A stretch of 64,000 bases of DNA from a methane-oxidizing endosymbiont of Gigantopelta aegis (lineage in GTDB: Bacteria > Pseudomonadota > Gammaproteobacteria > Methylococcales > Methylomonadaceae). Positions 1 to 64,000 of the stretch are shown here, piece after piece; within the stretch, counting starts at the first letter, position 1; the number at the start of each line of letters is the position of its first letter. Location of the stretch: contig NZ_JAEHGD010000001.1 in assembly GCF_016097405.1 (NCBI RefSeq), positions 962,307 to 1,026,306 on the forward strand, given 5' to 3'. The notes below the pieces were generated by a model that saw only the letters and a program-made list of their open reading frames with translations, was not told the DNA's origin and made no database searches. Made by a program: the position numbers and the translations under genes.

Positions 1-1131
1 AACATCGCTGACGGTAAATTTCTCTCGATTGAAATCAAGAAGTAGCGTCTGTTGCCACCGGCTTTTATACACATGTAAATATTGCAATGACAGTTTTGCA
101 GACTCGGCTTTAAATGTACTCGGCTTCTCGTATTTATAACCGGCGCCAAAGGTAACACTATCGGTGCGCGGCCTAACGAAAGGAATGACATAACGCGCTT
201 CGGCACTGGATAAAATCGGTGAAATATCCAGACTTACATTTAAATGATGGCCTTTGCGGTTGAGACGGCGGTTTTGGTAATTAGCCGAGGCAATCGGCCC
301 AATATCGGTCTCATAACCGATGCCTACGGTATAGTCATGTCTTTTGGAAGGCTCCAGTGTAATCGCCACCGGCACGCGCAAGTCTTCAATTTCATCCATC
401 TCGGGCTGAACATCTACATGGGTGAAATAAATGCTTTCTGCCAATAAATTATAGGTTTGTGCCAGTTTTTTGCTCGAATAAGGCTGGTCTGCCTCAATCA
501 CAATAAAGCGCTTTACAAACTCAGGATCAAGCACATCTTGTTTGATTGTAATCGTTCCAAAATAATGCTGCCGTCCTGAATTCATCACCAATTCAATTTC
601 GGCACGATGTTTTTTAGGATCGACACGCAATATTTTTGTCGTCAACTTATGATTTAAATAGCCATACTCTAAAGCTAATGAATTCAGGTCAGATTTAATT
701 TTCTCGTATTTACCATGATTCAGAATATCACCCTTTTTAATCGGCAAAAGGGCCATAAGCTTCTGAAATGCTGGCATCTTTCCGGCTTCGCCATCAATCC
801 GTACACGAATAGATTCAACCCGAACCGGCTGTCCCGGATCAATTGAAAAGTCAGCTTGCCAACAGTCATTCGCAAAGATTAGTTTTTTTTCGATGGTCGG
901 CGCGTAATATCCTAATGCGCGCAAGGCTTTATTGATTTCCTGGTCGCTATGTTCAAATAATTTTTGAATCCGCCACTTCGGTGTATGACAAGGTTCTTGC
1001 GCTAACGATAAAAACCCCTGTACATTCCGACTCTGTTCCTCATTGAGTCCTTCAATATGCAATGCCGGGTCAATAGCATAAGCCAATGCCGGCACCAACA
1101 AGATCAAAAGCACAAATTTAATGTGATGCAT
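1..1131 (-). CDS. tamA: Outer-membrane assembly factor TamA, N-terminal part (3' end beyond window)
   Basis: TamA is an Omp85-family outer-membrane protein that works with TamB in assembly of autotransporters and envelope transport. The 377 codons in the window begin MHHIKFVLL and carry a signal peptide cleaved after about residue 19 (ALAYA|IDP). POTRA-like repeats follow (for example IKQDVLDPEFVKRF) and then the start of the barrel (TVGIGYETDIG). The family is usually about 570-600 residues, so roughly the last third lies off the left edge. The ATG at 1131 is the only in-frame start in front of the signal peptide. It is transcribed divergently from mltD. A BamA paralogue is the alternative, but the short POTRA region and periplasmic start fit TamA better. 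Confidence 0.82.
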   Translation of the reverse strand, partial: MHHIKFVLLILLVPALAYAIDPALHIEGLNEEQSRNVQGFLSLAQEPCHTPKWRIQKLFEHSDQEINKALRALGYYAPTIEKKLIFANDCWQADFSIDPGQPVRVESIRVRIDGEAGKMPAFQKLMALLPIKKGDILNHGKYEKIKSDLNSLALEYGYLNHKLTTKILRVDPKKHRAEIELVMNSGRQHYFGTITIKQDVLDPEFVKRFIVIEADQPYSSKKLAQTYNLLAESIYFTHVDVQPEMDEIEDLRVPVAITLEPSKRHDYTVGIGYETDIGPIASANYQNRRLNRKGHHLNVSLDISPILSSAEARYVIPFVRPRTDSVTFGAGYKYEKPSTFKAESAKLSLQYLHVYKSRWQQTLLLDFNREKFTVSDV

Positions 1132-1450
1132 ATACCGAGCCGTGCGCTTTCTGCCAGAGTAACCCAAAAGAATATGATACACGCCTGTTTTAAATCCACG
1201 AAAAGTTACATCAGCAATTCCGGCTGAAAATTTGACACAACCCAGCAATGGAGTGATCTTCGCAAAAAAGTTTACGAAACATATTTTTTCAATCTCTTAT
1301 ACACCAAGGCTTACAAGACGAGCGGGAATTGCTGAAGTTACATCACGCCATCGAACATTAGCTAAACATGTGGCGTGTCGTGTCTGAAAATGGCCTCCTC
1401 CTGCCTAACCCGCTATAATTGACGCGTTATTCCATTTAAAAAAACAGGGT
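1132..1450. other. Divergent intergenic region between tamA and mltD
   Basis: About 320 bases with no credible gene. It separates the divergent tamA and mltD starts and so should hold promoters for both. A good -10-like hexamer for mltD is seen near 1414. No convincing -10/-35 pair was found for tamA, and no hairpin terminator or repeat was recognised. Confidence 0.6.
1414..1419 (+). promoter_or_regulatory. Candidate -10 element of mltD promoter
   Basis: A perfect TATAAT lies 31 bases before the mltD start. The -35 region at the expected distance (about 1391) is poor, so this is a plausible but unproven sigma-70 promoter. Confidence 0.4.
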
Positions 1451-2995
1451 ATGCGTCAATTCAATCATTTTTTTTCGAGTCTGGCCTTTATTCTGATTAC
1501 AGGGTGTGCGCAGCAATCGACGCCTAAACACCTGGCCATTCAGAATCCACCTGATCTATATGCGGCTATCGATAAGGCGACAGAAACAGAAATTGACAAT
1601 AATGCCGCCAGCAATGCTATCGAATCGACTGTAAACCCCCCATCAATCGAAACACCGTCCAAATCGCAAACAATCTGGCAACGCATGAAGACCTTATATG
1701 CACTGCCTGAAATACAACATGACCGGATTGAACGCCATGTAAACTGGTATTTAAAACATCCCGAATATTTATCTCGTATCCAGACACGTGCCACACCCTA
1801 TTTGCATTTTATTCTTGACGAAATTGAAAAGCAGGGTATTCCAGGAGAAATTGCGCTGTTGCCCGCCGTTGAGAGTGCTTTCAAACCAGAAGCCTATTCA
1901 CCAAGTCATGCCTCTGGGCTGTGGCAGTTCATTCCATCAACCGGCCGCTATTTCGGCCTGAAACAAACGCCATGGTATGACGGACGCCGCGATGTGGTGG
2001 CCTCGACTCAAGCGGCAGTCAGCTATTTAAAACAATTGAGCGAAGAGTTTGAGGGTGACTGGCTATTGGCATTGGCATCCTATAATGCCGGCAAGGGCAA
2101 TATTCGTAAAGCCATACGCAAAAACCGTAAAAAGGGTCGGAAAACGGATTATTGGTCTTTACGTCTGCGTCGGGAAACCATGAATTATGTGCCAAGATTA
2201 TTGGCCATCGCTAAAATATTTTCTGATCCTGAAAAATATCATCTTGAATTGAATGATATTCCTAATGAACCCCATTTTGAAATCATCACACTTGACTCAC
2301 AAATTGACATCAGCAAAGCGGCCGAACTGGCACAATTACCTGTGGATGATTTTCTTAAACTCAATCCGGCATTTAATCGCTGGATGACCTCTCCTAATGG
2401 CCCACACCGGCTGCTGGTGCCTAAAGATAAAGTTGCCATATTTAAGGAAAATCTGGCTAAACTGCCAAAAACCGAGCGGGTAAAATGGCGCTATCATACC
2501 GTTAAAAAAGGTGAAAGTTTAAGCCGCATTGCCAGAAAATACAGGGTTTCCATCTCGTCAATCAAAAACAGTAATCACCTACACAGCAACCGGTTGCAGA
2601 CCGGAAAACAGTTACTTATTCCCTTATCCGACCGTCCGCGCCAAGTCGCGGGCTTGCAGAATATGCCGTATTACACCGTAAAAAGAGGCGACAGCATCTG
2701 GAAAATTGCGCGCCGCTTTTCGGTATCCCAACGCGATCTTGTGCGCTGGAATCGCTTGTCTTACAAAAAACCACTGCGCCCCGGACAACGCCTGCTGATT
2801 AAGCGTTCTTTGACAAGCAGAAACAATAAAAATATTCACTACACCGTTAAAAAAGGCGATTCCTTATTCCTGATCTCGAAAAAATTCAACGTCTCGATTT
2901 CAGATCTAAAAAAATGGAATCACCAGACCATTGACCATTTTTTACAGCCCGGTCAAACATTGAAAATCGTAGTTGACAGGAAACCTTCGACTTAA
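1451..2995 (+). CDS. mltD: Membrane-bound lytic murein transglycosylase D with three LysM repeats
   Basis: MltD cleaves the glycan strands of peptidoglycan, forming 1,6-anhydromuramic acid ends, from the inner face of the outer membrane. The 514-residue protein starts with a lipoprotein signal peptide whose lipobox LITGC gives Cys19 as the lipidation site. The SLT domain spans about 115-260, with the catalytic Glu141 in AVESAF, the GLWQFIPSTG motif and the ALASYNAG motif. Three LysM modules follow at about 347-391, 407-451 and 463-507, each opening with a YHTVKKGES-like motif. Length and layout match MltD. It stands alone on the plus strand, divergent from tamA. Confidence 0.93.
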   Translation: MRQFNHFFSSLAFILITGCAQQSTPKHLAIQNPPDLYAAIDKATETEIDNNAASNAIESTVNPPSIETPSKSQTIWQRMKTLYALPEIQHDRIERHVNWYLKHPEYLSRIQTRATPYLHFILDEIEKQGIPGEIALLPAVESAFKPEAYSPSHASGLWQFIPSTGRYFGLKQTPWYDGRRDVVASTQAAVSYLKQLSEEFEGDWLLALASYNAGKGNIRKAIRKNRKKGRKTDYWSLRLRRETMNYVPRLLAIAKIFSDPEKYHLELNDIPNEPHFEIITLDSQIDISKAAELAQLPVDDFLKLNPAFNRWMTSPNGPHRLLVPKDKVAIFKENLAKLPKTERVKWRYHTVKKGESLSRIARKYRVSISSIKNSNHLHSNRLQTGKQLLIPLSDRPRQVAGLQNMPYYTVKRGDSIWKIARRFSVSQRDLVRWNRLSYKKPLRPGQRLLIKRSLTSRNNKNIHYTVKKGDSLFLISKKFNVSISDLKKWNHQTIDHFLQPGQTLKIVVDRKPST

Positions 2996-3217
2996 TACGG
3001 CACCAAACCATTATTTTCCGTCTTTTTCTTGAACGCTTATGACTCAAACTTGTCTGAATAGACTCATCCGCAAATGAGCAATGACATGCCAGTGGTTCAT
3101 TGTTTATCGAGGGCAAAGCGAAAAATTTTACTGTGGCCATCGACTGCTGGCGTAACATTGCTCATGTGTGAGAGGATAAATATAACCCTTTTTAAAAGAG
3201 TTCTTTAACCTTATGAC

Positions 3218-3535
3218 ATGAATACTGCAAACGACCCTCGTCTCTCGCAAAACAGACGCCAAACCGAACGCCGCCGCCAAGAGCGGCGCACCATTCAATA
3301 TCCATATGGTTCGCCCGAATGGATTGCCGCCATTCAACAACATTATCTGCTTTGGCCTAAACAGGACCGACGCCAACGCGACAGGCGCCATCAAGATCGA
3401 CGTTATACGGCGGCTGAACGGCGAACAGGAGAGTCAAAACGGCGCCTTTATAGAAAAAAAAGCTCACAAAGTTTACAGGACCTTTTAACAGAAGAAGAAA
3501 AACAAATGTTGTTGCAGCTATTATCTTCTGATTAA
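3218..3535 (+). CDS. Small arginine-rich protein of unknown function
   Basis: Function is not recognised. The 105-residue product has two arginine clusters built on repeated (D/E/N)RR steps (about residues 12-24 and 49-69) either side of a hydrophobic/aromatic stretch (about 27-47, with YPYGSPEWI and YLLWP). The C-terminus, LTEEEKQMLLQLLSSD, looks like an amphipathic helix. No signal peptide or membrane segment is seen. A role in binding nucleic acid or an acidic partner would fit the charge pattern but is inference. It converges on motC with only 33 bases between the stops. An antisense reading frame overlaps it but looks less protein-like. Confidence 0.6.
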   Translation: MNTANDPRLSQNRRQTERRRQERRTIQYPYGSPEWIAAIQQHYLLWPKQDRRQRDRRHQDRRYTAAERRTGESKRRLYRKKSSQSLQDLLTEEEKQMLLQLLSSD

Positions 3536-3568
3536 AGAATCAATGCTGTCTATTGCGAAACTCGGCGT

Positions 3569-4309
3569 TCAGACCAGATAGCCTGACAGTCTTAATTGAA
3601 TATTTCTCGGATTTTCGCCTTCGGCAATCGAGCGAATGCCTTCCAGCATCATTTCCTGTGCATGTGAAATCACTAATGCCTGGTTCTTCAATTTATTGGC
3701 AATCGGCAAAAATAATAAATTGGCGAACCCAACCCCATAAATCGTAGCCACAAAGGCAGTCGCAATACCTGACCCTAACAGCTCGGGGTTCGCTAAATTC
3801 TGCATCACATGAATCAATCCAATAACGGCGCCTAAAATACCAATTGTAGGTGAATAACCGCCCATCGCAGTAAAAACACTAGCGGCTTTATAAATCCTTC
3901 TTTCCCGGGTATTGATTTCGACGGCCAAACAATCTGCAATTACATCCGGTTCGTTACCATCCACCAACAATTGCAAGCCTTTTGCGGCAAAAGGATCTTT
4001 TTCACGCTCAGCGACACCTTCCAACCCCAATAAACCTTCTTTTCGCGCCAGCGCACTCCAGTCAATAATCTTTTTTATCTGCCGTTGTAAATTGATCTTC
4101 TCCGGTACAATCACCCACCGCAGAATTTTGATGCTGTGCAAAATAGTCGCCGGCGGAAAATGCAATAATGTCGCACCCACGGTGCCGCCAACCACAATAA
4201 GAAAGGCATGAAAATTCAGCAGAAAAGACAGTGAACCGCCAGCTAATGAATTCCCCATAATAATGGAGGCCGCACCGACTAATACGCCTAATATGCTTAA
4301 AAAATCCAT
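3569..4309 (-). CDS. motC: Flagellar motor stator protein, MotA/MotC type
   Basis: This is the A-type subunit of the proton-driven stator that torques the flagellar rotor. The 246 residues show the MotA/TolQ/ExbB pattern: two N-terminal membrane helices (about 1-50), a cytoplasmic loop of about 100 residues, and two C-terminal helices around GGYSPTIGILGAVIGLI and ATAFVATIYGVGFANLLFLPIANKL. Position after cheB matches motC of Pseudomonas. Its start overlaps the cheB stop by one base (TAATG), indicating translational coupling. The partner motD, which normally follows, is not present; the next gene is the convergent arginine-rich ORF. A usable stator must find its B subunit elsewhere in the genome. 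Confidence 0.9.
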   Translation of the reverse strand: MDFLSILGVLVGAASIIMGNSLAGGSLSFLLNFHAFLIVVGGTVGATLLHFPPATILHSIKILRWVIVPEKINLQRQIKKIIDWSALARKEGLLGLEGVAEREKDPFAAKGLQLLVDGNEPDVIADCLAVEINTRERRIYKAASVFTAMGGYSPTIGILGAVIGLIHVMQNLANPELLGSGIATAFVATIYGVGFANLLFLPIANKLKNQALVISHAQEMMLEGIRSIAEGENPRNIQLRLSGYLV

Positions 4310-5373
4310 TAGTTCAACCTATCAAAAGTTTGCCCGATTTGTTCCAGATTCAGAATATTATCTGCAAGCCCCGCATCTGCAATGGCCTTAGGCATCCCAT
4401 AAATAACACTACTCGCTTCGTCCTGCGCCCAAATTTCAGCGCCTTGTTTTTTCAATTGCTGCGCACCTTTCGCGCCATCAGTGCCCATACCGGTTAAAAT
4501 AATTGCCAAGGTTTTTCCGGTAAAATTTTTAGCCACTGACATAAAGGTTAAGTCTACGCAAGGACTGTAAATCTCGCCCGCTTGTTTATCCCGTAACATT
4601 ACCTGACAGCGATTGAATTGTTGACTGATTTCCAATTGTTTACCGCCAGGACAAACCATCGCTATCCCCGGCTTCAATAAATCGCCCTGTTCGGCCTGAA
4701 CCACATTGATCTTACAAACCTCATCAAGCCGTTTGGCAAAGCTTCGGGTAAAGCTTCCTGGCATGTGTTGGATAATTAACACCGGCGCCGAGCAATGTGC
4801 AGGAATATGCTTTAAAATTTGTTGTACCGCCACAGGCCCACCGGTGGATGCTGCAATCAAAATCAAATCGAACTTACCTGATCTGTTTTTAAATGCCGCT
4901 GCTGATTTAGGCTGAGGTGTGATAATTCTTTTGCGTTTGTGCAAACGCTCTGCCTGCTGCGCGACCATTCTGACACGCCGTCGCAAAATAATCTTTGCAA
5001 GTGCCTTATCACTGTCGATATCGTCCAGTTTTTTGGGCAAGAAATCCAATGCGCCGGCATTCAAGGCGTCTAATGTCGCTTGCGCACCAACGTGAGTCAT
5101 GGCGGAAAACATTAAAATAGGTGTCGGTGTATTCGCCATTATTTTTTTTACCGCGGTAATGCCATCCATAACCGGCATTTCAACATCCATGGTGATGACG
5201 TCGGGCTTTAATTCCTGAGCCAATCGCACGGCTTGCATACCATTTTCAGCAATACCGACAACCTGACAGTCTGGCTCTTCCTCTAATATCTGCTGGATTC
5301 GATGACACATAAACTTTGAATCATCGACGATTAAAACACGTATTGTCATCGCATTATGCCTGGCTTCCAGCAT
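4309..5373 (-). CDS. cheB: Chemotaxis response regulator / protein-glutamate methylesterase CheB
   Basis: CheB removes methyl groups from chemoreceptors and deamidates receptor glutamines, giving adaptation. The receiver domain (about 10-130) has the acidic pair Asp17-Asp18 and the phospho-acceptor Asp63 (DVEMPVMDG). A linker leads to the methylesterase domain (about 168-350) with the catalytic triad Ser176 (AASTGGP), His203 (IIQHMPG) and Asp299 (GMGTDGA). The 354-residue length is normal. The first ATG has a GGAAA-type ribosome site; a second in-frame ATG eight codons later (5349) is also possible. It follows cheA after 72 bases and overlaps motC. Confidence 0.94.
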   Translation of the reverse strand: MLEARHNAMTIRVLIVDDSKFMCHRIQQILEEEPDCQVVGIAENGMQAVRLAQELKPDVITMDVEMPVMDGITAVKKIMANTPTPILMFSAMTHVGAQATLDALNAGALDFLPKKLDDIDSDKALAKIILRRRVRMVAQQAERLHKRKRIITPQPKSAAAFKNRSGKFDLILIAASTGGPVAVQQILKHIPAHCSAPVLIIQHMPGSFTRSFAKRLDEVCKINVVQAEQGDLLKPGIAMVCPGGKQLEISQQFNRCQVMLRDKQAGEIYSPCVDLTFMSVAKNFTGKTLAIILTGMGTDGAKGAQQLKKQGAEIWAQDEASSVIYGMPKAIADAGLADNILNLEQIGQTFDRLN

Positions 5374-5445
5374 TGAAAAGTTTCCATTTGAAGGTGGGGC
5401 GTTACAACACCAGGCATCTACTGCATTCTCACAGTTCTTGAGACT

Positions 5446-7701
5446 TTAAGCGGCATACTTGACCATCAACCCGGGAACATCAAGAATCAAGGCGATTTTC
5501 CCATCACCGGTAATCGTTGCGCCAGACAAGCCATCTAATCCATGCAATTTTGCACCGAGCGGTTTGATCACCACTTCTTCCTGACCAATTAATTGATCGA
5601 CGACAAAACCGACCTGCCTGCCACTGGCATTCACGACGACAACATGCCCGGTTGAATATTTATCCAGCACATAAGATGGGTCATTGACCAGCCATTCGCT
5701 CAAATAAAACAGTGGCAAGGCTTTTTCTCTGACCATTACGACCTGCTGACCATCGACAACATTGGTCTTTCTTAAGTCAAGGTCCAGAATTTCCAACACA
5801 TTAGCTAACGGTAACGCAAAATTCTGGCCTCCAAGTTTGACCATCAGTGTTGGCATAATGGCCAGTGTCAGCGGCACCTTAATGATGATCGTACTGCCTT
5901 TGCCTTCTTCTGAATCGATCTCGACCACGCCATTCATCTGTGAAATGCGTGTTTTAACCACATCCATTCCTACACCGCGGCCAGATACATCCGAAATTTC
6001 GGTCTTGGTCGAAAAACCGGGCAAAAAAATCAGGTTATAACATTCTTTGTCATCCAGCCTTGAAGCGGTTTCCTCATCCATCAAGCCCTTTTCGACGACT
6101 TTCTTTCGTAAAACATCGGCATTCATGCCTTTTCCATCATCCTTGATCGATAACAAAATATGATCGCCTTCCTGTGAGGCGGTTAAAACCACCACGCCTT
6201 CCCGCGGCTTACCCGCCGCAACCCGCTCCTCAGGTGACTCTATGCCGTGATCAACCGCATTCCGAACCAGATGCACCAAAGGGTCTGCTAAAGCTTCGAC
6301 CAGGTTTTTATCCAGGTCGGTGTCTTCGCCCACCATTTCAAGACGAATTTCCTTTTTCAGGCTCCGAGCCAAATCTCTGACCACGCGCGGAAAACGACCG
6401 AATACCTTTTTAATTGGCTGCATTCGCGTCTTCATGACAGATAATTGCAAATCCGCCGTCACCACATCTAAGTTGGCCACGGCCTTGGAAAACTCTTCAC
6501 TTGGGCCTGAATTTGCATTCAGTGTTTGAAAACGATTGCGCACCAGTACCAGTTCGCCAACCATATTCATAATCTCATCCAGAACTTCGGTATCTACCCT
6601 GACCGTAGTTTCCGCAGGAGGTTGAGTACGCGCCGGCTTTTTAGCGGCAGTGTCTTTTTTGGTGGCTGTGGACGATGCTGGTTTTGGTTGATCGGGCTGT
6701 TTTTTTGCCGCTTTTTGCGCTGATTGCGCATTAGAAGAAGCTGACTGAGACTTAGACCCCGTTGTTTGAGCAACAACTTCGGGTTTGAATTTTCCTTTTC
6801 CGTGTAACTTATCGAGAACCTGTTCAAATTCTTCTTCGGTGATTTCATCGGATGCCATCGCTGTATTTTCCGGTGCTTTATCATCCGCCGACTCAGTCAT
6901 ACCGGCAGCGATTTTCTCCACTGAAAATTTACCCTTTCCATGCAATTGATCGAGTACCTGCTCAAATTCTTCTTCGGTGATTTCATCGGATTCCGTGCTC
7001 TTATTTTCCGGTTTTTCCGCATCAGCCGCTTTCGTATCACCAGTCGCGAGTTTATCCGCTGAAAATTTACCTTTTCCATGTAAGGCATCTAGCAAATCTT
7101 CAAACTCATCTTCGGTAATTTCATCATCACCGGATTCAGCGATGTCTTGATCTCCACCAAGCATGGATTCAAATTCCTGCTCAACCACATCCGCAATCTG
7201 CTCAGGATCGGCAATACCGGCACTAACCTCAGTGGGCTCCGTTATTTCAGGGGCGGTGTCGTCAACTTCAGTAGCGGATGATTGATCCGTCTGCGTTGCG
7301 TCTTCTCCATTATCGGGCGTGGTAAATTTCAATAGTGCCTGCAACAATTCGGGGTCGGCTTCTTCAGGATCATTGCCGGCACGGATTTGGTCGAACATAT
7401 CGATTAAAACGTCGACCACACGCAGCACAACATCCATTAGGTCAGGCGTCACCTGTCGCTCGCCCTGCCTCAATACATTAAAAACATCTTCAGCTTTATG
7501 ACACACTTCAACCAGAGCATCGATAGCTAAAAAGCCTGCACCACCTTTAACGGTATGGAATCCTCTGAAAATTGCATTCAATAATTCCAGGTCGTTCGGG
7601 GCTTGCTCCAGCTCGACCAGTTGTTCACCCAACTGATCGATAATCTCGCCCGCTTCGATCAAAAAGTCCTGTAAAATTTCATCATCTAGATCAATCGCCA
7701 T
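5446..7701 (-). CDS. cheA: Chemotaxis histidine kinase CheA
   Basis: CheA autophosphorylates in receptor arrays and passes phosphate to CheY and CheB. The 751-residue protein has an N-terminal Hpt (P1) domain with phospho-His49 (FRGFHTVKGGAG). An acidic linker follows that contains three tandem 46-residue repeats and then a Lys/Ala/Pro-rich stretch. Next are the P3 dimerisation helices (about 365-430), the P4 ATPase domain with the N-box HLVRNAVDHG and glycine boxes DDGKGMN and GRGVGMD, and a C-terminal P5 CheW-like domain ending GLMVKYAA. It lies 13 bases downstream of cheZ. The linker repeats are unusual and are listed separately. Confidence 0.95.
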   Translation of the reverse strand: MAIDLDDEILQDFLIEAGEIIDQLGEQLVELEQAPNDLELLNAIFRGFHTVKGGAGFLAIDALVEVCHKAEDVFNVLRQGERQVTPDLMDVVLRVVDVLIDMFDQIRAGNDPEEADPELLQALLKFTTPDNGEDATQTDQSSATEVDDTAPEITEPTEVSAGIADPEQIADVVEQEFESMLGGDQDIAESGDDEITEDEFEDLLDALHGKGKFSADKLATGDTKAADAEKPENKSTESDEITEEEFEQVLDQLHGKGKFSVEKIAAGMTESADDKAPENTAMASDEITEEEFEQVLDKLHGKGKFKPEVVAQTTGSKSQSASSNAQSAQKAAKKQPDQPKPASSTATKKDTAAKKPARTQPPAETTVRVDTEVLDEIMNMVGELVLVRNRFQTLNANSGPSEEFSKAVANLDVVTADLQLSVMKTRMQPIKKVFGRFPRVVRDLARSLKKEIRLEMVGEDTDLDKNLVEALADPLVHLVRNAVDHGIESPEERVAAGKPREGVVVLTASQEGDHILLSIKDDGKGMNADVLRKKVVEKGLMDEETASRLDDKECYNLIFLPGFSTKTEISDVSGRGVGMDVVKTRISQMNGVVEIDSEEGKGSTIIIKVPLTLAIMPTLMVKLGGQNFALPLANVLEILDLDLRKTNVVDGQQVVMVREKALPLFYLSEWLVNDPSYVLDKYSTGHVVVVNASGRQVGFVVDQLIGQEEVVIKPLGAKLHGLDGLSGATITGDGKIALILDVPGLMVKYAA
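6787..7125 (-). repeat. Three tandem 46-residue repeats inside CheA
   Basis: CheA residues 193-213, 239-259 and 285-305 share the core (D)EITE(D/E)EFE..LD.LHGKGKF, spaced by exactly 46 codons (138 bases). The connecting segments are also alike (PENKSTESDE / PENTAMASDE). The repeats lie between the Hpt domain and the dimerisation domain, where a P2-type CheY/CheB docking domain would normally sit. Confidence 0.9.
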
Positions 7702-7714
7702 ACCCTTTTATCCT

Positions 7715-8446
7715 CTAGAAGCCAAGACTGGATAACAGATCATCCACATCATCTTGCGAATGCGCAACATCGCCTTTTTTGTCATCCACACCCGGCACTG
7801 CAGGCCCTGGTAATTTTTCATCAACAGTTTCTGCACTAACTGGCGTTGCCTTGTTTTTACCACCGGAAAGGCGAATCAAATCCACCATACTGAGTTCGAG
7901 ATCCTGCACCAGCTCGATGACACGCCGGATAATCTGACCGGTTAAGTCCTGAAAACTTTGCGCCATCAAAATTTCATTTAAACCGGACTGTATTTGATGC
8001 AAGCCTTTTTGCGAGTACATAAAATGCTGTGCAATCTTTTTACTCATGATCCTGAATTCTTCGTACGGCAGCTCCTTATCCAGAAAACGCCCCCATTGAT
8101 GCGCCAACTCTTCTGCTTGCTGGGTCAATTGCTCTGATACAGGCAACAACCGTTCAACAGCGGTTAATGTTTTATCTGCCGCTTCCTCAGTCATCGTCAT
8201 CACATACTGCAAGCGATCTTTGGCATCTGGAATATCATTTTCTGTTAACTTGGCGACTTTGGCATCAATTTCGAAGCTGCTCAATGTATCATGCAATTGT
8301 CGGGTCAATTTTCCGATTTCCTGAAATAACTGGCTTTCTCTCAGTCCTGCAATTTCATCTAAAATCGCATCGGCTTTTGCTTCATTGTTTTCTTCCAGTG
8401 CTTTAACCAGGTCTTTTGCAAGCGCAAGACGTGTTTCTTGACTCAT
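7715..8446 (-). CDS. cheZ: Chemotaxis protein phosphatase CheZ
   Basis: CheZ dephosphorylates phospho-CheY to end the tumbling/reversal signal. The 243-residue protein is mostly long helix and has the active-site motif QSFQDLTGQIIRRV with the catalytic Gln. After a flexible linker it ends with the CheY-binding peptide DDVDDLLSSLGF, typical of the family. The ATG is 21 bases after the cheY stop, and cheA follows 13 bases later, so cheY-cheZ-cheA-cheB is a co-transcribed block. Confidence 0.94.
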   Translation of the reverse strand: MSQETRLALAKDLVKALEENNEAKADAILDEIAGLRESQLFQEIGKLTRQLHDTLSSFEIDAKVAKLTENDIPDAKDRLQYVMTMTEEAADKTLTAVERLLPVSEQLTQQAEELAHQWGRFLDKELPYEEFRIMSKKIAQHFMYSQKGLHQIQSGLNEILMAQSFQDLTGQIIRRVIELVQDLELSMVDLIRLSGGKNKATPVSAETVDEKLPGPAVPGVDDKKGDVAHSQDDVDDLLSSLGF

Positions 8447-8467
8447 AACGTTCTCCGTAATGGGCAG

Positions 8468-8842
8468 CTATCCCTCAATGCGTTCAAAGATTTTTTCGAT
8501 TTTTTCTTTTAATGTCGCCGCCGTAAATGGTTTGATGACATAACCATTCACACCGGCTTGAGCCGCCATGATAATCTGTTCACGTTTTGCTTCTGCTGTC
8601 ACCATTAACACCGGAAGATTCGCAAGGTCCGGATTAGCGCGTACCGCTTTGAGTAAATCAATACCGGTCATGCCGGGCATATTCCAGTCTGTAACCAGAA
8701 AATCAATGCCTCCTTTTTCCAGAATAGGTAATGCGGTTTTTCCATCATCCGCTTCCACAGTATTGGTGAACCCAAGATCACGTAATAAATTCTTAACGAT
8801 ACGTCTCATTGTCGAAAAATCATCGACAATCAAAATCTTCAT
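8468..8842 (-). CDS. cheY: Chemotaxis response regulator CheY
   Basis: Phosphorylated CheY binds the flagellar switch (FliM/FliN) and changes rotation. It is a single receiver domain with Asp7-Asp8, phospho-Asp52 (TDWNMPG), Thr82 (MVTAEA) and Lys104 (VIKPF), and the FSTMRRI signature of polar-flagellum CheY. The start chosen is the ATG at 8842, preceded by GGAT seven bases upstream, giving 124 residues as in Pseudomonas. A TTG four codons upstream would add MDKN. The 150-base gap to fliA has a small ATCCCG-CTT-CGGGAT hairpin at 8923-8937 of unclear role. Confidence 0.95.
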
Positions 8843-8994
8843 ATTTTTATCCAACGCTCATCTCCAACTGTCTTATCATTGCTTGCATCATTTTCTTTAT
8901 TCAGCTATCCCATTATTCAAATATCCCGCTTCGGGATTTAAGTATAAACCAGTTTAAAAAAATTTCCGGCCTGTACGCTTAAAATCACACCTGA

Positions 8995-9726
8995 TTATTC
9001 TTTATCCAACCATTCTGCTAACCGGGCTTTAAGGCGTAACACGGCTTGTGAACAAATTTGACTGACCCTAGATTCACTGACCTCCAACACCTGCCCTATT
9101 TCCCGTAAATTCAATTCTTCATGATAATAAAGCGATACAACCAGTCTTTCGCGTTCTGGCAATTGTCGAATAGCGTCTGCCAAAGCACGATGAAAATCTT
9201 TGTCCAATAAATTATCCACCGGTTGTTGATTATTCGCGTGTGCTTCGCTGAGAAAAGCGTCACCGTGCTGATCCATCTCATGCATACTGAAAACTTTGCA
9301 GCCCACAGTATCTTGTAAAATATGCTGATACTCACTCACAGAAATACCCATATACTCAGCCACATCTTTTTCCAGTGCTTCCCGCCCCAGTTTATTTTCA
9401 AGCTCGCGTATAGCTTCTGAGACCTGCCGTGCTTTTTTATGCACAGAGCGCGGCGTCCAGTCCGAACGTCTGACTTCATCCAGCATCGCCCCGCGAATAC
9501 GGATGCCGGCATAGGTTTCAAAACTTGCACCTTGTGAAGTATCGTAATTTCTTAAAGCTTCCAGCAAGCCCACCATGCCGGCCTGAATCAAATCATCGAC
9601 CAACACGGTATCGGGCAATCGTCCTTGTAAATGATAAGCTATGCGTTTGACGAGAGGAATATGCTGAAGAATCTGATCTTCGGCACTTCCAGTTTGAATT
9701 GAGGCATACATTGCTGCGCCATTCAC
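8995..9726 (-). CDS. fliA: Flagellar sigma factor FliA (sigma-28)
   Basis: FliA directs RNA polymerase to late flagellar and chemotaxis promoters and is held by FlgM until the hook is complete. The 243 residues contain region 2 (DDLIQAGMVGLLEALRNYD, FETYAGIRIRGAMLDEVR), region 3 and a C-terminal region 4 helix-turn-helix (NLREIGQVLEVSESRVSQI). The start is taken as the GTG at 9726, which overlaps the fleN stop (GTGA) and has a GAGGA site in front; an ATG five codons in (9711) is the alternative. Translational coupling with fleN is likely. Confidence 0.94.
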   Translation of the reverse strand: MNGAAMYASIQTGSAEDQILQHIPLVKRIAYHLQGRLPDTVLVDDLIQAGMVGLLEALRNYDTSQGASFETYAGIRIRGAMLDEVRRSDWTPRSVHKKARQVSEAIRELENKLGREALEKDVAEYMGISVSEYQHILQDTVGCKVFSMHEMDQHGDAFLSEAHANNQQPVDNLLDKDFHRALADAIRQLPERERLVVSLYYHEELNLREIGQVLEVSESRVSQICSQAVLRLKARLAEWLDKE

Positions 9727-10595
9727 GCCACATCCTCTTCCGAACTGTATTGAATCATGCGTTCTACAAAAAATTCCAGATAACCGCCGGCCCGTGACTT
9801 AATTGGCCAATTATTAATGGTTTTTGCCAATTGTTTAAACGCCATTGTCACCTGGCTTTGTGGGAACAATTCGACGACCGGTGTTTGCTTTTGCACCGCC
9901 TTGCGTAAACTCTCATCCATTGGGATAGAGCCTGCAAATTGTAAATTCACATCCAAATAACGATCGGTAACCTTACAGAGTTTGGCGAATAAATTGCGCC
10001 CTTGTTGCGCCGATTGCACCATATTCGTGACAATATGAAATTTACTCAGTGCATAATCGCGGTTCAATAATTTGATATAGGCATAAGCATCGGTCAACGA
10101 GGTTGGTTCATCACAGACCACGACGATGATTTCCTGACAGGCACGGGCAAAATTGACGACACTTGCCGAAATTCCAGCCGCCGTATCGACGATTAACACA
10201 TCCAAATCTTTATCGATCTCGCTGAAAGCCCGAATAACGCCAGCTTGTTCAACCGTCGATAATTCAGACATATGCTGGATCCCGGAGGAGGCCGGAATGA
10301 TTTTCAACCCGGCAGGGCCTGTCAACATAATTTCGGACAGTGTTTTTTCGCCCCTCAAGACATGTGATAAATTATATTCTGGCGACAAACCCAACAATAT
10401 ATCGACATTCGCCAAGCCCATATCCGCATCGAGCAGCGCTACCTGACGCCGCATGCGAGCCAGGGTAACACCTAAATTAACGGCTAGATTTGTTTTTCCG
10501 ACACCGCCCTTACCACTGGTCACAGCGATGACACGAACCGGTTTTGTTTGACTCATTTTTCTAATTCCAGCTGCCTGGTCCTGTACGTTAGGCAT
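9723..10595 (-). CDS. fleN: MinD-like flagellar number regulator FleN/FlhG
   Basis: FleN (FlhG) is a ParA/MinD-type ATPase that limits flagellar number and counters FleQ and FlhF at the pole. The Walker A motif is GKGGVGKTNLAVNLG, and DADMGLANVDILLG and DTAAGIS are the other nucleotide-site motifs. The N-terminus has DQAAGIRKM, matching the DQAxxLR activator helix that stimulates the FlhF GTPase. The start is set at the ATG at 10595 because it puts this helix at the extreme N-terminus as in homologues; a start 24 bases upstream also stays open. It overlaps flhF by 8 bases. Confidence 0.93.
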   Translation of the reverse strand: MPNVQDQAAGIRKMSQTKPVRVIAVTSGKGGVGKTNLAVNLGVTLARMRRQVALLDADMGLANVDILLGLSPEYNLSHVLRGEKTLSEIMLTGPAGLKIIPASSGIQHMSELSTVEQAGVIRAFSEIDKDLDVLIVDTAAGISASVVNFARACQEIIVVVCDEPTSLTDAYAYIKLLNRDYALSKFHIVTNMVQSAQQGRNLFAKLCKVTDRYLDVNLQFAGSIPMDESLRKAVQKQTPVVELFPQSQVTMAFKQLAKTINNWPIKSRAGGYLEFFVERMIQYSSEEDVA

Positions 10596-12027
10596 GGCCT
10601 TCGGCCACCCATTGTTCATAATCGTCTAATTCGTCCTGCGCTTGCTCCAACGCCTCTGTACAGTGTTGAATCAAATGTTCAGGATCGGGTTCAGCGATAT
10701 CTTCCGGTACTTGCTGCCCATTCGTGACAAAAGCCAATGGCAATTGCTGCTCCATAATGGCGGACAAAACCGCACCGGGCGATATCGTCTCATCAAGTTT
10801 AGTCAAAATACCGGCACTTGGGGAAAATATTTTAAAGGCATCAATAATTTCCATAGCGACACGATACGGTGTCGTGGCTGACATGACCAGATAACGTTGA
10901 ATCGGCCTATCGTCCTGTTGCAAGGTGTCGATTTGTTCGGCCAACCGCATATCTTTCTGACTCATGCCGGCGGTATCGATCAAAATCAAAGCTTTATCTT
11001 TAAAGCTATGGATATGATGGCTCAATTCATCGGCATTGTTCGCAACTCTGACGGGCACATTCAGAATCCGCCCATACGTGCTGATTTGTTCATGTGCACC
11101 GATCCGATAATTATCCGTCGTAATCAACGCCACTTGCCGATGCCCATGCTTCAGAATAAATTGCGCCGCCAGTTTCGCCAATGTCGTAGTTTTACCGACA
11201 CCGGTCGGCCCAACCAAAGCCACAACGCCACCATGTTCCAACAAATCATCCTCCGCCACGGGCAAAATACGGCCTAACATTTCCTGCGCTTTTTCAAATG
11301 CGAATTCGGTCTCTTTATGTGTCCCCAGCCGATTGGCGATTTTGATACCCAATTTTTTAGAAAACCCCATATCCGCCAAGCGCCGCAATAAATCCAGTCG
11401 TACCGGATGATGCTGCCGATCCTGATGCCAGTTCATTTCCGCCAGGCGCGCATCGAGTACCGATTTCAGCGATTTCATTTCTTTGCCCAGTTGTTGCCGT
11501 ACTTGCTGCATCATCTCGTCAAGTGGAAATGGCGTGACTTCCTTTTTCGTTTTTTCAGGCTTGCTTACTTTTTTGCGCGTCAGTGACTCATCCAGTAATT
11601 GATCCAGATGCGGTGACTTATCCAGTTTAGAGGCGATATGACGACTGCGTTGTCGGCTACTGGCCAGGTTGATTTTTTCCGCATACCCCACATAGGCATC
11701 GGCAGGCGAGCGGCGCGCTGGAGATACCGTGCCATCGGCTCCTTTTTTACGCGCACTTGGCACCACATGCACCGGTTTTTGTGTTCGTCCAAAATCAGTC
11801 AGCTCAACTTTATCCGGTTTAGGCTGATCTGTCGTTTTCAAGTCATCATCAATATCTGTTTTCAACGTATTTTGAACGGCCTGCTCATCAAAATCACGCG
11901 CGGCAACAATTTCAACACCGCCATCGACTGAACGATTCGACATAATCACCGCATCGCTGCCAAGCTCATCTTTGACCATCGCCATGGCTTTTCGAATATC
12001 TGGCGCAAAAAAACGTTTTATTTTCAT
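10588..12027 (-). CDS. flhF: Flagellar biosynthesis SRP-type GTPase FlhF
   Basis: FlhF marks the cell pole for flagellar assembly. The 479 residues have an N-terminal basic B domain (about 1-165, MKIKRFFAPDIRKAM), an N domain, and an SRP-type G domain with P-loop GPTGVGKTT at 273-281, DNYRIGAHEQ (G2/I-box region), DTAGMS (G3) and TKLDE (G4). The start overlaps the flhA stop by four bases (ATGA). Gene order flhA-flhF-fleN-fliA is the standard polar-flagellum order. Confidence 0.95.
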   Translation of the reverse strand: MKIKRFFAPDIRKAMAMVKDELGSDAVIMSNRSVDGGVEIVAARDFDEQAVQNTLKTDIDDDLKTTDQPKPDKVELTDFGRTQKPVHVVPSARKKGADGTVSPARRSPADAYVGYAEKINLASSRQRSRHIASKLDKSPHLDQLLDESLTRKKVSKPEKTKKEVTPFPLDEMMQQVRQQLGKEMKSLKSVLDARLAEMNWHQDRQHHPVRLDLLRRLADMGFSKKLGIKIANRLGTHKETEFAFEKAQEMLGRILPVAEDDLLEHGGVVALVGPTGVGKTTTLAKLAAQFILKHGHRQVALITTDNYRIGAHEQISTYGRILNVPVRVANNADELSHHIHSFKDKALILIDTAGMSQKDMRLAEQIDTLQQDDRPIQRYLVMSATTPYRVAMEIIDAFKIFSPSAGILTKLDETISPGAVLSAIMEQQLPLAFVTNGQQVPEDIAEPDPEHLIQHCTEALEQAQDELDDYEQWVAEGHA

Positions 12028-14141
12028 TGTGCTTCCTCAACACTCTGTGCTTGCTGACCAACCGTTGAAATCACACGAATTTGTTTATCCTGTGGAATTT
12101 CGTTATAGGCCAAAACATGCAATCCGGGAATGGAATGGCGTACAAAGCGTGCCAGCCAGGGCCTGACATAAGAGGAAACCAGCAAAACCGCCGGTTTTCC
12201 TTCCATTTCGATGCGTTGAACAGTCTCTTCGAGTGATTTTAACATTTGTTCTGCAAGTCCAGGTTCCAGACCAGCGCCGCCCTCGGTCGCCGTTTGCAAA
12301 GATTGCTGCAAAATCCGTTCCAACTCAGGATCTAACGTCATTACCGCCAATTCCGGCTCTACCCCATTGATTTCATGGACAATTGAGCGCCCTAATGCGG
12401 CACGGACCGCCGATGTCAACATGTCGGGATCTTGACTCTTCGCTCCATATTCGGCCAATGTTTCGGCAATCGTCCGAATATCGCGAATAGGAATACCTTC
12501 CTGCAAAAGGTTTTGTAGCACTTTGACCACCACGCCTAAAGGCAGCGTTTTTGGCACCAAATCCTCGACCAGTTTCGGCGCCACTTTAGCCAGATTATCC
12601 AGGATCTGCTGTGCTTCTTCATAGCCAAATAATTCATACGCATGTTCTTGCAGCAGATGGCTTAAATGGGTTGCCACCACGGTACTCGGGTCGACAACGG
12701 TATAACCTAAGGTTTGCGCATGATCTTTTAACGATGGGTCGATCCAGACCGCATCCAAGCCAAAAGCTGGATCTTTACAAGGCTGACCCGATAATTCACC
12801 AAAAACTTGACCGGGATTGATTGCCAACTCCAGATCGGGAAAAATCTCGGCCTCGCCGACAGTCACGCCTTGTAAGGATATTCGATATTGGGTAGGTGCT
12901 AAATCGAGATTGTCGCGAATATGCACCGATGGAATCAAAAAGCCCAGCTCTTGTGACAGTTTTTTCCGAACCCCTTTAATCCGCGACATCAATTGCCCGC
13001 CCTGATTTTTATCCACCAGCGGAATCAACCGATAACCCACTTCTAACCCGATCATATCAACCGGTTGTACATCATCCCAGCCCAATTCCTTGATTTCAGG
13101 CGGCCCTTGCTCTGAAGGCAAGGCATCGACCCTGTCGCGTTCTACCGCTTCCTTCTGATGGCGCTGCCGAATCATCCAGGCCGCCGCCAACAACATGGCC
13201 GATAACAAAATAAAAACCATATTCGGCATGCCGGGAATAATGCCCAACATGCCCATCACCGCCGCCGTAATCAGCAACACTTTCGGATCATCGAATAATT
13301 GACTGGCGACCTGATTACCAACATTCTGATCACTGCCTCGCACCCGTGTCACAACAATCGCAGATGCGGTTGACAGCAACAATGCCGGAATCTGTGCGAC
13401 CAGCCCATCCCCGATGGTCAACAAAACATACACCTCACCGGCATCGGCAAAGCTCATGTCATGCTGGCCCACGCCAATCGCTAAACCACCGATAACATTG
13501 ACAAACAAAATAATAATACCCGCAATGGCATCACCTCGGACGAATTTACTGGCACCGTCCATAGAACCATAAAAATCGGCCTCGGCGGCGATTTCTTCCC
13601 GCCTTGCTTTGGCCTGCTCCTGCGTAATCAGGCCAGAATTCAAATCGGCATCAATCGCCATTTGCTTGCCCGGCATGGCATCAAGGGTAAAACGAGCCCC
13701 CACTTCGGCGACACGCCCCGCGCCTTTGGTGACGACGACAAAGTTGATGACGACGAGAATGGCAAATACGACTAACCCGACGGCGAAATTACCACCGATG
13801 ACAAAAGAACCGAACGCCTCGATGACCTTGCCTGCGGCATCTCCGCCCTCATGCCCCTTTAGTAAGACAACGCGGGTGGAGGCAACATTCAGGGCCAACC
13901 GCAACAGAGTCGACACCAGAATAATGGTTGGGAATACGGCAAATTCCAGCGGTTTCATGGTATATAAAACCACCAACAAAATAATCAGCGAAAATGCAAT
14001 ATTGAAGGTGAAAAACAGATCCAGCAAAAATGGCGGCAGCGGTAAAATAATCATCGCCAGAATCATGACGATGACCAGCGGTGCGCCCAATCCTAGACTG
14101 GACACATTGCGAAAAAACGCGCTTATTTTAGCCATGTCCAT
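12024..14141 (-). CDS. flhA: Flagellar type III export gate protein FlhA
   Basis: FlhA forms the nonameric export gate ring of the flagellar type III secretion system. The 705-residue protein has eight membrane helices in about the first 330 residues, with the family signature around LRLALNVASTRVVLL and the FHIPEP-region motif ARFTLDAMPGKQMAID. A large cytoplasmic domain ends near RPWLARFVRHSIPGLHVL. The start MDMAKISAFF could also be at the third codon. It follows flhB after 5 bases. Confidence 0.96.
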   Translation of the reverse strand: MDMAKISAFFRNVSSLGLGAPLVIVMILAMIILPLPPFLLDLFFTFNIAFSLIILLVVLYTMKPLEFAVFPTIILVSTLLRLALNVASTRVVLLKGHEGGDAAGKVIEAFGSFVIGGNFAVGLVVFAILVVINFVVVTKGAGRVAEVGARFTLDAMPGKQMAIDADLNSGLITQEQAKARREEIAAEADFYGSMDGASKFVRGDAIAGIIILFVNVIGGLAIGVGQHDMSFADAGEVYVLLTIGDGLVAQIPALLLSTASAIVVTRVRGSDQNVGNQVASQLFDDPKVLLITAAVMGMLGIIPGMPNMVFILLSAMLLAAAWMIRQRHQKEAVERDRVDALPSEQGPPEIKELGWDDVQPVDMIGLEVGYRLIPLVDKNQGGQLMSRIKGVRKKLSQELGFLIPSVHIRDNLDLAPTQYRISLQGVTVGEAEIFPDLELAINPGQVFGELSGQPCKDPAFGLDAVWIDPSLKDHAQTLGYTVVDPSTVVATHLSHLLQEHAYELFGYEEAQQILDNLAKVAPKLVEDLVPKTLPLGVVVKVLQNLLQEGIPIRDIRTIAETLAEYGAKSQDPDMLTSAVRAALGRSIVHEINGVEPELAVMTLDPELERILQQSLQTATEGGAGLEPGLAEQMLKSLEETVQRIEMEGKPAVLLVSSYVRPWLARFVRHSIPGLHVLAYNEIPQDKQIRVISTVGQQAQSVEEAQ

Positions 14142-14146
14142 ATCGG

Positions 14147-15277
14147 TTACCTCTGTCTGAATTCATCGGGCACATCAATCTTATCGGGAGGCACCGGCTT
14201 CTCCCAGCCATTTTCGGTCGCCGCCTGTAACTGGAACACATAAGCTAAAACCTGAGCCACTGCCAAAAATAGGCCATGTGGAATTTCCTGATTTAATTCA
14301 GTGGAATAATACAGCGCCCGTGCTAAAGAGGGTGCGGCAACCAGCGGCACATCGGCGCCAATCGCAAGATTTCGAATTTGCGCGGCAATCAAGTCGGTCC
14401 CCTTAGCCACGAGTATCGGCGCGCCCTCGCCATTTTGGTCATATCGCAAAGCGACAGCAAAATGGGTTGGATTGGTCACGATGACATCGGCTTTAGGCAC
14501 CTCATCCATCATCCGGCGTTGAGAAATTTCCATCTGTGCACGCCGAATCCGGCCTTTTATCTCAGGATTTCCCTCCGATTCCTTGCTTTCATCCTTAATC
14601 TCCTGCTTAGTCATCATCAATTGTTTGGTGTGATTCCACAACTGATAAGGCACGTCGATCAGCACAACCAATAATAACGCCGCACTTAACAATAAAAAGC
14701 CCCGGGTAATGATATCACCGGTTTGATAGATTGCCTGTTCAACCGGTAAGCGATTCATCTGCATAAAATCATGCCAATATACGTCAAATAACAGCCAGGC
14801 CATCAGAAACACAATACTCACCTTGGCAATGGCTTTCAAAAGCTCCACAGCGCCTTGCAGGCCAAACATCCGTTTCAGGCCTTTTAAGGGATTGAATTTG
14901 GAAAATTTGGGCTGAATCGCTTCACTGCTGAAATTCCAACCGCCCATCATCATCGGCGTGATCAACGCCGCCACCATCATGGTCAAACCAAAAACGGCAA
15001 CCAACGACACAGCATCGAATATAGCTTGACTGAAATGCTCGGTCAGTGCTTTCGAATCGAAAATTTCACTGCGACTGAGACTGAAATGCTCGACCATGAT
15101 GTCAGCCAGACTCAATGCCATGGATTTGCCTAGAAATAGCAACATCACCGCACTGACAATCAGCGACACAAAGGTGTCTAGTTCCTTCGAACGCGGAACC
15201 TGGCCTTTTTTGCGGGCATCGGCCAGCCGTTTCGCCGTCGGCTGCTCGCTTTTATCTTGCCCAGAATCTTCTGCCAT
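14147..15277 (-). CDS. flhB: Flagellar export gate / substrate-specificity switch protein FlhB
   Basis: FlhB joins the export gate and switches secretion from rod/hook to filament substrates. The 376 residues have the N-terminal motif DKSEQPTAKRLADARKKGQ, four membrane helices between about 35 and 215, and the autocleavage site NPTH at 269-272 (VTNPTHFAVAL). The start overlaps the fliR stop (TGATG), so its translation is normally coupled to fliR, which here is interrupted by an insertion. Confidence 0.96.
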   Translation of the reverse strand: MAEDSGQDKSEQPTAKRLADARKKGQVPRSKELDTFVSLIVSAVMLLFLGKSMALSLADIMVEHFSLSRSEIFDSKALTEHFSQAIFDAVSLVAVFGLTMMVAALITPMMMGGWNFSSEAIQPKFSKFNPLKGLKRMFGLQGAVELLKAIAKVSIVFLMAWLLFDVYWHDFMQMNRLPVEQAIYQTGDIITRGFLLLSAALLLVVLIDVPYQLWNHTKQLMMTKQEIKDESKESEGNPEIKGRIRRAQMEISQRRMMDEVPKADVIVTNPTHFAVALRYDQNGEGAPILVAKGTDLIAAQIRNLAIGADVPLVAAPSLARALYYSTELNQEIPHGLFLAVAQVLAYVFQLQAATENGWEKPVPPDKIDVPDEFRQR

Positions 15278-16599
15278 CAGGGTATTCTCAAAATATCACG
15301 GATCAGAGCAAAACTCCTCGCCAATATAGCCTGAAAACCGTCCAGCATATCCGGCATCATGATCCAGATTAAAACCATTCCCATCATAATGGTAATGGGA
15401 AAACCGATGCCAAAAATCTGTAACTGCGGTGCAGCGCGTGAGGCCACACCAAAACTGATATTGACAAATAAAATCGTCGCCAGAACCGGTAATGCCAATG
15501 AAACACCGCCGACAAAAATCTGACGGCTCCAACGTATTATCTTCCATAGATCAGCACTATTCATGCCAATATCGGCAATCGGCAGCGTGGTAAAACTTTG
15601 TGCCAGCATTTCAATCAGGATTAAATGGCCATTTACCGCCAATAAAATCAAGCTGGCCGAAACAATAAAGATCTGTGCCACCACCGGGACTTGTACGCCA
15701 GTGGCCGGGTCAACCAGGGAAGCAAAGCCAAGCCCCATGCTGTAAGCGATCGACTGACCTGCAACCAACATAACCGAAAATGCCATTTGCAGAATAAAGC
15801 CAGTTGCAATACCGATAAAAATTTGCTGGATCGCCACCATGAACCCCCGATGGCTAAATAGCTCTATCGCCGGCAAGGGCGGTAATACGGGAACAATGAC
15901 AAAGGTAATCAAAGCCGCTAGTATCACACGAATCCGAGCGGGAACACGGCGACCACTGAAAACGGGAACGGAAATGAATAGGGGCTGTTGCCATTTCACA
16001 TAGGTAACCATAAAAAGGCGCAAGCCAGAGCGATAGAGCCTTCAAAATTTCGTTTGAGTTTGTCATATCGCGTGGCGATCGCTCTGAAATGCTTAAGTCT
16101 TGCAAACACATTTTCAACGAGATGGCGATATTTGTAGAGACACCAATCCATTTCATCATTTCCCCGAGTTGAATTCTTTTTCTTGGGATAACAGGAACAG
16201 CCCCTTTGTCTTTAATTTGAAGACGTAATGCTTCACTGTCATAGCCTCTGTCAGCAACTATATAGTCACCTTTTGGGAGCTCTGCAACTAATTTCGGTGC
16301 TTCTTTACAGTCATGAACTTCGCCGCCTGTCACTGAGAAATGAATAGGAAGACCACAGGCATCAACGGCCATATGAATTTTACTGGTGTTCCCGGCGACA
16401 GATTTCCCTATCGCTGTTTCTTGTTCACAGGCCGCACCACTACTATGCTGATGTGCTTTCACAATACTCCCATCAATAAATTCCCATTCCAGGTCTGGAT
16501 CAACAACCAAGGCGTTAAAAATACCCATCAGTTTTTCTTTACGAGACCAGTCATTGAATCGTTTATATACCGCATTCCAATTACCAAAAGCCGTGGGTA

Positions 16600-17723
16600 T
16601 ACTCTTCGCAAATGAGAATTTAGCATAAAAGATGACGTAATGGAGTGAAATATATAAAATAAGGCCATGTCGAATTACACCCTTCCAGAGACTGAATTAG
16701 CCGATTTGCGCGAAGCCCATGGTGAGCTTCGAGAAAAACGTGATGCAGACCGAGTTAAAGCCATCATTCTTTTAGGTTCAGGCTGGTCAGCAACAAACGT
16801 TGCCGAAGCACTTCTCATTGACCGCAATACAATCCGTACCTACTATCGAAAATATAAGAAAGGTGGTCTTGCTAAACTCCTACAAACTCAGCATGTTGGA
16901 AGTGCCAGTTTCTTATCGGTTTCAGAAGCGACCGAGTTGGATGAATATCTGCAGAAAAATCTTCACTTAACCGCTAAATCGGTTGCAGCTTACATTAAAG
17001 AGCGTTGGCAGGTTCGCTATAGTGAACGCGGTGTGACAGCCTTGCTGCATCGCTTGGGTTATGTCTATAAAAAGCCCAAGCTGATACCCGGCAAAGCTAA
17101 TGCAAAAGCCCAACTGGAGTTCCTTGAGAAATATCAACAACTAAAGGAAGACAAGCAGCCCGAAGACTTGATATTGTTCATGGATGGTGTTCATCCACAA
17201 CATAATCCTGTAATGGCTTGTGGTTGGATTAAGCGTGGTGTGGAATTCACGATTCAGAGTAATACCGGGCGTCAACGTCTCAATGTCAACGGTGCAGTCA
17301 ATATCGATTCTCTGGATACTGTCTGCCGCTTCTATGACACCATCAATGGCGAGGCAACGATTGATCTTTGTAAGGCGATTGAAGAACGTTACCCGAAGGC
17401 TGGGACTATTTACATCATTTGCGATAATGCACGCTACTACCGATCAAAGGCTGTCAGACAATTTCTTGAAATGTCGCGAATTGAATTAGTGTTTTTACCG
17501 CCGTATGCGCCGAATCTTAATTTGATTGAACGGTACTGGCGATATTTCAAGAAAGAAATCTTATATGACCAGTATTATGAAACATTCAAAGAATTCAAAA
17601 TAGCCTGCGAGACATTCTTTTCTGAGCCAGAAAAGCATGTCGACAATTTGCGCTCACTTTTAACTGAGAATTTTCAAATTATCGGTGCATGATGGTTTGC
17701 TCTATTTTCATGTGCGGAGAGTA
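16600..17723 (+). mobile_element. IS630-family element inserted in the IS5 transposase
   Basis: A 1124-base element with imperfect terminal inverted repeats TACTCTTCGCAAATGAG / TACTCTCCGCACATGAA, flanked by TA duplications (16598-16599 and 17724-17725). Comparison with IS5 copies 2 and 3, which read GGGTAAATCTC without interruption, fixes the insertion point exactly. TA duplication and the transposase type identify IS630/Tc1-mariner. Confidence 0.93.
16667..17692 (+). CDS. IS630-family transposase (intact)
   Basis: The 341-residue DDE transposase has an N-terminal helix-turn-helix (about 25-75, GWSATNVAEALLIDRNTIRTYY), a winged-helix segment (about 100-140), and a catalytic core with Asp173 (LFMDGVHPQ), Asp253 (ICDNARYY) and Glu288 (NLIERYWRYFKK). 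No frameshift or stop is seen, and it is flanked by both terminal repeats, so this copy may still be active. It runs opposite to the host IS5 transposase and to fliR. Confidence 0.95.
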   Translation: MSNYTLPETELADLREAHGELREKRDADRVKAIILLGSGWSATNVAEALLIDRNTIRTYYRKYKKGGLAKLLQTQHVGSASFLSVSEATELDEYLQKNLHLTAKSVAAYIKERWQVRYSERGVTALLHRLGYVYKKPKLIPGKANAKAQLEFLEKYQQLKEDKQPEDLILFMDGVHPQHNPVMACGWIKRGVEFTIQSNTGRQRLNVNGAVNIDSLDTVCRFYDTINGEATIDLCKAIEERYPKAGTIYIICDNARYYRSKAVRQFLEMSRIELVFLPPYAPNLNLIERYWRYFKKEILYDQYYETFKEFKIACETFFSEPEKHVDNLRSLLTENFQIIGA

Positions 17724-17972
17724 TAAATCTCTCCAGGGACAACCTACTCGCAAGCGATAAAAAATACCTTCGACTGTTTTTCGAAGACAAGGTTTGTCAT
17801 AAATTCCCATTTTCAACATAATTATCTTCAGTTTCTCCCAAAGTTCATCCGTAAGCATTTGTCGGGGCATAGTTTGCTTGTTTTTGAGTCAAAACAGCCC
17901 CTAGTGCTCCAATACGAAAAAATGGCCAGATAAATGCAGCAACCCAGTTCAAAATCTGTTGCTCGGTGAGAA

Positions 17973-18245
17973 TCATCCGATCAAGTTAGGAATTTCCCGT
18001 ACCAGCGTTTGAAAATAATCGATGATCATTTGCAACATCCATGGTCCTGCAATCATCAACACGACAATGATCGTCGCCAGTTTAGGAATAAAGGTCAATG
18101 TCTGTTCTTGAATTGAAGTGGCCGCCTGAAACATTGAAACTAAAAGCCCTACAGCCAACGAAGATAATAAAATTGGCGCCAATAATTTAACCGCGACTAA
18201 AACGGTTTCCTCAGCAATGACTGATATGGTTTCCGGTGTCATCAT
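17973..18245 (-). CDS. fliQ: Flagellar export channel protein FliQ
   Basis: FliQ is a small, two-helix subunit of the FliPQR export channel. The 90 residues begin MMTPETISVIAEETVLVAVKL with membrane helices at about 15-40 and 50-78 and the family motif QEQTLTFIPKLA. The stop overlaps the native fliR start (ATGA). It lies 12 bases after fliP. Confidence 0.94.
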   Translation of the reverse strand: MMTPETISVIAEETVLVAVKLLAPILLSSLAVGLLVSMFQAATSIQEQTLTFIPKLATIIVVLMIAGPWMLQMIIDYFQTLVREIPNLIG

Positions 18246-18257
18246 GGCGCGGCTCCT

Positions 18258-19004
18258 TTAGACATAAAAACTGGCAGCCAGCATTTCCATCACGATTGAC
18301 CAGCCATCAGCCAGCACAAATAGCATGATTTTAAATGGCAGAGAAACAATCATTGGCGACAGCATCATCATCCCCATCGACATCAGAACACTAGCGACAA
18401 CCAGATCGATAATCAAAAACGGTAAAAACAATAAAAAGCCAATCTGAAACGCTGTTTTTAACTCGCTAGTAACATAAGCCGGCAACAACAAAGAAAATGG
18501 CACATCATCGACTGATTGAAAATCCTCCCGATTGGCAATACGCATGAACATTTCCAGATCGGTTTCCCGGGTTTGTCTCAACATAAAGGTCCGAAAAGGC
18601 CCCGAGGCTTTTTCCAATGCCGTGGTCAGGGTTATTTTTTCATCCATATACGGTTGAATCGCTTCGCTGTTGACCTTGTCAAACACCGGCGTCATGATAA
18701 AAAAAGTCAAAAACAATGATAAACCGAGCAACACCTGGTTGCTCGGTGCCTGCGCAGTACCAATCGCCTGCCTGAGCAGGCCAAGTACAATGACGATGCG
18801 GGTAAAGGAGGTCATAGTCAATAACAATGCCGGCAGCACGGTCATTAACGTCATCAAGGCCAGAATCTGAATCGTGACCGTATATTCCTGTCCGCCCTGA
18901 GGATTGCTGGTCACCGTAATAGCCTGAATGCCTGGCGCCGCCAGCGCCGCTTGATCAGGCATGAGCAGCGTCCACACAAACACAGCACATACTATTGACT
19001 TCAT
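18258..19004 (-). CDS. fliP: Flagellar export channel protein FliP
   Basis: FliP forms the core pentamer of the flagellar export channel in the inner membrane. The 248-residue product has a cleavable signal peptide (to about residue 22, ALAAPG), a helix with [21 protein letters not shown], a periplasmic loop and two C-terminal helices ([20 protein letters not shown]). Length and motifs are typical. The start overlaps the fliO stop by four bases. Confidence 0.95.
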
Positions 19005-19420
19005 TGTTCAGAGCCTTTCATAACCTGGGCGAGCTTTTTAGCAAATACAGCTGTCGTCGGTGTACTATCGGACTTTAATTGCGCATCGCCTTCAAGAACC
19101 AACAATTTTTCAATCCGGCCCGGTGTCACACCCAGCAAAATCTGTTTCTCACCAACTTGAATCAATACCAGCTTTTCTCGCATACCGAGCGCAAGACCTG
19201 TCACCACTTTAAGCGTTTGCCCTTGGGCGGTGGTCAAATGTTGCGTTTTTCGAATCACCCAAACACAAAACAAAAATATCGCCAGCACCACAATCAGACT
19301 GGCCGCCCAATTGGCAACATCCTGCAATGACAGGTTTTTTGTTGTACCTTGAAACTGCGATTGCGCAGCGCTCGCCTGCTGAACAAAAAAGATAAGCGAA
19401 AAATAACTAAAAAAACGCAT
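19001..19420 (-). CDS. fliO: Flagellar export assembly protein FliO
   Basis: FliO is a bitopic membrane protein that helps FliP assemble. The 139 residues have a signal-like N-terminus ([16 protein letters not shown]), a membrane helix at about 38-60 ([19 protein letters not shown]) and a short cytoplasmic domain with [17 protein letters not shown]. The start shares one base with the fliN stop and the end overlaps fliP. Confidence 0.9.
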
Positions 19421-19905
19421 CAGCCCAATTTTTTGACACGTTCGGATGGACTGATCACATCGGTCAATCGAATCCCGAATTTATCGTTGACGACCACCAC
19501 CTCGCCATGCGCAATCAAGGTACCATTCACCAGTACATCCATCGGTTCGCCGGCAAACCGGTCTAATTCCACCACCGAGCCTTGTGTTAACTGCAATAAA
19601 TTACGAATATTGATCCGGGTACGGCCAATTTCCATCGAAATCGTTACCGGCACATCCAGAATAATATCCAGATTGACATCATCCCCACCACTCAAGCTTT
19701 TCGCGCTAGCATCACTTGCATCCTGTAAATCAGGGAACGTCGCCGAGTCCACACCACCTTGCTCTTCGCTTGCCGCTTGTTCTTTCAGCGCATCACCCCA
19801 GTCCGCTTCAGCCTCGGTTGCACCGTCAACCTGTTCCTGCTCGGCCATCGCCGCCGCCCAGTCATCGCCAACCGGTTCTTCATTCTCGTTATCGTTTTCA
19901 CTCAT
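19420..19905 (-). CDS. fliN: Flagellar switch protein FliN
   Basis: FliN builds the lower C-ring with FliM and binds phospho-CheY and FliH. The 161-residue protein has an acidic, alanine-rich N-terminal extension (about 1-75) and a C-terminal SpoA domain (about 76-158) with DVPVTISMEIGRTRI, GSVVELDRFAGEPMDVLVNG and GEVVVVNDKFGIRL. It is 35 bases downstream of fliM. Confidence 0.95.
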   Translation of the reverse strand: MSENDNENEEPVGDDWAAAMAEQEQVDGATEAEADWGDALKEQAASEEQGGVDSATFPDLQDASDASAKSLSGGDDVNLDIILDVPVTISMEIGRTRINIRNLLQLTQGSVVELDRFAGEPMDVLVNGTLIAHGEVVVVNDKFGIRLTDVISPSERVKKLG

Positions 19906-19940
19906 CTTTATTTGTCCCGAAAGCTTTATAATCTGATAGA

Positions 19941-20924
19941 CTAAATTGAATTCTGAGTCAGTTTTTCTTCAATCTGAATGGCATAATTACCATCTGAAAC
20001 GCCGAGCTTACCGCGAAAAATCGGCACGTCTTCGGCCGTCAACACCACCGACTCCGGCATATCGATCGGAATAATATCGCCATCTTTAAAATTCATAACA
20101 TCTTCCACTGTCATCACTTTTTCGACCAAAACGCTAGTTAGCGGCACTTCACAACGCATCACTTCGTTTCTGAGTGACTCTTGCCAGCGATTATCGATTT
20201 CCCCACGATCGCTAGTCACCGCATCGAGTAATTCACGAATCGGCTCAATCATTGAATAAGGGATAACAATATTCAAATCGCCGCCACCGCCCTCCAGTTC
20301 AATATGAATCGTGGAAATCACCACAATTTCAGATGGGCTGACGATATTGGCGAACTGTGGATTGACTTCTGAATTGATATATTCAAAATCAATATCCATT
20401 ACCGGCTTCCAGGCTTCTTGCAAATCCTTGAACAACAAATCCAGAATCAAGCGAATGATACGCATTTCGGTCATTGAAAATTCGCGCCCTTCAACCTTGT
20501 TGTAAAACTGCCCACCACCTCCAAAAAAATTATCCACAGCCGTAAACACCAATCGCGGTTCCATCACAACTAATGCCCGCCCTCTCAGCGGTGACATACG
20601 TATGATATTCAGGTTGGTAGGCACAAACAGACTCTGGATAAATTCAGAAAACTTCTGAATCTGGATGCCAGATACAGAAATTTCAGCCGAACGCCTTAAA
20701 AAATTAAATACCGAAACCCTGAAATATCGTGCCAACCGCTCATTGATCATTTCCAGCGTTGGCATACGCCCACGTACAATCCGCTCTTGATTAGCGAAAT
20801 CATAGGGGCGTAATTCCTGACTATCGCTGCCCTGTTCCGGCGCTTCGGTTTCTACATCACCATCATCGACACCATGCAGCAGCGCATCAATTTCATCCTG
20901 TGAGAGAAGGTCAGCCGTAGACAT
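19941..20924 (-). CDS. fliM: Flagellar switch protein FliM
   Basis: FliM is the main CheY-binding component of the flagellar switch. The 327-residue product begins with the CheY-binding peptide LLSQDEIDALLHG. A CheC-like middle domain (about 45-230, with LRGRALVVMEPRLVF and FGGGGQF) and a C-terminal SpoA domain follow. It starts one base after fliL ends, indicating co-transcription. Confidence 0.96.
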   Translation of the reverse strand: MSTADLLSQDEIDALLHGVDDGDVETEAPEQGSDSQELRPYDFANQERIVRGRMPTLEMINERLARYFRVSVFNFLRRSAEISVSGIQIQKFSEFIQSLFVPTNLNIIRMSPLRGRALVVMEPRLVFTAVDNFFGGGGQFYNKVEGREFSMTEMRIIRLILDLLFKDLQEAWKPVMDIDFEYINSEVNPQFANIVSPSEIVVISTIHIELEGGGGDLNIVIPYSMIEPIRELLDAVTSDRGEIDNRWQESLRNEVMRCEVPLTSVLVEKVMTVEDVMNFKDGDIIPIDMPESVVLTAEDVPIFRGKLGVSDGNYAIQIEEKLTQNSI

Positions 20925-20925
20925 C

Positions 20926-21453
20926 TTATTGCATTACAAAGCGCGTAAAAAAGACATCCTTGATCCGTTCCTTACCGGTCATTTTTTTCATCGCCTTGTT
21001 AACCTCATCCAAAATGATTTTCTGTAATTCCTGCTTACCTTCACTCGTTGCCAGCTTGTCAGAACCTGCCGCACTGATTGCCATCAGTAAATTATTCACG
21101 ATCATCGGCTTGTGTTTTTCCAAAAGTTCTTCCGCTTTGGCATCTTCAGACATAAATGACACGCGTATCTCAATCAGACTAAAACGACTGCCTTGCGGAA
21201 AATTGACCCGCAACGGCTGTTCCAGGTCATAGTAGATCAATACCTTTTCGGAGCCTTCTTCATCTTCCTCTTCAGCCGCCTCAGCGTCTTCTTGTGCCTG
21301 CTCGGCATTGTCACCTTCGGCAACCGGCTCGTCGCCACCCATAAAAAAATAAGCCCCCCCACCACCGGCTAAAAGCAGCACGACGACGCCAATAATAATG
21401 ATCATTTTTTTGGAAGACTTGGGTTCTTCTGTGTTTTCGGGTTCTTCGGCCAT
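20926..21453 (-). CDS. fliL: Flagellar basal-body-associated protein FliL
   Basis: FliL sits around the stator and supports torque. The 175 residues have a short cytoplasmic tail, one membrane helix (about 17-38, MIIIIGVVVLLLAGGGGAYFF), a very acidic linker and a periplasmic domain (about 75-175) with RFSLIEIRVSFMSED and KDVFFTRFVMQ. It is the first flagellar gene of the run. fliK, often just upstream, is absent, and ilvA lies there instead; no clear sigma-54 promoter was found in the 156-base gap. Confidence 0.92.
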   Translation of the reverse strand: MAEEPENTEEPKSSKKMIIIIGVVVLLLAGGGGAYFFMGGDEPVAEGDNAEQAQEDAEAAEEEDEEGSEKVLIYYDLEQPLRVNFPQGSRFSLIEIRVSFMSEDAKAEELLEKHKPMIVNNLLMAISAAGSDKLATSEGKQELQKIILDEVNKAMKKMTGKERIKDVFFTRFVMQ

Positions 21454-21609
21454 CGATCAATTCCTGTTTTTAAGAAGTTTATGCAAAATACAGACCACTA
21501 CGCCTTTTTACTTGATAAACAATATCTTCAATATCGTCTATAGGCAGTGTCGATTCTTTGACACCTCTGAAAACGCAGCCGCCAATGGGATTTTAAGTCT
21601 AGCAAAAAC

Positions 21610-23139
21610 TCAGTTTTTTTCTTGTCCACCGGCAAAAAACACATAGGCTGGATTGTCTGTTTCTTCCTGAAAAACAAAACCTAAATCCGTCAACATATGC
21701 TGAAATTTATGCCGTTCGGATTTTTTCATTTGCAATCCGATCAACACTTTTCCAAAGGCTGCCGCATGGTTTCGATAATGAAATAAACTAATATTCCAAC
21801 GCCCGCCTAAAGCTACCAGAAATTTCAACAACGCGCCCGGGCGCTCTGGAAACTGAAGGCTATAAATAATTTCATTTAATGGACAAGGCGCATGCCCGCC
21901 CACCATGTATCGAATATGATCCTTAGCCATCTCATTTTCGGTCATGTCGGTCACTTTAAAACCATCGGTTTCCAACTGCTCAATCAAGGCCGCCTTGTCG
22001 GATTCTTCCCCGCTACTGCTGATACCGACAAAAACCTGTGCGATTTTGTCATGAAAGTAACGATAATTGAATTCGGTAATATTGCGCTTTCCTAGCATTT
22101 TACAAAACTTAAGAAAGCTACCGGCCTGCTCAGGAATAGCGACGGCCAGCAATATTTCACGATGTTCACCGACCTGGGTGCGCTCGGCCACATAACGCAA
22201 ACGGTCGAAATTGATATTGGCGCCACTTTCGATGGCGATAAAGGTTTGACCACTGGCGTTTTGCTGTTCGACGTATTTTTTGACCCCGGCGACAGCCAGT
22301 GCACCTGCGGGTTCCGCAACCGAGCGGGTATCATCGAAAATATCCTTGATTGCGGCGCAAATTTCATCGGTATTGACCACAATCACCTCGTCGACATAGT
22401 GATGCGCCAGCCTGAACGGTTCTTTACCAATCTGTTTTACCGCCACGCCGTCGGCAAACAGGCCGACTTGTTTGATAATGGTGCGACGGCCCGCTTTTAA
22501 CGCCCGATTTAGACAATCCGCATCATCCGGTTCGACACCAATTATTTTTGTTTCCGGACGTACAAATTTAATATAAGCGGCGACACCTGCAATTAGGCCG
22601 CCCCCGCCGACCGGTACAAATACCGCATCGATATGGCCATTGTGCTGCCGCAAGATTTCCATGCCAATGGTGCCTTGCCCGGCGATAACATCCGGGTCAT
22701 CATAAGGGTGCACAAAAACCAGACCTTTTTCATCGGCCAGTTGTCGAGCGTGTTCACAGGCTTCATCATAAGAATCACCAAACAACACCGTTTTTGCACC
22801 TCGCGCTCTGACCGATTGCACCTTGATCTCGGGTGTCGTTTTAGGCATCACAATCAAGGCTTTGATACCCAGTTTTTTTGCCGACAAGGCAACACCTTGC
22901 GCATGATTTCCGGCCGATGCCGCGATGACACCACAGGCTTTTTCAGCATCCGTCAATTGAATTATTTTATTGTAGGCCCCACGCAATTTGAAGGAAAAAA
23001 CAGGTTGTAAATCCTCACGTTTCAAAAACACTTGGTTATCAAGACGGCCTGATAAAACCGGTGCAAAATCCAGCGGCGTCTCAATCGCAACATCATAAAC
23101 CCTAGCCCGCAATATACGTTCGATATACTTTTGTATCAT
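21610..23139 (-). CDS. ilvA: Threonine dehydratase (threonine deaminase), biosynthetic
   Basis: IlvA converts threonine to 2-oxobutanoate, the first committed step to isoleucine. The PLP fold-type II domain (about 1-320) has the Schiff-base lysine at residue 51 in SFKLRGAYNK and the GGGGLIAG phosphate loop. Two C-terminal ACT-like regulatory modules (about 330-500) carry the pattern of isoleucine/valine control (FPERPGALLKFL). The ATG at 23139 is chosen; a TTG nine codons upstream is less likely. It is divergent from rpiA. Confidence 0.95.
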   Translation of the reverse strand: MIQKYIERILRARVYDVAIETPLDFAPVLSGRLDNQVFLKREDLQPVFSFKLRGAYNKIIQLTDAEKACGVIAASAGNHAQGVALSAKKLGIKALIVMPKTTPEIKVQSVRARGAKTVLFGDSYDEACEHARQLADEKGLVFVHPYDDPDVIAGQGTIGMEILRQHNGHIDAVFVPVGGGGLIAGVAAYIKFVRPETKIIGVEPDDADCLNRALKAGRRTIIKQVGLFADGVAVKQIGKEPFRLAHHYVDEVIVVNTDEICAAIKDIFDDTRSVAEPAGALAVAGVKKYVEQQNASGQTFIAIESGANINFDRLRYVAERTQVGEHREILLAVAIPEQAGSFLKFCKMLGKRNITEFNYRYFHDKIAQVFVGISSSGEESDKAALIEQLETDGFKVTDMTENEMAKDHIRYMVGGHAPCPLNEIIYSLQFPERPGALLKFLVALGGRWNISLFHYRNHAAAFGKVLIGLQMKKSERHKFQHMLTDLGFVFQEETDNPAYVFFAGGQEKN

Positions 23140-23227
23140 GGATAAGTGCTGAAAAATTGGTCTCAATCGGGTATTATCCCATACAATTTATGATATCTTC
23201 GATAACTCTAACCTTGCAGGATAAACA

Positions 23228-23884
23228 ATGACTCAAGATGAATTAAAAAAACAAGTCGCTCAAGAAGCCATCAAATACATTAAAAATGTCCCCGTTGTCG
23301 GTGTCGGCACCGGCTCTACAGTGAACTTTTTCATTGAAATGTTGGCTGACCACAAAGCCGACATCGAAGGCGCGGTATCTAGCTCAGAAGCCACGACACA
23401 ACGTTTAAAAAATATTGGCATTCCGGTATTGGATTTAAACAGCGTCGGTGATATCGAGGTCTATATCGATGGCGCCGATGAAGTCGATCCGCGCAAAAAA
23501 CTGATTAAAGGCGGCGGCGGCGCACTGACCCGGGAAAAAATCATCGCCGCCGCCAGCCGTAAATTTGTCTGTATTGCAGACGAAACCAAATGTGTGGATG
23601 TGCTGGGCAAGTTCCCGCTACCCATTGAAGTCATTCCCATGGCGCGCAGCTATGTAGCCCGCGAAATGGTCAAAATGGGCGGTCAACCGGTTTGGCGTGA
23701 AGATTATTACACCGATAATGGCAATGAAATTCTCGATGTTCATAACCTTGAAATTCTGGACCCTATTGCCATGGAAAAGACTATCAATAATATCGTCGGC
23801 GTCGTCACCGTCGGTATTTTCGCCATGCGTGATGCCGATGTTGTGTTGATCGGCAAAGGCGACCGTGTTGAAGTGATGGAATAA
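23228..23884 (+). CDS. rpiA: Ribose-5-phosphate isomerase A
   Basis: RpiA interconverts ribose 5-phosphate and ribulose 5-phosphate in the pentose phosphate and ribulose monophosphate networks. The 218 residues have the substrate loop [30 protein letters not shown] and the [11 protein letters not shown] motif with the catalytic region. Length is normal. It has a GCAGG-type ribosome site and is divergent from ilvA. Confidence 0.96.
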
Positions 23885-23963
23885 GCTTCGCTTGCCCGAA
23901 AGCGGTTAATCCGAACATTAGCCCGGCTTGGCCGCTTTCAAAACCGCCGCACGGTATCATGAC

Positions 23964-25091
23964 ATGTCACACCCTGAATTTCCGCTCGACTCTGATTTAA
24001 TTTATCTTAACCATGCTGCCGTAGCGCCTTGGCCTAAACGAACCGCTCAAGCTGTCGCTGACTTTGCCTGGCAGAATTGCCACTATGGGTCCCAGTTTTA
24101 CCTACAATGGCTAGAAACCGAAAAAAAATTGCGCCAACAACTGGTAGCAATTTTAAATGCGCCATCAACTGCCGATATCGCACTGGTTAAAAATACCTCC
24201 GAAGCCTTGTCATTTGTCGCTTATGGCATAGACTGGCGTGCTGGTGACAATATCGTCAGTAGCAATGAGGAATTTCCATCCAATCGCATCGTCTGGCAAT
24301 CTTTGGCTGACCAGGGCGTCCATTTCAGGGAAGCCGATTTACACCATCACACCACCACCCCAGAGCAAGCCTTGTTTGATCAGGTGGACAGCCACACGCG
24401 GCTGATCACCATCAGCTCCATTCAGTTTGCCAGCGGCCTGCGCCTGGATTTAGATAAAATTGGCCGTTTTTGCCGCGAACACAACATTCTATTCTGCGTC
24501 GATGCCATTCAAAGCCTCGGCTGTGTCCAATTCGACGTGCAACGCTGCCAAGCCGATTTTGTCATGGCCGACGGCCATAAATGGATGCTGGGACCGGAAG
24601 GACTGGGCGTTTTTTACAGCCGCAAAGCGGCGCGGGAAAAACTGAAATTAACTCAGTATGGCTGGCATATGCTTGCTGACATCCAAAATTACGAAAACAA
24701 ACCCTGGAAAATTCATCCAACGGCTAAGCGCTTTGAATGCGGAAGCCCTAATATGCTTGGCATCCACGCCTGGTCAGCCAGTTTGTCTTTATTACTAGAA
24801 ACCGGCATGAATAAGGTCGAGCAGGCCGTTTTTGAACGCGTCGATTTCTTGGTTCAGCGTATTCTTCGCAGCCCACATTTACACATACTGTCAGCCCCTG
24901 ATGCCCCGTTAAAATCCGGCATCGTCATTTTTCGGCATAATAATATCGATAACCAAACCTTGTTTGAAACACTCAGCCGACAAAACATCGCCTGTGCATT
25001 ACGCGGTGCAGGTATTCGTTTTTCACCGCATTTTTACAACAGCTTTGAAGAACTGGAAAAAGCGGTCACTGCGGCCGAAATATGCGCCTGA
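23964..25091 (+). CDS. Class V aminotransferase / cysteine-desulfurase-like PLP enzyme
   Basis: A fold-type I PLP enzyme of the aminotransferase class V family. The 375-residue product (from the ATG at 23964; an upstream TTG adds 12 residues) shows YLNHAAVAPWP at the N-terminus, NTSEALSFVAYGID, the cofactor aspartate in CVDAIQSLG and the Schiff-base Lys206 in ADGHKWMLGPEG. It resembles SufS/NifS and isopenicillin-epimerase-like members, but no desulfurase active-site cysteine loop was clearly identified, so the substrate is unknown. It lies downstream of rpiA on the same strand and converges on tatD. Confidence 0.82.
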   Translation: MSHPEFPLDSDLIYLNHAAVAPWPKRTAQAVADFAWQNCHYGSQFYLQWLETEKKLRQQLVAILNAPSTADIALVKNTSEALSFVAYGIDWRAGDNIVSSNEEFPSNRIVWQSLADQGVHFREADLHHHTTTPEQALFDQVDSHTRLITISSIQFASGLRLDLDKIGRFCREHNILFCVDAIQSLGCVQFDVQRCQADFVMADGHKWMLGPEGLGVFYSRKAAREKLKLTQYGWHMLADIQNYENKPWKIHPTAKRFECGSPNMLGIHAWSASLSLLLETGMNKVEQAVFERVDFLVQRILRSPHLHILSAPDAPLKSGIVIFRHNNIDNQTLFETLSRQNIACALRGAGIRFSPHFYNSFEELEKAVTAAEICA

Positions 25092-25122
25092 CGGCTTAGC
25101 GAAACAACACACATAAATTTAA

Positions 25123-25902
25123 CTATTTTGCAGTCGTTGGAAACAAACGATGAAAATTTTCACTCGACTGCTGCGCGATGTCGTCAACGCTGGTTTCGCG
25201 CAACTGGGCGAGGTATTCTGCAACATGACGCACATAGGTCGGATAATTGGGTTTACCCCGATGCGGCACCGGCGCCAGATAAGGCGAATCGGTTTCGATT
25301 AAAAAGCGTTCTGCCGGAACTTTTGTGGCAACCTCTTGTATTTGTTTGGCATTTTTAAAGGTTACGATACCGGAAAAGGAAATATAAAAGCCTAAATCCA
25401 GCGCATATTCGGCATAAGCCCAATCTTCGGTAAAGCAATGAATGATGCCACCGACCTGATCGGCACCTTCTTTCGCCAACACATCCAATGAATCCTGCCC
25501 GGCTTCTCGCGTATGAATAATCAATGGTTTACCGGTCATTTTAGCCACTTCAATATGACGCTTGAAGCGTTGATGCTGCCAGTCCAAGTCACCTTCACTG
25601 CGAAAATAATCCAGGCCGGTTTCTCCAATCGCGATAACTTTAGGGGTATCCGCCAACGCCAGCAGTCTCTCCACACTTGGCTCTTCACCTTCGGTCACAT
25701 TCGGATGCACGCCTACCGACAAATATACCGAGTCATAAGGCGAAACCAACTCGACCATATCTGGCCAAGCCTCAAGATCGATGCCGATACATAGCATTTG
25801 GTCGATTTGTTGCGCTTTGGCGTCTGCCATAAAATTAGCAAAATCGTTTTGAAAAGGCGTAAGATCGATACGATCTAAGTGACAATGGGAATCAATAAAC
25901 AT
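25123..25902 (-). CDS. tatD: TatD-family metal-dependent hydrolase (putative DNase)
   Basis: TatD-type enzymes are metal-dependent TIM-barrel hydrolases with 3'-5' exonuclease activity in characterised members. From the ATG at 25902 the protein starts MFIDSHCHLD with the metal-binding HxH. It also has GETGLDY, IIHTREA, GIIHCFTEDWAYA and the ETDSPYLAPVPHRGK signature, a complete active site. Two alternative upstream codons add up to 13 residues. It is last in the tmk-holB-pilZ-tatD series, as in Pseudomonas, where the tatD-type gene is also called ycfH. Confidence 0.93.
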   Translation of the reverse strand: MFIDSHCHLDRIDLTPFQNDFANFMADAKAQQIDQMLCIGIDLEAWPDMVELVSPYDSVYLSVGVHPNVTEGEEPSVERLLALADTPKVIAIGETGLDYFRSEGDLDWQHQRFKRHIEVAKMTGKPLIIHTREAGQDSLDVLAKEGADQVGGIIHCFTEDWAYAEYALDLGFYISFSGIVTFKNAKQIQEVATKVPAERFLIETDSPYLAPVPHRGKPNYPTYVRHVAEYLAQLRETSVDDIAQQSSENFHRLFPTTAK

Positions 25903-25976
25903 AAAACTGCGGAAGTTAGAAAAAACAGGTGGAATGGCCACATTCTTGCAGCCAAGTCATCGCTAATGGATTCAAA

Positions 25977-26319
25977 TTACATGGTATGGGTTGGCCGCTC
26001 GCTTTCTAATGCGCCAGCCAGATAAGTTTCTATTTTATTGCGTGCTGCACCCTGATCCTGATCACTAAATTGTACCCCTATCCCCGAAGCCCGATAGCCT
26101 TCGGCCCCTTCAGGCGTGATCCAAATGATTTTACCGGCGATAGGCAAACGCTCCGTCTCCTCCATCAGACTTAACAACATAAAAACTTCTTCGCCCATTT
26201 TATATTTGCGCTTAGTCGGAATAAATAATCCGCCATTTTCAACGAACGACATATAAGCGGCATATAAGGCGTTTTTATCTTTAATGGATAGTGACAAAAT
26301 ACCTTGTCTTGGTGATGCT

Positions 26320-26327
<8 letters not shown>
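25977..26327 (-). CDS. pilZ: PilZ-domain type IV pilus protein
   Basis: PilZ supports type IV pilus assembly. The 116 residues (ATG at 26327, eight bases inside the holB end) contain a PilZ fold with NGGLFIPTKRKYKMGEEVFMLL and GIGVQFSDQD. The RxxxR c-di-GMP motif is not evident, as in Pseudomonas PilZ itself, which does not bind c-di-GMP. The location after holB is diagnostic. Confidence 0.92.
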
Positions 26328-28894
<2,567 letters not shown>

Positions 28895-28902
<8 letters not shown>

Positions 28903-29740
28903 TCTCCACCTGTTGCTGCCAGAGCTGTTGATAGGCCTCCTGTAGCCGACGAGTATTTGACCCGATGGTAAAATGAGTATCACCCAGCTTCCTGACCGGC
29001 CAAATTCCAATCACCGAATTTGTCAAAAATATCTCATCGGCTCGCAATAACTGCTCTGGCAACACACGTGTTTCAGTCACGGATACGGAGAACTGTTTAG
29101 CCAATGAAATGATTAAATCCCGCACAATACCTTTGACCCCACATTGGTCCACAACCGGCGTAAACAGGACACCATTTGAAAAATAGAATATATTGCTCAG
29201 AGTACCTTCAATCACTTCACCCCGCCCATTCAGCATCAAGCCTTCGTGAATATCAGGCTGCTGCCATTCACTGCGCGCCAATACTTGCTCCAAGCGATTG
29301 AGATGTTTTAACCCGGCTAATAGCGGATTTAAGCCCAAAGGTGTTTGACAAAACCGGACACAGACACCGTTTTGTTTTAATTGCTCCGGATAATCCGGCC
29401 AGGGGTGCAGACTAAGCAATCGAGTAGGTTCGGGCTTTTCAGGGGGGCGATACCCGCGGCCACCACAACCACGGGTCACAATGAGTTTCAATACGCCGTG
29501 GGGGCAATGCTCGATGAGTTGCTCGGCCTCCCGTCGCAATACAGAAGGGTCCGGCATAGGAATCGACAACCGGTGACAACCTTTCGTCAGGCGTTGTAGA
29601 TGTAAATCCCAGAACAACGGCTTAGATTGATAAACTTCCAGCGTTTCAAACAAGCCGTCGCCATACTGCAAGCCCCGATCATGTACATCAAGGCCGGATC
29701 CGCGCTTTCCATTCAACAAAAAGTCCGCAGATCCTGTCAT
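28895..29740 (-). CDS. pabC: Aminodeoxychorismate lyase (4-amino-4-deoxychorismate lyase)
   Basis: PabC releases pyruvate from aminodeoxychorismate to give p-aminobenzoate for folate. It is a fold-type IV PLP enzyme: DRGLQYGDGLFET, the Schiff-base lysine in AGLKHLNRLEQVLAR, and the cofactor-binding LNGRGEVIEGTLSNIF. The 281-residue length is normal. Position between fabF and mltG is the classic order. Confidence 0.93.
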
Positions 29741-29743
29741 GTC

Positions 29744-30988
29744 TTACGAATAACGTTTAAAGACCAAGCTTCCGTTAGTTCCACCGAATCCGAATGAGTT
29801 AGATAAGGCAATATTGATGTCCATTTCCCGCGCCTGGTTCGGGACATAATCCAGATCACATTCAGGGTCTGGGTTTTCCAGATTGATCGTCGGCGGCGCC
29901 ACCTGGTCTCTAATGGCCAATGCCGTCAATACCGCTTCTATACCCCCTGCTGCACCTAACAAATGTCCGATCATCGATTTAGTGGAGCTGACAGCCGTGT
30001 TGTAGGCATGATCACCCAGCGCAGCCTTCATTGCCTGAGTTTCACCGACATCGCCAGCTGGTGTTGAGGTCCCGTGTGCATTGATATAATCAATTTGCTC
30101 CGGATTGACACCAGCATCACGCATTGCATTTTTCATACAACGTGCCGCCCCTTCGCCACCCGGAGCTGGCGAAGTAATATGAAAGGCATCGGCGCTCATG
30201 CCAAAGCCAATCAATTCAGCATAAATTTTGGCACCGCGCGCTTTAGCGTGTTCCAGCTCTTCCAACATGACCACCCCAGCACCATCGCTCAAAACAAAGC
30301 CATCCCGGTCTTTATCCCACGGCCGACTGGCGCGTTGAGGCTCATCGTTACGACGCGAAAGTGCTTTCGCCGCTGCGAACCCGCCCATTGCCGTAGGTGA
30401 TGTGGTGCAACGCTCGGCACCACCCGCCAGCATGACATCTGCATCACCATGCTGAATCATACGCGCCGCATCACCGATACAATGCGTTCCCGTTGAACAG
30501 GCGGTGACGATAGCGTAATTAGGGCCTTTCAATCCGTATTTAATCGACAGATTGCCAGAAATCATATTAATGATGTTTCCGGGAACAAAAAAAGGCGAAA
30601 TACGCCGCGGCCCGCCTTTCTGATACGTCGCATAACACTCTTCAATCCCAGTGATCCCACCGATACCCGAGCCAATCGCAACACCAATGCGTTCGGCATT
30701 TTCATCTGTGATATCCAGACCTGAGTCTTCCAGCGCCTGACAGCCCGCCGCAATGCCATAATGGACAAAACCATCCATACGTTTAGCATCTTTTAACGGA
30801 ATATATTCACTGATATCAAAATCACGAATAACACCCCCGAAAGTCGTGGCAAATTTGGAAATGTCAAATGAATCTATGGCTGTAATTCCACTTTTGCCGT
30901 TAACAATACCATCCCAGGTATCGGCAACATTATTGGCTAAAGGCGTAACTGCGCCTAATCCAGTTATAACAACTCGACGTGTACTCAA
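29744..30988 (-). CDS. fabF: Beta-ketoacyl-ACP synthase II
   Basis: FabF elongates acyl-ACP chains by condensation with malonyl-ACP. Starting from a TTG at 30988 ([17 protein letters not shown]) the protein is 414 residues, the family norm, with an AGGA ribosome site eight bases upstream. The active-site Cys164 is in TACSTGTH, with catalytic histidines in [11 protein letters not shown] and [13 protein letters not shown] longer frame to 31066 would add 26 residues that do not resemble FabF. A terminator-like hairpin separates it from acpP. Confidence 0.94.
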
Positions 30989-31064
30989 GGTGGTGTCCTG
31001 TCTGATTAAATTAGATAAGAAAAAACCGAATCGTCTGGATGTCAACATGAAATAGACGAAGCCC

Positions 31065-31100
31065 AAAAACCACCATTTAGAGAACTAAATGGTGGTTTTT
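31065..31100 (-). terminator. Perfect 16-bp hairpin between acpP and fabF
   Basis: A perfect inverted repeat AAAAACCACCATTTAG with a four-base loop and a T5 stretch on either strand. It lies between the acpP stop and the fabF start. On the minus strand it would act as a terminator or attenuator that sets high acpP over fabF expression. Its symmetry means it could act in both directions. Confidence 0.8.
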
Positions 31101-31163
31101 GCCCTGTCTTTAGAAGATAGGGAGACAATCATCTGGCAGGCAAAAACCTGCCGAGGAATTCAA

Positions 31164-31394
31164 TTACAAATTGTTATTGATGTAATCGATAGCCAGCTGA
31201 ACGGTTGTGATTTTTTCAGCTTCTTCATCTGGAATTTCGCATTCAAATTCTTCTTCCAGTGCCATGACGAGTTCCACTGTATCCAAGGAATCAGCACCAA
31301 GATCGTCTACGAAAGAAGCATCGTTAGAAATATCTTCTTTAACACCTAATTGTTCTGCGACAATCTTTTTTACTCGTTCTTCAACATTACTCAT
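31164..31394 (-). CDS. acpP: Acyl carrier protein
   Basis: AcpP carries acyl chains on phosphopantetheine during fatty-acid synthesis. The 76-residue acidic protein starts [17 protein letters not shown] and has the modified Ser36 in [15 protein letters not shown]. The ATG at 31394 follows a GGGGA site; an upstream ATG at 31418 gives an atypical extension. It lies between fabG and fabF. Confidence 0.97.
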
Positions 31395-31531
31395 AATTAT
31401 TTTCCCCAAACAATGCAAATGTTACACACACTCGCTTCAATATTTGCTATAAAATTATTGTTAGAAACCCCGTCACTGGCTATTCCAGACGGCGGGTGCA
31501 TTATACTTGAATTTACCCAAATGCCACAAGA

Positions 31532-32260
31532 TTATGGCATATACATCCCGCCATTAACGTGAATTGTCTCGCCGGTAATATAAGATGCACCATCTGAGGC
31601 CAGAAACGATACCGCATGAGCAATTTCATCCGGATTCCCCAACCTTCCCAGAGCGATAGATGACAGCAAAGCCTGTTTATGCTCATCTGCCAATGCCTTG
31701 GTCATGTCGGTATCGATAAATCCTGGCGCCACGGTATTGACCGTAATATTACGCGACCCCACCTCTTTAGCCATGGATTTTGCAAACCCCACTATCCCCG
31801 CCTTAGCCGCAGCATAATTGGTTTGCCCAGCATTACCGGTGGCGCCAACCACGGATGAGATATTGATGATACGGCCGCCTTTGGCCTTCATCATGCCACG
31901 CAACACCGCTTTACTCATTCTGAACACCGAAGTCAGATTGGTATTGATAATATCATGCCACTCTTCTTCTTTCATTCGCATCAGCAAATTATCCCGGGTA
32001 ATGCCGGCATTGTTGACCAGCACCACCGGCACACCGTATTCATCATTGATTTTTTTCATCACCTCGGCAATGGAATCCGGGTCGGCGACATTCAAACGCA
32101 AACCTGCGCCATTTTCAGCCAACCAGCCTGAAATAGCCTCTGCGCCGGCATCGCTGGTTGCTGTACCAATCACAAAAAAGCCATCACGCGCCAATCTTTC
32201 GGCAATCGCGCGACCAATCCCCCGACTAGCGCCGGTCACTAATGCAATTTTTTTATCCAT
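31532..32260 (-). CDS. fabG: 3-oxoacyl-ACP reductase
   Basis: FabG reduces 3-oxoacyl-ACP with NADPH. It is a short-chain dehydrogenase with TGASRGIGRAIAERL (cofactor), NNAGITRDNLLMRM, the catalytic Ser in ISSVVGATGN and YAAAKAG with Tyr/Lys, and a C-terminus ITGETIHVNGGMYMP. The ATG at 32260 gives 242 residues and overlaps fabD by 8 bases. Confidence 0.96.
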   Translation of the reverse strand: MDKKIALVTGASRGIGRAIAERLARDGFFVIGTATSDAGAEAISGWLAENGAGLRLNVADPDSIAEVMKKINDEYGVPVVLVNNAGITRDNLLMRMKEEEWHDIINTNLTSVFRMSKAVLRGMMKAKGGRIINISSVVGATGNAGQTNYAAAKAGIVGFAKSMAKEVGSRNITVNTVAPGFIDTDMTKALADEHKQALLSSIALGRLGNPDEIAHAVSFLASDGASYITGETIHVNGGMYMP

Positions 32261-33206
32261 CAATTTGCTCCAGAACTTTTTCCAAGGTCGCCGGATCATA
32301 CATTGTAAAATGACCCAGATCTTTAACGATGCGTCGATTCAGCCCCATCAGCACTTTTCCCGGCCCACATTCAACAATGGCCTGCACGCCCTGATCATGC
32401 ATGAAACGGATCACATCAACCCAACGCACCGACTTGTACAACTGCTCCTGCAAGACACCCTGAATAACTTCAGGCGCGCTATGCGCTGCCACATCAACAT
32501 TATGCAACAATGAAACATGCGGCGACTCTATTTTGATTTCTTGCAGGCGTTCGCCCAGTTTTTCCGCCGCCGGCTTCATCAAAGCACAATGCGACGGCAC
32601 ACTGACGGGTAGTTTTAACGCCCGTTTAGCACCGGCTTCCTTTGCTGCCGCCATCGTGCGCTCCACTGCAGCCACATGCCCTGCAATCACAACCTGCCCG
32701 GGCGCATTGAAATTAGCGGCCGAGACCACCTCATCACCGGCATTTTCAGCACACAGATTGACAACAACATGATCTTCCAAACCAATGATCGCCGCCATCG
32801 CGCCAACCCCCTCTGGCACCGCTTCCTGCATAAATCTGCCGCGATCGGCAACCAGCTTGATGGCATCTCCAAACGCCATAGCATCAGCGCAAACCAAAGC
32901 AGTATATTCACCCAGACTGTGCCCGGCCATCCAAGCCGGTCGCATAATGGTCGAGTCACACCAGACTCGCCAGACTGCCACCCCCGCCGCCAGCATGGCC
33001 GGCTGCGTTTTATCGGTTTGATTCAATTCCTCGGCTGGGCCATTTTGCGTCAGCGCCCATAAATCATAGCCTAGCGCGTCCGACGCTTCCTCAAAAGTTT
33101 GCTTGACGACAGGGTATGCTTCGGCCGCCTCCTTCAACATGCCTACTGACTGCGAACCCTGGCCTGGAAACACAAACGCCAGACCGTAATTTTGTTCATT
33201 TATCAT
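32253..33206 (-). CDS. fabD: Malonyl-CoA:ACP transacylase
   Basis: FabD loads malonyl groups on ACP. The 317 residues have FVFPGQGSQSVGM, the nucleophile Ser97 in GHSLGEYTAL and the catalytic His region VPSHCALMKP. It begins about 200 bases after fabH, and overlaps fabG. That 200-base gap shows no gene. Confidence 0.96.
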   Translation of the reverse strand: MINEQNYGLAFVFPGQGSQSVGMLKEAAEAYPVVKQTFEEASDALGYDLWALTQNGPAEELNQTDKTQPAMLAAGVAVWRVWCDSTIMRPAWMAGHSLGEYTALVCADAMAFGDAIKLVADRGRFMQEAVPEGVGAMAAIIGLEDHVVVNLCAENAGDEVVSAANFNAPGQVVIAGHVAAVERTMAAAKEAGAKRALKLPVSVPSHCALMKPAAEKLGERLQEIKIESPHVSLLHNVDVAAHSAPEVIQGVLQEQLYKSVRWVDVIRFMHDQGVQAIVECGPGKVLMGLNRRIVKDLGHFTMYDPATLEKVLEQIDG

Positions 33207-33410
33207 GATTTCTCCACCATTTGTGTTGTTCGTTCAAAATAACTTAATCTGGTAGCGGGTTAAAACCGTAGCTCACTGAAAAATAATGTTCAGACGCCAG
33301 CAAAAAAACCCTCTTTTTAGATTAAACATTATTGAATCCCTGTGTTTTTTACCGGGGCACACATGACACCCTACGCAGAGTGCAGACATGAACTATCTAC
33401 ACAACATCAG

Positions 33411-34379
33411 TTAATACTTGATCAAGGCCGAACCCCAGGTAAAGCCAGCACCGAAAGCCTCCAGCAAAATCACCTGATCACGCTGAATTCGACCATCTCG
33501 AACCGCTGCATCAAATGCCAATAGCACCGATGCCGACGACGTATTGCCCTGATTTTCCAGCGTCAACACCACCTGCTCCATCGACATTTGCAATTTCCTG
33601 GCCGTTGCCGCAATAATTCGGGTATTAGCCTGGTGCGGCACCAGCCAATCAACGCTATTCTTTTCCAGGTTATTGGCTGCCAGTGTTTCGTCGACAATCC
33701 GGCCCAAGGTATTCACCGCCATCTTGAAAACCTCATTGCCGCGCATGCGAATATACGGCTCTTCGTCCCGTTTGTCTTCTGCTGCTGCTACAGGATTCGG
33801 ACAATAAAGCAAATCTTCGTAAGCGCCATCAGCATGAATATGGGTGGATAAAATCCCAGGCTGCCTTGATGCTTCTAGCAATACGGCACCCGCGCCATCG
33901 CCGAACAGAATACATGTTCCCCGATCAGTCCAGTCCACAATTCGGGAGCAGATTTCAGCCCCTACCACCAAGGCTTTTTTAGCTGTACCGGATTTGATGT
34001 ATTGATCAGCGACACTCAAGGCATAGACCGATCCTGAGCAGGCTGCCTGAATATCGAATGCCGCACAGCCTGAAATACCGAGACGTCGCTGCAATAAACA
34101 CGCCGTGCTAGGATAAACCCGATCCGGCGTTCCTGTTGCAACGATAATCAAATCGATGTCTTTTGCATCGACACCGGCCATATCAATAGCGCGCCGCGCC
34201 GCAATTTCAGCCATGCTGGAGGCGGTTTCTTCCGGCCCGGCGATCCGGCGACTTTTTATACCTGTACGCTCGACAATCCAACTATCCGAGGTATCGACCG
34301 TTTCCGAAATATCATGATTCGTGCGAACCTGCTCCGGCAAATAACCTCCGGTTCCGCTAATTCTTGCATATTGCATCAA
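33411..34379 (-). CDS. fabH: Beta-ketoacyl-ACP synthase III
   Basis: FabH starts fatty-acid synthesis by condensing acetyl-CoA with malonyl-ACP. The 322-residue thiolase-fold enzyme has Cys114 in [12 protein letters not shown], His in VPHQANTRI and Asn in [10 protein letters not shown], the C-H-N triad. The start overlaps the plsX stop by four bases. Confidence 0.96.
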
Positions 34380-35404
34380 TCAAACTCCTGTTGCGCCAGC
34401 GCACGTTCAACTTTATCGCTGATTTTTCGGGTCACGTCTTGTTGTATTTCCACTTCGGCCAAATGAATCGCCGTTTCAAAAGCCAGTACATCTGCACCGC
34501 CATGACTTTTAATCACCAACCCTCGCAAACCGACGAAACTGGCTCCATTATAAAGTCTCGGGTCGATACTGTCCTTAAATGATTTCAACACAGGATAAGC
34601 GACAAGGCCTGCCAGTTTCGTCCACATATTCTTATTGAAAGACTGCTTCAACTTAAGGCCAATCATTTTGGCCGCACCCTCAATCGACTTCAGTGCAACA
34701 TTGCCGACGAAACCATCGGTGACAATTAAGTCCACATCCACAGAACCGGCGTTAATCGAATCACCTTCGACAAAACCAATATAATTCAGACTGGCATTTT
34801 CCAAAAGGCGGGCGGCTGATTTAACCTGCTCATTACCCTTGACATCTTCTTCACCGATATTCAGCAAACCAACTTTGGGTTGTTCGATGTTTTCCACAGC
34901 CTTGACAACTTCCTCTCCCATGATGGCGAATTGAAAAAGCTGCCTGGCAGTACAATCAACATTTCCACCCAAATCCAGCATATGCGTATGACCATGAATA
35001 GAAGGTAAGGTTGAAATAATCGCAGGCCGCTCGATCCCTGGAATCATCTTGAGCACAAAGCGTGCCGTCGCCATCAGAGCACCGGTATTTCCCGCACTGA
35101 CACAGGCATCTACCACACCCTCTTTAACCAGATTAATGGCGACACGCATCGAAGAGTCTTTTTTGTTTTTCAAGGCTTTTTGTGGGGATTCATCCATTGC
35201 CACAATCTGTGAAGCATGTTGAATCGTGAGCCTGTTTTTATAAGTATCTAGTGCATCACCCAGACACGCCTTGATTTGCACCTCATCCCCAACCAATACC
35301 AGTTTTAAATCGGGATTAGCCTGTAAACAATTTAGCGATGCTGGAATGGTTGTCGCCAAACCATGATCGCCCCCCATCGCATCGATTGAAATAGTTGTCG
35401 TCAC
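34376..35404 (-). CDS. plsX: Phosphate acyltransferase PlsX
   Basis: PlsX makes acyl-phosphate from acyl-ACP for phospholipid synthesis. The 342 residues begin [13 protein letters not shown] and have [32 protein letters not shown] and [11 protein letters not shown], all family motifs. It sits between rpmF and fabH, as in most gammaproteobacteria. Confidence 0.96.
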
Positions 35405-35503
35405 GCCTGCTCGTTACTCCGAAATTCGTTTCATTCGAATTTAATCCGAGCTGATTTTCAAAAAATCAGGCCAGATTCCCCTTGAAACAGTCAGAAAAAG
35501 AAA

Positions 35504-35522
35504 CGGCCTGCATTGCAGGCCG
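35504..35522 (-). terminator. Rho-independent terminator after rpmF
   Basis: The palindrome CGGCCTGCATTGCAGGCCG lies 30 bases after the rpmF stop. On the minus strand it is followed by TTTCTTTTTC. It may partly separate yceD-rpmF from plsX-fab expression. Confidence 0.75.
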
Positions 35523-35551
35523 GTCTCGTTGTTCTATTGAACGCTGTCGAT

Positions 35552-35734
35552 TTAGTCTTCTTCGTTCACAGCGACAATCTGACGACCTTTATAAAAACCA
35601 TCAGGCGTCATATGATGGCGTAGATGCATTTCACCAGTTAATGGGTCTTGCGATAATGTTTTAGAACGTAATGCATCATGCGAACGACGTTGACCACATC
35701 TTGAACGGGTCACTTTACTTTTTTGAACGGCCAT
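35552..35734 (-). CDS. rpmF: 50S ribosomal protein L32
   Basis: L32 is a small large-subunit protein. The 60 residues begin [22 protein letters not shown] and continue in the usual basic pattern. The first zinc-site cysteine region (normally CxxC) is reduced here, as in many gammaproteobacterial L32 proteins. It directly abuts yceD. Confidence 0.95.
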
Positions 35735-36253
35735 CTAAGAGTCTCCAGTATTTTTAAGTTGTGCCAAAATAGAAAAAGGGTTGTCAGATCTAATTGTTGA
35801 ATCTTCCGTTTTTTTAGCCTGTGCCTTCTGCTTGACCAGACATTCATGTCTATGTCGTGGAAAATCGGGCAATGCCAGAAGAATTTCGTCTTCGACAATA
35901 TCTTTCAAGGCTAAGGTGTCCTCTTCCAGCCATAAAGGATCAAATTCCTCAGCCAATCTATTGGCTTGTTCATCCGAGGAAACAACCCCCAAATTAACCG
36001 GAATATCCAACGCCCACGATAGATTTTTCAAGCAGCTTTGGCAAACTAAGGTTAATTCCGCCTTGATATGCCCTTGTACGGTTGCCACCCGACCTTTTTT
36101 TTCAAAGGCGAAATCGATCGCCACATCGCCCGCGTTGGCCGCCAGTTTTTCAGCCAGCCGAGAAAACCCACTGATCGGTATCCGGCCAATGGTTTCCCTA
36201 CGCTGTTCCGCATAAAGGATGGGGTCTATAAATTCAGGCAATCTATCCAACAT
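35735..36253 (-). CDS. yceD: YceD/DUF177 family protein (large ribosomal RNA accumulation protein)
   Basis: YceD is linked to 23S rRNA accumulation and is usually co-transcribed with rpmF. The 172 residues have the family's CQSCL motif (about residues 72-76) and the acidic LALKDIVEDEILLALP segment. It ends one base before rpmF starts. A candidate promoter is placed so close to the ATG that the transcript may have almost no leader. Confidence 0.88.
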   Translation of the reverse strand: MLDRLPEFIDPILYAEQRRETIGRIPISGFSRLAEKLAANAGDVAIDFAFEKKGRVATVQGHIKAELTLVCQSCLKNLSWALDIPVNLGVVSSDEQANRLAEEFDPLWLEEDTLALKDIVEDEILLALPDFPRHRHECLVKQKAQAKKTEDSTIRSDNPFSILAQLKNTGDS

Positions 36254-36262
36254 AACTTCGGA

Positions 36263-36291
36263 ATGATATACGTTATTCTATTTATCGTCAA
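36263..36291 (-). promoter_or_regulatory. Candidate sigma-70 promoter for yceD-rpmF
   Basis: On the minus strand, TTGACG (36286-36291) and TATCAT (36263-36268) are 17 bases apart, a good match to consensus. The predicted transcription start would fall within a few bases of the yceD ATG. Confidence 0.5.
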
Positions 36292-36421
36292 CACGTTTGC
36301 CGGCTTCAATCAAAAATACCACGAGTGCAACCCTCTTTAAGTCCGCTACTCCATTCACACCAAGGTATTTTCGATAAATCGATAAGACTCATCACTACCA
36401 TAGAGCGCATTGTTGAACCAT

Positions 36422-36603
36422 CTATTCAGCACTCAGGTTCTTTAGAATTTTTCTTGCCAATTGCTCTTTTATTTCTTTATGCCGTGGAATTGCTTCAACA
36501 GCACACCATTTCTGGGATTTATCCAAAGAGAATGCGATCCGCCTTCCCGCTTCAAATAGCAGCCCGCGACTCTCAATTTTTGCTCCAAATCCCTTCGCTT
36601 CAT
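36422..36603 (-). pseudogene. hicA: hicA-like toxin gene with frameshift
   Basis: HicA toxins are small double-stranded-RNA-binding-fold mRNA interferases. The frame from the ATG at 36603 (overlapping the hicB stop, ATGA) reads MKRRDLEQKLRVAGCYLKRE then GGSHSLWINPRNG, with His24 as the expected catalytic residue. It then runs into nonsense. The expected C-terminus, EAIPRHKEIKEQLARKIL, is in another frame from about 36502 to 36422. One missing base (or two extra) near 36500-36504 explains this. The only uninterrupted frame over the 3' part starts with unrelated residues. A sequence error is possible. Confidence 0.8.
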
Positions 36604-36821
36604 GCAACCTGTACCTTGTCACGAATGACATCTTCAGGTAAGCCTCGAAGAATATCTTCCCTGCGGTCTTCCAATATCAATTCGATAGCGTCTCTAAGAT
36701 TATTTTTTGCCTCTTCTATTGTCTCACCTTGCCCATTTGCCCCGGGTATCTCTGGACAAATTGCCCAATACCCGCCCTCGCTTGCCTTTTCTATAATAGC
36801 TGTAAATTCAGCCTTCATCAT
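36600..36821 (-). CDS. hicB: HicB-like antitoxin
   Basis: HicB antitoxins have a partly degraded RNase-H fold that binds HicA. The 73-residue protein begins MMKAEFTAIIEKASEGGYWA and has the CPEIPGANGQGETIEEAKNN motif of the family. A C-terminal DNA-binding domain is short or absent. A GGAGA site precedes the ATG pair. It overlaps hicA by four bases. Because hicA looks broken, the antitoxin may be an orphan. Confidence 0.85.
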   Translation of the reverse strand: MMKAEFTAIIEKASEGGYWAICPEIPGANGQGETIEEAKNNLRDAIELILEDRREDILRGLPEDVIRDKVQVA

Positions 36822-36901
36822 TGTCTCCTGGTTTAATTCTGGGACTGATATTCAAATAGCTTGTTCATCGCCCAGAATATTTTTGTTATATCAAAAACTT
36901 A

Positions 36902-37678
36902 TTAATCCAAGAATACAGCACGAGAAACATTTTTAGCCTGCGACAGGCCACGAACTTGGTCCCAGCCTTTGACGTCTTTCAAAATCGTTGCCTCAAAATT
37001 CGCACCACTGACGTCAGCTCCCATCAGGTTGCTGCTGGTCAAATCGGCCTGCTGCAAATTAGCATCCTTTAACACCGCAGAACGTAAATCGGCCACATGA
37101 ATAACCGCCTTTTTCAAATTAGCCCGGGTCAAGTCCGCAAACATCAGCATCGCCCGGCTCAAATCGGCTCCAGTCAAATCTGCATCAACCAGCTTGACCT
37201 TCTTCAGACTAACACGCATCAAGCCCATAGGTTGATTTTTCATATCCGCGCCCCAGCGCACATTGCGCAAATTAGCGCCGGTCAAATCAGAATTATCCAG
37301 ATTGGCAATGACCCGACTGCCTGAAAAATCAACATTTTTCAGATTACAGCGCATCATGCTAACCGCAAAAATACTCACCTTCGATAAATCGGCACCTTCA
37401 AAATTAGCGCCAACCATCACGGTCAAATCCAGATTCAAGCCTGACAAATTACTATGACTCAAATTAGCCCGGCGCAAATCTGCACCCCATAAATCCGCCT
37501 GCCGAAAGTCCAGTCCCGACAAATCCAGGCCAGTTAAATCTTTCCGTCTCAAATTGACTTTTTCACCCGGCCTGACGTTTTCAAGCAGCTTAACAACTTG
37601 CTCACGACTTAATTCTGCCGCCATCACCGCATTGAAGGCAACGCACAAGGCGACCGATAACAATGTTTTAAATATCAT
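36902..37678 (-). CDS. Secreted pentapeptide-repeat protein
   Basis: The ATG at 37678 gives a protein with a clear signal peptide (MIFKTLLSVALCVAFNAVMA|AEL). About 200 residues of A(D/N)Lxx pentapeptide repeats follow, predicted to form a right-handed beta-helix (for example LDLSGLDFRQADLWGADLRR and ADLTGADLSRAMLMFADLTR). It is likely periplasmic. Function is unknown; such repeats serve in protein binding or DNA mimicry. It lies 19 bases downstream of the potassium-channel gene and probably shares its transcript. Confidence 0.85.
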   Translation of the reverse strand: MIFKTLLSVALCVAFNAVMAAELSREQVVKLLENVRPGEKVNLRRKDLTGLDLSGLDFRQADLWGADLRRANLSHSNLSGLNLDLTVMVGANFEGADLSKVSIFAVSMMRCNLKNVDFSGSRVIANLDNSDLTGANLRNVRWGADMKNQPMGLMRVSLKKVKLVDADLTGADLSRAMLMFADLTRANLKKAVIHVADLRSAVLKDANLQQADLTSSNLMGADVSGANFEATILKDVKGWDQVRGLSQAKNVSRAVFLD

Positions 37679-37697
37679 GGTTTTATCCTCTTTTAGA

Positions 37698-38558
37698 TTA
37701 TTCTGTCTCGTCATCAGCCAATGCATGACCACAAATCCTGCAAAAATTAGCGTCGAATTCGTGCCCTACCGCGCCGCAGTCCGAACAGGCGTTATTATTG
37801 ATTGTACGCTTCACCTTGATCAGCTCCGCGCTGTAAATTCCGGTCGGCACCGCAATAATGCCATAACCGACGATCATCATCAGCGATGCAACCATCTGTC
37901 CTACCACGGTTTGTGGCGCAATATCACCATAACCTACGGTGGTCATCGTCACAATCGCCCAATACACCGACCTTGGAATGCTGGTGAAGCCTGCCTCACT
38001 CCCCTCGACGACATACATGACCGAGCCAAAAATGATAACCAATGTCCCCACTGCATACAAAAATATCAGAATTTTTTGCCGACTCTGGCTCAACGCGACC
38101 AACAAAACCTGCGCCTCGCCCATATATTCGGACAATTTGAGCACCCGGAAAATGCGCAACAGACGCAAAACCCGGATCATCAGCATATACTTGATCCCCG
38201 GAAATAAAAATACCAGATAGGTCGGAATAATGGCCAGAAAATCAACCACACCAAAAAAGCTGCGCAGATAAAGCCAGGGCTTACGGACACACAGCAAACG
38301 CAGAATAAATTCGATACTGAATAGAAGAGTAAAAAACCATTCCAGCGTATAAAACCATTGTCCAAATCGCGCCTGCAAACTGCCGACACTGCCCAGCATA
38401 ACCGCTAACACACTGACCAGAATACAGGCAATCAAAACCAGATCGAAGGCTTTAGCCAAGGGTGTTTCTACACCAAAAATAATTTCATGCAGCTTTTCCC
38501 GCCAACCTGAAAAAGGTTCACCTTCATTATAATGCGTTTTTTTCCGCCTTCTCGTCAT
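37698..38558 (-). CDS. Voltage-gated potassium channel with C-terminal zinc ribbon
   Basis: A Kv-type channel subunit of 286 residues. S1-S4 lie at about 35-140; S4 carries positive residues every third position (Arg129, 132, 135, 138, Lys141 in RVLRLLRIFRVLKL). S5, pore and S6 follow at about 160-245, with the selectivity filter TVGYGD at 207-212. The short cytoplasmic tail ends in a four-cysteine zinc ribbon (Cys258, 261, 273, 276), which is unusual. It probably sets membrane potential or potassium leak. Confidence 0.9.
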   Translation of the reverse strand: MTRRRKKTHYNEGEPFSGWREKLHEIIFGVETPLAKAFDLVLIACILVSVLAVMLGSVGSLQARFGQWFYTLEWFFTLLFSIEFILRLLCVRKPWLYLRSFFGVVDFLAIIPTYLVFLFPGIKYMLMIRVLRLLRIFRVLKLSEYMGEAQVLLVALSQSRQKILIFLYAVGTLVIIFGSVMYVVEGSEAGFTSIPRSVYWAIVTMTTVGYGDIAPQTVVGQMVASLMMIVGYGIIAVPTGIYSAELIKVKRTINNNACSDCGAVGHEFDANFCRICGHALADDETE

Positions 38559-38559
38559 G

Positions 38560-39138
38560 CTATCGCGTATCAGCGCCCAAAGCCAAAACCAATTGCTGCC
38601 CTAACCGCAAAATCGCCTGTCGTTGTGCGTCATCTTTCATAACATCATCGTCCCAGCCTTTCGCGGCAAAGGAGACGGCCTGCTGCTCGGCCAAAACATT
38701 GACACCTAAATTACTCAACAATATACGCAAGAACATCAATCCACGAACACCGCCCAACGCACCCGGCGATGTCGCCATAATGGCCGCATATTTGCCGCGA
38801 AATGCCAATAATGGCGCTTCATCCGCTTGCTGTTTACGTGAGGCCCAATCCAGCATATTTTTTAATACCGGCGTAAACATGCCATTATATTCCGGTGACG
38901 CGATCAAAAAACCATCGTGAGCCATTAATAATGCCTTAAACGCCAGTGCCGCATCAGGAATGCCCTGTTCGGCTTCCAGATCGGCGTTATACAAGGGGAC
39001 ATCGTAATCGGCCAACTGAATAATCGTCACGTCGGCGCCGGCTGCCATCGCCCCTTCGGCCGCGACAGCCACCAGCTTCTGATTAAACGAAGCCTTCCGG
39101 TTACTGCCGGAAAATGCCAGAATTTTAGTCTTGCTCAT
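38560..39138 (-). CDS. NADPH-dependent FMN reductase family protein
   Basis: A flavodoxin-fold reductase of 192 residues. The N-terminal FMN phosphate loop is FSGSNRKASFNQKL, and the second signature is ASPEYNGMFTPVLKNMLDW. Members reduce quinones, azo dyes or chromate with NAD(P)H; the natural substrate here is not shown. It lies one base upstream of the potassium-channel gene and 12 bases downstream of the PRPP-synthetase-like gene, so these genes probably form one transcript. Confidence 0.88.
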   Translation of the reverse strand: MSKTKILAFSGSNRKASFNQKLVAVAAEGAMAAGADVTIIQLADYDVPLYNADLEAEQGIPDAALAFKALLMAHDGFLIASPEYNGMFTPVLKNMLDWASRKQQADEAPLLAFRGKYAAIMATSPGALGGVRGLMFLRILLSNLGVNVLAEQQAVSFAAKGWDDDVMKDDAQRQAILRLGQQLVLALGADTR

Positions 39139-39150
39139 GGAAAAAACCTT

Positions 39151-40026
39151 TCATTGAAGATTCAAAAGCGCTTGCGCCAGTCGCTGCGCTAGATAGATAC
39201 AGGCTGTTTTATGCGTCACACTATCGCAGCTCCAGACTTGTTTAATGCCCGCCTGATACAATGCTGTTTCTGCATCGCCACAAAACAACGGATGTGTGAC
39301 GGCTGCATAAACCTCAGAAGCGCCCGCTTTTTGCAATAATACCGCGGCCTGAATCAACGTGCGACCGGTACTGAGCACATCATCAACCAACACCACCGGT
39401 CTACCGCAAAAATCGTACTCTGGCAGCGTAACAACAACATTTTTATCACCTAACCGCTGTTTATGAGCCACCGCATAGTCAAAACCGGTTTGCTCGGCAA
39501 TAGCACTGACCCACTGCTTCGATTCTGTATCAGGCCCTAACAGCACGGCCGAAACAAACTGCTGCCGCAAAAACACACCAATATCGGCGGCGGCCGTTAA
39601 GGTGATCGCATTCTCCAAGGGAATGGCTTCAGATAAGCGCTGAATACGATGCAAATGGGGGTCAACCGTAATCACATCATCAAATAATTCAGCCAACAGA
39701 CGGCCAATAATCTTCTGACTCACCGCCTCACCCGGCCGATTCGCAATATCCTGCCTCATATAGCATAAATAGGGCGCTACTAGGGTCAAGCGTTTTGCCC
39801 CCAGCTCTCTGGCCGTTTCCGCCGTCAACAGCAATTCGATCAACTTATCGTTTGGCTGATTCAAACTGCGACAAATCACCACATGTTCAGCTAAATCGGT
39901 CGGCAGCCGTACCAAGCTCTCACCATCCGGAAAATGGTGACACTCGATGATATGGCAATCTCTGTCAAGTACCGCCGCCAGGCGTTCAGATTGTGCTTGA
40001 TATTCGGAAAACGTCAGTATTTGCAT
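39151..40026 (-). CDS. Ribose-phosphate pyrophosphokinase-like protein
   Basis: A type I phosphoribosyltransferase-fold protein of 291 residues resembling PRPP synthetase. It has HHFPDGESLVRLP, the YMRQDIANRPGEAVSQ loop, DPHLHRIQ (metal/ATP site) and the PRPP loop VVLVDDVLSTGRTL. It is shorter than housekeeping Prs (about 315) and more like divergent or archaeal-type forms. It may be a second PRPP synthase or a related enzyme. It is divergent from the DUF1931 gene. Confidence 0.82.
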   Translation of the reverse strand: MQILTFSEYQAQSERLAAVLDRDCHIIECHHFPDGESLVRLPTDLAEHVVICRSLNQPNDKLIELLLTAETARELGAKRLTLVAPYLCYMRQDIANRPGEAVSQKIIGRLLAELFDDVITVDPHLHRIQRLSEAIPLENAITLTAAADIGVFLRQQFVSAVLLGPDTESKQWVSAIAEQTGFDYAVAHKQRLGDKNVVVTLPEYDFCGRPVVLVDDVLSTGRTLIQAAVLLQKAGASEVYAAVTHPLFCGDAETALYQAGIKQVWSCDSVTHKTACIYLAQRLAQALLNLQ

Positions 40027-40112
40027 CGCAAGAAATCAATTGAAGAGATCAATACTCTCATCATCCCAGAAAACGAACACGGCTGACAAGCAATCCTTTA
40101 ACCTCAATAACC

Positions 40113-40140
40113 TTGTTTTTATGAATGCTATCCCCATAAT
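40113..40140 (+). promoter_or_regulatory. Candidate promoter of the DUF1931 gene
   Basis: TTGTTT (40113-40118) and CATAAT (40135-40140) with a 16-base spacer lie about 50 bases before the ATG. An AGGAAT ribosome site is also present. Only a fair match to consensus. Confidence 0.4.
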
Positions 40141-40559
40141 AACAGTGCAAGTAATTTATAAAATCATAACAACATAAGGAATAAGACTATGGTAATGGCA
40201 GTTAAACAATTTGAAAAAATTTTTCGGGAAAGCGCATCGTTAGACATCGACAAAAATGATATCAAACGTCTCGAAGACTTTGTCAATCAACGTGTTTATG
40301 ACCTGATGATACGCGCACAAGCCAATGCAAAAGCCAATGGCAGGGACATTATCCAAGCGCAAGACATTCCGGTGACAAAGGGGCTACAAGAACAAATCCA
40401 GTATTTTAAAGGCTTAGACGAAGAACTCAACTTAAGCGTTATTCTTGAAAGCCTGGCGAAACTTCCGCCTCTGTCTCTAGATTATAGCGAAGAAGCCGAA
40501 CAGAAATTACCGGAAATAGCCGGCGCTATCACCGTAAGTGTGGCTAAGTTGTTTAAAAT

Positions 40560-42228
40560 CCCCCCTATGTCAACATACCTGTCGCCTAGGAAATTTTAAA
40601 TCAGGAGACAAAAATGAGCGTATTTAGCCAAGAATTTAAAGTACAATCAGTAGAAAAAGCATTATCCAGAAGACCAGAACAATCGCTAAAGCAAATTGCA
40701 GTTACTTTAGGTGTGGGTTACTCCACACTTCAAAAATGGATTCGGTTAGCTAAGAAAAATCAACTCGAAAAAACAGAGTCAAACATGTCAAAAGAAAAAA
40801 GCCCTCAAGATTGGAATACAGTAGAACGTTTTGAAGCCATTGTTCATTGTCATCATCTCACCGATGATCAGGCTAGCGCCTATTGTCGTGAACAAGGCAT
40901 CTACTTACATCATCTAAATACCTGGAAAGCGGAATTTTTGTCAGAATCTAAATCAACAGAATCCGTATATAAACAGGCGCAAACAAAACTCAAACAAGAA
41001 AACAAGCGTTTGCATAAGGAGCTAAACCGCAAAGAGAAAGCGTTATCAGAAACAGCGGCTTTACTGGTGTTATCAAAAAGTGCCAAGCGATCTGGGGGAA
41101 AAGGCGGCCGATTAATCGCCTACTCAGATCGCCAACACTACAGCGCACTCATTGATGAAGCCGTTGACAATGGAGCGCGGCAGAAATTAGCCTGTGAACT
41201 GGTGGGTATATCAGCTCGAACCTATCAGCGTTGGAACCGGGGAGAAGGACTCTCAGAAGACCTACGACTGCACAATACAGCGCCTGTGCACAATCAATTA
41301 TCCGAGGCCATCAAGCAAGAAATCATCACCGTGATTAATAAACCGGAATACAGCGCTTTAACGCCGCATCAAATCGTTCCGAGGTTATTGGATTTGGGCT
41401 GCTATCTCGCATCAGAATCAACCTTTTATCGTGTCATGAAAGCCCACAACCAGCTTAAGCACAGAGCTAAAGGAGCCGCAGGTCAGCATAATAAACCGCA
41501 GTCACTCAAAGCCACACAGGCCAATCAAATCTACTCGTGGGATATTACGTATTTATTAAGCCCCGTCAAAGGGCAGTATTTTTACCTCTACATGGTGATG
41601 GACATCTATAGTCGGAAAATCGTAGGCTGGCAAGTTCATGATGCCGAATCAAGCGCACACGCTGCTGATTTGATCGAAGATATCGCTCGCCGGGAAAACA
41701 TCGACAAAAAGCAATTGGTGATACATTCTGACAACGGCAGTCCGATGAAAGGCGCAACATTAAGGGCCAAATTGGTCGATTTAGACATTGCCACGTCGTT
41801 CAGCAGACCTCGTGTCAGTAATGATAATCCTTATTCAGAATCGTTATTTAAAACAGTCAAATATCATCATACCTTTCCAGAAAACCCTTTTTAAAACATT
41901 AAGCGAAGCCAGGAACTGGGTTGAAGCTTTCGTTTGTTGGTTCAACAATGAACATCAACACAGTGCGCTCAAGTTTGTAACACCCAACCAACGCCATAAC
42001 GGCTTAGACAGCGCCGTACTCGAAAAAAGAAAACGAGTCATCGAGCAAGCAAAAAGAGACAATCCAGAGCGATGGAATGGACGACAAACACGAAATTTAA
42101 CGCCCATTGGCCATGTTTATCTTAATCCGGATAAGGAAAATTTCAACACAACAGAATGTCAAGCAGCTTAATAAAATTCATTTCGTAAATTATTGCAAAA
42201 AATGCGACAGGTTGGTTGACATTTAGCG
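40560..42228 (+). mobile_element. IS3-family element, copy A
   Basis: A 1669-base element starting CCCCCCTATGTCAAC and ending GTTGACATTTAGCG, with subterminal inverted matches TGTCAACATACCTGTCGC / TGTCAACCAACCTGTCGC. It is flanked by a 3-base AAT duplication (40557-40559, 42229-42231). The ends were fixed by comparison with copy B, which shares the same terminal bases but has GAC duplications. Confidence 0.93.
40614..42171 (+). pseudogene. IS3-family fused transposase, frameshifted (copy A)
   Basis: A single-frame OrfA-OrfB type transposase. The N-terminal helix-turn-helix (about 5-50, QSLKQIAVTLGVGYSTLQKW) is followed by a coiled coil (about 120-150) and an integrase core with Asp310 (SWDITYL), Asp373 (HSDNGSP) and Glu409 (NPYSESLFKTVKY). 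An extra T in a run at 41888-41892 (five, against four in copy B) shifts the frame after HTFPENPF. The remaining C-terminus (LSEARNWVEAFVCWFNNEH...) is in the next frame to 42171. All three catalytic residues remain in the first part. Confidence 0.9.
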
Positions 42229-42332
42229 AATCATTCACCCGAGATTAAAAAATCCGGGCTCTGAGGAATGGGAGCAAGTCGAACAGGTTTTTGAACTGTT
42301 GCAGTAAGTTCACATCGTTAGGCGCTCTCATC

Positions 42333-42368
42333 AAACCGGCTCACGCGCATGCCTGAGCCGGTTTTTTT
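42333..42368 (+). terminator. Rho-independent terminator after the DUF1931 gene
   Basis: Stem AAACCGGCTCA / TGAGCCGGTTT with a 10-base loop and a T7 run, 26 bases after the original stop codon. It also lies between convergent ppc and the DUF1931 gene. Confidence 0.88.
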
Positions 42369-42409
42369 CGCTTATTTGAAATAAACAGCCTCAAATTTCG
42401 CCTGTGGAG

Positions 42410-45220
42410 TTAGCCTGTATTTCTCATACCGGCTGCAATAGCATTAATGGTTCCCAGTAATGATTTTGTCAGCAATTTCTGTTTGTCAGCATCTAGTTCC
42501 TGGCTTCTGATTTCCTTCAACAAGGCTACCTGCATAAAATTCAAAGGCCCCAGGTACTCATCCCGGCGTCTTAATGAAGCCGCCAGTTTAGGATTTTCAG
42601 CCAATAACTGGTCACTTTCTGCAATGTCCAGTATCCAGTTTACACAATGGTGATACTCCCGGCTTATCATCATATGAACCTGTTTACCGGTATTTTCATC
42701 CAGACACAGCCCCGCATACTCCTTGGCGATATTCATATCCGACTTGCACAGCGCCATTTGGGCATTACTGAGTAGATTTCTAAAAAATGGCCAGTCCTGA
42801 TACAAGCGCTGTAAGGTCTCTAAGCGCTCAGGGTTGGCAGCGCACCAGTATTTCAATGCCGAACCAATTCCAAACCAGGCGGGAAAAGTCTGGCGGGACT
42901 GTGCCCAGGAGAACACCCAACCGATAGCCCTGACCGATTGCTTGGAGCGGTCTTTTTTCTTACGATGGGATGGCCTGGAACCAATATTTAACTGACTGAT
43001 TTCAGATACTGGTGTCGCTTCGTAAAAATAGTCCAGAAACCCTGGGGTATCTTCTGTTAATTGGCGGTAGCTTTGTTCACCGATTCTGGCCAGCTCATCC
43101 ATCAAGGCAAGATTTTCAGGCTTGTCCTTAGCAACCGGTTTAATCAAACTCAAACTGGATTTTAATAAGCCGGTCACGCCCATGGTTAATTCATAGACAG
43201 CCGTTTCCTGATTGTTATAGCGATAAAAAAGGACTTCCCCTTGCTCTGTGAATTTAATTTTGCCTCTGACAGTCGCCGGCGGTTGTGCCAAAATCGCTTC
43301 ATGAGTCGGCCCACCACCTCGACCAACCGTTCCTCCACGACCGTGAAACAACCGACACTGAACATTATATTCATCGGCTATTTCAATGATTTTTTGCTGC
43401 GCCCGATACAGCCCCCAGGCTGAAGCTAAAATACCGCCATCTTTACAGGAATCTGAATAACCCAGCATAATTTCCTGAGGCTTGCCATATGCTTTCAGCA
43501 ATTCCTGATATTCCTGCTGTTGAAACAGCCTATGCAAAATATTTTCAGTTTCATTCAAATCCTCAATGGTCTCAAATAATGGACTGATGCCAATATGACA
43601 AAACCATTTACCCGCCAAACGTCCCGCCAGACCATTCTGTGCAGCCAGCAACAGAACCTCCATAATGTGACTGGCAGAATGAGTCATGGAAATCACGTAA
43701 CGACTGAAACAATCTTCACCCAGCTCATGACGCATCTGAGCCATTACTCGGAATAATGATAGTATCTCCTGACTTTCTGGCGAAAGCTGATTAAAATCGT
43801 AAATCAAACCACCTGGAGTCGTCATAGCCTCGGCCAGCAGCTTCATTCTTTCTGCTTCATCCAGGGCAAAATAATCAATATCGGCAATTTGTGAGAAAAT
43901 CTCGGCGACGGCTTCACTGTGTCGACTAGACTCCTGCCTGACATCCAGTTGCATCAAATAAAACTGAAAGGTATCCACCAGCCGGATTAAATCCTGTAAT
44001 TCAAGATCCGCAATCGCCTTGTCACCATGGCTGATTAATGATTTCTGGATAACCCGCAAATCCTCCAGTAATTGCCCGGCACAACCATAGGGATGATTGG
44101 TTACGGTTACCATATCGCCGTTAATACGCTGTTCAATCTGTAATAAAGCTTGTTCCAGTCGATACTTCATCAAGGACAATTTATGCCGGTAAGGTTCCTG
44201 CTGACAACGCTGGCCTATGCTTTCAGCCACATCCCCCAATAACTCAATATCTGCCTGCAAGCTTTGATTGAATTCTTCAGTTGGGTGACATAAACCATAA
44301 GAAAAAGCCAGTTGTCCGCGCAAAAAATCAACCCGACTGATGTATTCCTTTAATATTGTTCTGGCCTGAAGTCTTAATGCCAATTCGGTAGTCTCTGGTT
44401 TTACATTCGGATTGCCATCGCGGTCTCCACCGATCCAGGAACCAAACTTCAAAAAACTGGGTATCTGCAACTGCTCAACGGCCTGCTCACCGTAAACATC
44501 ATGTATGGCACGCTGCAATCCTCTATATAACTGAGCCGTTGATTCAAACAAAGAAAGTGGAAAATAAAACAATCCTGAATCAATCTCTTCAGTGACACTG
44601 ATTTTACGACTGCGTAACTCATCCGTTTTCCACAGTAATTGAATGTAGTTTTGCAATTGATCTAGCACTTGTTGACGGAAATACCCCGACACCGGATATT
44701 GTTCCAGTTTTTTATGATTCAGGAATATATTTCTAAGCACCCCCCGGACAGTCCGACGCTTGGCTTCTGTCGGATGCGCTGTCATGACAGGCATATATTC
44801 AAGTTCATTAAACAAGACCTGCAAGTCATTAACATCTAAACCCTGTTCTTTAAAACTATGCAGCGTTTCATGAAAAGAGCCCTTCCAGAAATGCTTGTTT
44901 TTTTCGATCTGGCTTCTACGCTGAAAAAGATTGGTGGATTCTTCGGCGGTATTCAACAGATTAAAATACAGGTTGAATGCTCGGATAACCTGGGTCTGTT
45001 TTTCTTTTGACAGATTTTCAAGCTCTCGAAGCAATGTCTCTTTTTTGGTTTCGCTGCCATCGGCCTTAAAGGCACTAAACTGATTTCGTAAATGTTCTAC
45101 GGTTTCAAGAACATCAGAACATTCATTAGTCTCCAGAACCTGCTCAAACTGTTGCTGCAATAACTGGAAATTGTTTCGTAACTGGGAATCATCTTTTATA
45201 AATTGCTCATTCATATCCAT
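42410..45220 (-). CDS. ppc: Phosphoenolpyruvate carboxylase
   Basis: PEPC adds bicarbonate to PEP to give oxaloacetate, replenishing the TCA cycle and, in methylotrophs, fixing extra carbon. The 936-residue protein has the catalytic-His motif VMTAHPTEAKRRTVRG, GGDRDGNPNV, the LGYSDSCKDGG motif, the glycine-rich FHGRGGTVGRGGGPTH loop and the typical C-terminal end RNTG. It begins MDMNEQF; the third codon is an alternative start. It is divergent from a LysR-type gene that may regulate it. Confidence 0.96.
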   Translation of the reverse strand: MDMNEQFIKDDSQLRNNFQLLQQQFEQVLETNECSDVLETVEHLRNQFSAFKADGSETKKETLLRELENLSKEKQTQVIRAFNLYFNLLNTAEESTNLFQRRSQIEKNKHFWKGSFHETLHSFKEQGLDVNDLQVLFNELEYMPVMTAHPTEAKRRTVRGVLRNIFLNHKKLEQYPVSGYFRQQVLDQLQNYIQLLWKTDELRSRKISVTEEIDSGLFYFPLSLFESTAQLYRGLQRAIHDVYGEQAVEQLQIPSFLKFGSWIGGDRDGNPNVKPETTELALRLQARTILKEYISRVDFLRGQLAFSYGLCHPTEEFNQSLQADIELLGDVAESIGQRCQQEPYRHKLSLMKYRLEQALLQIEQRINGDMVTVTNHPYGCAGQLLEDLRVIQKSLISHGDKAIADLELQDLIRLVDTFQFYLMQLDVRQESSRHSEAVAEIFSQIADIDYFALDEAERMKLLAEAMTTPGGLIYDFNQLSPESQEILSLFRVMAQMRHELGEDCFSRYVISMTHSASHIMEVLLLAAQNGLAGRLAGKWFCHIGISPLFETIEDLNETENILHRLFQQQEYQELLKAYGKPQEIMLGYSDSCKDGGILASAWGLYRAQQKIIEIADEYNVQCRLFHGRGGTVGRGGGPTHEAILAQPPATVRGKIKFTEQGEVLFYRYNNQETAVYELTMGVTGLLKSSLSLIKPVAKDKPENLALMDELARIGEQSYRQLTEDTPGFLDYFYEATPVSEISQLNIGSRPSHRKKKDRSKQSVRAIGWVFSWAQSRQTFPAWFGIGSALKYWCAANPERLETLQRLYQDWPFFRNLLSNAQMALCKSDMNIAKEYAGLCLDENTGKQVHMMISREYHHCVNWILDIAESDQLLAENPKLAASLRRRDEYLGPLNFMQVALLKEIRSQELDADKQKLLTKSLLGTINAIAAGMRNTG

Positions 45221-45322
45221 TCACTGTCAAAATTAATCTTGCTATCTACTATAAACAATTAGTAAAAATAGTAAATTAGGATATTTAGATTTAAACTATA
45301 GGTTTTTTCTATATAAGCACTT

Positions 45323-46222
45323 ATGGAACGCCTCAACTATCAACATTTATATTATTTCTGGATGGTTGCCAAACACGGTAGCATCAGTGCAGCCTGCGAA
45401 ATTCTTCATCTAGCACAGCCGACCATCAGCACACAGCTCAGTATTTTGCAAGAGTCTTTTGGCACAATATTATTCAGAAAACAAGGACGCCGACTTGAGC
45501 TGACAGACACAGGGCGAACTGTTTTTCACTATGCCGATGAAATCTTTTCCATCGGGCGGGAATTAACCCAGGTTTTAAAAGGCGAACATAGTGAAAACAG
45601 TTTACGATTATCACTCGGTATGACCGATGCCATGCCTAAACTAATCGCCTATCGTTTAATAGAGCCTCTTGTAAAAATGCCTGAATCCGTTCAGATTCAG
45701 TGTCATGAAGATAAAACAGAGCGCTTGCTTGCAGAAATTTCCTTGCATAGCCTGGATATTGTGTTATCAGATGTGCCGGCGACTCCGGCTAGTGGTAAGG
45801 GCATATTTAATCATTATCTGGGGCAATCCCAGGTTGCTATTTTTGCCCATCCTGATCTTGCCAAGCGTTATCAGGATAACTTTCCCCGTGCGCTGAATGG
45901 GGCTCCGTTCCTACTGCCTACGGGAAATACCGTATTACGACGCTCTTTGGACCAATGGTTTGATAAAAATGACTTATCGCCATCCGTTCAAGCCGAAATT
46001 GAAGACAGTGCACTGCTGAAAACCTTTGGCAGTAAAGGGATTGGCCTGTTTTTCTCACCCATTGCGGTGTCAGATGAAATTCAGCTTCAATATGGCGCAA
46101 AAATTCTAGGAAAAATTGATGATGTTTTTGAGCGCTTTTATGCCATTACCGCGCAGAGAAAATTGAAAAATCCATTAATCAAAGTTATTCTCGATAATGC
46201 ACAACAAAGACTCTTTGAATAG
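45323..46222 (+). CDS. LysR-family transcriptional regulator, NhaR-like
   Basis: A 299-residue LysR regulator. The winged helix-turn-helix is at about 5-65 (MVAKHGSISAACEILHLAQPTISTQL) and the effector domain at about 90-295. The sequence MERLNYQHLYYFWMVAKHGS is characteristic of the NhaR-type branch. It is divergent from ppc across 102 bases rich in A/T with near-repeats (TTAGTAAAAATAGTAAATTAG), a plausible operator. Control of ppc is inference from position. Confidence 0.85.
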   Translation: MERLNYQHLYYFWMVAKHGSISAACEILHLAQPTISTQLSILQESFGTILFRKQGRRLELTDTGRTVFHYADEIFSIGRELTQVLKGEHSENSLRLSLGMTDAMPKLIAYRLIEPLVKMPESVQIQCHEDKTERLLAEISLHSLDIVLSDVPATPASGKGIFNHYLGQSQVAIFAHPDLAKRYQDNFPRALNGAPFLLPTGNTVLRRSLDQWFDKNDLSPSVQAEIEDSALLKTFGSKGIGLFFSPIAVSDEIQLQYGAKILGKIDDVFERFYAITAQRKLKNPLIKVILDNAQQRLFE

Positions 46223-46611
46223 ACAAGATATCCGTATCTACGCCAAATAATTAGTCGACGGTAGTGGTCAAGTAAATTAGTACCTAATGTTACGCAGCGG
46301 CTCTTCAATCTCATTCCTTCATCATTACCGTGAAAGAAAAAACCATCTCTGACCTCTATCTTTTATCGACACAGAGCGCACAGAGTTATAGTTTGTATCG
46401 TTTAATTCCATTGACTGATCTGGATTCATTCAGTTATTGAGTGCAAAACTTCGATTCATATGCGTTCGTTTGCCGTACCAGCAATGCGATTTTGTTACCG
46501 TATTTATAGGACTATGATCCTTGTCTTTACCGACACAGTAAACCAGCAGCTCATACAGGGAATATATTTTATTTCAATAAGTTGGGAGGGTTTTTTTTCA
46601 GAACCGTCTAT
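46223..46611. other. Intergenic region with left inverted repeat, no gene seen
   Basis: About 390 bases between the LysR gene and the rof-like gene. It holds the 16-base repeat GTAGTGGTCAAGTAAA at 46261-46276, whose complement occurs at 46952-46967. No coding frame with recognisable content was found; it may be eroded mobile-element sequence. Confidence 0.5.
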
Positions 46612-46967
46612 TTAAAAATAAACTGTCTTAAATTTTGCCTGCGGCGTCAGAACCCGCATTTCGGCTAAAGAATCAAGCGCAATATGCTGCTGCCATTGCT
46701 GATAACATTCGATCACTAAAAATTCCCGCTTCTCTGCGGAAGTCGTCACATCCTGTGCACAGCCTTCTACAATCAGACCATTTTTTAATTTAAGCCTAAC
46801 CCGGTAGCCATACAGACAGGCGATCTCGACATAATCATGTAAATCACATGGTATCAGCTGCTCATTCATCATTATCATATATGCGCCCTAGTAGCTGTGA
46901 AACCGGTGTTTATTAGACCTTCTGCCCTAAACAAAAGGACAAGCCTTCAGTTTTACTTGACCACTAC
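46261..46967. repeat. 16-bp inverted repeat pair bracketing the rof-like gene
   Basis: GTAGTGGTCAAGTAAA at 46261-46276 is exactly repeated in inverse at 46952-46967. The 707-base segment holds one small gene on the minus strand and about 340 bases of non-coding sequence. The pattern looks like insertion-sequence ends, but there is no transposase and no evident target duplication. Confidence 0.6.
46612..46878 (-). CDS. rof: Rho-binding antiterminator (Rof/YaeO-like)
   Basis: Rof binds Rho and inhibits termination. The 88-residue product has the family layout: IPCDLHDYVEIACLYGYRVRLKLKNGLIVEGCAQD, then KREFLVIECYQQWQQHIALDSLAEMRVL, an Sm-like beta-barrel. Start choice between three near Mets (M1, M3, M4) is uncertain because no strong ribosome site is seen. 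It lies between the inverted repeats described separately. Confidence 0.75.
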   Translation of the reverse strand: MIMMNEQLIPCDLHDYVEIACLYGYRVRLKLKNGLIVEGCAQDVTTSAEKREFLVIECYQQWQQHIALDSLAEMRVLTPQAKFKTVYF

Positions 46968-47044
46968 ACCTTGTAATTCATTCAACAGCCCTCATTTAAA
47001 TAAATACTATCAGCTTAAAATTTTTATGTACGGGAGAATTTACT

Positions 47045-47383
47045 ATGATTACACGTGAACTACCAAAATCCGCATGGCAAAGTTATTTTGATCAAGTTTC
47101 CAAACAACTTAAAGAGATAGAACTAGCTGAACTTGAAGTTGCCAGTCTGAAATTAGGTGACCAGATCGAAACCGAATGGGTACCATTTTATGGCATAACT
47201 TATGATCCGAAAGATGATTTAGTTGAATTTGTTTTAGAAGGCCTGGATCACTTAATCAAAAATCCCAGCCAGATATTTGTAACTGAAGATGATGGCGGCC
47301 TAAAATGCATTGACGTAATTGATGCAGAAAACAACAAGCACATCGCCAGACTCAAAGAAATCTTAAAATTACCACCCGCTTAA
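47045..47383 (+). CDS. DUF5335-like small protein
   Basis: Function unknown. The 112-residue product begins MITRELPKSAWQSYFDQVSKQ and has a central EVASLKLGDQIETEWVPFYGITYDPKDD segment and a final ARLKEIL, resembling DUF5335. It is acidic and cytoplasmic with no signal or membrane segment. It stands alone, with a GGGAGAA ribosome site, and converges on the PLD-type gene. Confidence 0.65.
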   Translation: MITRELPKSAWQSYFDQVSKQLKEIELAELEVASLKLGDQIETEWVPFYGITYDPKDDLVEFVLEGLDHLIKNPSQIFVTEDDGGLKCIDVIDAENNKHIARLKEILKLPPA

Positions 47384-47513
47384 AGCCAATCTCGCTTGCC
47401 TTGGTCTTTCCGGCTGAGGCAGGCAATTTCAGGTCCATAGAAAAGTAAACACTGAGGACAAAAGGGGCAGGCCTTTGATTTATGAGTGCGGGCTATATAT
47501 GCACCTTTATATA

Positions 47514-49109
47514 CTACCAAAACACCCGTAATTCACGTTTAATTTGCTCAAATTCATACAAATAGGGCTTGGCGACCTCATGATTGGCGGCGACGACGAT
47601 AAGGTCGTGGGAAAATACCGAAGTGTTGTACCAGTTAAAACTGCCATCGATCACAATATGCTCATCAATAATGCAATATTTAGAATGAATCGGTGAATAA
47701 GGTACGGGATGATCATCTTGCCCATAGACCAGGCCAATCGGAATATTAACCTGCTTTAAACGCTGTATGGCAGGTAGCAATGGACGGTTTAACTCCTCAT
47801 CCATGCTGCGCTCCACCCCGATTTTGCCTTCCCGCGCTAAATGCCCGTTCAGCAACAGCTCGACATGAACACCGCGATGCCAAGCTACAATCAAGGCGTC
47901 GATAACGCTATCATGATGATCGCCGCGTAATTCACCGATCAGAAACAGACAAATACGGATTTGATATTTTGCACGGTGAATCTCAGCCAGAATAGCCTGA
48001 TGTGGTCGGTAGGCCTGACCATTGAGCAGAGTATGCCGACCAAAAGTGTACAACAGATTGAAATGGCTCAAAGGGTCGATACCGTATTTTTGAATCACCC
48101 CGCCCCGCTGACTTTGAAAAATATTGTCCAGCAAACGACACACACCTTCAGAATGGAAGGTCATGCCCGATTCCCAATTTGCCCACCAGCGATCGAAGGT
48201 AATATTGAATGACCCCATGATGCAATCCTGATCATTAAAAATAATGAATTTGGTATGCATATCCGGCTCGACTTCGATCAAATGATGTTTGGTCGTGCAG
48301 AACACCCCTAACAACTCGACTCGTGATTGTTTCAAACGGGCATAGGTGGCGCTGTTGGTCATGGTCATCTTGCGCCAATCGACAATGCATTGTACAAAAA
48401 CGCCCTGTTCGCTGGCGTGAATCAGGTGATTGATAAAATCATTATCGTCAATACAATCGACACTGACCTTGATGGTACAAAATCTGTCGGGCTGCTGGTG
48501 TTTGGCCTGGATGGTCTTGTCAATATGATCATGAATAAAGCGTTTGGGGTGAAAGGGATGATAGGGAAGGCCTTTGGTAAATTTAGGTACCAGGTGCAGA
48601 GATTCAAAATGCTGGTTATACCAGTCCACATCACTTTGCAACTGCCCTGCATCGACTTCATAGCTTCGGTAATGATTGGGTGTGGACCATTCCTCATTGA
48701 TATGCCGCTGCTGGGGATAGGCATCTTGTAATTGATACCAATCCATGTAAATGTATTCCTTTTCCGAAGCGATCGAATGTTCACCCATATGCACGATAAA
48801 GGCAATTTTGATGCAATTGATCCAGCCGAAATGCTTTGAATGGGGGTACACATAAAAATCACGCGTGCTGCGCTTATGCCGATCCCATTCCACGGCATAG
48901 GGGTCGGTATCGACGATATAGGTTTCACAGACGCCCTGATCCCGATACACTTTCAGAATAACTTTCAGGTTACAGGATACACCATGAAACATATCGAACT
49001 CTATTTTTCCCCAACGAATATCAAACGTATCTTTAAAATCATTGATACGCTGAAAATAGCCGCCAAGCTGACCAAAAACGGGACGGGCATAGTGTTCAGC
49101 GGTTTGCAT
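47514..49109 (-). CDS. Phospholipase D-family protein with two HKD motifs and an N-terminal beta-domain
   Basis: A 531-residue PLD-superfamily protein. The N-terminal about 130 residues look like a beta-sandwich (FDIRWGKIEFDMFHGVSC...) of a type that often binds carbohydrate. Two PLD halves follow. The second motif is canonical: His475, Lys477, Asp482 and GSFN at 489-492 (IHSKYCIID). The first (His285, Lys287; MHTKFIIFND, GSFN 299-302) has Asn292 in the Asp position with Asp293 next to it. No signal peptide is seen. It may hydrolyse or transfer a phosphodiester; substrate unknown. It follows the EEP gene by 2 bases. Confidence 0.82.
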   Translation of the reverse strand: MQTAEHYARPVFGQLGGYFQRINDFKDTFDIRWGKIEFDMFHGVSCNLKVILKVYRDQGVCETYIVDTDPYAVEWDRHKRSTRDFYVYPHSKHFGWINCIKIAFIVHMGEHSIASEKEYIYMDWYQLQDAYPQQRHINEEWSTPNHYRSYEVDAGQLQSDVDWYNQHFESLHLVPKFTKGLPYHPFHPKRFIHDHIDKTIQAKHQQPDRFCTIKVSVDCIDDNDFINHLIHASEQGVFVQCIVDWRKMTMTNSATYARLKQSRVELLGVFCTTKHHLIEVEPDMHTKFIIFNDQDCIMGSFNITFDRWWANWESGMTFHSEGVCRLLDNIFQSQRGGVIQKYGIDPLSHFNLLYTFGRHTLLNGQAYRPHQAILAEIHRAKYQIRICLFLIGELRGDHHDSVIDALIVAWHRGVHVELLLNGHLAREGKIGVERSMDEELNRPLLPAIQRLKQVNIPIGLVYGQDDHPVPYSPIHSKYCIIDEHIVIDGSFNWYNTSVFSHDLIVVAANHEVAKPYLYEFEQIKRELRVFW

Positions 49110-49111
49110 GC

Positions 49112-50683
49112 TTAATCCTCTTTCCGGGCTTTATGCTTATATTGCGTTGTCCCATGCTTGTGCACCGGATCAGATTGAATCTCCGGCTCAAAGTGGAATA
49201 AATAACCGACATGATCCGACACCCGTCCATAGTCGTGTTCGGTAAACAGCGTAGTGGCCGATGTGCATTTAAGTTCATGATCACGATTGGCAAACACAAA
49301 ATCGATTCGATAATCATCGCTCAAATAATCCCCCCAATGCACATCATCAACCCGAAAACGTTGCGCCGACAGCCCCTGCTGATTGGCTTGTAAATACTGA
49401 TCTTCATAACCATAATGCTGCACTACCAACCGATACCCTTCGGAGCCAGCTGCCACATTGAAATCACCACAGAGCAAATTGGCTTTCAGCCCTTTTGAAC
49501 GCGCTTGGCAGGCCCACTCATGCAAACGCCCGAATTGTTCAGAAAAACCGTTTTCCCACCAGCTCAAATGGACGGAGAACACCTGAATCAAGCCCATATA
49601 CGGGACTTTGAGCCAAGCTTTCACCGCTTTTCGCGCATGAATGTTGTACGGATCCTGCGATTCAGAGACATAGCGCCCTTCGGGTTCAATCAACGGATAA
49701 CGACTTAACAGCGCAACCCCTTCCCTGTATCGATCGAAACCTAGATGCGACCAGTCGTAAAACAAATGCAGCGGCGCCTTCAATCGCTGATTGATAATAT
49801 TAGCCGCATTCGATGACCAATCACCCTGCCCATCATTCCAGTTTTCGGCCACTTCCTGAAAACACACGACATCGATCTGCAGCTCATCAATCGCACGCGC
49901 AATGGTAGAAAATTTTTCATCCTGCTGTTGCTCCTGATAACAATGCAAATTGAGAATCAACAACGACAGAGGCTTGTGGCTGATAACATAATTCTGCCCG
50001 GCATTATTATCCCAAACCGTTTCCGCCTTTCCTTGACAGGCAATGCTGTACTGCACTCGGAAATGGCGACCAACCCGTAATTTGACCGTCCATACCTGAA
50101 CACCGTATTGGTTGGGATTGCGCGCATTACTGCGACATAATTTATCCCAATACAAAACGGTGCTATGGGCATCGGTTTTTCTAAGGCTTTGCCAATCATC
50201 CACAGTCCAGTGAACCTGAACCCGCTGCGGCTGCAATGCGGTATTGACCAGCACTCTCAATTCCAGACTTTTCTGGCCGGGCTGTAACTGATTCTGATGC
50301 GCAATATGGGCGATTGTACGCCCCTGACCGAGTAGAAAACCTGAATCCGCATCACTGTGATAATTTAATCCATTCCGGTTATCCCAATATTCCCGCCCCT
50401 CACATCGCAACCTGAGGCCAAATTGAATATTCCCTGGCAAGGGTTTCGTCTCCGTAGCAGAAAACAGTATTTTCGCCTGCCAACACTCAAGCCCTGTGCG
50501 CTGCTGGCGTTGAAAAACAGCCGAACAGTTCTGCCATTCCCCCGACTCACCCGCCCAAATGACATCCACCTGTTTATGAAAACCTAAGTTTTCGACTTCA
50601 ATATAAAATGTCAGCTGTTGCTGCGGCTGCCGTTTTTTACGGCTGATGATATTTTCAACGGCAAGTAATGCAATTTCGCTCAT
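49112..50683 (-). CDS. Endonuclease/exonuclease/phosphatase-family protein with two CBM21-like motifs
   Basis: A 523-residue protein. The N-terminal half has two related beta-domains, each ending in a CBM21-type carbohydrate-binding signature: YWDNRNGLNY (99-108) and VWDNNAGQNY (223-232). Aromatic residues in such motifs bind starch/glycogen. The C-terminal EEP domain (about 240-500) has a full active site: Asn245, Glu277 (CFQEV), His372 (VHLSWW), Asp407-Asn409 (GDFN), Asp461 and Asp490-His491 (SDH). It may be a phosphodiesterase or phosphatase brought to an alpha-glucan. No signal peptide. It overlaps nothing and is 34 bases after the GH57 gene. Confidence 0.8.
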   Translation of the reverse strand: MSEIALLAVENIISRKKRQPQQQLTFYIEVENLGFHKQVDVIWAGESGEWQNCSAVFQRQQRTGLECWQAKILFSATETKPLPGNIQFGLRLRCEGREYWDNRNGLNYHSDADSGFLLGQGRTIAHIAHQNQLQPGQKSLELRVLVNTALQPQRVQVHWTVDDWQSLRKTDAHSTVLYWDKLCRSNARNPNQYGVQVWTVKLRVGRHFRVQYSIACQGKAETVWDNNAGQNYVISHKPLSLLILNLHCYQEQQQDEKFSTIARAIDELQIDVVCFQEVAENWNDGQGDWSSNAANIINQRLKAPLHLFYDWSHLGFDRYREGVALLSRYPLIEPEGRYVSESQDPYNIHARKAVKAWLKVPYMGLIQVFSVHLSWWENGFSEQFGRLHEWACQARSKGLKANLLCGDFNVAAGSEGYRLVVQHYGYEDQYLQANQQGLSAQRFRVDDVHWGDYLSDDYRIDFVFANRDHELKCTSATTLFTEHDYGRVSDHVGYLFHFEPEIQSDPVHKHGTTQYKHKARKED

Positions 50684-50717
50684 ATGCGCCTCCTGCGACA
50701 GAAGCCGCGGCTACAAA

Positions 50718-52301
50718 TTATTCGTACTGATGAAAATCCAGCGTTGGAAAAATATCATCCATAATTTCCAATGCCGCGACATAGCGTGCATCCAAACGAT
50801 TCTTCTGCAAGCCATCCACTAAATAATTAAACCGCGCCAGATGATCTTCCAATTGTTTATTGGCGTATTCGCGCGTAGTACCGGCCGTTAACATAAAAGA
50901 CCAATCTGAAGCCTGCGCCAATAATAAAGACCGTAATGCCTGATTGACAGCTCGCTCTTGCAAATCGGTCAATTGCACCGTTTTCAAATCCTTGATCAAG
51001 TTTTCCAGCGTCTCGGCGGCTTGATGCAAACACGGATAAATCCAATCATTGCTATCGTTTATCCAATACCGATAGGCGCCTTGATGCCCCCAGCTTGAAT
51101 CGGCCGGCCGCAGTGTTTGCAAGGTATCGTGCGTTGCCAGATAATCCTCACCGGACTGCAATTGCAGTGCATATTTTCCAGATGCCGCCAAACGCAAAAC
51201 CTGCTCTAGCCATAGCGGGCCTTCATACCACCAATGCCCAAACAATTCGGCATCAAACGGTGCCACCATCATCGGTGCTTGTCCCAATTGTTGACTTAAC
51301 CGGGTAATGTGCTGTTGCCGCTGCCACAAAAAATCTTCGGCGTGCTGCCGCGCTTTTTTAATCGCTCGCTCTGGATCATACCACTGTTTGGCCTCGGTAT
51401 TGCCAGTAATGCGATGATATTTAAGCCCTATATGGCCTGGAATCCTATCTTTGGAAATAAACTGCGCCAAATAATCCGGCGCTAATTCATAGCCCATATC
51501 GCGATGAAATTCCCGATAATCGGCATCCCCCGGATAACCTTCATCTGCACTCCACACCTGCCGCGAACACAATGGATCGCGTGCAAACGCCGCCACGCCG
51601 TTGCCACAATCCACTGGCGCATAAACACCATTCAGTGGTTTTTCATCCGCACCTTCCAGCGCATGGCTATCGACAAAAAAATACCGGACGCCGTATTCTG
51701 CTAACACCTGTTCAAGCCCGGCATAAAAACCGCATTCCGGTAACCAAAAGCCATCAGGCTTAAAATCAAATACCTGTTGAAAAGTCTCAAGCCCAATCCG
51801 AACCTGATTGCGGACTGCCGACGCATTCTGTCGCAACAAAGGCAAAAAACCATGCGTTGCCGCCGTCGTGATAAGACAGAGGCCACCACCTTGCTGATGA
51901 CGCCTGAATTGCGCCAGAATATCACCCGCACAGGCATGATACAGCTGACTGAGCTGTTGTAATTGCTGTCGATAATGCAGCGCGATACGCTGAACCTCCG
52001 GCTGCCCCAACGTGCGCCTGATCTCAGCCTCGATCAATTGCTGTCTCGCCAATAAATAACGCCGATAACGCTGCTTCAATAAATCGCTCTGCAACAAAGT
52101 CATCAGCGTAGGCGATAAAGAAAGCGTCAAACGATATGCAACACCATCGGCCTGCAAACGATCCAACATCGCCAGAAGTGGCAAATAACATTCGGTTATC
52201 GCCTCGAACAACCACGCTTCTTCCAGAAAATCTTCGTATTCCGGATGATGCACATAAGGCAAATGCGCATGCAACACAATATTCAAACCCGCCAACGCCA
52301 T
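50718..52301 (-). CDS. GH57 family 1,4-alpha-glucan branching-type enzyme
   Basis: GH57 DUF1957-type enzymes form alpha-1,6 branches in glycogen. The 527 residues begin with the (beta/alpha)7 barrel motif LNIVLHAHLPYVHHPEYEDF. The nucleophile is probably Glu189 (GFWLPECGFYAG) and the acid/base Asp350 (APFDAELFGHWWYEGP), positions close to Thermococcus branching enzyme (Glu183, Asp354). A C-terminal helical domain follows (RALRSLLLAQASDWSFML). It follows the DUF4912-like gene by 2 bases and heads the glucan operon with it. Confidence 0.88.
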   Translation of the reverse strand: MALAGLNIVLHAHLPYVHHPEYEDFLEEAWLFEAITECYLPLLAMLDRLQADGVAYRLTLSLSPTLMTLLQSDLLKQRYRRYLLARQQLIEAEIRRTLGQPEVQRIALHYRQQLQQLSQLYHACAGDILAQFRRHQQGGGLCLITTAATHGFLPLLRQNASAVRNQVRIGLETFQQVFDFKPDGFWLPECGFYAGLEQVLAEYGVRYFFVDSHALEGADEKPLNGVYAPVDCGNGVAAFARDPLCSRQVWSADEGYPGDADYREFHRDMGYELAPDYLAQFISKDRIPGHIGLKYHRITGNTEAKQWYDPERAIKKARQHAEDFLWQRQQHITRLSQQLGQAPMMVAPFDAELFGHWWYEGPLWLEQVLRLAASGKYALQLQSGEDYLATHDTLQTLRPADSSWGHQGAYRYWINDSNDWIYPCLHQAAETLENLIKDLKTVQLTDLQERAVNQALRSLLLAQASDWSFMLTAGTTREYANKQLEDHLARFNYLVDGLQKNRLDARYVAALEIMDDIFPTLDFHQYE

Positions 52302-52303
52302 CG

Positions 52304-52915
52304 TTATAATCCTTGCCCTGAATGATTGAGGGTTGTCATCGTATCACCCTGCGCTTCCCGTTGCCCGTCCAGGGTCTGCGCAAAACTCGACGCAACACAA
52401 GTCGATTCCAACACAGCACAAAATTGATGTCGCGCATCAAAGCAACCGATTGAGACACGATGATGGCTATTTTGAAGCGATGACGGTAACGGAATAATTG
52501 TCTTTTTTGACTGACAATCATTAATTTCCGGGCGAAAAAAAACCTCTACCTGCTCCGTCGTACCGGCTGAAGACAACTTAATCACCGGCACCTTATCCGC
52601 AACGACTTCCGGTAAACGCCAATACACATGCAAATGCCCAGCATCGACCGGCATCACGACACAGACGGGCTCTGCATGATTGACTCGCTGAGTAATGGAG
52701 CGATACTGGCGCCGGATCGTTCGACTGACATCGCGTAACATTTGTGCTGAAACAGCCTGCTGGGAACGCTGCATGCGCGGCGCAAAATCACGCGACACAG
52801 CCTGGCTGATTTCAACAATAGCCTCAGCCGTCAATACAAGCCGCTTATCAAATCTGGACTGAAACAGCCTCAACTCCTGTTGTGTCGTACGCACTCTGAC
52901 CTGCGCCCTATTCAA
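52304..52915 (-). CDS. DUF4912-like protein, partner of the GH57 enzyme
   Basis: Function unknown. The 203-residue protein has a basic, helical N-terminus (MNRAQVRVRTTQQEL..., about 1-75) and a beta-rich C-terminal half with LHVYWRLPEVVAD, similar to the FVYWE motif of DUF4912, which is often found beside GH57 genes. The final 30 residues are polar. No signal peptide. It is first in the operon; a 250-base gap without genes lies upstream and should hold the promoter. Confidence 0.55.
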   Translation of the reverse strand: MNRAQVRVRTTQQELRLFQSRFDKRLVLTAEAIVEISQAVSRDFAPRMQRSQQAVSAQMLRDVSRTIRRQYRSITQRVNHAEPVCVVMPVDAGHLHVYWRLPEVVADKVPVIKLSSAGTTEQVEVFFRPEINDCQSKKTIIPLPSSLQNSHHRVSIGCFDARHQFCAVLESTCVASSFAQTLDGQREAQGDTMTTLNHSGQGL

Positions 52916-53163
52916 AAGAGTAGAAACTTTAACGGCTGTTTAACATTTACGCAAGCGGTGCCGCGATAATATAGCTGCGCGAATCCCCCCGAAACACTAT
53001 TCCAGTCTTCGGCATAGATATTTAACCTGGACCCTGGTGAAATATCCGAGTTAAGAGTTGCTATGCGTTTTATTAGATTTCACTATCGCTCTCGGTAACT
53101 GCTCCATGCGCTGCTCTTTGCTCTACATCTATGCAGTCATACCTATCCTCCAAGAGGACATAT

Positions 53164-53700
53164 TCAACCCATCACCAGATATTCATCTTTCAAACTAACA
53201 TAATGTACAGCTGAATAATCCAGAAAACGCTTTTCTTCGTCGGTTAAGGCTCTCGCCTGCCGTGCCGGTGCCCCCACATAAAGATAACCACTCTCCAAAC
53301 GCTTACCCGGCGGCACCAGCGCACCAGCGCCCAGCATGACGTAATCTTCCAATACCGCGCCATCCAGGATATTAGCGCCAATCCCAATCAGACAAAAGTC
53401 ACCCACGGTGCAGGCATGCACCACCGCCTTATGGCCGATGGTCACGCTGTTTCCAATGGTCAATGGATAGCTTTTACCCCCGGTAAATTCGCTGGCATGG
53501 GAGACATGCAAGACTGCACCATCCTGTATATTAGTCTTCTCGCCCACAGTAATTTTTTCGACATCGCCACGCAATACCGCCATTGGCCAAACCGAGACAT
53601 CATCGGCTAAATGAACATCGCCAATCACAACAGCGCTGTCGTCAATAAATACCCGTTGACCCGTTTTCGGTTCACAATTTTTAAATGTTCTTATCGTCAC
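53164..53700 (-). CDS. Gamma carbonic anhydrase family protein
   Basis: A left-handed beta-helix (hexapeptide) protein of 178 residues. The three zinc-ligand histidines are in HVSHASEF and IGHKAVVHACTV. Related YrdA/CamH proteins interconvert CO2 and bicarbonate, though activity varies. Bicarbonate supply for PEP carboxylase elsewhere in the window is a reasonable use but unproven. It is divergent from the SPFH gene. Confidence 0.9.
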   Translation of the reverse strand: MTIRTFKNCEPKTGQRVFIDDSAVVIGDVHLADDVSVWPMAVLRGDVEKITVGEKTNIQDGAVLHVSHASEFTGGKSYPLTIGNSVTIGHKAVVHACTVGDFCLIGIGANILDGAVLEDYVMLGAGALVPPGKRLESGYLYVGAPARQARALTDEEKRFLDYSAVHYVSLKDEYLVMG

Positions 53701-53891
53701 ATCAAACCTTTTCTACTATATTTAAGACAATAAACTCCGCAGAGTGCTTATGGCTATTATAAACAGTATCAAACGTCAATTACGATCCGTTATTACCTGG
53801 GATAACCCAAATCCAAACCTGATTTTCAGCCAATGGACCGAAAATGGCGATGAAATCAAAAATGCATCGAAGCTCATCATCGGCCCCGGAC

Positions 53892-55549
53892 CGCTAAATG
53901 TCAACCAACCTGTCGCATTTTTTGCAATAATTTACGAAATGAATTTTATTAAGCTGCTTGACATTCTGTTGTGTTGAAATTTTCCTTATCCGGATTAAGA
54001 TAAACATGGCCAATGGGCGTTAAATTTCGTGTTTGTCGTCCATTCCATCGCTCTGGATTGTCTCTTTTTGCTTGCTCGATGACTCGTTTTCTTTTTTCGA
54101 GTACGGCGCTGTCTAAGCCGTTATGGCGTTGGTTGGGTGTTACAAACTTGAGCGCACTGTGTTGATGTTCATTGTTGAACCAACAAACGAAAGCTTCAAC
54201 CCAGTTCCTGGCTTCGCTTAATGTTTTAAAAGGGTTTTCTGGAAAGGTATGATGATATTTGACTGTTTTAAATAACGATTCTGAATAAGGATTATCATTA
54301 CTGACACGAGGTCTGCTGAACGACGTGGCAATGTCTAAATCGACCAATTTGGCCCTTAATGTTGCGCCTTTCATCGGACTGCCGTTGTCAGAATGTATCA
54401 CCAATTGCTTTTTGTCGATGTTTTCCCGGCGAGCGATATCTTCGATCAAATCAGCAGCGTGTGCGCTTGATTCGGCATCATGAACTTGCCAGCCTACGAT
54501 TTTCCGACTATAGATGTCCATCACCATGTAGAGGTAAAAATACTGCCCTTTGACGGGGCTTAATAAATACGTAATATCCCACGAGTAGATTTGATTGGCC
54601 TGTGTGGCTTTGAGTGACTGCGGTTTATTATGCTGACCTGCGGCTCCTTTAGCTCTGTGCTTAAGCTGGTTGTGGGCTTTCATGACACGATAAAAGGTTG
54701 ATTCTGATGCCCAAATCCAATAACCTCGGAACGATTTGATGCGGCGTTAAAGCGCTGTATTCCGGTTTATTAATCACGGTGATGATTTCTTGCTTGATGG
54801 CCTCGGATAATTGATTGTGCACAGGCGCTGTATTGTGCAGTCGTAGGTCTTCTGAGAGTCCTTCTCCCCGGTTCCAACGCTGATAGGTTCGAGCTGATAT
54901 ACCCACCAGTTCACAGGCTAATTTCTGCCGCGCTCCATTGTCAACGGCTTCATCAATGAGTGCGCTGTAGTGTTGGCGATCTGAGTAGGCGATTAATCGG
55001 CCGCCTTTTCCCCCAGATCGCTTGGCACTTTTTTGATAACACCAGTAAAGCCGCTGTTTCTGATAACGCTTTCTCTTTGCGGTTTAGCTCCTTATGCAAA
55101 CGCTTGTTTTCTTGTTTGAGTTTTGTTTGCGCCTGTTTATATACGGATTCTGTTGATTTAGATTCTGACAAAAATTCCGCTTTCCAGGTATTTAGATGAT
55201 GTAAGTAGATGCCTTGTTCACGACAATAGGCGCTAGCCTGATCATCGGTGAGATGATGACAATGAACAATGGCTTCAAAACGTTCTACTGTATTCCAATC
55301 TTGAGGGCTTTTTTCTTTTGACATGTTTGACTCTGTTTTTTCGAGTTGATTTTTCTTAGCTAACCGAATCCATTTTTGAAGTGTGGAGTAACCCACACCT
55401 AAAGTAACTGCAATTTGCTTTAGCGATTGTTCTGGTCTTCTGGATAATGCTTTTTCTACTGATTGTACTTTAAATTCTTGGCTAAATACGCTCATTTTTG
55501 TCTCCTGATTTAAAATTTCCTAGGCGACAGGTATGTTGACATAGGGGGG
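53892..55549 (-). mobile_element. IS3-family element, copy B
   Basis: A 1658-base copy in inverse orientation to copy A, with the same ends and GAC duplications (53889-53891, 55550-55552). It is 11 bases shorter than copy A, fully explained by an 11-base internal deletion, one extra A and one fewer T. Confidence 0.93.
53949..55495 (-). pseudogene. IS3-family transposase, broken by an extra base and an 11-base deletion (copy B)
   Basis: Same protein as copy A. Two lesions: a six-T run (55029-55034; A6 on the coding strand against A5 in copy A) shifts the frame after ALLVLSK, and an 11-base deletion near 54710 removes part of LDLGCYLASES. The 3' part, from MKAHNQLKHRAKG through the integrase Asp-Asp-Glu core to TECQAA, is intact, with the four-T run that copy A lacks. 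Neither copy is functional, but together they give the ancestral protein of about 518 residues. Confidence 0.9.
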
Positions 55550-56427
55550 GACAGGGTTGTATTTTTGTGTATGAAGGCCAGGTTAGAGCGGTTATTGAAG
55601 AAGAATGTTTGCTGGATCTTGAAACAGCGAATATTCCATTCTGGACCACCATCAAAAAATTTATGCAATTTTTTGAGAGTGAACATAAAGTTGGTCTCTA
55701 TTTTTATCGAACCACCACGTTTCTGAATCAAAAATGGGGTACGACCTCGCCGGTTAAATACGAAGACCCAAAATATCAATTCCCGGTCAGCTTAAAAGCC
55801 TATGGCAATTACAGTTACAGGGTCTATGACGCCAGAGACTTTTTCACGCATGTTGTCGGTGGCCAATCGGTATTCCTGGCCGATGATTTTCGCCACACCC
55901 TGTCGGCCCGAATTATTCATACGATTTCCGATTATTTAGCAGAAAGCCAGTACAGCTATGCTGAAATCGACAGTAAACGAGAGGAAATCGCTCACAGCAT
56001 TTCCATCAAATTGTCCATTACCTTTCGTAAACTCGGTTTTGACATTACCGACTTTCGCATCGAAGGCACAGAGTTTGACGCGCCGACCCAACAACGTATT
56101 AACCGGATTGCCGATTTAATTGCCGAGTCACATGCCGCTGAAGCCGCCGGTTTAGACTACACTCACCTGCAACAACTAGAAGCCATGCGCGAGGCGGCCC
56201 GCAATGAAGGGGGTGGTGCCGGGCTTGGCATGGGGATGGGTGCGGGTATCGGTTTAGGCCAAAGCATGGCGCAATCGCTGAATGATCAAGTACAACACTC
56301 GCCGGCAACTCAGCCCAAAAACGACCCAATGGCGGCATTGACACAACTAAAAAAGCTGTTTGAAGCCGATTTAATCTCTGAAGATGAATATCGTGCCAAA
56401 AAACAGGATATTCTGAATAGTTTATAA

Positions 56428-57084
56428 ATGCGCCGTTGCCACGCCTGCTCTGCACCCTTAAATGCCAACAGCAATATTTGTCAATATTGCGGGACGCGTA
56501 ATGATATTGATTTGCATGGAAAAATAGATTTTAGCGTACAAGAAGACATTTCGAATCGTGTGTGTCCTCATTGCACAACGCCATTACAGACGGTTAATCT
56601 TTATACCGATGGCAGCGTACAAATTGAACGCTGTCAAAAATGCTACGGCCTATTTTTTGACCCGGGTGAAATAGAAACCGTGCTTGAAAACAGCGTTTCT
56701 GGCGCAAATATTATCAATCGAAAACTATTAACGGCCATCACTCAGGAACGTTCACAGCATTGGCAAAAAATCCGCTATCTGAAATGCCCGGTGTGTCAGC
56801 AGTTTATGCGCAGAATCAATTTTGGTTATCGCAGTGGCGTCGTGATAGACCAGTGTAGAACACATGGCATATGGCTAGACAATGGTGAAATTAGCCATTT
56901 GATGGAATGGAAAAAAGCCGGCGGCCAGATACTACACGAGAAAAAACAGGCCCAACTAAAACGTCAGCAATCACGACCAAAATCAAACCATTCTTCTGTT
57001 GAAATCTCTGAGAGCTTCAATCACACAGACGATGATAATTTACTCGGAACTGTCGCTCGCTTGATCTTCCAACTTATGCGCTAA
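56428..57084 (+). CDS. Zinc-ribbon protein (TFIIB-type zinc fingers)
   Basis: The 218-residue product has three cysteine pairs at the N-terminus (CHACSAPL, CQYCGTRN) and two TFIIB-like zinc-finger modules (CPHCTTPL...CQKCYGLFFDPGE and CPVCQQFM...CRTHGIWLDNGE) typical of the zf-TFIIB family. The C-terminal 60 residues are basic then acidic. It starts directly after the SPFH stop (no spacer), a pairing seen in YdjI-type loci, so it may work with the SPFH protein. Confidence 0.85.
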   Translation: MRRCHACSAPLNANSNICQYCGTRNDIDLHGKIDFSVQEDISNRVCPHCTTPLQTVNLYTDGSVQIERCQKCYGLFFDPGEIETVLENSVSGANIINRKLLTAITQERSQHWQKIRYLKCPVCQQFMRRINFGYRSGVVIDQCRTHGIWLDNGEISHLMEWKKAGGQILHEKKQAQLKRQQSRPKSNHSSVEISESFNHTDDDNLLGTVARLIFQLMR

Positions 57085-57285
57085 ATCAGCCAGCCATTTT
57101 TCCTTGTCAGCCTTGCGTTGCGCCATGTTTTGACGATACTGCTCCCGCGTTTTCGCATCAGCAGTCAACCAACTGGTGATTTCATCCAAATGACGATAAC
57201 AGCCCAAACAGATATCCTCTGTATCCAGACAGCAGTTTCCAACACAGGGGGATTCAACCGTTGCAAATTTAAATTCGTCAGCCAT
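57040..57285 (-). CDS. DUF1289-family protein
   Basis: An 81-residue protein with the DUF1289 cysteine motif SPCVGNCCLDTEDICLGC, then YRHLDEITSW. Probably binds a metal; function unknown. Its end overlaps the zinc-ribbon gene by 45 bases on the opposite strand. Confidence 0.85.
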   Translation of the reverse strand: MADEFKFATVESPCVGNCCLDTEDICLGCYRHLDEITSWLTADAKTREQYRQNMAQRKADKEKWLADLAHKLEDQASDSSE

Positions 57286-57427
57286 TTTCTTATTGTTAAT
57301 ATCTAAGTTAAGTTTATTCGAAGCTCCGGATTCTACCCTAACACCTAAACTGTGCCAACTTTTTAATATGAACTAATCCGCACAATAACGCCAAAATGCG
57401 GATGATCCAAATAATGGATTTCGTTTA

Positions 57428-57937
57428 GGGGCTGTTGGTCACCTTTTGGGAGCTCTGCAACTAATTTCGGTGCTTCTTTACAGTCATGAACTTCGCCGCC
57501 TGTCACTGAGAAATGAATAGGAAGACCACAGGCATCAACGGCCATATGAATTTTACTGGTGTTCCCGGCGACAGATTTCCCTATCGCTGTTTCTTGTTCA
57601 CAGGCCGCACCACTACTATGCTGATGTGCTTTCACAATACTCCCATCAATAAATTCCCATTCCAGGTCTGGATCAACAACCAAGGCGTTAAAAATACCCA
57701 TCAGTTTTTCTTTACGAGACCAGTCATTGAATCGTTTATATACCGCATTCCAATTACCAAAAGCCGTGGGTAAATCTCTCCAGGGACAACCTACTCGCAA
57801 GCGATAAAAAATACCTTCGACTGTTTTTCGAAGACAAGGTTTGTCATAAATTCCCATTTTCAACATAATTATCTTCAGTTTCTCCCAAAGTTCATCCGTA
57901 AGCATTTGTCGGGGCATAGTTTGCTTGTTTTTGAGTC
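57428..57937 (-). mobile_element. IS5-family element, copy 2, internal and terminal deletion
   Basis: The left end GGGGCTGTTG is followed directly by transposase-internal sequence (GTCACCTTTTGGG), a deletion of about 275 bases relative to copy 1. The right end stops at GACTC and lacks the final GGGGCTGTTTT. Yet TA is present at both flanks (57426-57427 and 57938-57939). About 510 bases remain. Confidence 0.88.
57438..57917 (-). pseudogene. IS5-family transposase remnant (copy 2)
   Basis: Starts MPRQMLTDELWEKLK and is intact to VAELPKGD, with FIDGS (first catalytic Asp). It lacks the VADRGYD and LVENVFA motifs through the deletion. It gives the uninterrupted CPWRDLPTAFGNWNAV sequence used to place the nested IS630 element in copy 1. 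Confidence 0.9.
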
Positions 57938-58395
57938 TAATTTAAATCGTCGTTTCTCTTTAAGATGATAAATCACACGATCATCCGGCTGGTATTCAAA
58001 ATCGGCAATCAAATGTAACAAGTTCCCCCGCTGCACCCTAAAAAAACCATCGATACCGTGTGCGGCATTGTGTATTCTAACCGCCGTTCCCAGTCGATTG
58101 GCACCAATCCGTTGCACCCAGGCCACATGCAATAAAGGCTGGTAATCGGAACTCGCTTGCAAGCGCCGCCAAATCCCGGTCAGGCTTTTTCCAGCGGCCG
58201 AATAGGCATTTAAGGTCTGTAGCGCATGAGGCCATTGAATTTGGCTTTGATACTGATCGAACACTTCATTGCTTGAGCTCTGCTGCGAAAACACAATCAA
58301 TTCGATTTTATAGTTACGCGCCTTAGCCCAGCTCTGTCCGCTTATCAGGCATAATAGACCCAGCAATACGCCATACTTTATCCATAACTTTGTCA

Positions 58396-61300
58396 TCAGG
58401 CCGCCTCCAGCGCCAATGTGGTCAATAATTCTTGTAAAAATGCCAGCCGTTCTTCCACCGTTTCCAAGGGTTTGCTAAATTTAAGCTTGTCTGCCCCATC
58501 AAAAGTGTAAACCTGATTTTGCGTCTGAATCAGTTCAATCAACTTGTCGGTGTTAATCTTAGGCTGTTGCGTAAAAATAATGCGCCCTCCGGCCACATGC
58601 GCTTCCAGTTTTTTAATACCCATGTGTTCGGCCTGCTGTTTTAATTCAGTAATGCTGAACAAGACCTTAACCGGATCGGGCAATAATCCGAAACGATCGA
58701 TCATTTCCACCTGCAAGGCCTTGAGTTCGTCGTCATTTTCAGCATTGGCGATACGTTTATACAAGACCAGTCGCGCATGAATATCCGGCAGATAGTCTTC
58801 CGGTATCAGGGCTGCTGCCTGGACATCCACTTCCGGCCCGGTTTCCAATGACGTATTCAACGCCGGCTGATCGCCCGATTTAAGGGCATCAATCGCACGT
58901 TCCAGCAATTCGGTGTACAAAGTAAAGCCGATTTCCTGGATTTGCCCGCTTTGATCTTCGCCCAACAATTCGCCTGCGCCGCGAATTTCCATATCATGTG
59001 AAGACAACATAAACCCTGCACCCAATTCGCCTGAGGCTTCCACAGCTTCCAGCCGTTTGCGCGCATCCTTGCTCATCAGAGTTTGTGGCGGCACAATCAA
59101 ATAGGCATATGCTCGGTGGTGGGAACGCCCGACACGGCCACGCAATTGATGTAATTGCGCCAGCCCCAGCTTATCAGCCCGATTGATGATGATCGTATTG
59201 GCACTGGGGATATCGATTCCACTTTCGATAATGGTGGTGCTGATGAGCAGATTGAAGCGTTGATGATAAAAATCCAGCATAATTTGCTCTAGTTCGCGCT
59301 CCGGCATCTGGCCGTGAGCAATCTGAATACGCGCTTCGGGGACCAGTCGTTCCAACGTACGCGCCATTTTCTCCATGCTTTTCACATCATTATGTAAAAA
59401 GAATACCTGTCCGCCACGTTTTATTTCACGCTGACAGGCTTCCTGAATCTGGGCATCCACCCATTCAGAAATAAAGGTTTTGATGACGTGCCGATTCGGT
59501 GGTGGCGTAGCGATAATAGAAATATCACGCAGGCCCGACATCGCCATATTCAGGGTTCTCGGTATCGGCGTCGCCGTTAGGGTCAGCAAATCCAACTCAT
59601 GCCGCAGCTTTTTGAAATGCTCTTTCTGACGTACACCAAAGCGGTGTTCTTCGTCGATAATCACTAACCCTAACTGTTTATAGTGGATGTCTTTAGACAA
59701 TAATTTATGTGTGCCGATGACAATATCAACCTGACCTCGCGCTAATTCTTCGACAATATTTTTTTGCTGCTTAGCCGTGTTAAAGCGCGAAAGCACCTCG
59801 ATTTTGACTGGCCAATCGGCAAAACGGTCACGAAAATTCTGGAAATGCTGTTGTGCCAGCAGTGTCGTCGGCACTAAAACCGCCACCTGTTTACCGGCTT
59901 GCACGGCAACAAAAGCCGCTCGCATGGCAACTTCGGTTTTACCAAAACCGACATCACCACACACCACACGATCCATCGGCTTTGTCGAACGCATATCCGC
60001 CAGAATAGCGTCGATAGCCGATTTCTGATCGGGCGTCTCCTCAAACGGGAAAGCGTCGGCAAAGGCTTGGTATTCGGCATCATCCACCGCAAATACATGA
60101 CCTTCGCGAGCGGCGCGCTGGGCGTGAATATCCAACAGCTCTGCCGCTACATCACGCGCTTTCTCCAGCGCTTTTTTCTTAGCTTTACTCCACTGATCCG
60201 TACCTAAACGATGTAACGGCGCGTTTTCGGCACTAACGCCACTGTAGCGACCAATCAGATGCAAGGATGAAACCGGCACATACAGCTTGTCATCATTGGC
60301 ATATTTCAACATCAAAAATTCAGCTTCAATATCGCCAACCGTCAAGGTTTGCAGCCCCATATAGCGGCCAACGCCATATTCCTGGTGAACCACCGGCGAT
60401 CCGATAATCAATTCATTCAGGTTATTAAAGACATTTTCCAGCGTTTTAGCGGCCGACTGACGCCGCCTGCGACGTTGCTGAACCTTACCTCCATTTAATT
60501 GGGTTTCGGTAATAATGGCAATGCCCGCCTGCGGTAATAGCAAACCATGATCAAGCGGTGCGACGACAATCGCCAAGGTGGTATCGTTGTGAATAAAGCC
60601 TTGCCAATCGGCAACCGGTTTGAGTGCAATTTTATAGTGTTTTAATTTGTCGATCAGGCCTTCCCTATGGCCTGCTGTTTCGGCAACAAACAAAATTTTG
60701 CCGTCAAAACCTTCGATAAACTGACGCAAATGCTGTGCAGGTTCTTTCATGCGAGTATCGATGGTTAAATCAGGCAAGGGCTGACAGTTAAAATCAATAC
60801 TATTTTCAGTCTGCCGCGCTAGAATCAAGCGGTAGAATTGCGCCAGCCGCTGCTGCAGTTGTTCAGGATTGAGAAACAGGGTTTCCGGCGCTAACAGTGG
60901 TCGGTGTGCATCATATTTTCGCTGTTGATAACGCTCTTCAGCTTCATGCCAAAAAGCCTCAGCCGCCGTTTGAAAAGTATCAGGCAATGCCAGAACGGTA
61001 TCGTCGGGTAAATAGTCGAACAAAGTCTCGGTTTTATCCACAAATAATGGCAGATAATATTCGATACCGCCGGGCGCGACCGCCTTGCTGACATCCTGAT
61101 AAATCGGATTTTTTTCCGAACTTTCGGGAAAAGCTTCTCGAAAGGCACGCCGAAAATGTTTAATGGCATCGTCGGTAAATGGAAATTCAAAGGCTGGTAA
61201 CAGTTCGACCCGCTCAATTTTTTCAATACTGCGCTGCGTTTCCGGATCAAAGCTGCGAATGGTATCGATGTCATCATCCATCAAATCCAATCGAAACGGT

Positions 61301-61845
61301 TGCTTGCTACCCATCGGAAAAATATCGACCACTGACCCACGTATGGCAAATTCACCATGCTGATAAACCTGGGAAACCCGCTGATACCCGACGGCCTCTA
61401 ATTTCAGGCGATTTAATTCCAAATCAAACTGTGCGCCTGCTTCCAGCACAAAACTATTGGCCAGCACATGCTCACGTGGGGCCAGCCGGTTCATCAAAGT
61501 GGCTACCGAAACGACCAATGCGCCTTGCCTTGTCGCCGGTAACAAGGCAAGCGTCCGCAGGCGTTCAGAGACAATTTCTGGCAATGGCGAAAATACATCA
61601 TACGGTAGCGTTTCCCAGTCGGGAAAGTGTAGAATCGGTAAGCTCTGTCCCAGAAAAAAAGCCAGCTCATGCTCTAATCGTAATGCGGTTTGGGTATCTG
61701 GCGTCACAATCACAAACAGGCGTTGGCTTTGTTGAATTGCCGTTGCCAGTGCCAGAGCGTCACCACAACCTTCAAGCCCATACCAATAGATGGCCTGTGT
61801 TTTTTGGTCTGGCAAGACCGGAAGCATGATAGAAGAGTCAGCCAT
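58396..61845 (-). CDS. mfd: Transcription-repair coupling factor Mfd
   Basis: Mfd removes RNA polymerase stalled at DNA lesions and recruits UvrA. The 1149-residue protein has the UvrB-homology domains (about 1-350), the RNA-polymerase-interaction domain (about 475-550, VHQEYGVGRYMGL), a superfamily 2 translocase with Walker A GDVGFGKTEVAMRAAF and Walker B IIDEEHRFGV, the TRG region LRGRVGRSHHRAYAYL, and the C-terminal autoinhibitory domain. Full length. It overlaps csiV by one base. Confidence 0.97.
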   Translation of the reverse strand: MADSSIMLPVLPDQKTQAIYWYGLEGCGDALALATAIQQSQRLFVIVTPDTQTALRLEHELAFFLGQSLPILHFPDWETLPYDVFSPLPEIVSERLRTLALLPATRQGALVVSVATLMNRLAPREHVLANSFVLEAGAQFDLELNRLKLEAVGYQRVSQVYQHGEFAIRGSVVDIFPMGSKQPFRLDLMDDDIDTIRSFDPETQRSIEKIERVELLPAFEFPFTDDAIKHFRRAFREAFPESSEKNPIYQDVSKAVAPGGIEYYLPLFVDKTETLFDYLPDDTVLALPDTFQTAAEAFWHEAEERYQQRKYDAHRPLLAPETLFLNPEQLQQRLAQFYRLILARQTENSIDFNCQPLPDLTIDTRMKEPAQHLRQFIEGFDGKILFVAETAGHREGLIDKLKHYKIALKPVADWQGFIHNDTTLAIVVAPLDHGLLLPQAGIAIITETQLNGGKVQQRRRRRQSAAKTLENVFNNLNELIIGSPVVHQEYGVGRYMGLQTLTVGDIEAEFLMLKYANDDKLYVPVSSLHLIGRYSGVSAENAPLHRLGTDQWSKAKKKALEKARDVAAELLDIHAQRAAREGHVFAVDDAEYQAFADAFPFEETPDQKSAIDAILADMRSTKPMDRVVCGDVGFGKTEVAMRAAFVAVQAGKQVAVLVPTTLLAQQHFQNFRDRFADWPVKIEVLSRFNTAKQQKNIVEELARGQVDIVIGTHKLLSKDIHYKQLGLVIIDEEHRFGVRQKEHFKKLRHELDLLTLTATPIPRTLNMAMSGLRDISIIATPPPNRHVIKTFISEWVDAQIQEACQREIKRGGQVFFLHNDVKSMEKMARTLERLVPEARIQIAHGQMPERELEQIMLDFYHQRFNLLISTTIIESGIDIPSANTIIINRADKLGLAQLHQLRGRVGRSHHRAYAYLIVPPQTLMSKDARKRLEAVEASGELGAGFMLSSHDMEIRGAGELLGEDQSGQIQEIGFTLYTELLERAIDALKSGDQPALNTSLETGPEVDVQAAALIPEDYLPDIHARLVLYKRIANAENDDELKALQVEMIDRFGLLPDPVKVLFSITELKQQAEHMGIKKLEAHVAGGRIIFTQQPKINTDKLIELIQTQNQVYTFDGADKLKFSKPLETVEERLAFLQELLTTLALEAA

Positions 61846-61878
61846 AACGTCGTGAAATTTCTTAAAAACAGAGCATTA

Positions 61879-62715
<837 letters not shown>

Positions 62716-63202
62716 TAATAAATCACCATTTTTCAACTCAATATCCAGTTTTTGGCTACTTTGCCCATGACGGAATCGCAATAAACGGGTCTCACCGAAA
62801 CTGAGTGAAGCGATAAAAGGGTTTTGCCCCAGTTCTGGTTCATCATCGGCATGGCAGCCCATCGAATCCTGCCCATGCCGGTAGAGATTAGCCATCATGC
62901 TATTGAATGGCTGCTGACAATGCTTTTCCACATTCTGCTTTATTTGTGATAATAAAGCCAGCCAGTGCAAAGGTTCATGATCAACGCCAGAATAGCGATA
63001 ATGGGTGCCTTCATCACCATACCAGGCCATCAACCGGGGGACATTGAGCCATCGACCATAAATAAACAAGCGTTCTTGTCGCCAGTCAATCTGCGCCAAT
63101 AACTGCTGAAAAATATGTCGAGCCTGATCTATGGTATAAAATGAGCGATACAAATACAGTTCGCCATCAAAGGGCAACAAATTTGAGACCACACTTCCCG
63201 TC

Positions 63203-64000
63203 CTAGAAATTGACCTTCATTTCCAGATAAAAGCTTCGACGCGGAATCGGTATGTAATTCGGATAAGTACTAATGGCAGGGTCACGCCCCTTGCTATCCA
63301 GCAGATTACGCACGGAGCCGGTCAAGTCGATAACGCCTAATAATCTTTTGCTATTGAGGGTCAAATCCATCGTCGCATAATCGGTCAGATCAGGCCGGTT
63401 TCCCTGATCATTGATAAACCGATGCCCAACCCAGTTGACCTGAGTCTGTAGTTGCCACTGAGGCAAAAACTGCCAGGAAAGCGCAGAATAAAGTTTGTGT
63501 TCCGGCTGCCAGGCAACGCATGTTTTTGTCGCCAAATCGCGCGCCTGCTGCCAAGCATAATTGCCTTTAAAGCGCCAGTTCGGCAGAAAGAAGCGCCAGT
63601 CCCATTCAAATTCAGCGCCATAGGCATCTACTCCCGGTTGATTTGACACTTCTGCAACCAAACCGCTTTCTACTGAACTGATAGAATCCCGGATTTTATA
63701 ATAATAGATATTCATCGTCGTCCGTAACACCTCATCCGGCCGATAATCAAATACCAATTCCACCGTTTCGATTTCTTCTGGTCTAAGTGCCGGATTGCCG
63801 GCAAAAAGCTGACTGTTTTTCTGAAATTGCTCTAAAAAGCTCGGTGCCCGAAACGCCTGGCCGTAAAGCAGCTTGGTCGTCAATTGTGGCGAAACATCCC
63901 AAATCAACGCTGCCCGTGGGTTAAAGGTACTGCCAAAATCTGAATATTCATCATAACGAATACCGGCTGTCAAATGCCAATCAGGCGCAATTTGCCATTC
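63203..64000 (-). CDS. TonB-dependent receptor, C-terminal part (5' end beyond window)
   Basis: TonB-dependent receptors take up siderophores, vitamin B12 or metals through an outer-membrane barrel. The 265 codons present cover the last strands of a barrel (YGQAFRAPSFLEQFQ, NPALRPEEIETVELVFDYRP, EWDWRFFLPNWRFKGNYAW) and end in the aromatic-terminated strand FYLEMKVNF needed for outer-membrane insertion. The plug and N-terminus lie beyond the right edge. Substrate cannot be told. It precedes alkB by 10 bases. Confidence 0.9.
   Translation of the reverse strand, partial: EWQIAPDWHLTAGIRYDEYSDFGSTFNPRAALIWDVSPQLTTKLLYGQAFRAPSFLEQFQKNSQLFAGNPALRPEEIETVELVFDYRPDEVLRTTMNIYYYKIRDSISSVESGLVAEVSNQPGVDAYGAEFEWDWRFFLPNWRFKGNYAWQQARDLATKTCVAWQPEHKLYSALSWQFLPQWQLQTQVNWVGHRFINDQGNRPDLTDYATMDLTLNSKRLLGVIDLTGSVRNLLDSKGRDPAISTYPNYIPIPRRSFYLEMKVNF

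What the first reader, a model, noticed from the sequence alone, without database searches (positions are those of the whole stretch)
47514..52915. Four-gene operon joining a GH57 glucan enzyme with CBM21-like EEP and PLD phosphodiesterase-type proteins
Four minus-strand genes with gaps of 2, 34 and 2 bases code for a DUF4912-like protein, a GH57 branching-type enzyme (Glu189/Asp350), an EEP-fold protein with two CBM21-like WDNxxGxNY motifs and a complete nuclease/phosphatase active site, and a two-HKD PLD-type protein. Known: CBM21 motifs bind starch or glycogen, and GH57 DUF1957 enzymes branch alpha-glucans. I know of no described pathway that puts EEP and PLD catalytic domains on a glucan. 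Inference: a system that processes a phosphodiester-linked or phosphorylated alpha-glucan, or a granule-bound nuclease/phospholipase system. No signal peptides were seen, so it is probably cytoplasmic.
Basis: partly seen in the sequence, partly recalled or inferred. Interest (0 to 1): 0.75.

Follow-up and report, generated by a model that had tools for sequence, protein, structure and literature searches.

The report
Glycogen-bound phosphatase and phosphodiesterase gene pair
Methane-eating bacteria carry a conserved pair of uncharacterised enzymes, one with two starch-binding domains and a catalytic part that resembles a sugar-phosphate phosphatase, which may edit phosphate groups on bacterial glycogen.

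Summary
In detail: four minus-strand genes with gaps of 2, 34 and 2 bases, two genuine CBM21 modules (Pfam 65.9 bits, cut-off 28.9), complete EEP and GH57 catalytic residues, two PLD motifs. The conserved unit is the EEP-PLD pair: of 101 relatives 38 carry PLD, all with EEP; the one EEP-only genome has EEP at a contig end. Of 47 loci, 22 have the GH57 gene upstream (20 adjacent), 9 instead have glgB-glgA, and 16 have none of the glycogen genes I named. CBM21-1 keeps the core residues of both known starch-binding sites.

The EEP domain is nearest, by sequence, to one solved structure of unknown function (3teb, E 1.7e-31; next EEP 0.017) and to single-domain genes directly downstream of PTS sugar transporters in five genera, the arrangement published for MapP, a maltose 6'-phosphate phosphatase.

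Best reading: a glycogen-anchored glucan-6-phosphate phosphatase (an analogue of laforin, unrelated in fold) with a PLD-type partner that cleaves, or possibly makes, phosphodiesters on the polymer. Binding modules and gene linkage are shown; substrate and chemistry are inferred. My searches listed no bacterial glucan phosphatase. Phosphate on this glycogen is unproven.

The parts
49112..50683 (-). EEP gene (523 aa): two tandem CBM21 modules (about residues 1-118 and 128-236) followed by an EEP catalytic domain (239-500) of the 3teb/MapP-like type; proposed glycogen-anchored glucan-6-phosphate phosphatase
   Evidence: Pfam CBM_21 x2 and Exo_endo_phos; PDB profile hits to PPP1R3B/C/A, Rhizopus glucoamylase CBM21 and 3teb; hhalign to MapP-like group E 1.1e-40; catalytic residues 48 of 48; model pLDDT 86
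47514..49109 (-). PLD gene (531 aa): N-terminal beta-rich domain of unknown family (about residues 1-155) and a two-motif PLD catalytic domain (about 160-531); constant partner of EEP
   Evidence: PLDc_2 x2; HxK motifs 40 of 40; fold matches to F13, PLD3, phosphatidylserine synthase, PPK1; co-occurrence with EEP
50718..52301 (-). GH57 branching-type enzyme (527 aa), catalytic Glu189/Asp350, with BE_C domain
   Evidence: Pfam; phmmer to 2b5d E 8.3e-140; residues
52304..52915 (-). DUF4912-like protein (203 aa), start uncertain (TTG; in-frame GTG at codon 8, TTG at 15)
   Evidence: Pfam 16.4 bits, below cut-off; homologue L037 passes at 70.3 bits; sequence
50330..50683 (-). CBM21-1: site II residues N32, F35, K37, F57, E66; site I residues W50, W100, N102, N107
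   Evidence: my mapping with PMC9582199 and PMC3398936; conservation in 48 sequences
49976..50302 (-). CBM21-2: site I residues W164, W224, N226, N231 kept; site II pattern lost
49184..49969 (-). EEP catalytic domain (residues 239-500): N245, E277, H372, D407, N409, D461, D490, H491; also H313, E321, G322, W375 and others shared with the MapP-like proteins

Best explanation
The EEP-PLD pair edits phosphate groups on intracellular glycogen. The EEP protein docks on alpha-1,4-glucan chains through two CBM21 modules, and its MapP-like, presumably metal-dependent EEP domain removes phosphate monoesters, most likely at C6. The PLD partner works on the same polymer through its two-histidine site, most likely splitting phosphodiesters (for example glucose-1-phosphate-type or other caps) into monoesters that EEP then removes. 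Clearing C6 phosphate would keep chains usable by the branching, debranching and synthase enzymes encoded next to it (GH57, GlgB, GlgX, GlgA). Shown: CBM21 modules with the core binding residues, complete active sites, near-perfect EEP-PLD co-occurrence, linkage to glycogen genes, kinship of the EEP domain with MapP-like genes. Inferred: location, polymer as substrate, C6 position, direction and role of PLD.
Confidence: 0.5

Rival explanations
1. Writer and eraser: the PLD protein adds a phosphate or glucosyl-phosphate to glycogen (a transfer through a phosphohistidine, as recalled for phosphatidylserine synthase and PPK1), and EEP removes it.
Against: PLD3, titled a nucleic-acid exonuclease, and vaccinia F13 score higher; the PP_kinase_C match covers 59 residues only; nothing shows the direction of the reaction.
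Confidence: 0.2
2. EEP acts on small soluble phospho-sugars (maltodextrin 6-phosphates, other sugar phosphates), and the CBM21 modules only store or regulate it on glycogen.
For: MapP itself acts on a disaccharide phosphate (PMC3737437, passage); single-domain EEP paralogues occur in 17 of the EEP-bearing relatives, and eight of their loci hold no PLD or GH57-branching homologue.
Against: Two CBM21 modules with conserved sites are an expensive way to handle a soluble substrate; no PTS gene among the neighbours I identified, though many ORFs were not identified.
Confidence: 0.17
3. Glycogen-bound nuclease and phospholipase (defence or granule housekeeping).
For: Both folds contain nucleases; the PLD matches DISARM DrmC profiles (PADLOC E 5.4e-13); TDP2 and nocturnin are among the fold matches of EEP.
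Against: DrmC equivalog score 36.8 against a cut-off of 133; high conservation (PLD 69-84% identical beyond the nearest relative); glycogen-gene linkage; EEP grouping with MapP-like genes. PADLOC was run on the four proteins only.
Confidence: 0.08

Closest known systems
MapP, maltose 6'-phosphate phosphatase of Enterococcus faecalis (EEP family)
   Same: EEP domain related over its whole length to genes placed as mapP is (downstream of a PTS gene, beside GH65, pgmB, aldose epimerase); MapP acts on a phosphate of an alpha-1,4-glucoside (PMC3737437, passage)
   Different: MapP-like proteins are single-domain and beside sugar uptake genes; here two CBM21 modules, a PLD partner and glycogen genes; 30% identity; MapP's own sequence not compared
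Laforin and plant SEX4 glucan phosphatases
   Same: Proposed job and plan: starch- or glycogen-binding module plus phosphatase domain
   Different: Catalytic fold is EEP, not a dual-specificity phosphatase; CBM21 instead of CBM20/48 (SEX4 and CBM families recalled); bacterial
PP1 glycogen-targeting subunits (PPP1R3A/B/C)
   Same: CBM21 domain: PPP1R3B and 3C match module 2 (E 2.6e-7 to 5.2e-6), PPP1R3A module 1 (7.8e-5)
   Different: There CBM21 recruits a separate protein phosphatase; here it is fused to an EEP enzyme
BT3783 mannosyl-6-phosphatase (PDB 4c1r)
   Different: Not reached by the window family's own profile at E 10; Z tied with TDP2 and others; mannoside, not alpha-glucan
DISARM DrmC and NucT/cardiolipin synthase PLD proteins
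   Same: PLD fold, HxK motifs
   Different: Far below equivalog cut-offs; extra N-terminal domain; different neighbourhood

Membership tests
CBM21 (PF03370) | profile score over the curated cut-off | tested here: met
   65.9 bits vs 28.9, two stretches; each stretch over cut-off in genome search, 37.1 and 36.3 bits
CBM21 (PF03370) | known sugar-binding residues of sites I and II | tested here: met
   core residues of both sites in module 1, of site I only in module 2; some contacts not kept (mapping mine)
CBM21 (PF03370) | binds alpha-glucan | not testable with these tools
   needs binding assay
EEP (PF03372) | profile score and catalytic N, E, H, D-N, D, D-H residues | tested here: met
   61.6 bits vs 24.5; 48 of 48
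MapP (maltose 6'-phosphate phosphatase) | sequence kinship of the EEP domain, closer than other EEP groups | tested here: inconclusive
MapP (maltose 6'-phosphate phosphatase) | single-domain gene downstream of a PTS gene | tested here: not met
   two CBM21 modules; upstream gene in the window is GH57
MapP (maltose 6'-phosphate phosphatase) | phosphatase activity on maltose 6'-phosphate | not testable with these tools
   needs assay
Laforin-type glucan phosphatase | dual-specificity phosphatase catalytic domain | tested here: not met
   Pfam finds EEP, no phosphatase of that kind
PLD superfamily (PF13091) | two HxKx4D motifs | tested here: inconclusive
   profile met (126.3 vs 27 bits); second motif complete, first is HxKx4N in 40 of 40
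DISARM DrmC | NCBIfam equivalog cut-off | tested here: not met
   36.8 vs 133 bits
GH57 alpha-glucan branching enzyme | GH57 and BE_C domains with catalytic Glu and Asp | tested here: met
GH57 alpha-glucan branching enzyme | equivalog cut-off of the two NCBIfam branching-enzyme models matched | tested here: not met
   318 vs 1000 and 317 vs 920 bits; best PDB match 2b5d is named alpha-amylase, so branching versus hydrolysis is open
DUF4912 (PF16258) | profile cut-off | tested here: not met
   window protein 16.4 vs 29.4 bits; homologue L037 passes at 70.3

The most novel reading that the evidence does not exclude
Bacterial glycogen in type I methanotrophs and some Accumulibacter is phosphorylated, and EEP-PLD is a dedicated glycogen phosphate-editing system: a bacterial counterpart of laforin built on an EEP fold, with a PLD enzyme that cleaves or writes phosphodiesters on the polymer.
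Probability: 0.4. Interest if true: 0.9.

Novelty: new variant of a known kind. Interest (0 to 1): 0.72.

Why it matters
Whether bacterial glycogen carries phosphate is raised as an open question in PMC13011383 (passages), and glycogen phosphate is central to Lafora disease. A gene pair with intact active sites and glucan-binding modules, present in cultured methanotrophs such as Methylobacter luteus (L033), makes the question testable. It would also give meaning to a generic 'endonuclease/exonuclease/phosphatase' gene and to a PLD protein conserved at about 69-84% identity. A deep-sea mussel study reports that the symbionts massively transcribe a 'maltose 6-phosphate phosphatase' (PMC13401447, passages); a Bathymodiolus methanotroph carries this EEP (L037), but I did not check that it is the same gene.

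Tried and rejected

The chance figure for glgA within 8 kb assumes 1.4 copies in 4.3 Mb and independent loci. Fisher values ignore relatedness. The 47 loci are the 50 held less three that are the same contigs as others (L032, L034, L035); the window itself is not among them. Gene names in the loci are by cluster, with representatives scanned.

Changed on checking: 'maltose-type' PTS, 'both sites intact', the SHxGF motif as common to all, and counts of unread plasmid rows were withdrawn; MapP kinship went from met to inconclusive.
Full report
What is there. The window belongs to a 2.93 Mb genome whose relatives are Methylococcaceae/Methylococcales (a 90% identical EEP is in an uncultured Methylococcaceae bacterium). 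Pfam confirms CBM_21 twice plus Exo_endo_phos in the third gene, PLDc_2 twice in the fourth, and GH57 plus BE_C in the second; DUF4912 in the first is below its cut-off and rests on a homologue that passes (L037). Glu189 and Asp350 of GH57 and both WDNxxGxNY motifs are present.

Which genes belong together. Among 101 genomes (61 of the window's family with its own, 40 of other families of the order) EEP is found full length in 39 and PLD in 38; all 38 carry EEP, and the exception (G036) has the end of EEP about 107 bases from a contig end. Where both lie in one locus they are on the same strand in 42 of 42, gap 1-245 bases, median 62.5 (three of the PLD genes are cut by contig ends). In 5 of 47 loci PLD is not in the stretch: L050, L073 and L079 stop at or near the end of EEP; L080 has other ORFs after EEP and its PLD on another contig; L038 is unresolved. 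In G012 (the genome of L079) a 47-residue EEP end piece lies some 3 kb before PLD on another contig, so in that genus the two are not always adjacent. GH57 is directly upstream of EEP in 20 of 47 loci and within 4 kb in 2 more; in 9 others glgB-glgA stand directly upstream (glgA confirmed by TIGR02095 in 8 of the 9; glgB by scan or family search in L035/L062 and L081, else by cluster); 16 have none of these, but 151 of the 181 ORFs in those 16 fall outside the named clusters. glgA lies convergent behind PLD in L048, L052, L054, L056 and L065. The large ORF upstream of DUF4912 is a GlgX debranching enzyme in the three scanned (divergent in L043 and L045, same strand in L052); GlgX also lies behind PLD in L060 and L065. 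glgC, a second GH57 and malQ belong to the Methylobacter-type cluster. In the window's own genome glgA and glgB lie 0.7 Mb away, so there the visible tie to glycogen is GH57.

Distribution. Within the family all 39 EEP genomes have glgA and the 4 genomes without glgA lack EEP (Fisher 0.014; two of the four are under 80% complete). Outside the family none of 40 genomes of the order has the pair although 24 have glgA. It recurs in Accumulibacter, in 3 of 150 genomes of that family, where it forms one clade in both gene trees; transfer of the pair is the simple reading. It is also in a Bathymodiolus methanotrophic symbiont (L037).

CBM21 modules. A profile of 48 EEP proteins finds in the PDB the PP1 subunits PPP1R3B, 3C and 3A and the Rhizopus glucoamylase starch-binding domain. 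Published sugar contacts: PTG site II N177, F180, E181, K182, Y203, D214 and site I R187, W193, Y196, C235, W246, N248, N253 (PMC9582199, passages); Rhizopus site II N29, Y32, K34, F58, Y67, E68 and site I W47, N50, Y83, Y94, N96, N101 (PMC3398936, passages). By the alignments, module 1 has N32, F35, K37, F57 and E66 at Rhizopus N29, Y32, K34, F58, E68, and W50, W100, N102, N107 at W47, Y94, N96, N101. Of 48: 32 is N in 42, 35 F/Y in 40, 37 K in 48, 57 F/Y/W/H in 48, 66 E in 48, 50 W in 46, 100 W in 43, 102 N in 45, 107 N in 45. Not kept are the equivalents of Rhizopus Y67, N50, Y83 and PTG E181 (H in the window, D in 29), R187, Y196. Module 2 keeps the site I core (W164 in 48, W224 in 44, N226 in 42, N231 in 45 of 48) and has lost the site II pattern. 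The mapping is mine, by sequence.

PLD protein. It is more conserved than EEP (69-84% identity to the window beyond the 96% nearest relative; EEP 49-59% beyond the 90% one). Both HxK pairs are invariant in 40 of 40, the first motif ending in N instead of D. The model (pLDDT 73) matches the PLD fold from about residue 155 on: vaccinia F13, PLD3/4, phosphatidylserine synthase, PPK1, NucT, Nuc. Nothing separates hydrolase from transferase. Residues 1-155 are beta-rich and have no detectable relative.

How it most likely works. EEP sits on glycogen by its CBM21 modules and removes phosphate monoesters; C6 is favoured because MapP and the mannosyl phosphatase are named for it and because branching enzymes must use C6. 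PLD splits phosphodiesters on the same chains into monoesters or, in the bolder variant, makes them. Published work reports that branching enzymes from bacterial to human sources bind phosphorylated glucan less well in inverse linear relation to phosphate, that the origin of glycogen phosphate is unknown, and that bacteria are among organisms without laforin whose glycogen might or might not be phosphorylated (PMC13011383, passages). No GWD-sized dikinase was seen in six EEP genomes. The weak points are the missing proof of phosphate on this glycogen, the indirect link to MapP, and the undetermined chemistry of PLD.

Verdict. Observation confirmed; interpretation partly supported and sharpened. 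A new combination (CBM21-EEP plus PLD) of known domain kinds with a specific, testable function that none of the rows listed by my literature searches described in bacteria.

Noticed in passing
L092 8064-8888; L093 8064-8888; L095 7001-7789; L096 7001-7807; L097 7001-7786: Generic 'endonuclease/exonuclease/phosphatase' genes directly downstream of PTS IIBC genes in five genera look like mapP by position; PDB 3teb, of unknown function, belongs with them (E 7e-81; 1.4e-36), so it is probably a MapP-type sugar phosphatase.
   Followed up: partly
L094 7929-8699 (Eleftheria terrae plasmid): A 256 aa protein with two CBM21 stretches (95 bits) and no other domain over its cut-off, beside DUF3300/DUF2950 genes; another bacterial tandem CBM21.
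   Followed up: partly
L084-L091: Single-domain EEP paralogues (about 36-39% identical to the window EEP domain) in 17 of the relatives that carry the CBM21-EEP; eight loci hold no PLD or GH57-branching homologue.
   Followed up: partly
L035 440-2131 (-) and the same cluster in L048, L051, L054, L056, L057, L062, L063, L064, L081: A second, different GH57 protein (563 aa) beside glgC, mostly between glgC and malQ, in Methylobacter-type glycogen clusters.
   Followed up: no
window 53949-54683 and 54953-55495 (-): Transposase-like ORFs (rve integrase core in the first) upstream of the carbonic-anhydrase-like gene 53164-53700 that precedes the operon.
   Followed up: no
window 47045-47383 (+): DUF5335 protein (122 bits) convergent with the end of the PLD gene.
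   Followed up: no
G000:C2:1110456-1111450 (outside the window): The PPDK_N gene with the strongest match in the window's genome appears in two frames with a stop, unlike in four of the five relatives examined, the fifth having no such match; assembly error or broken gene.
   Followed up: no
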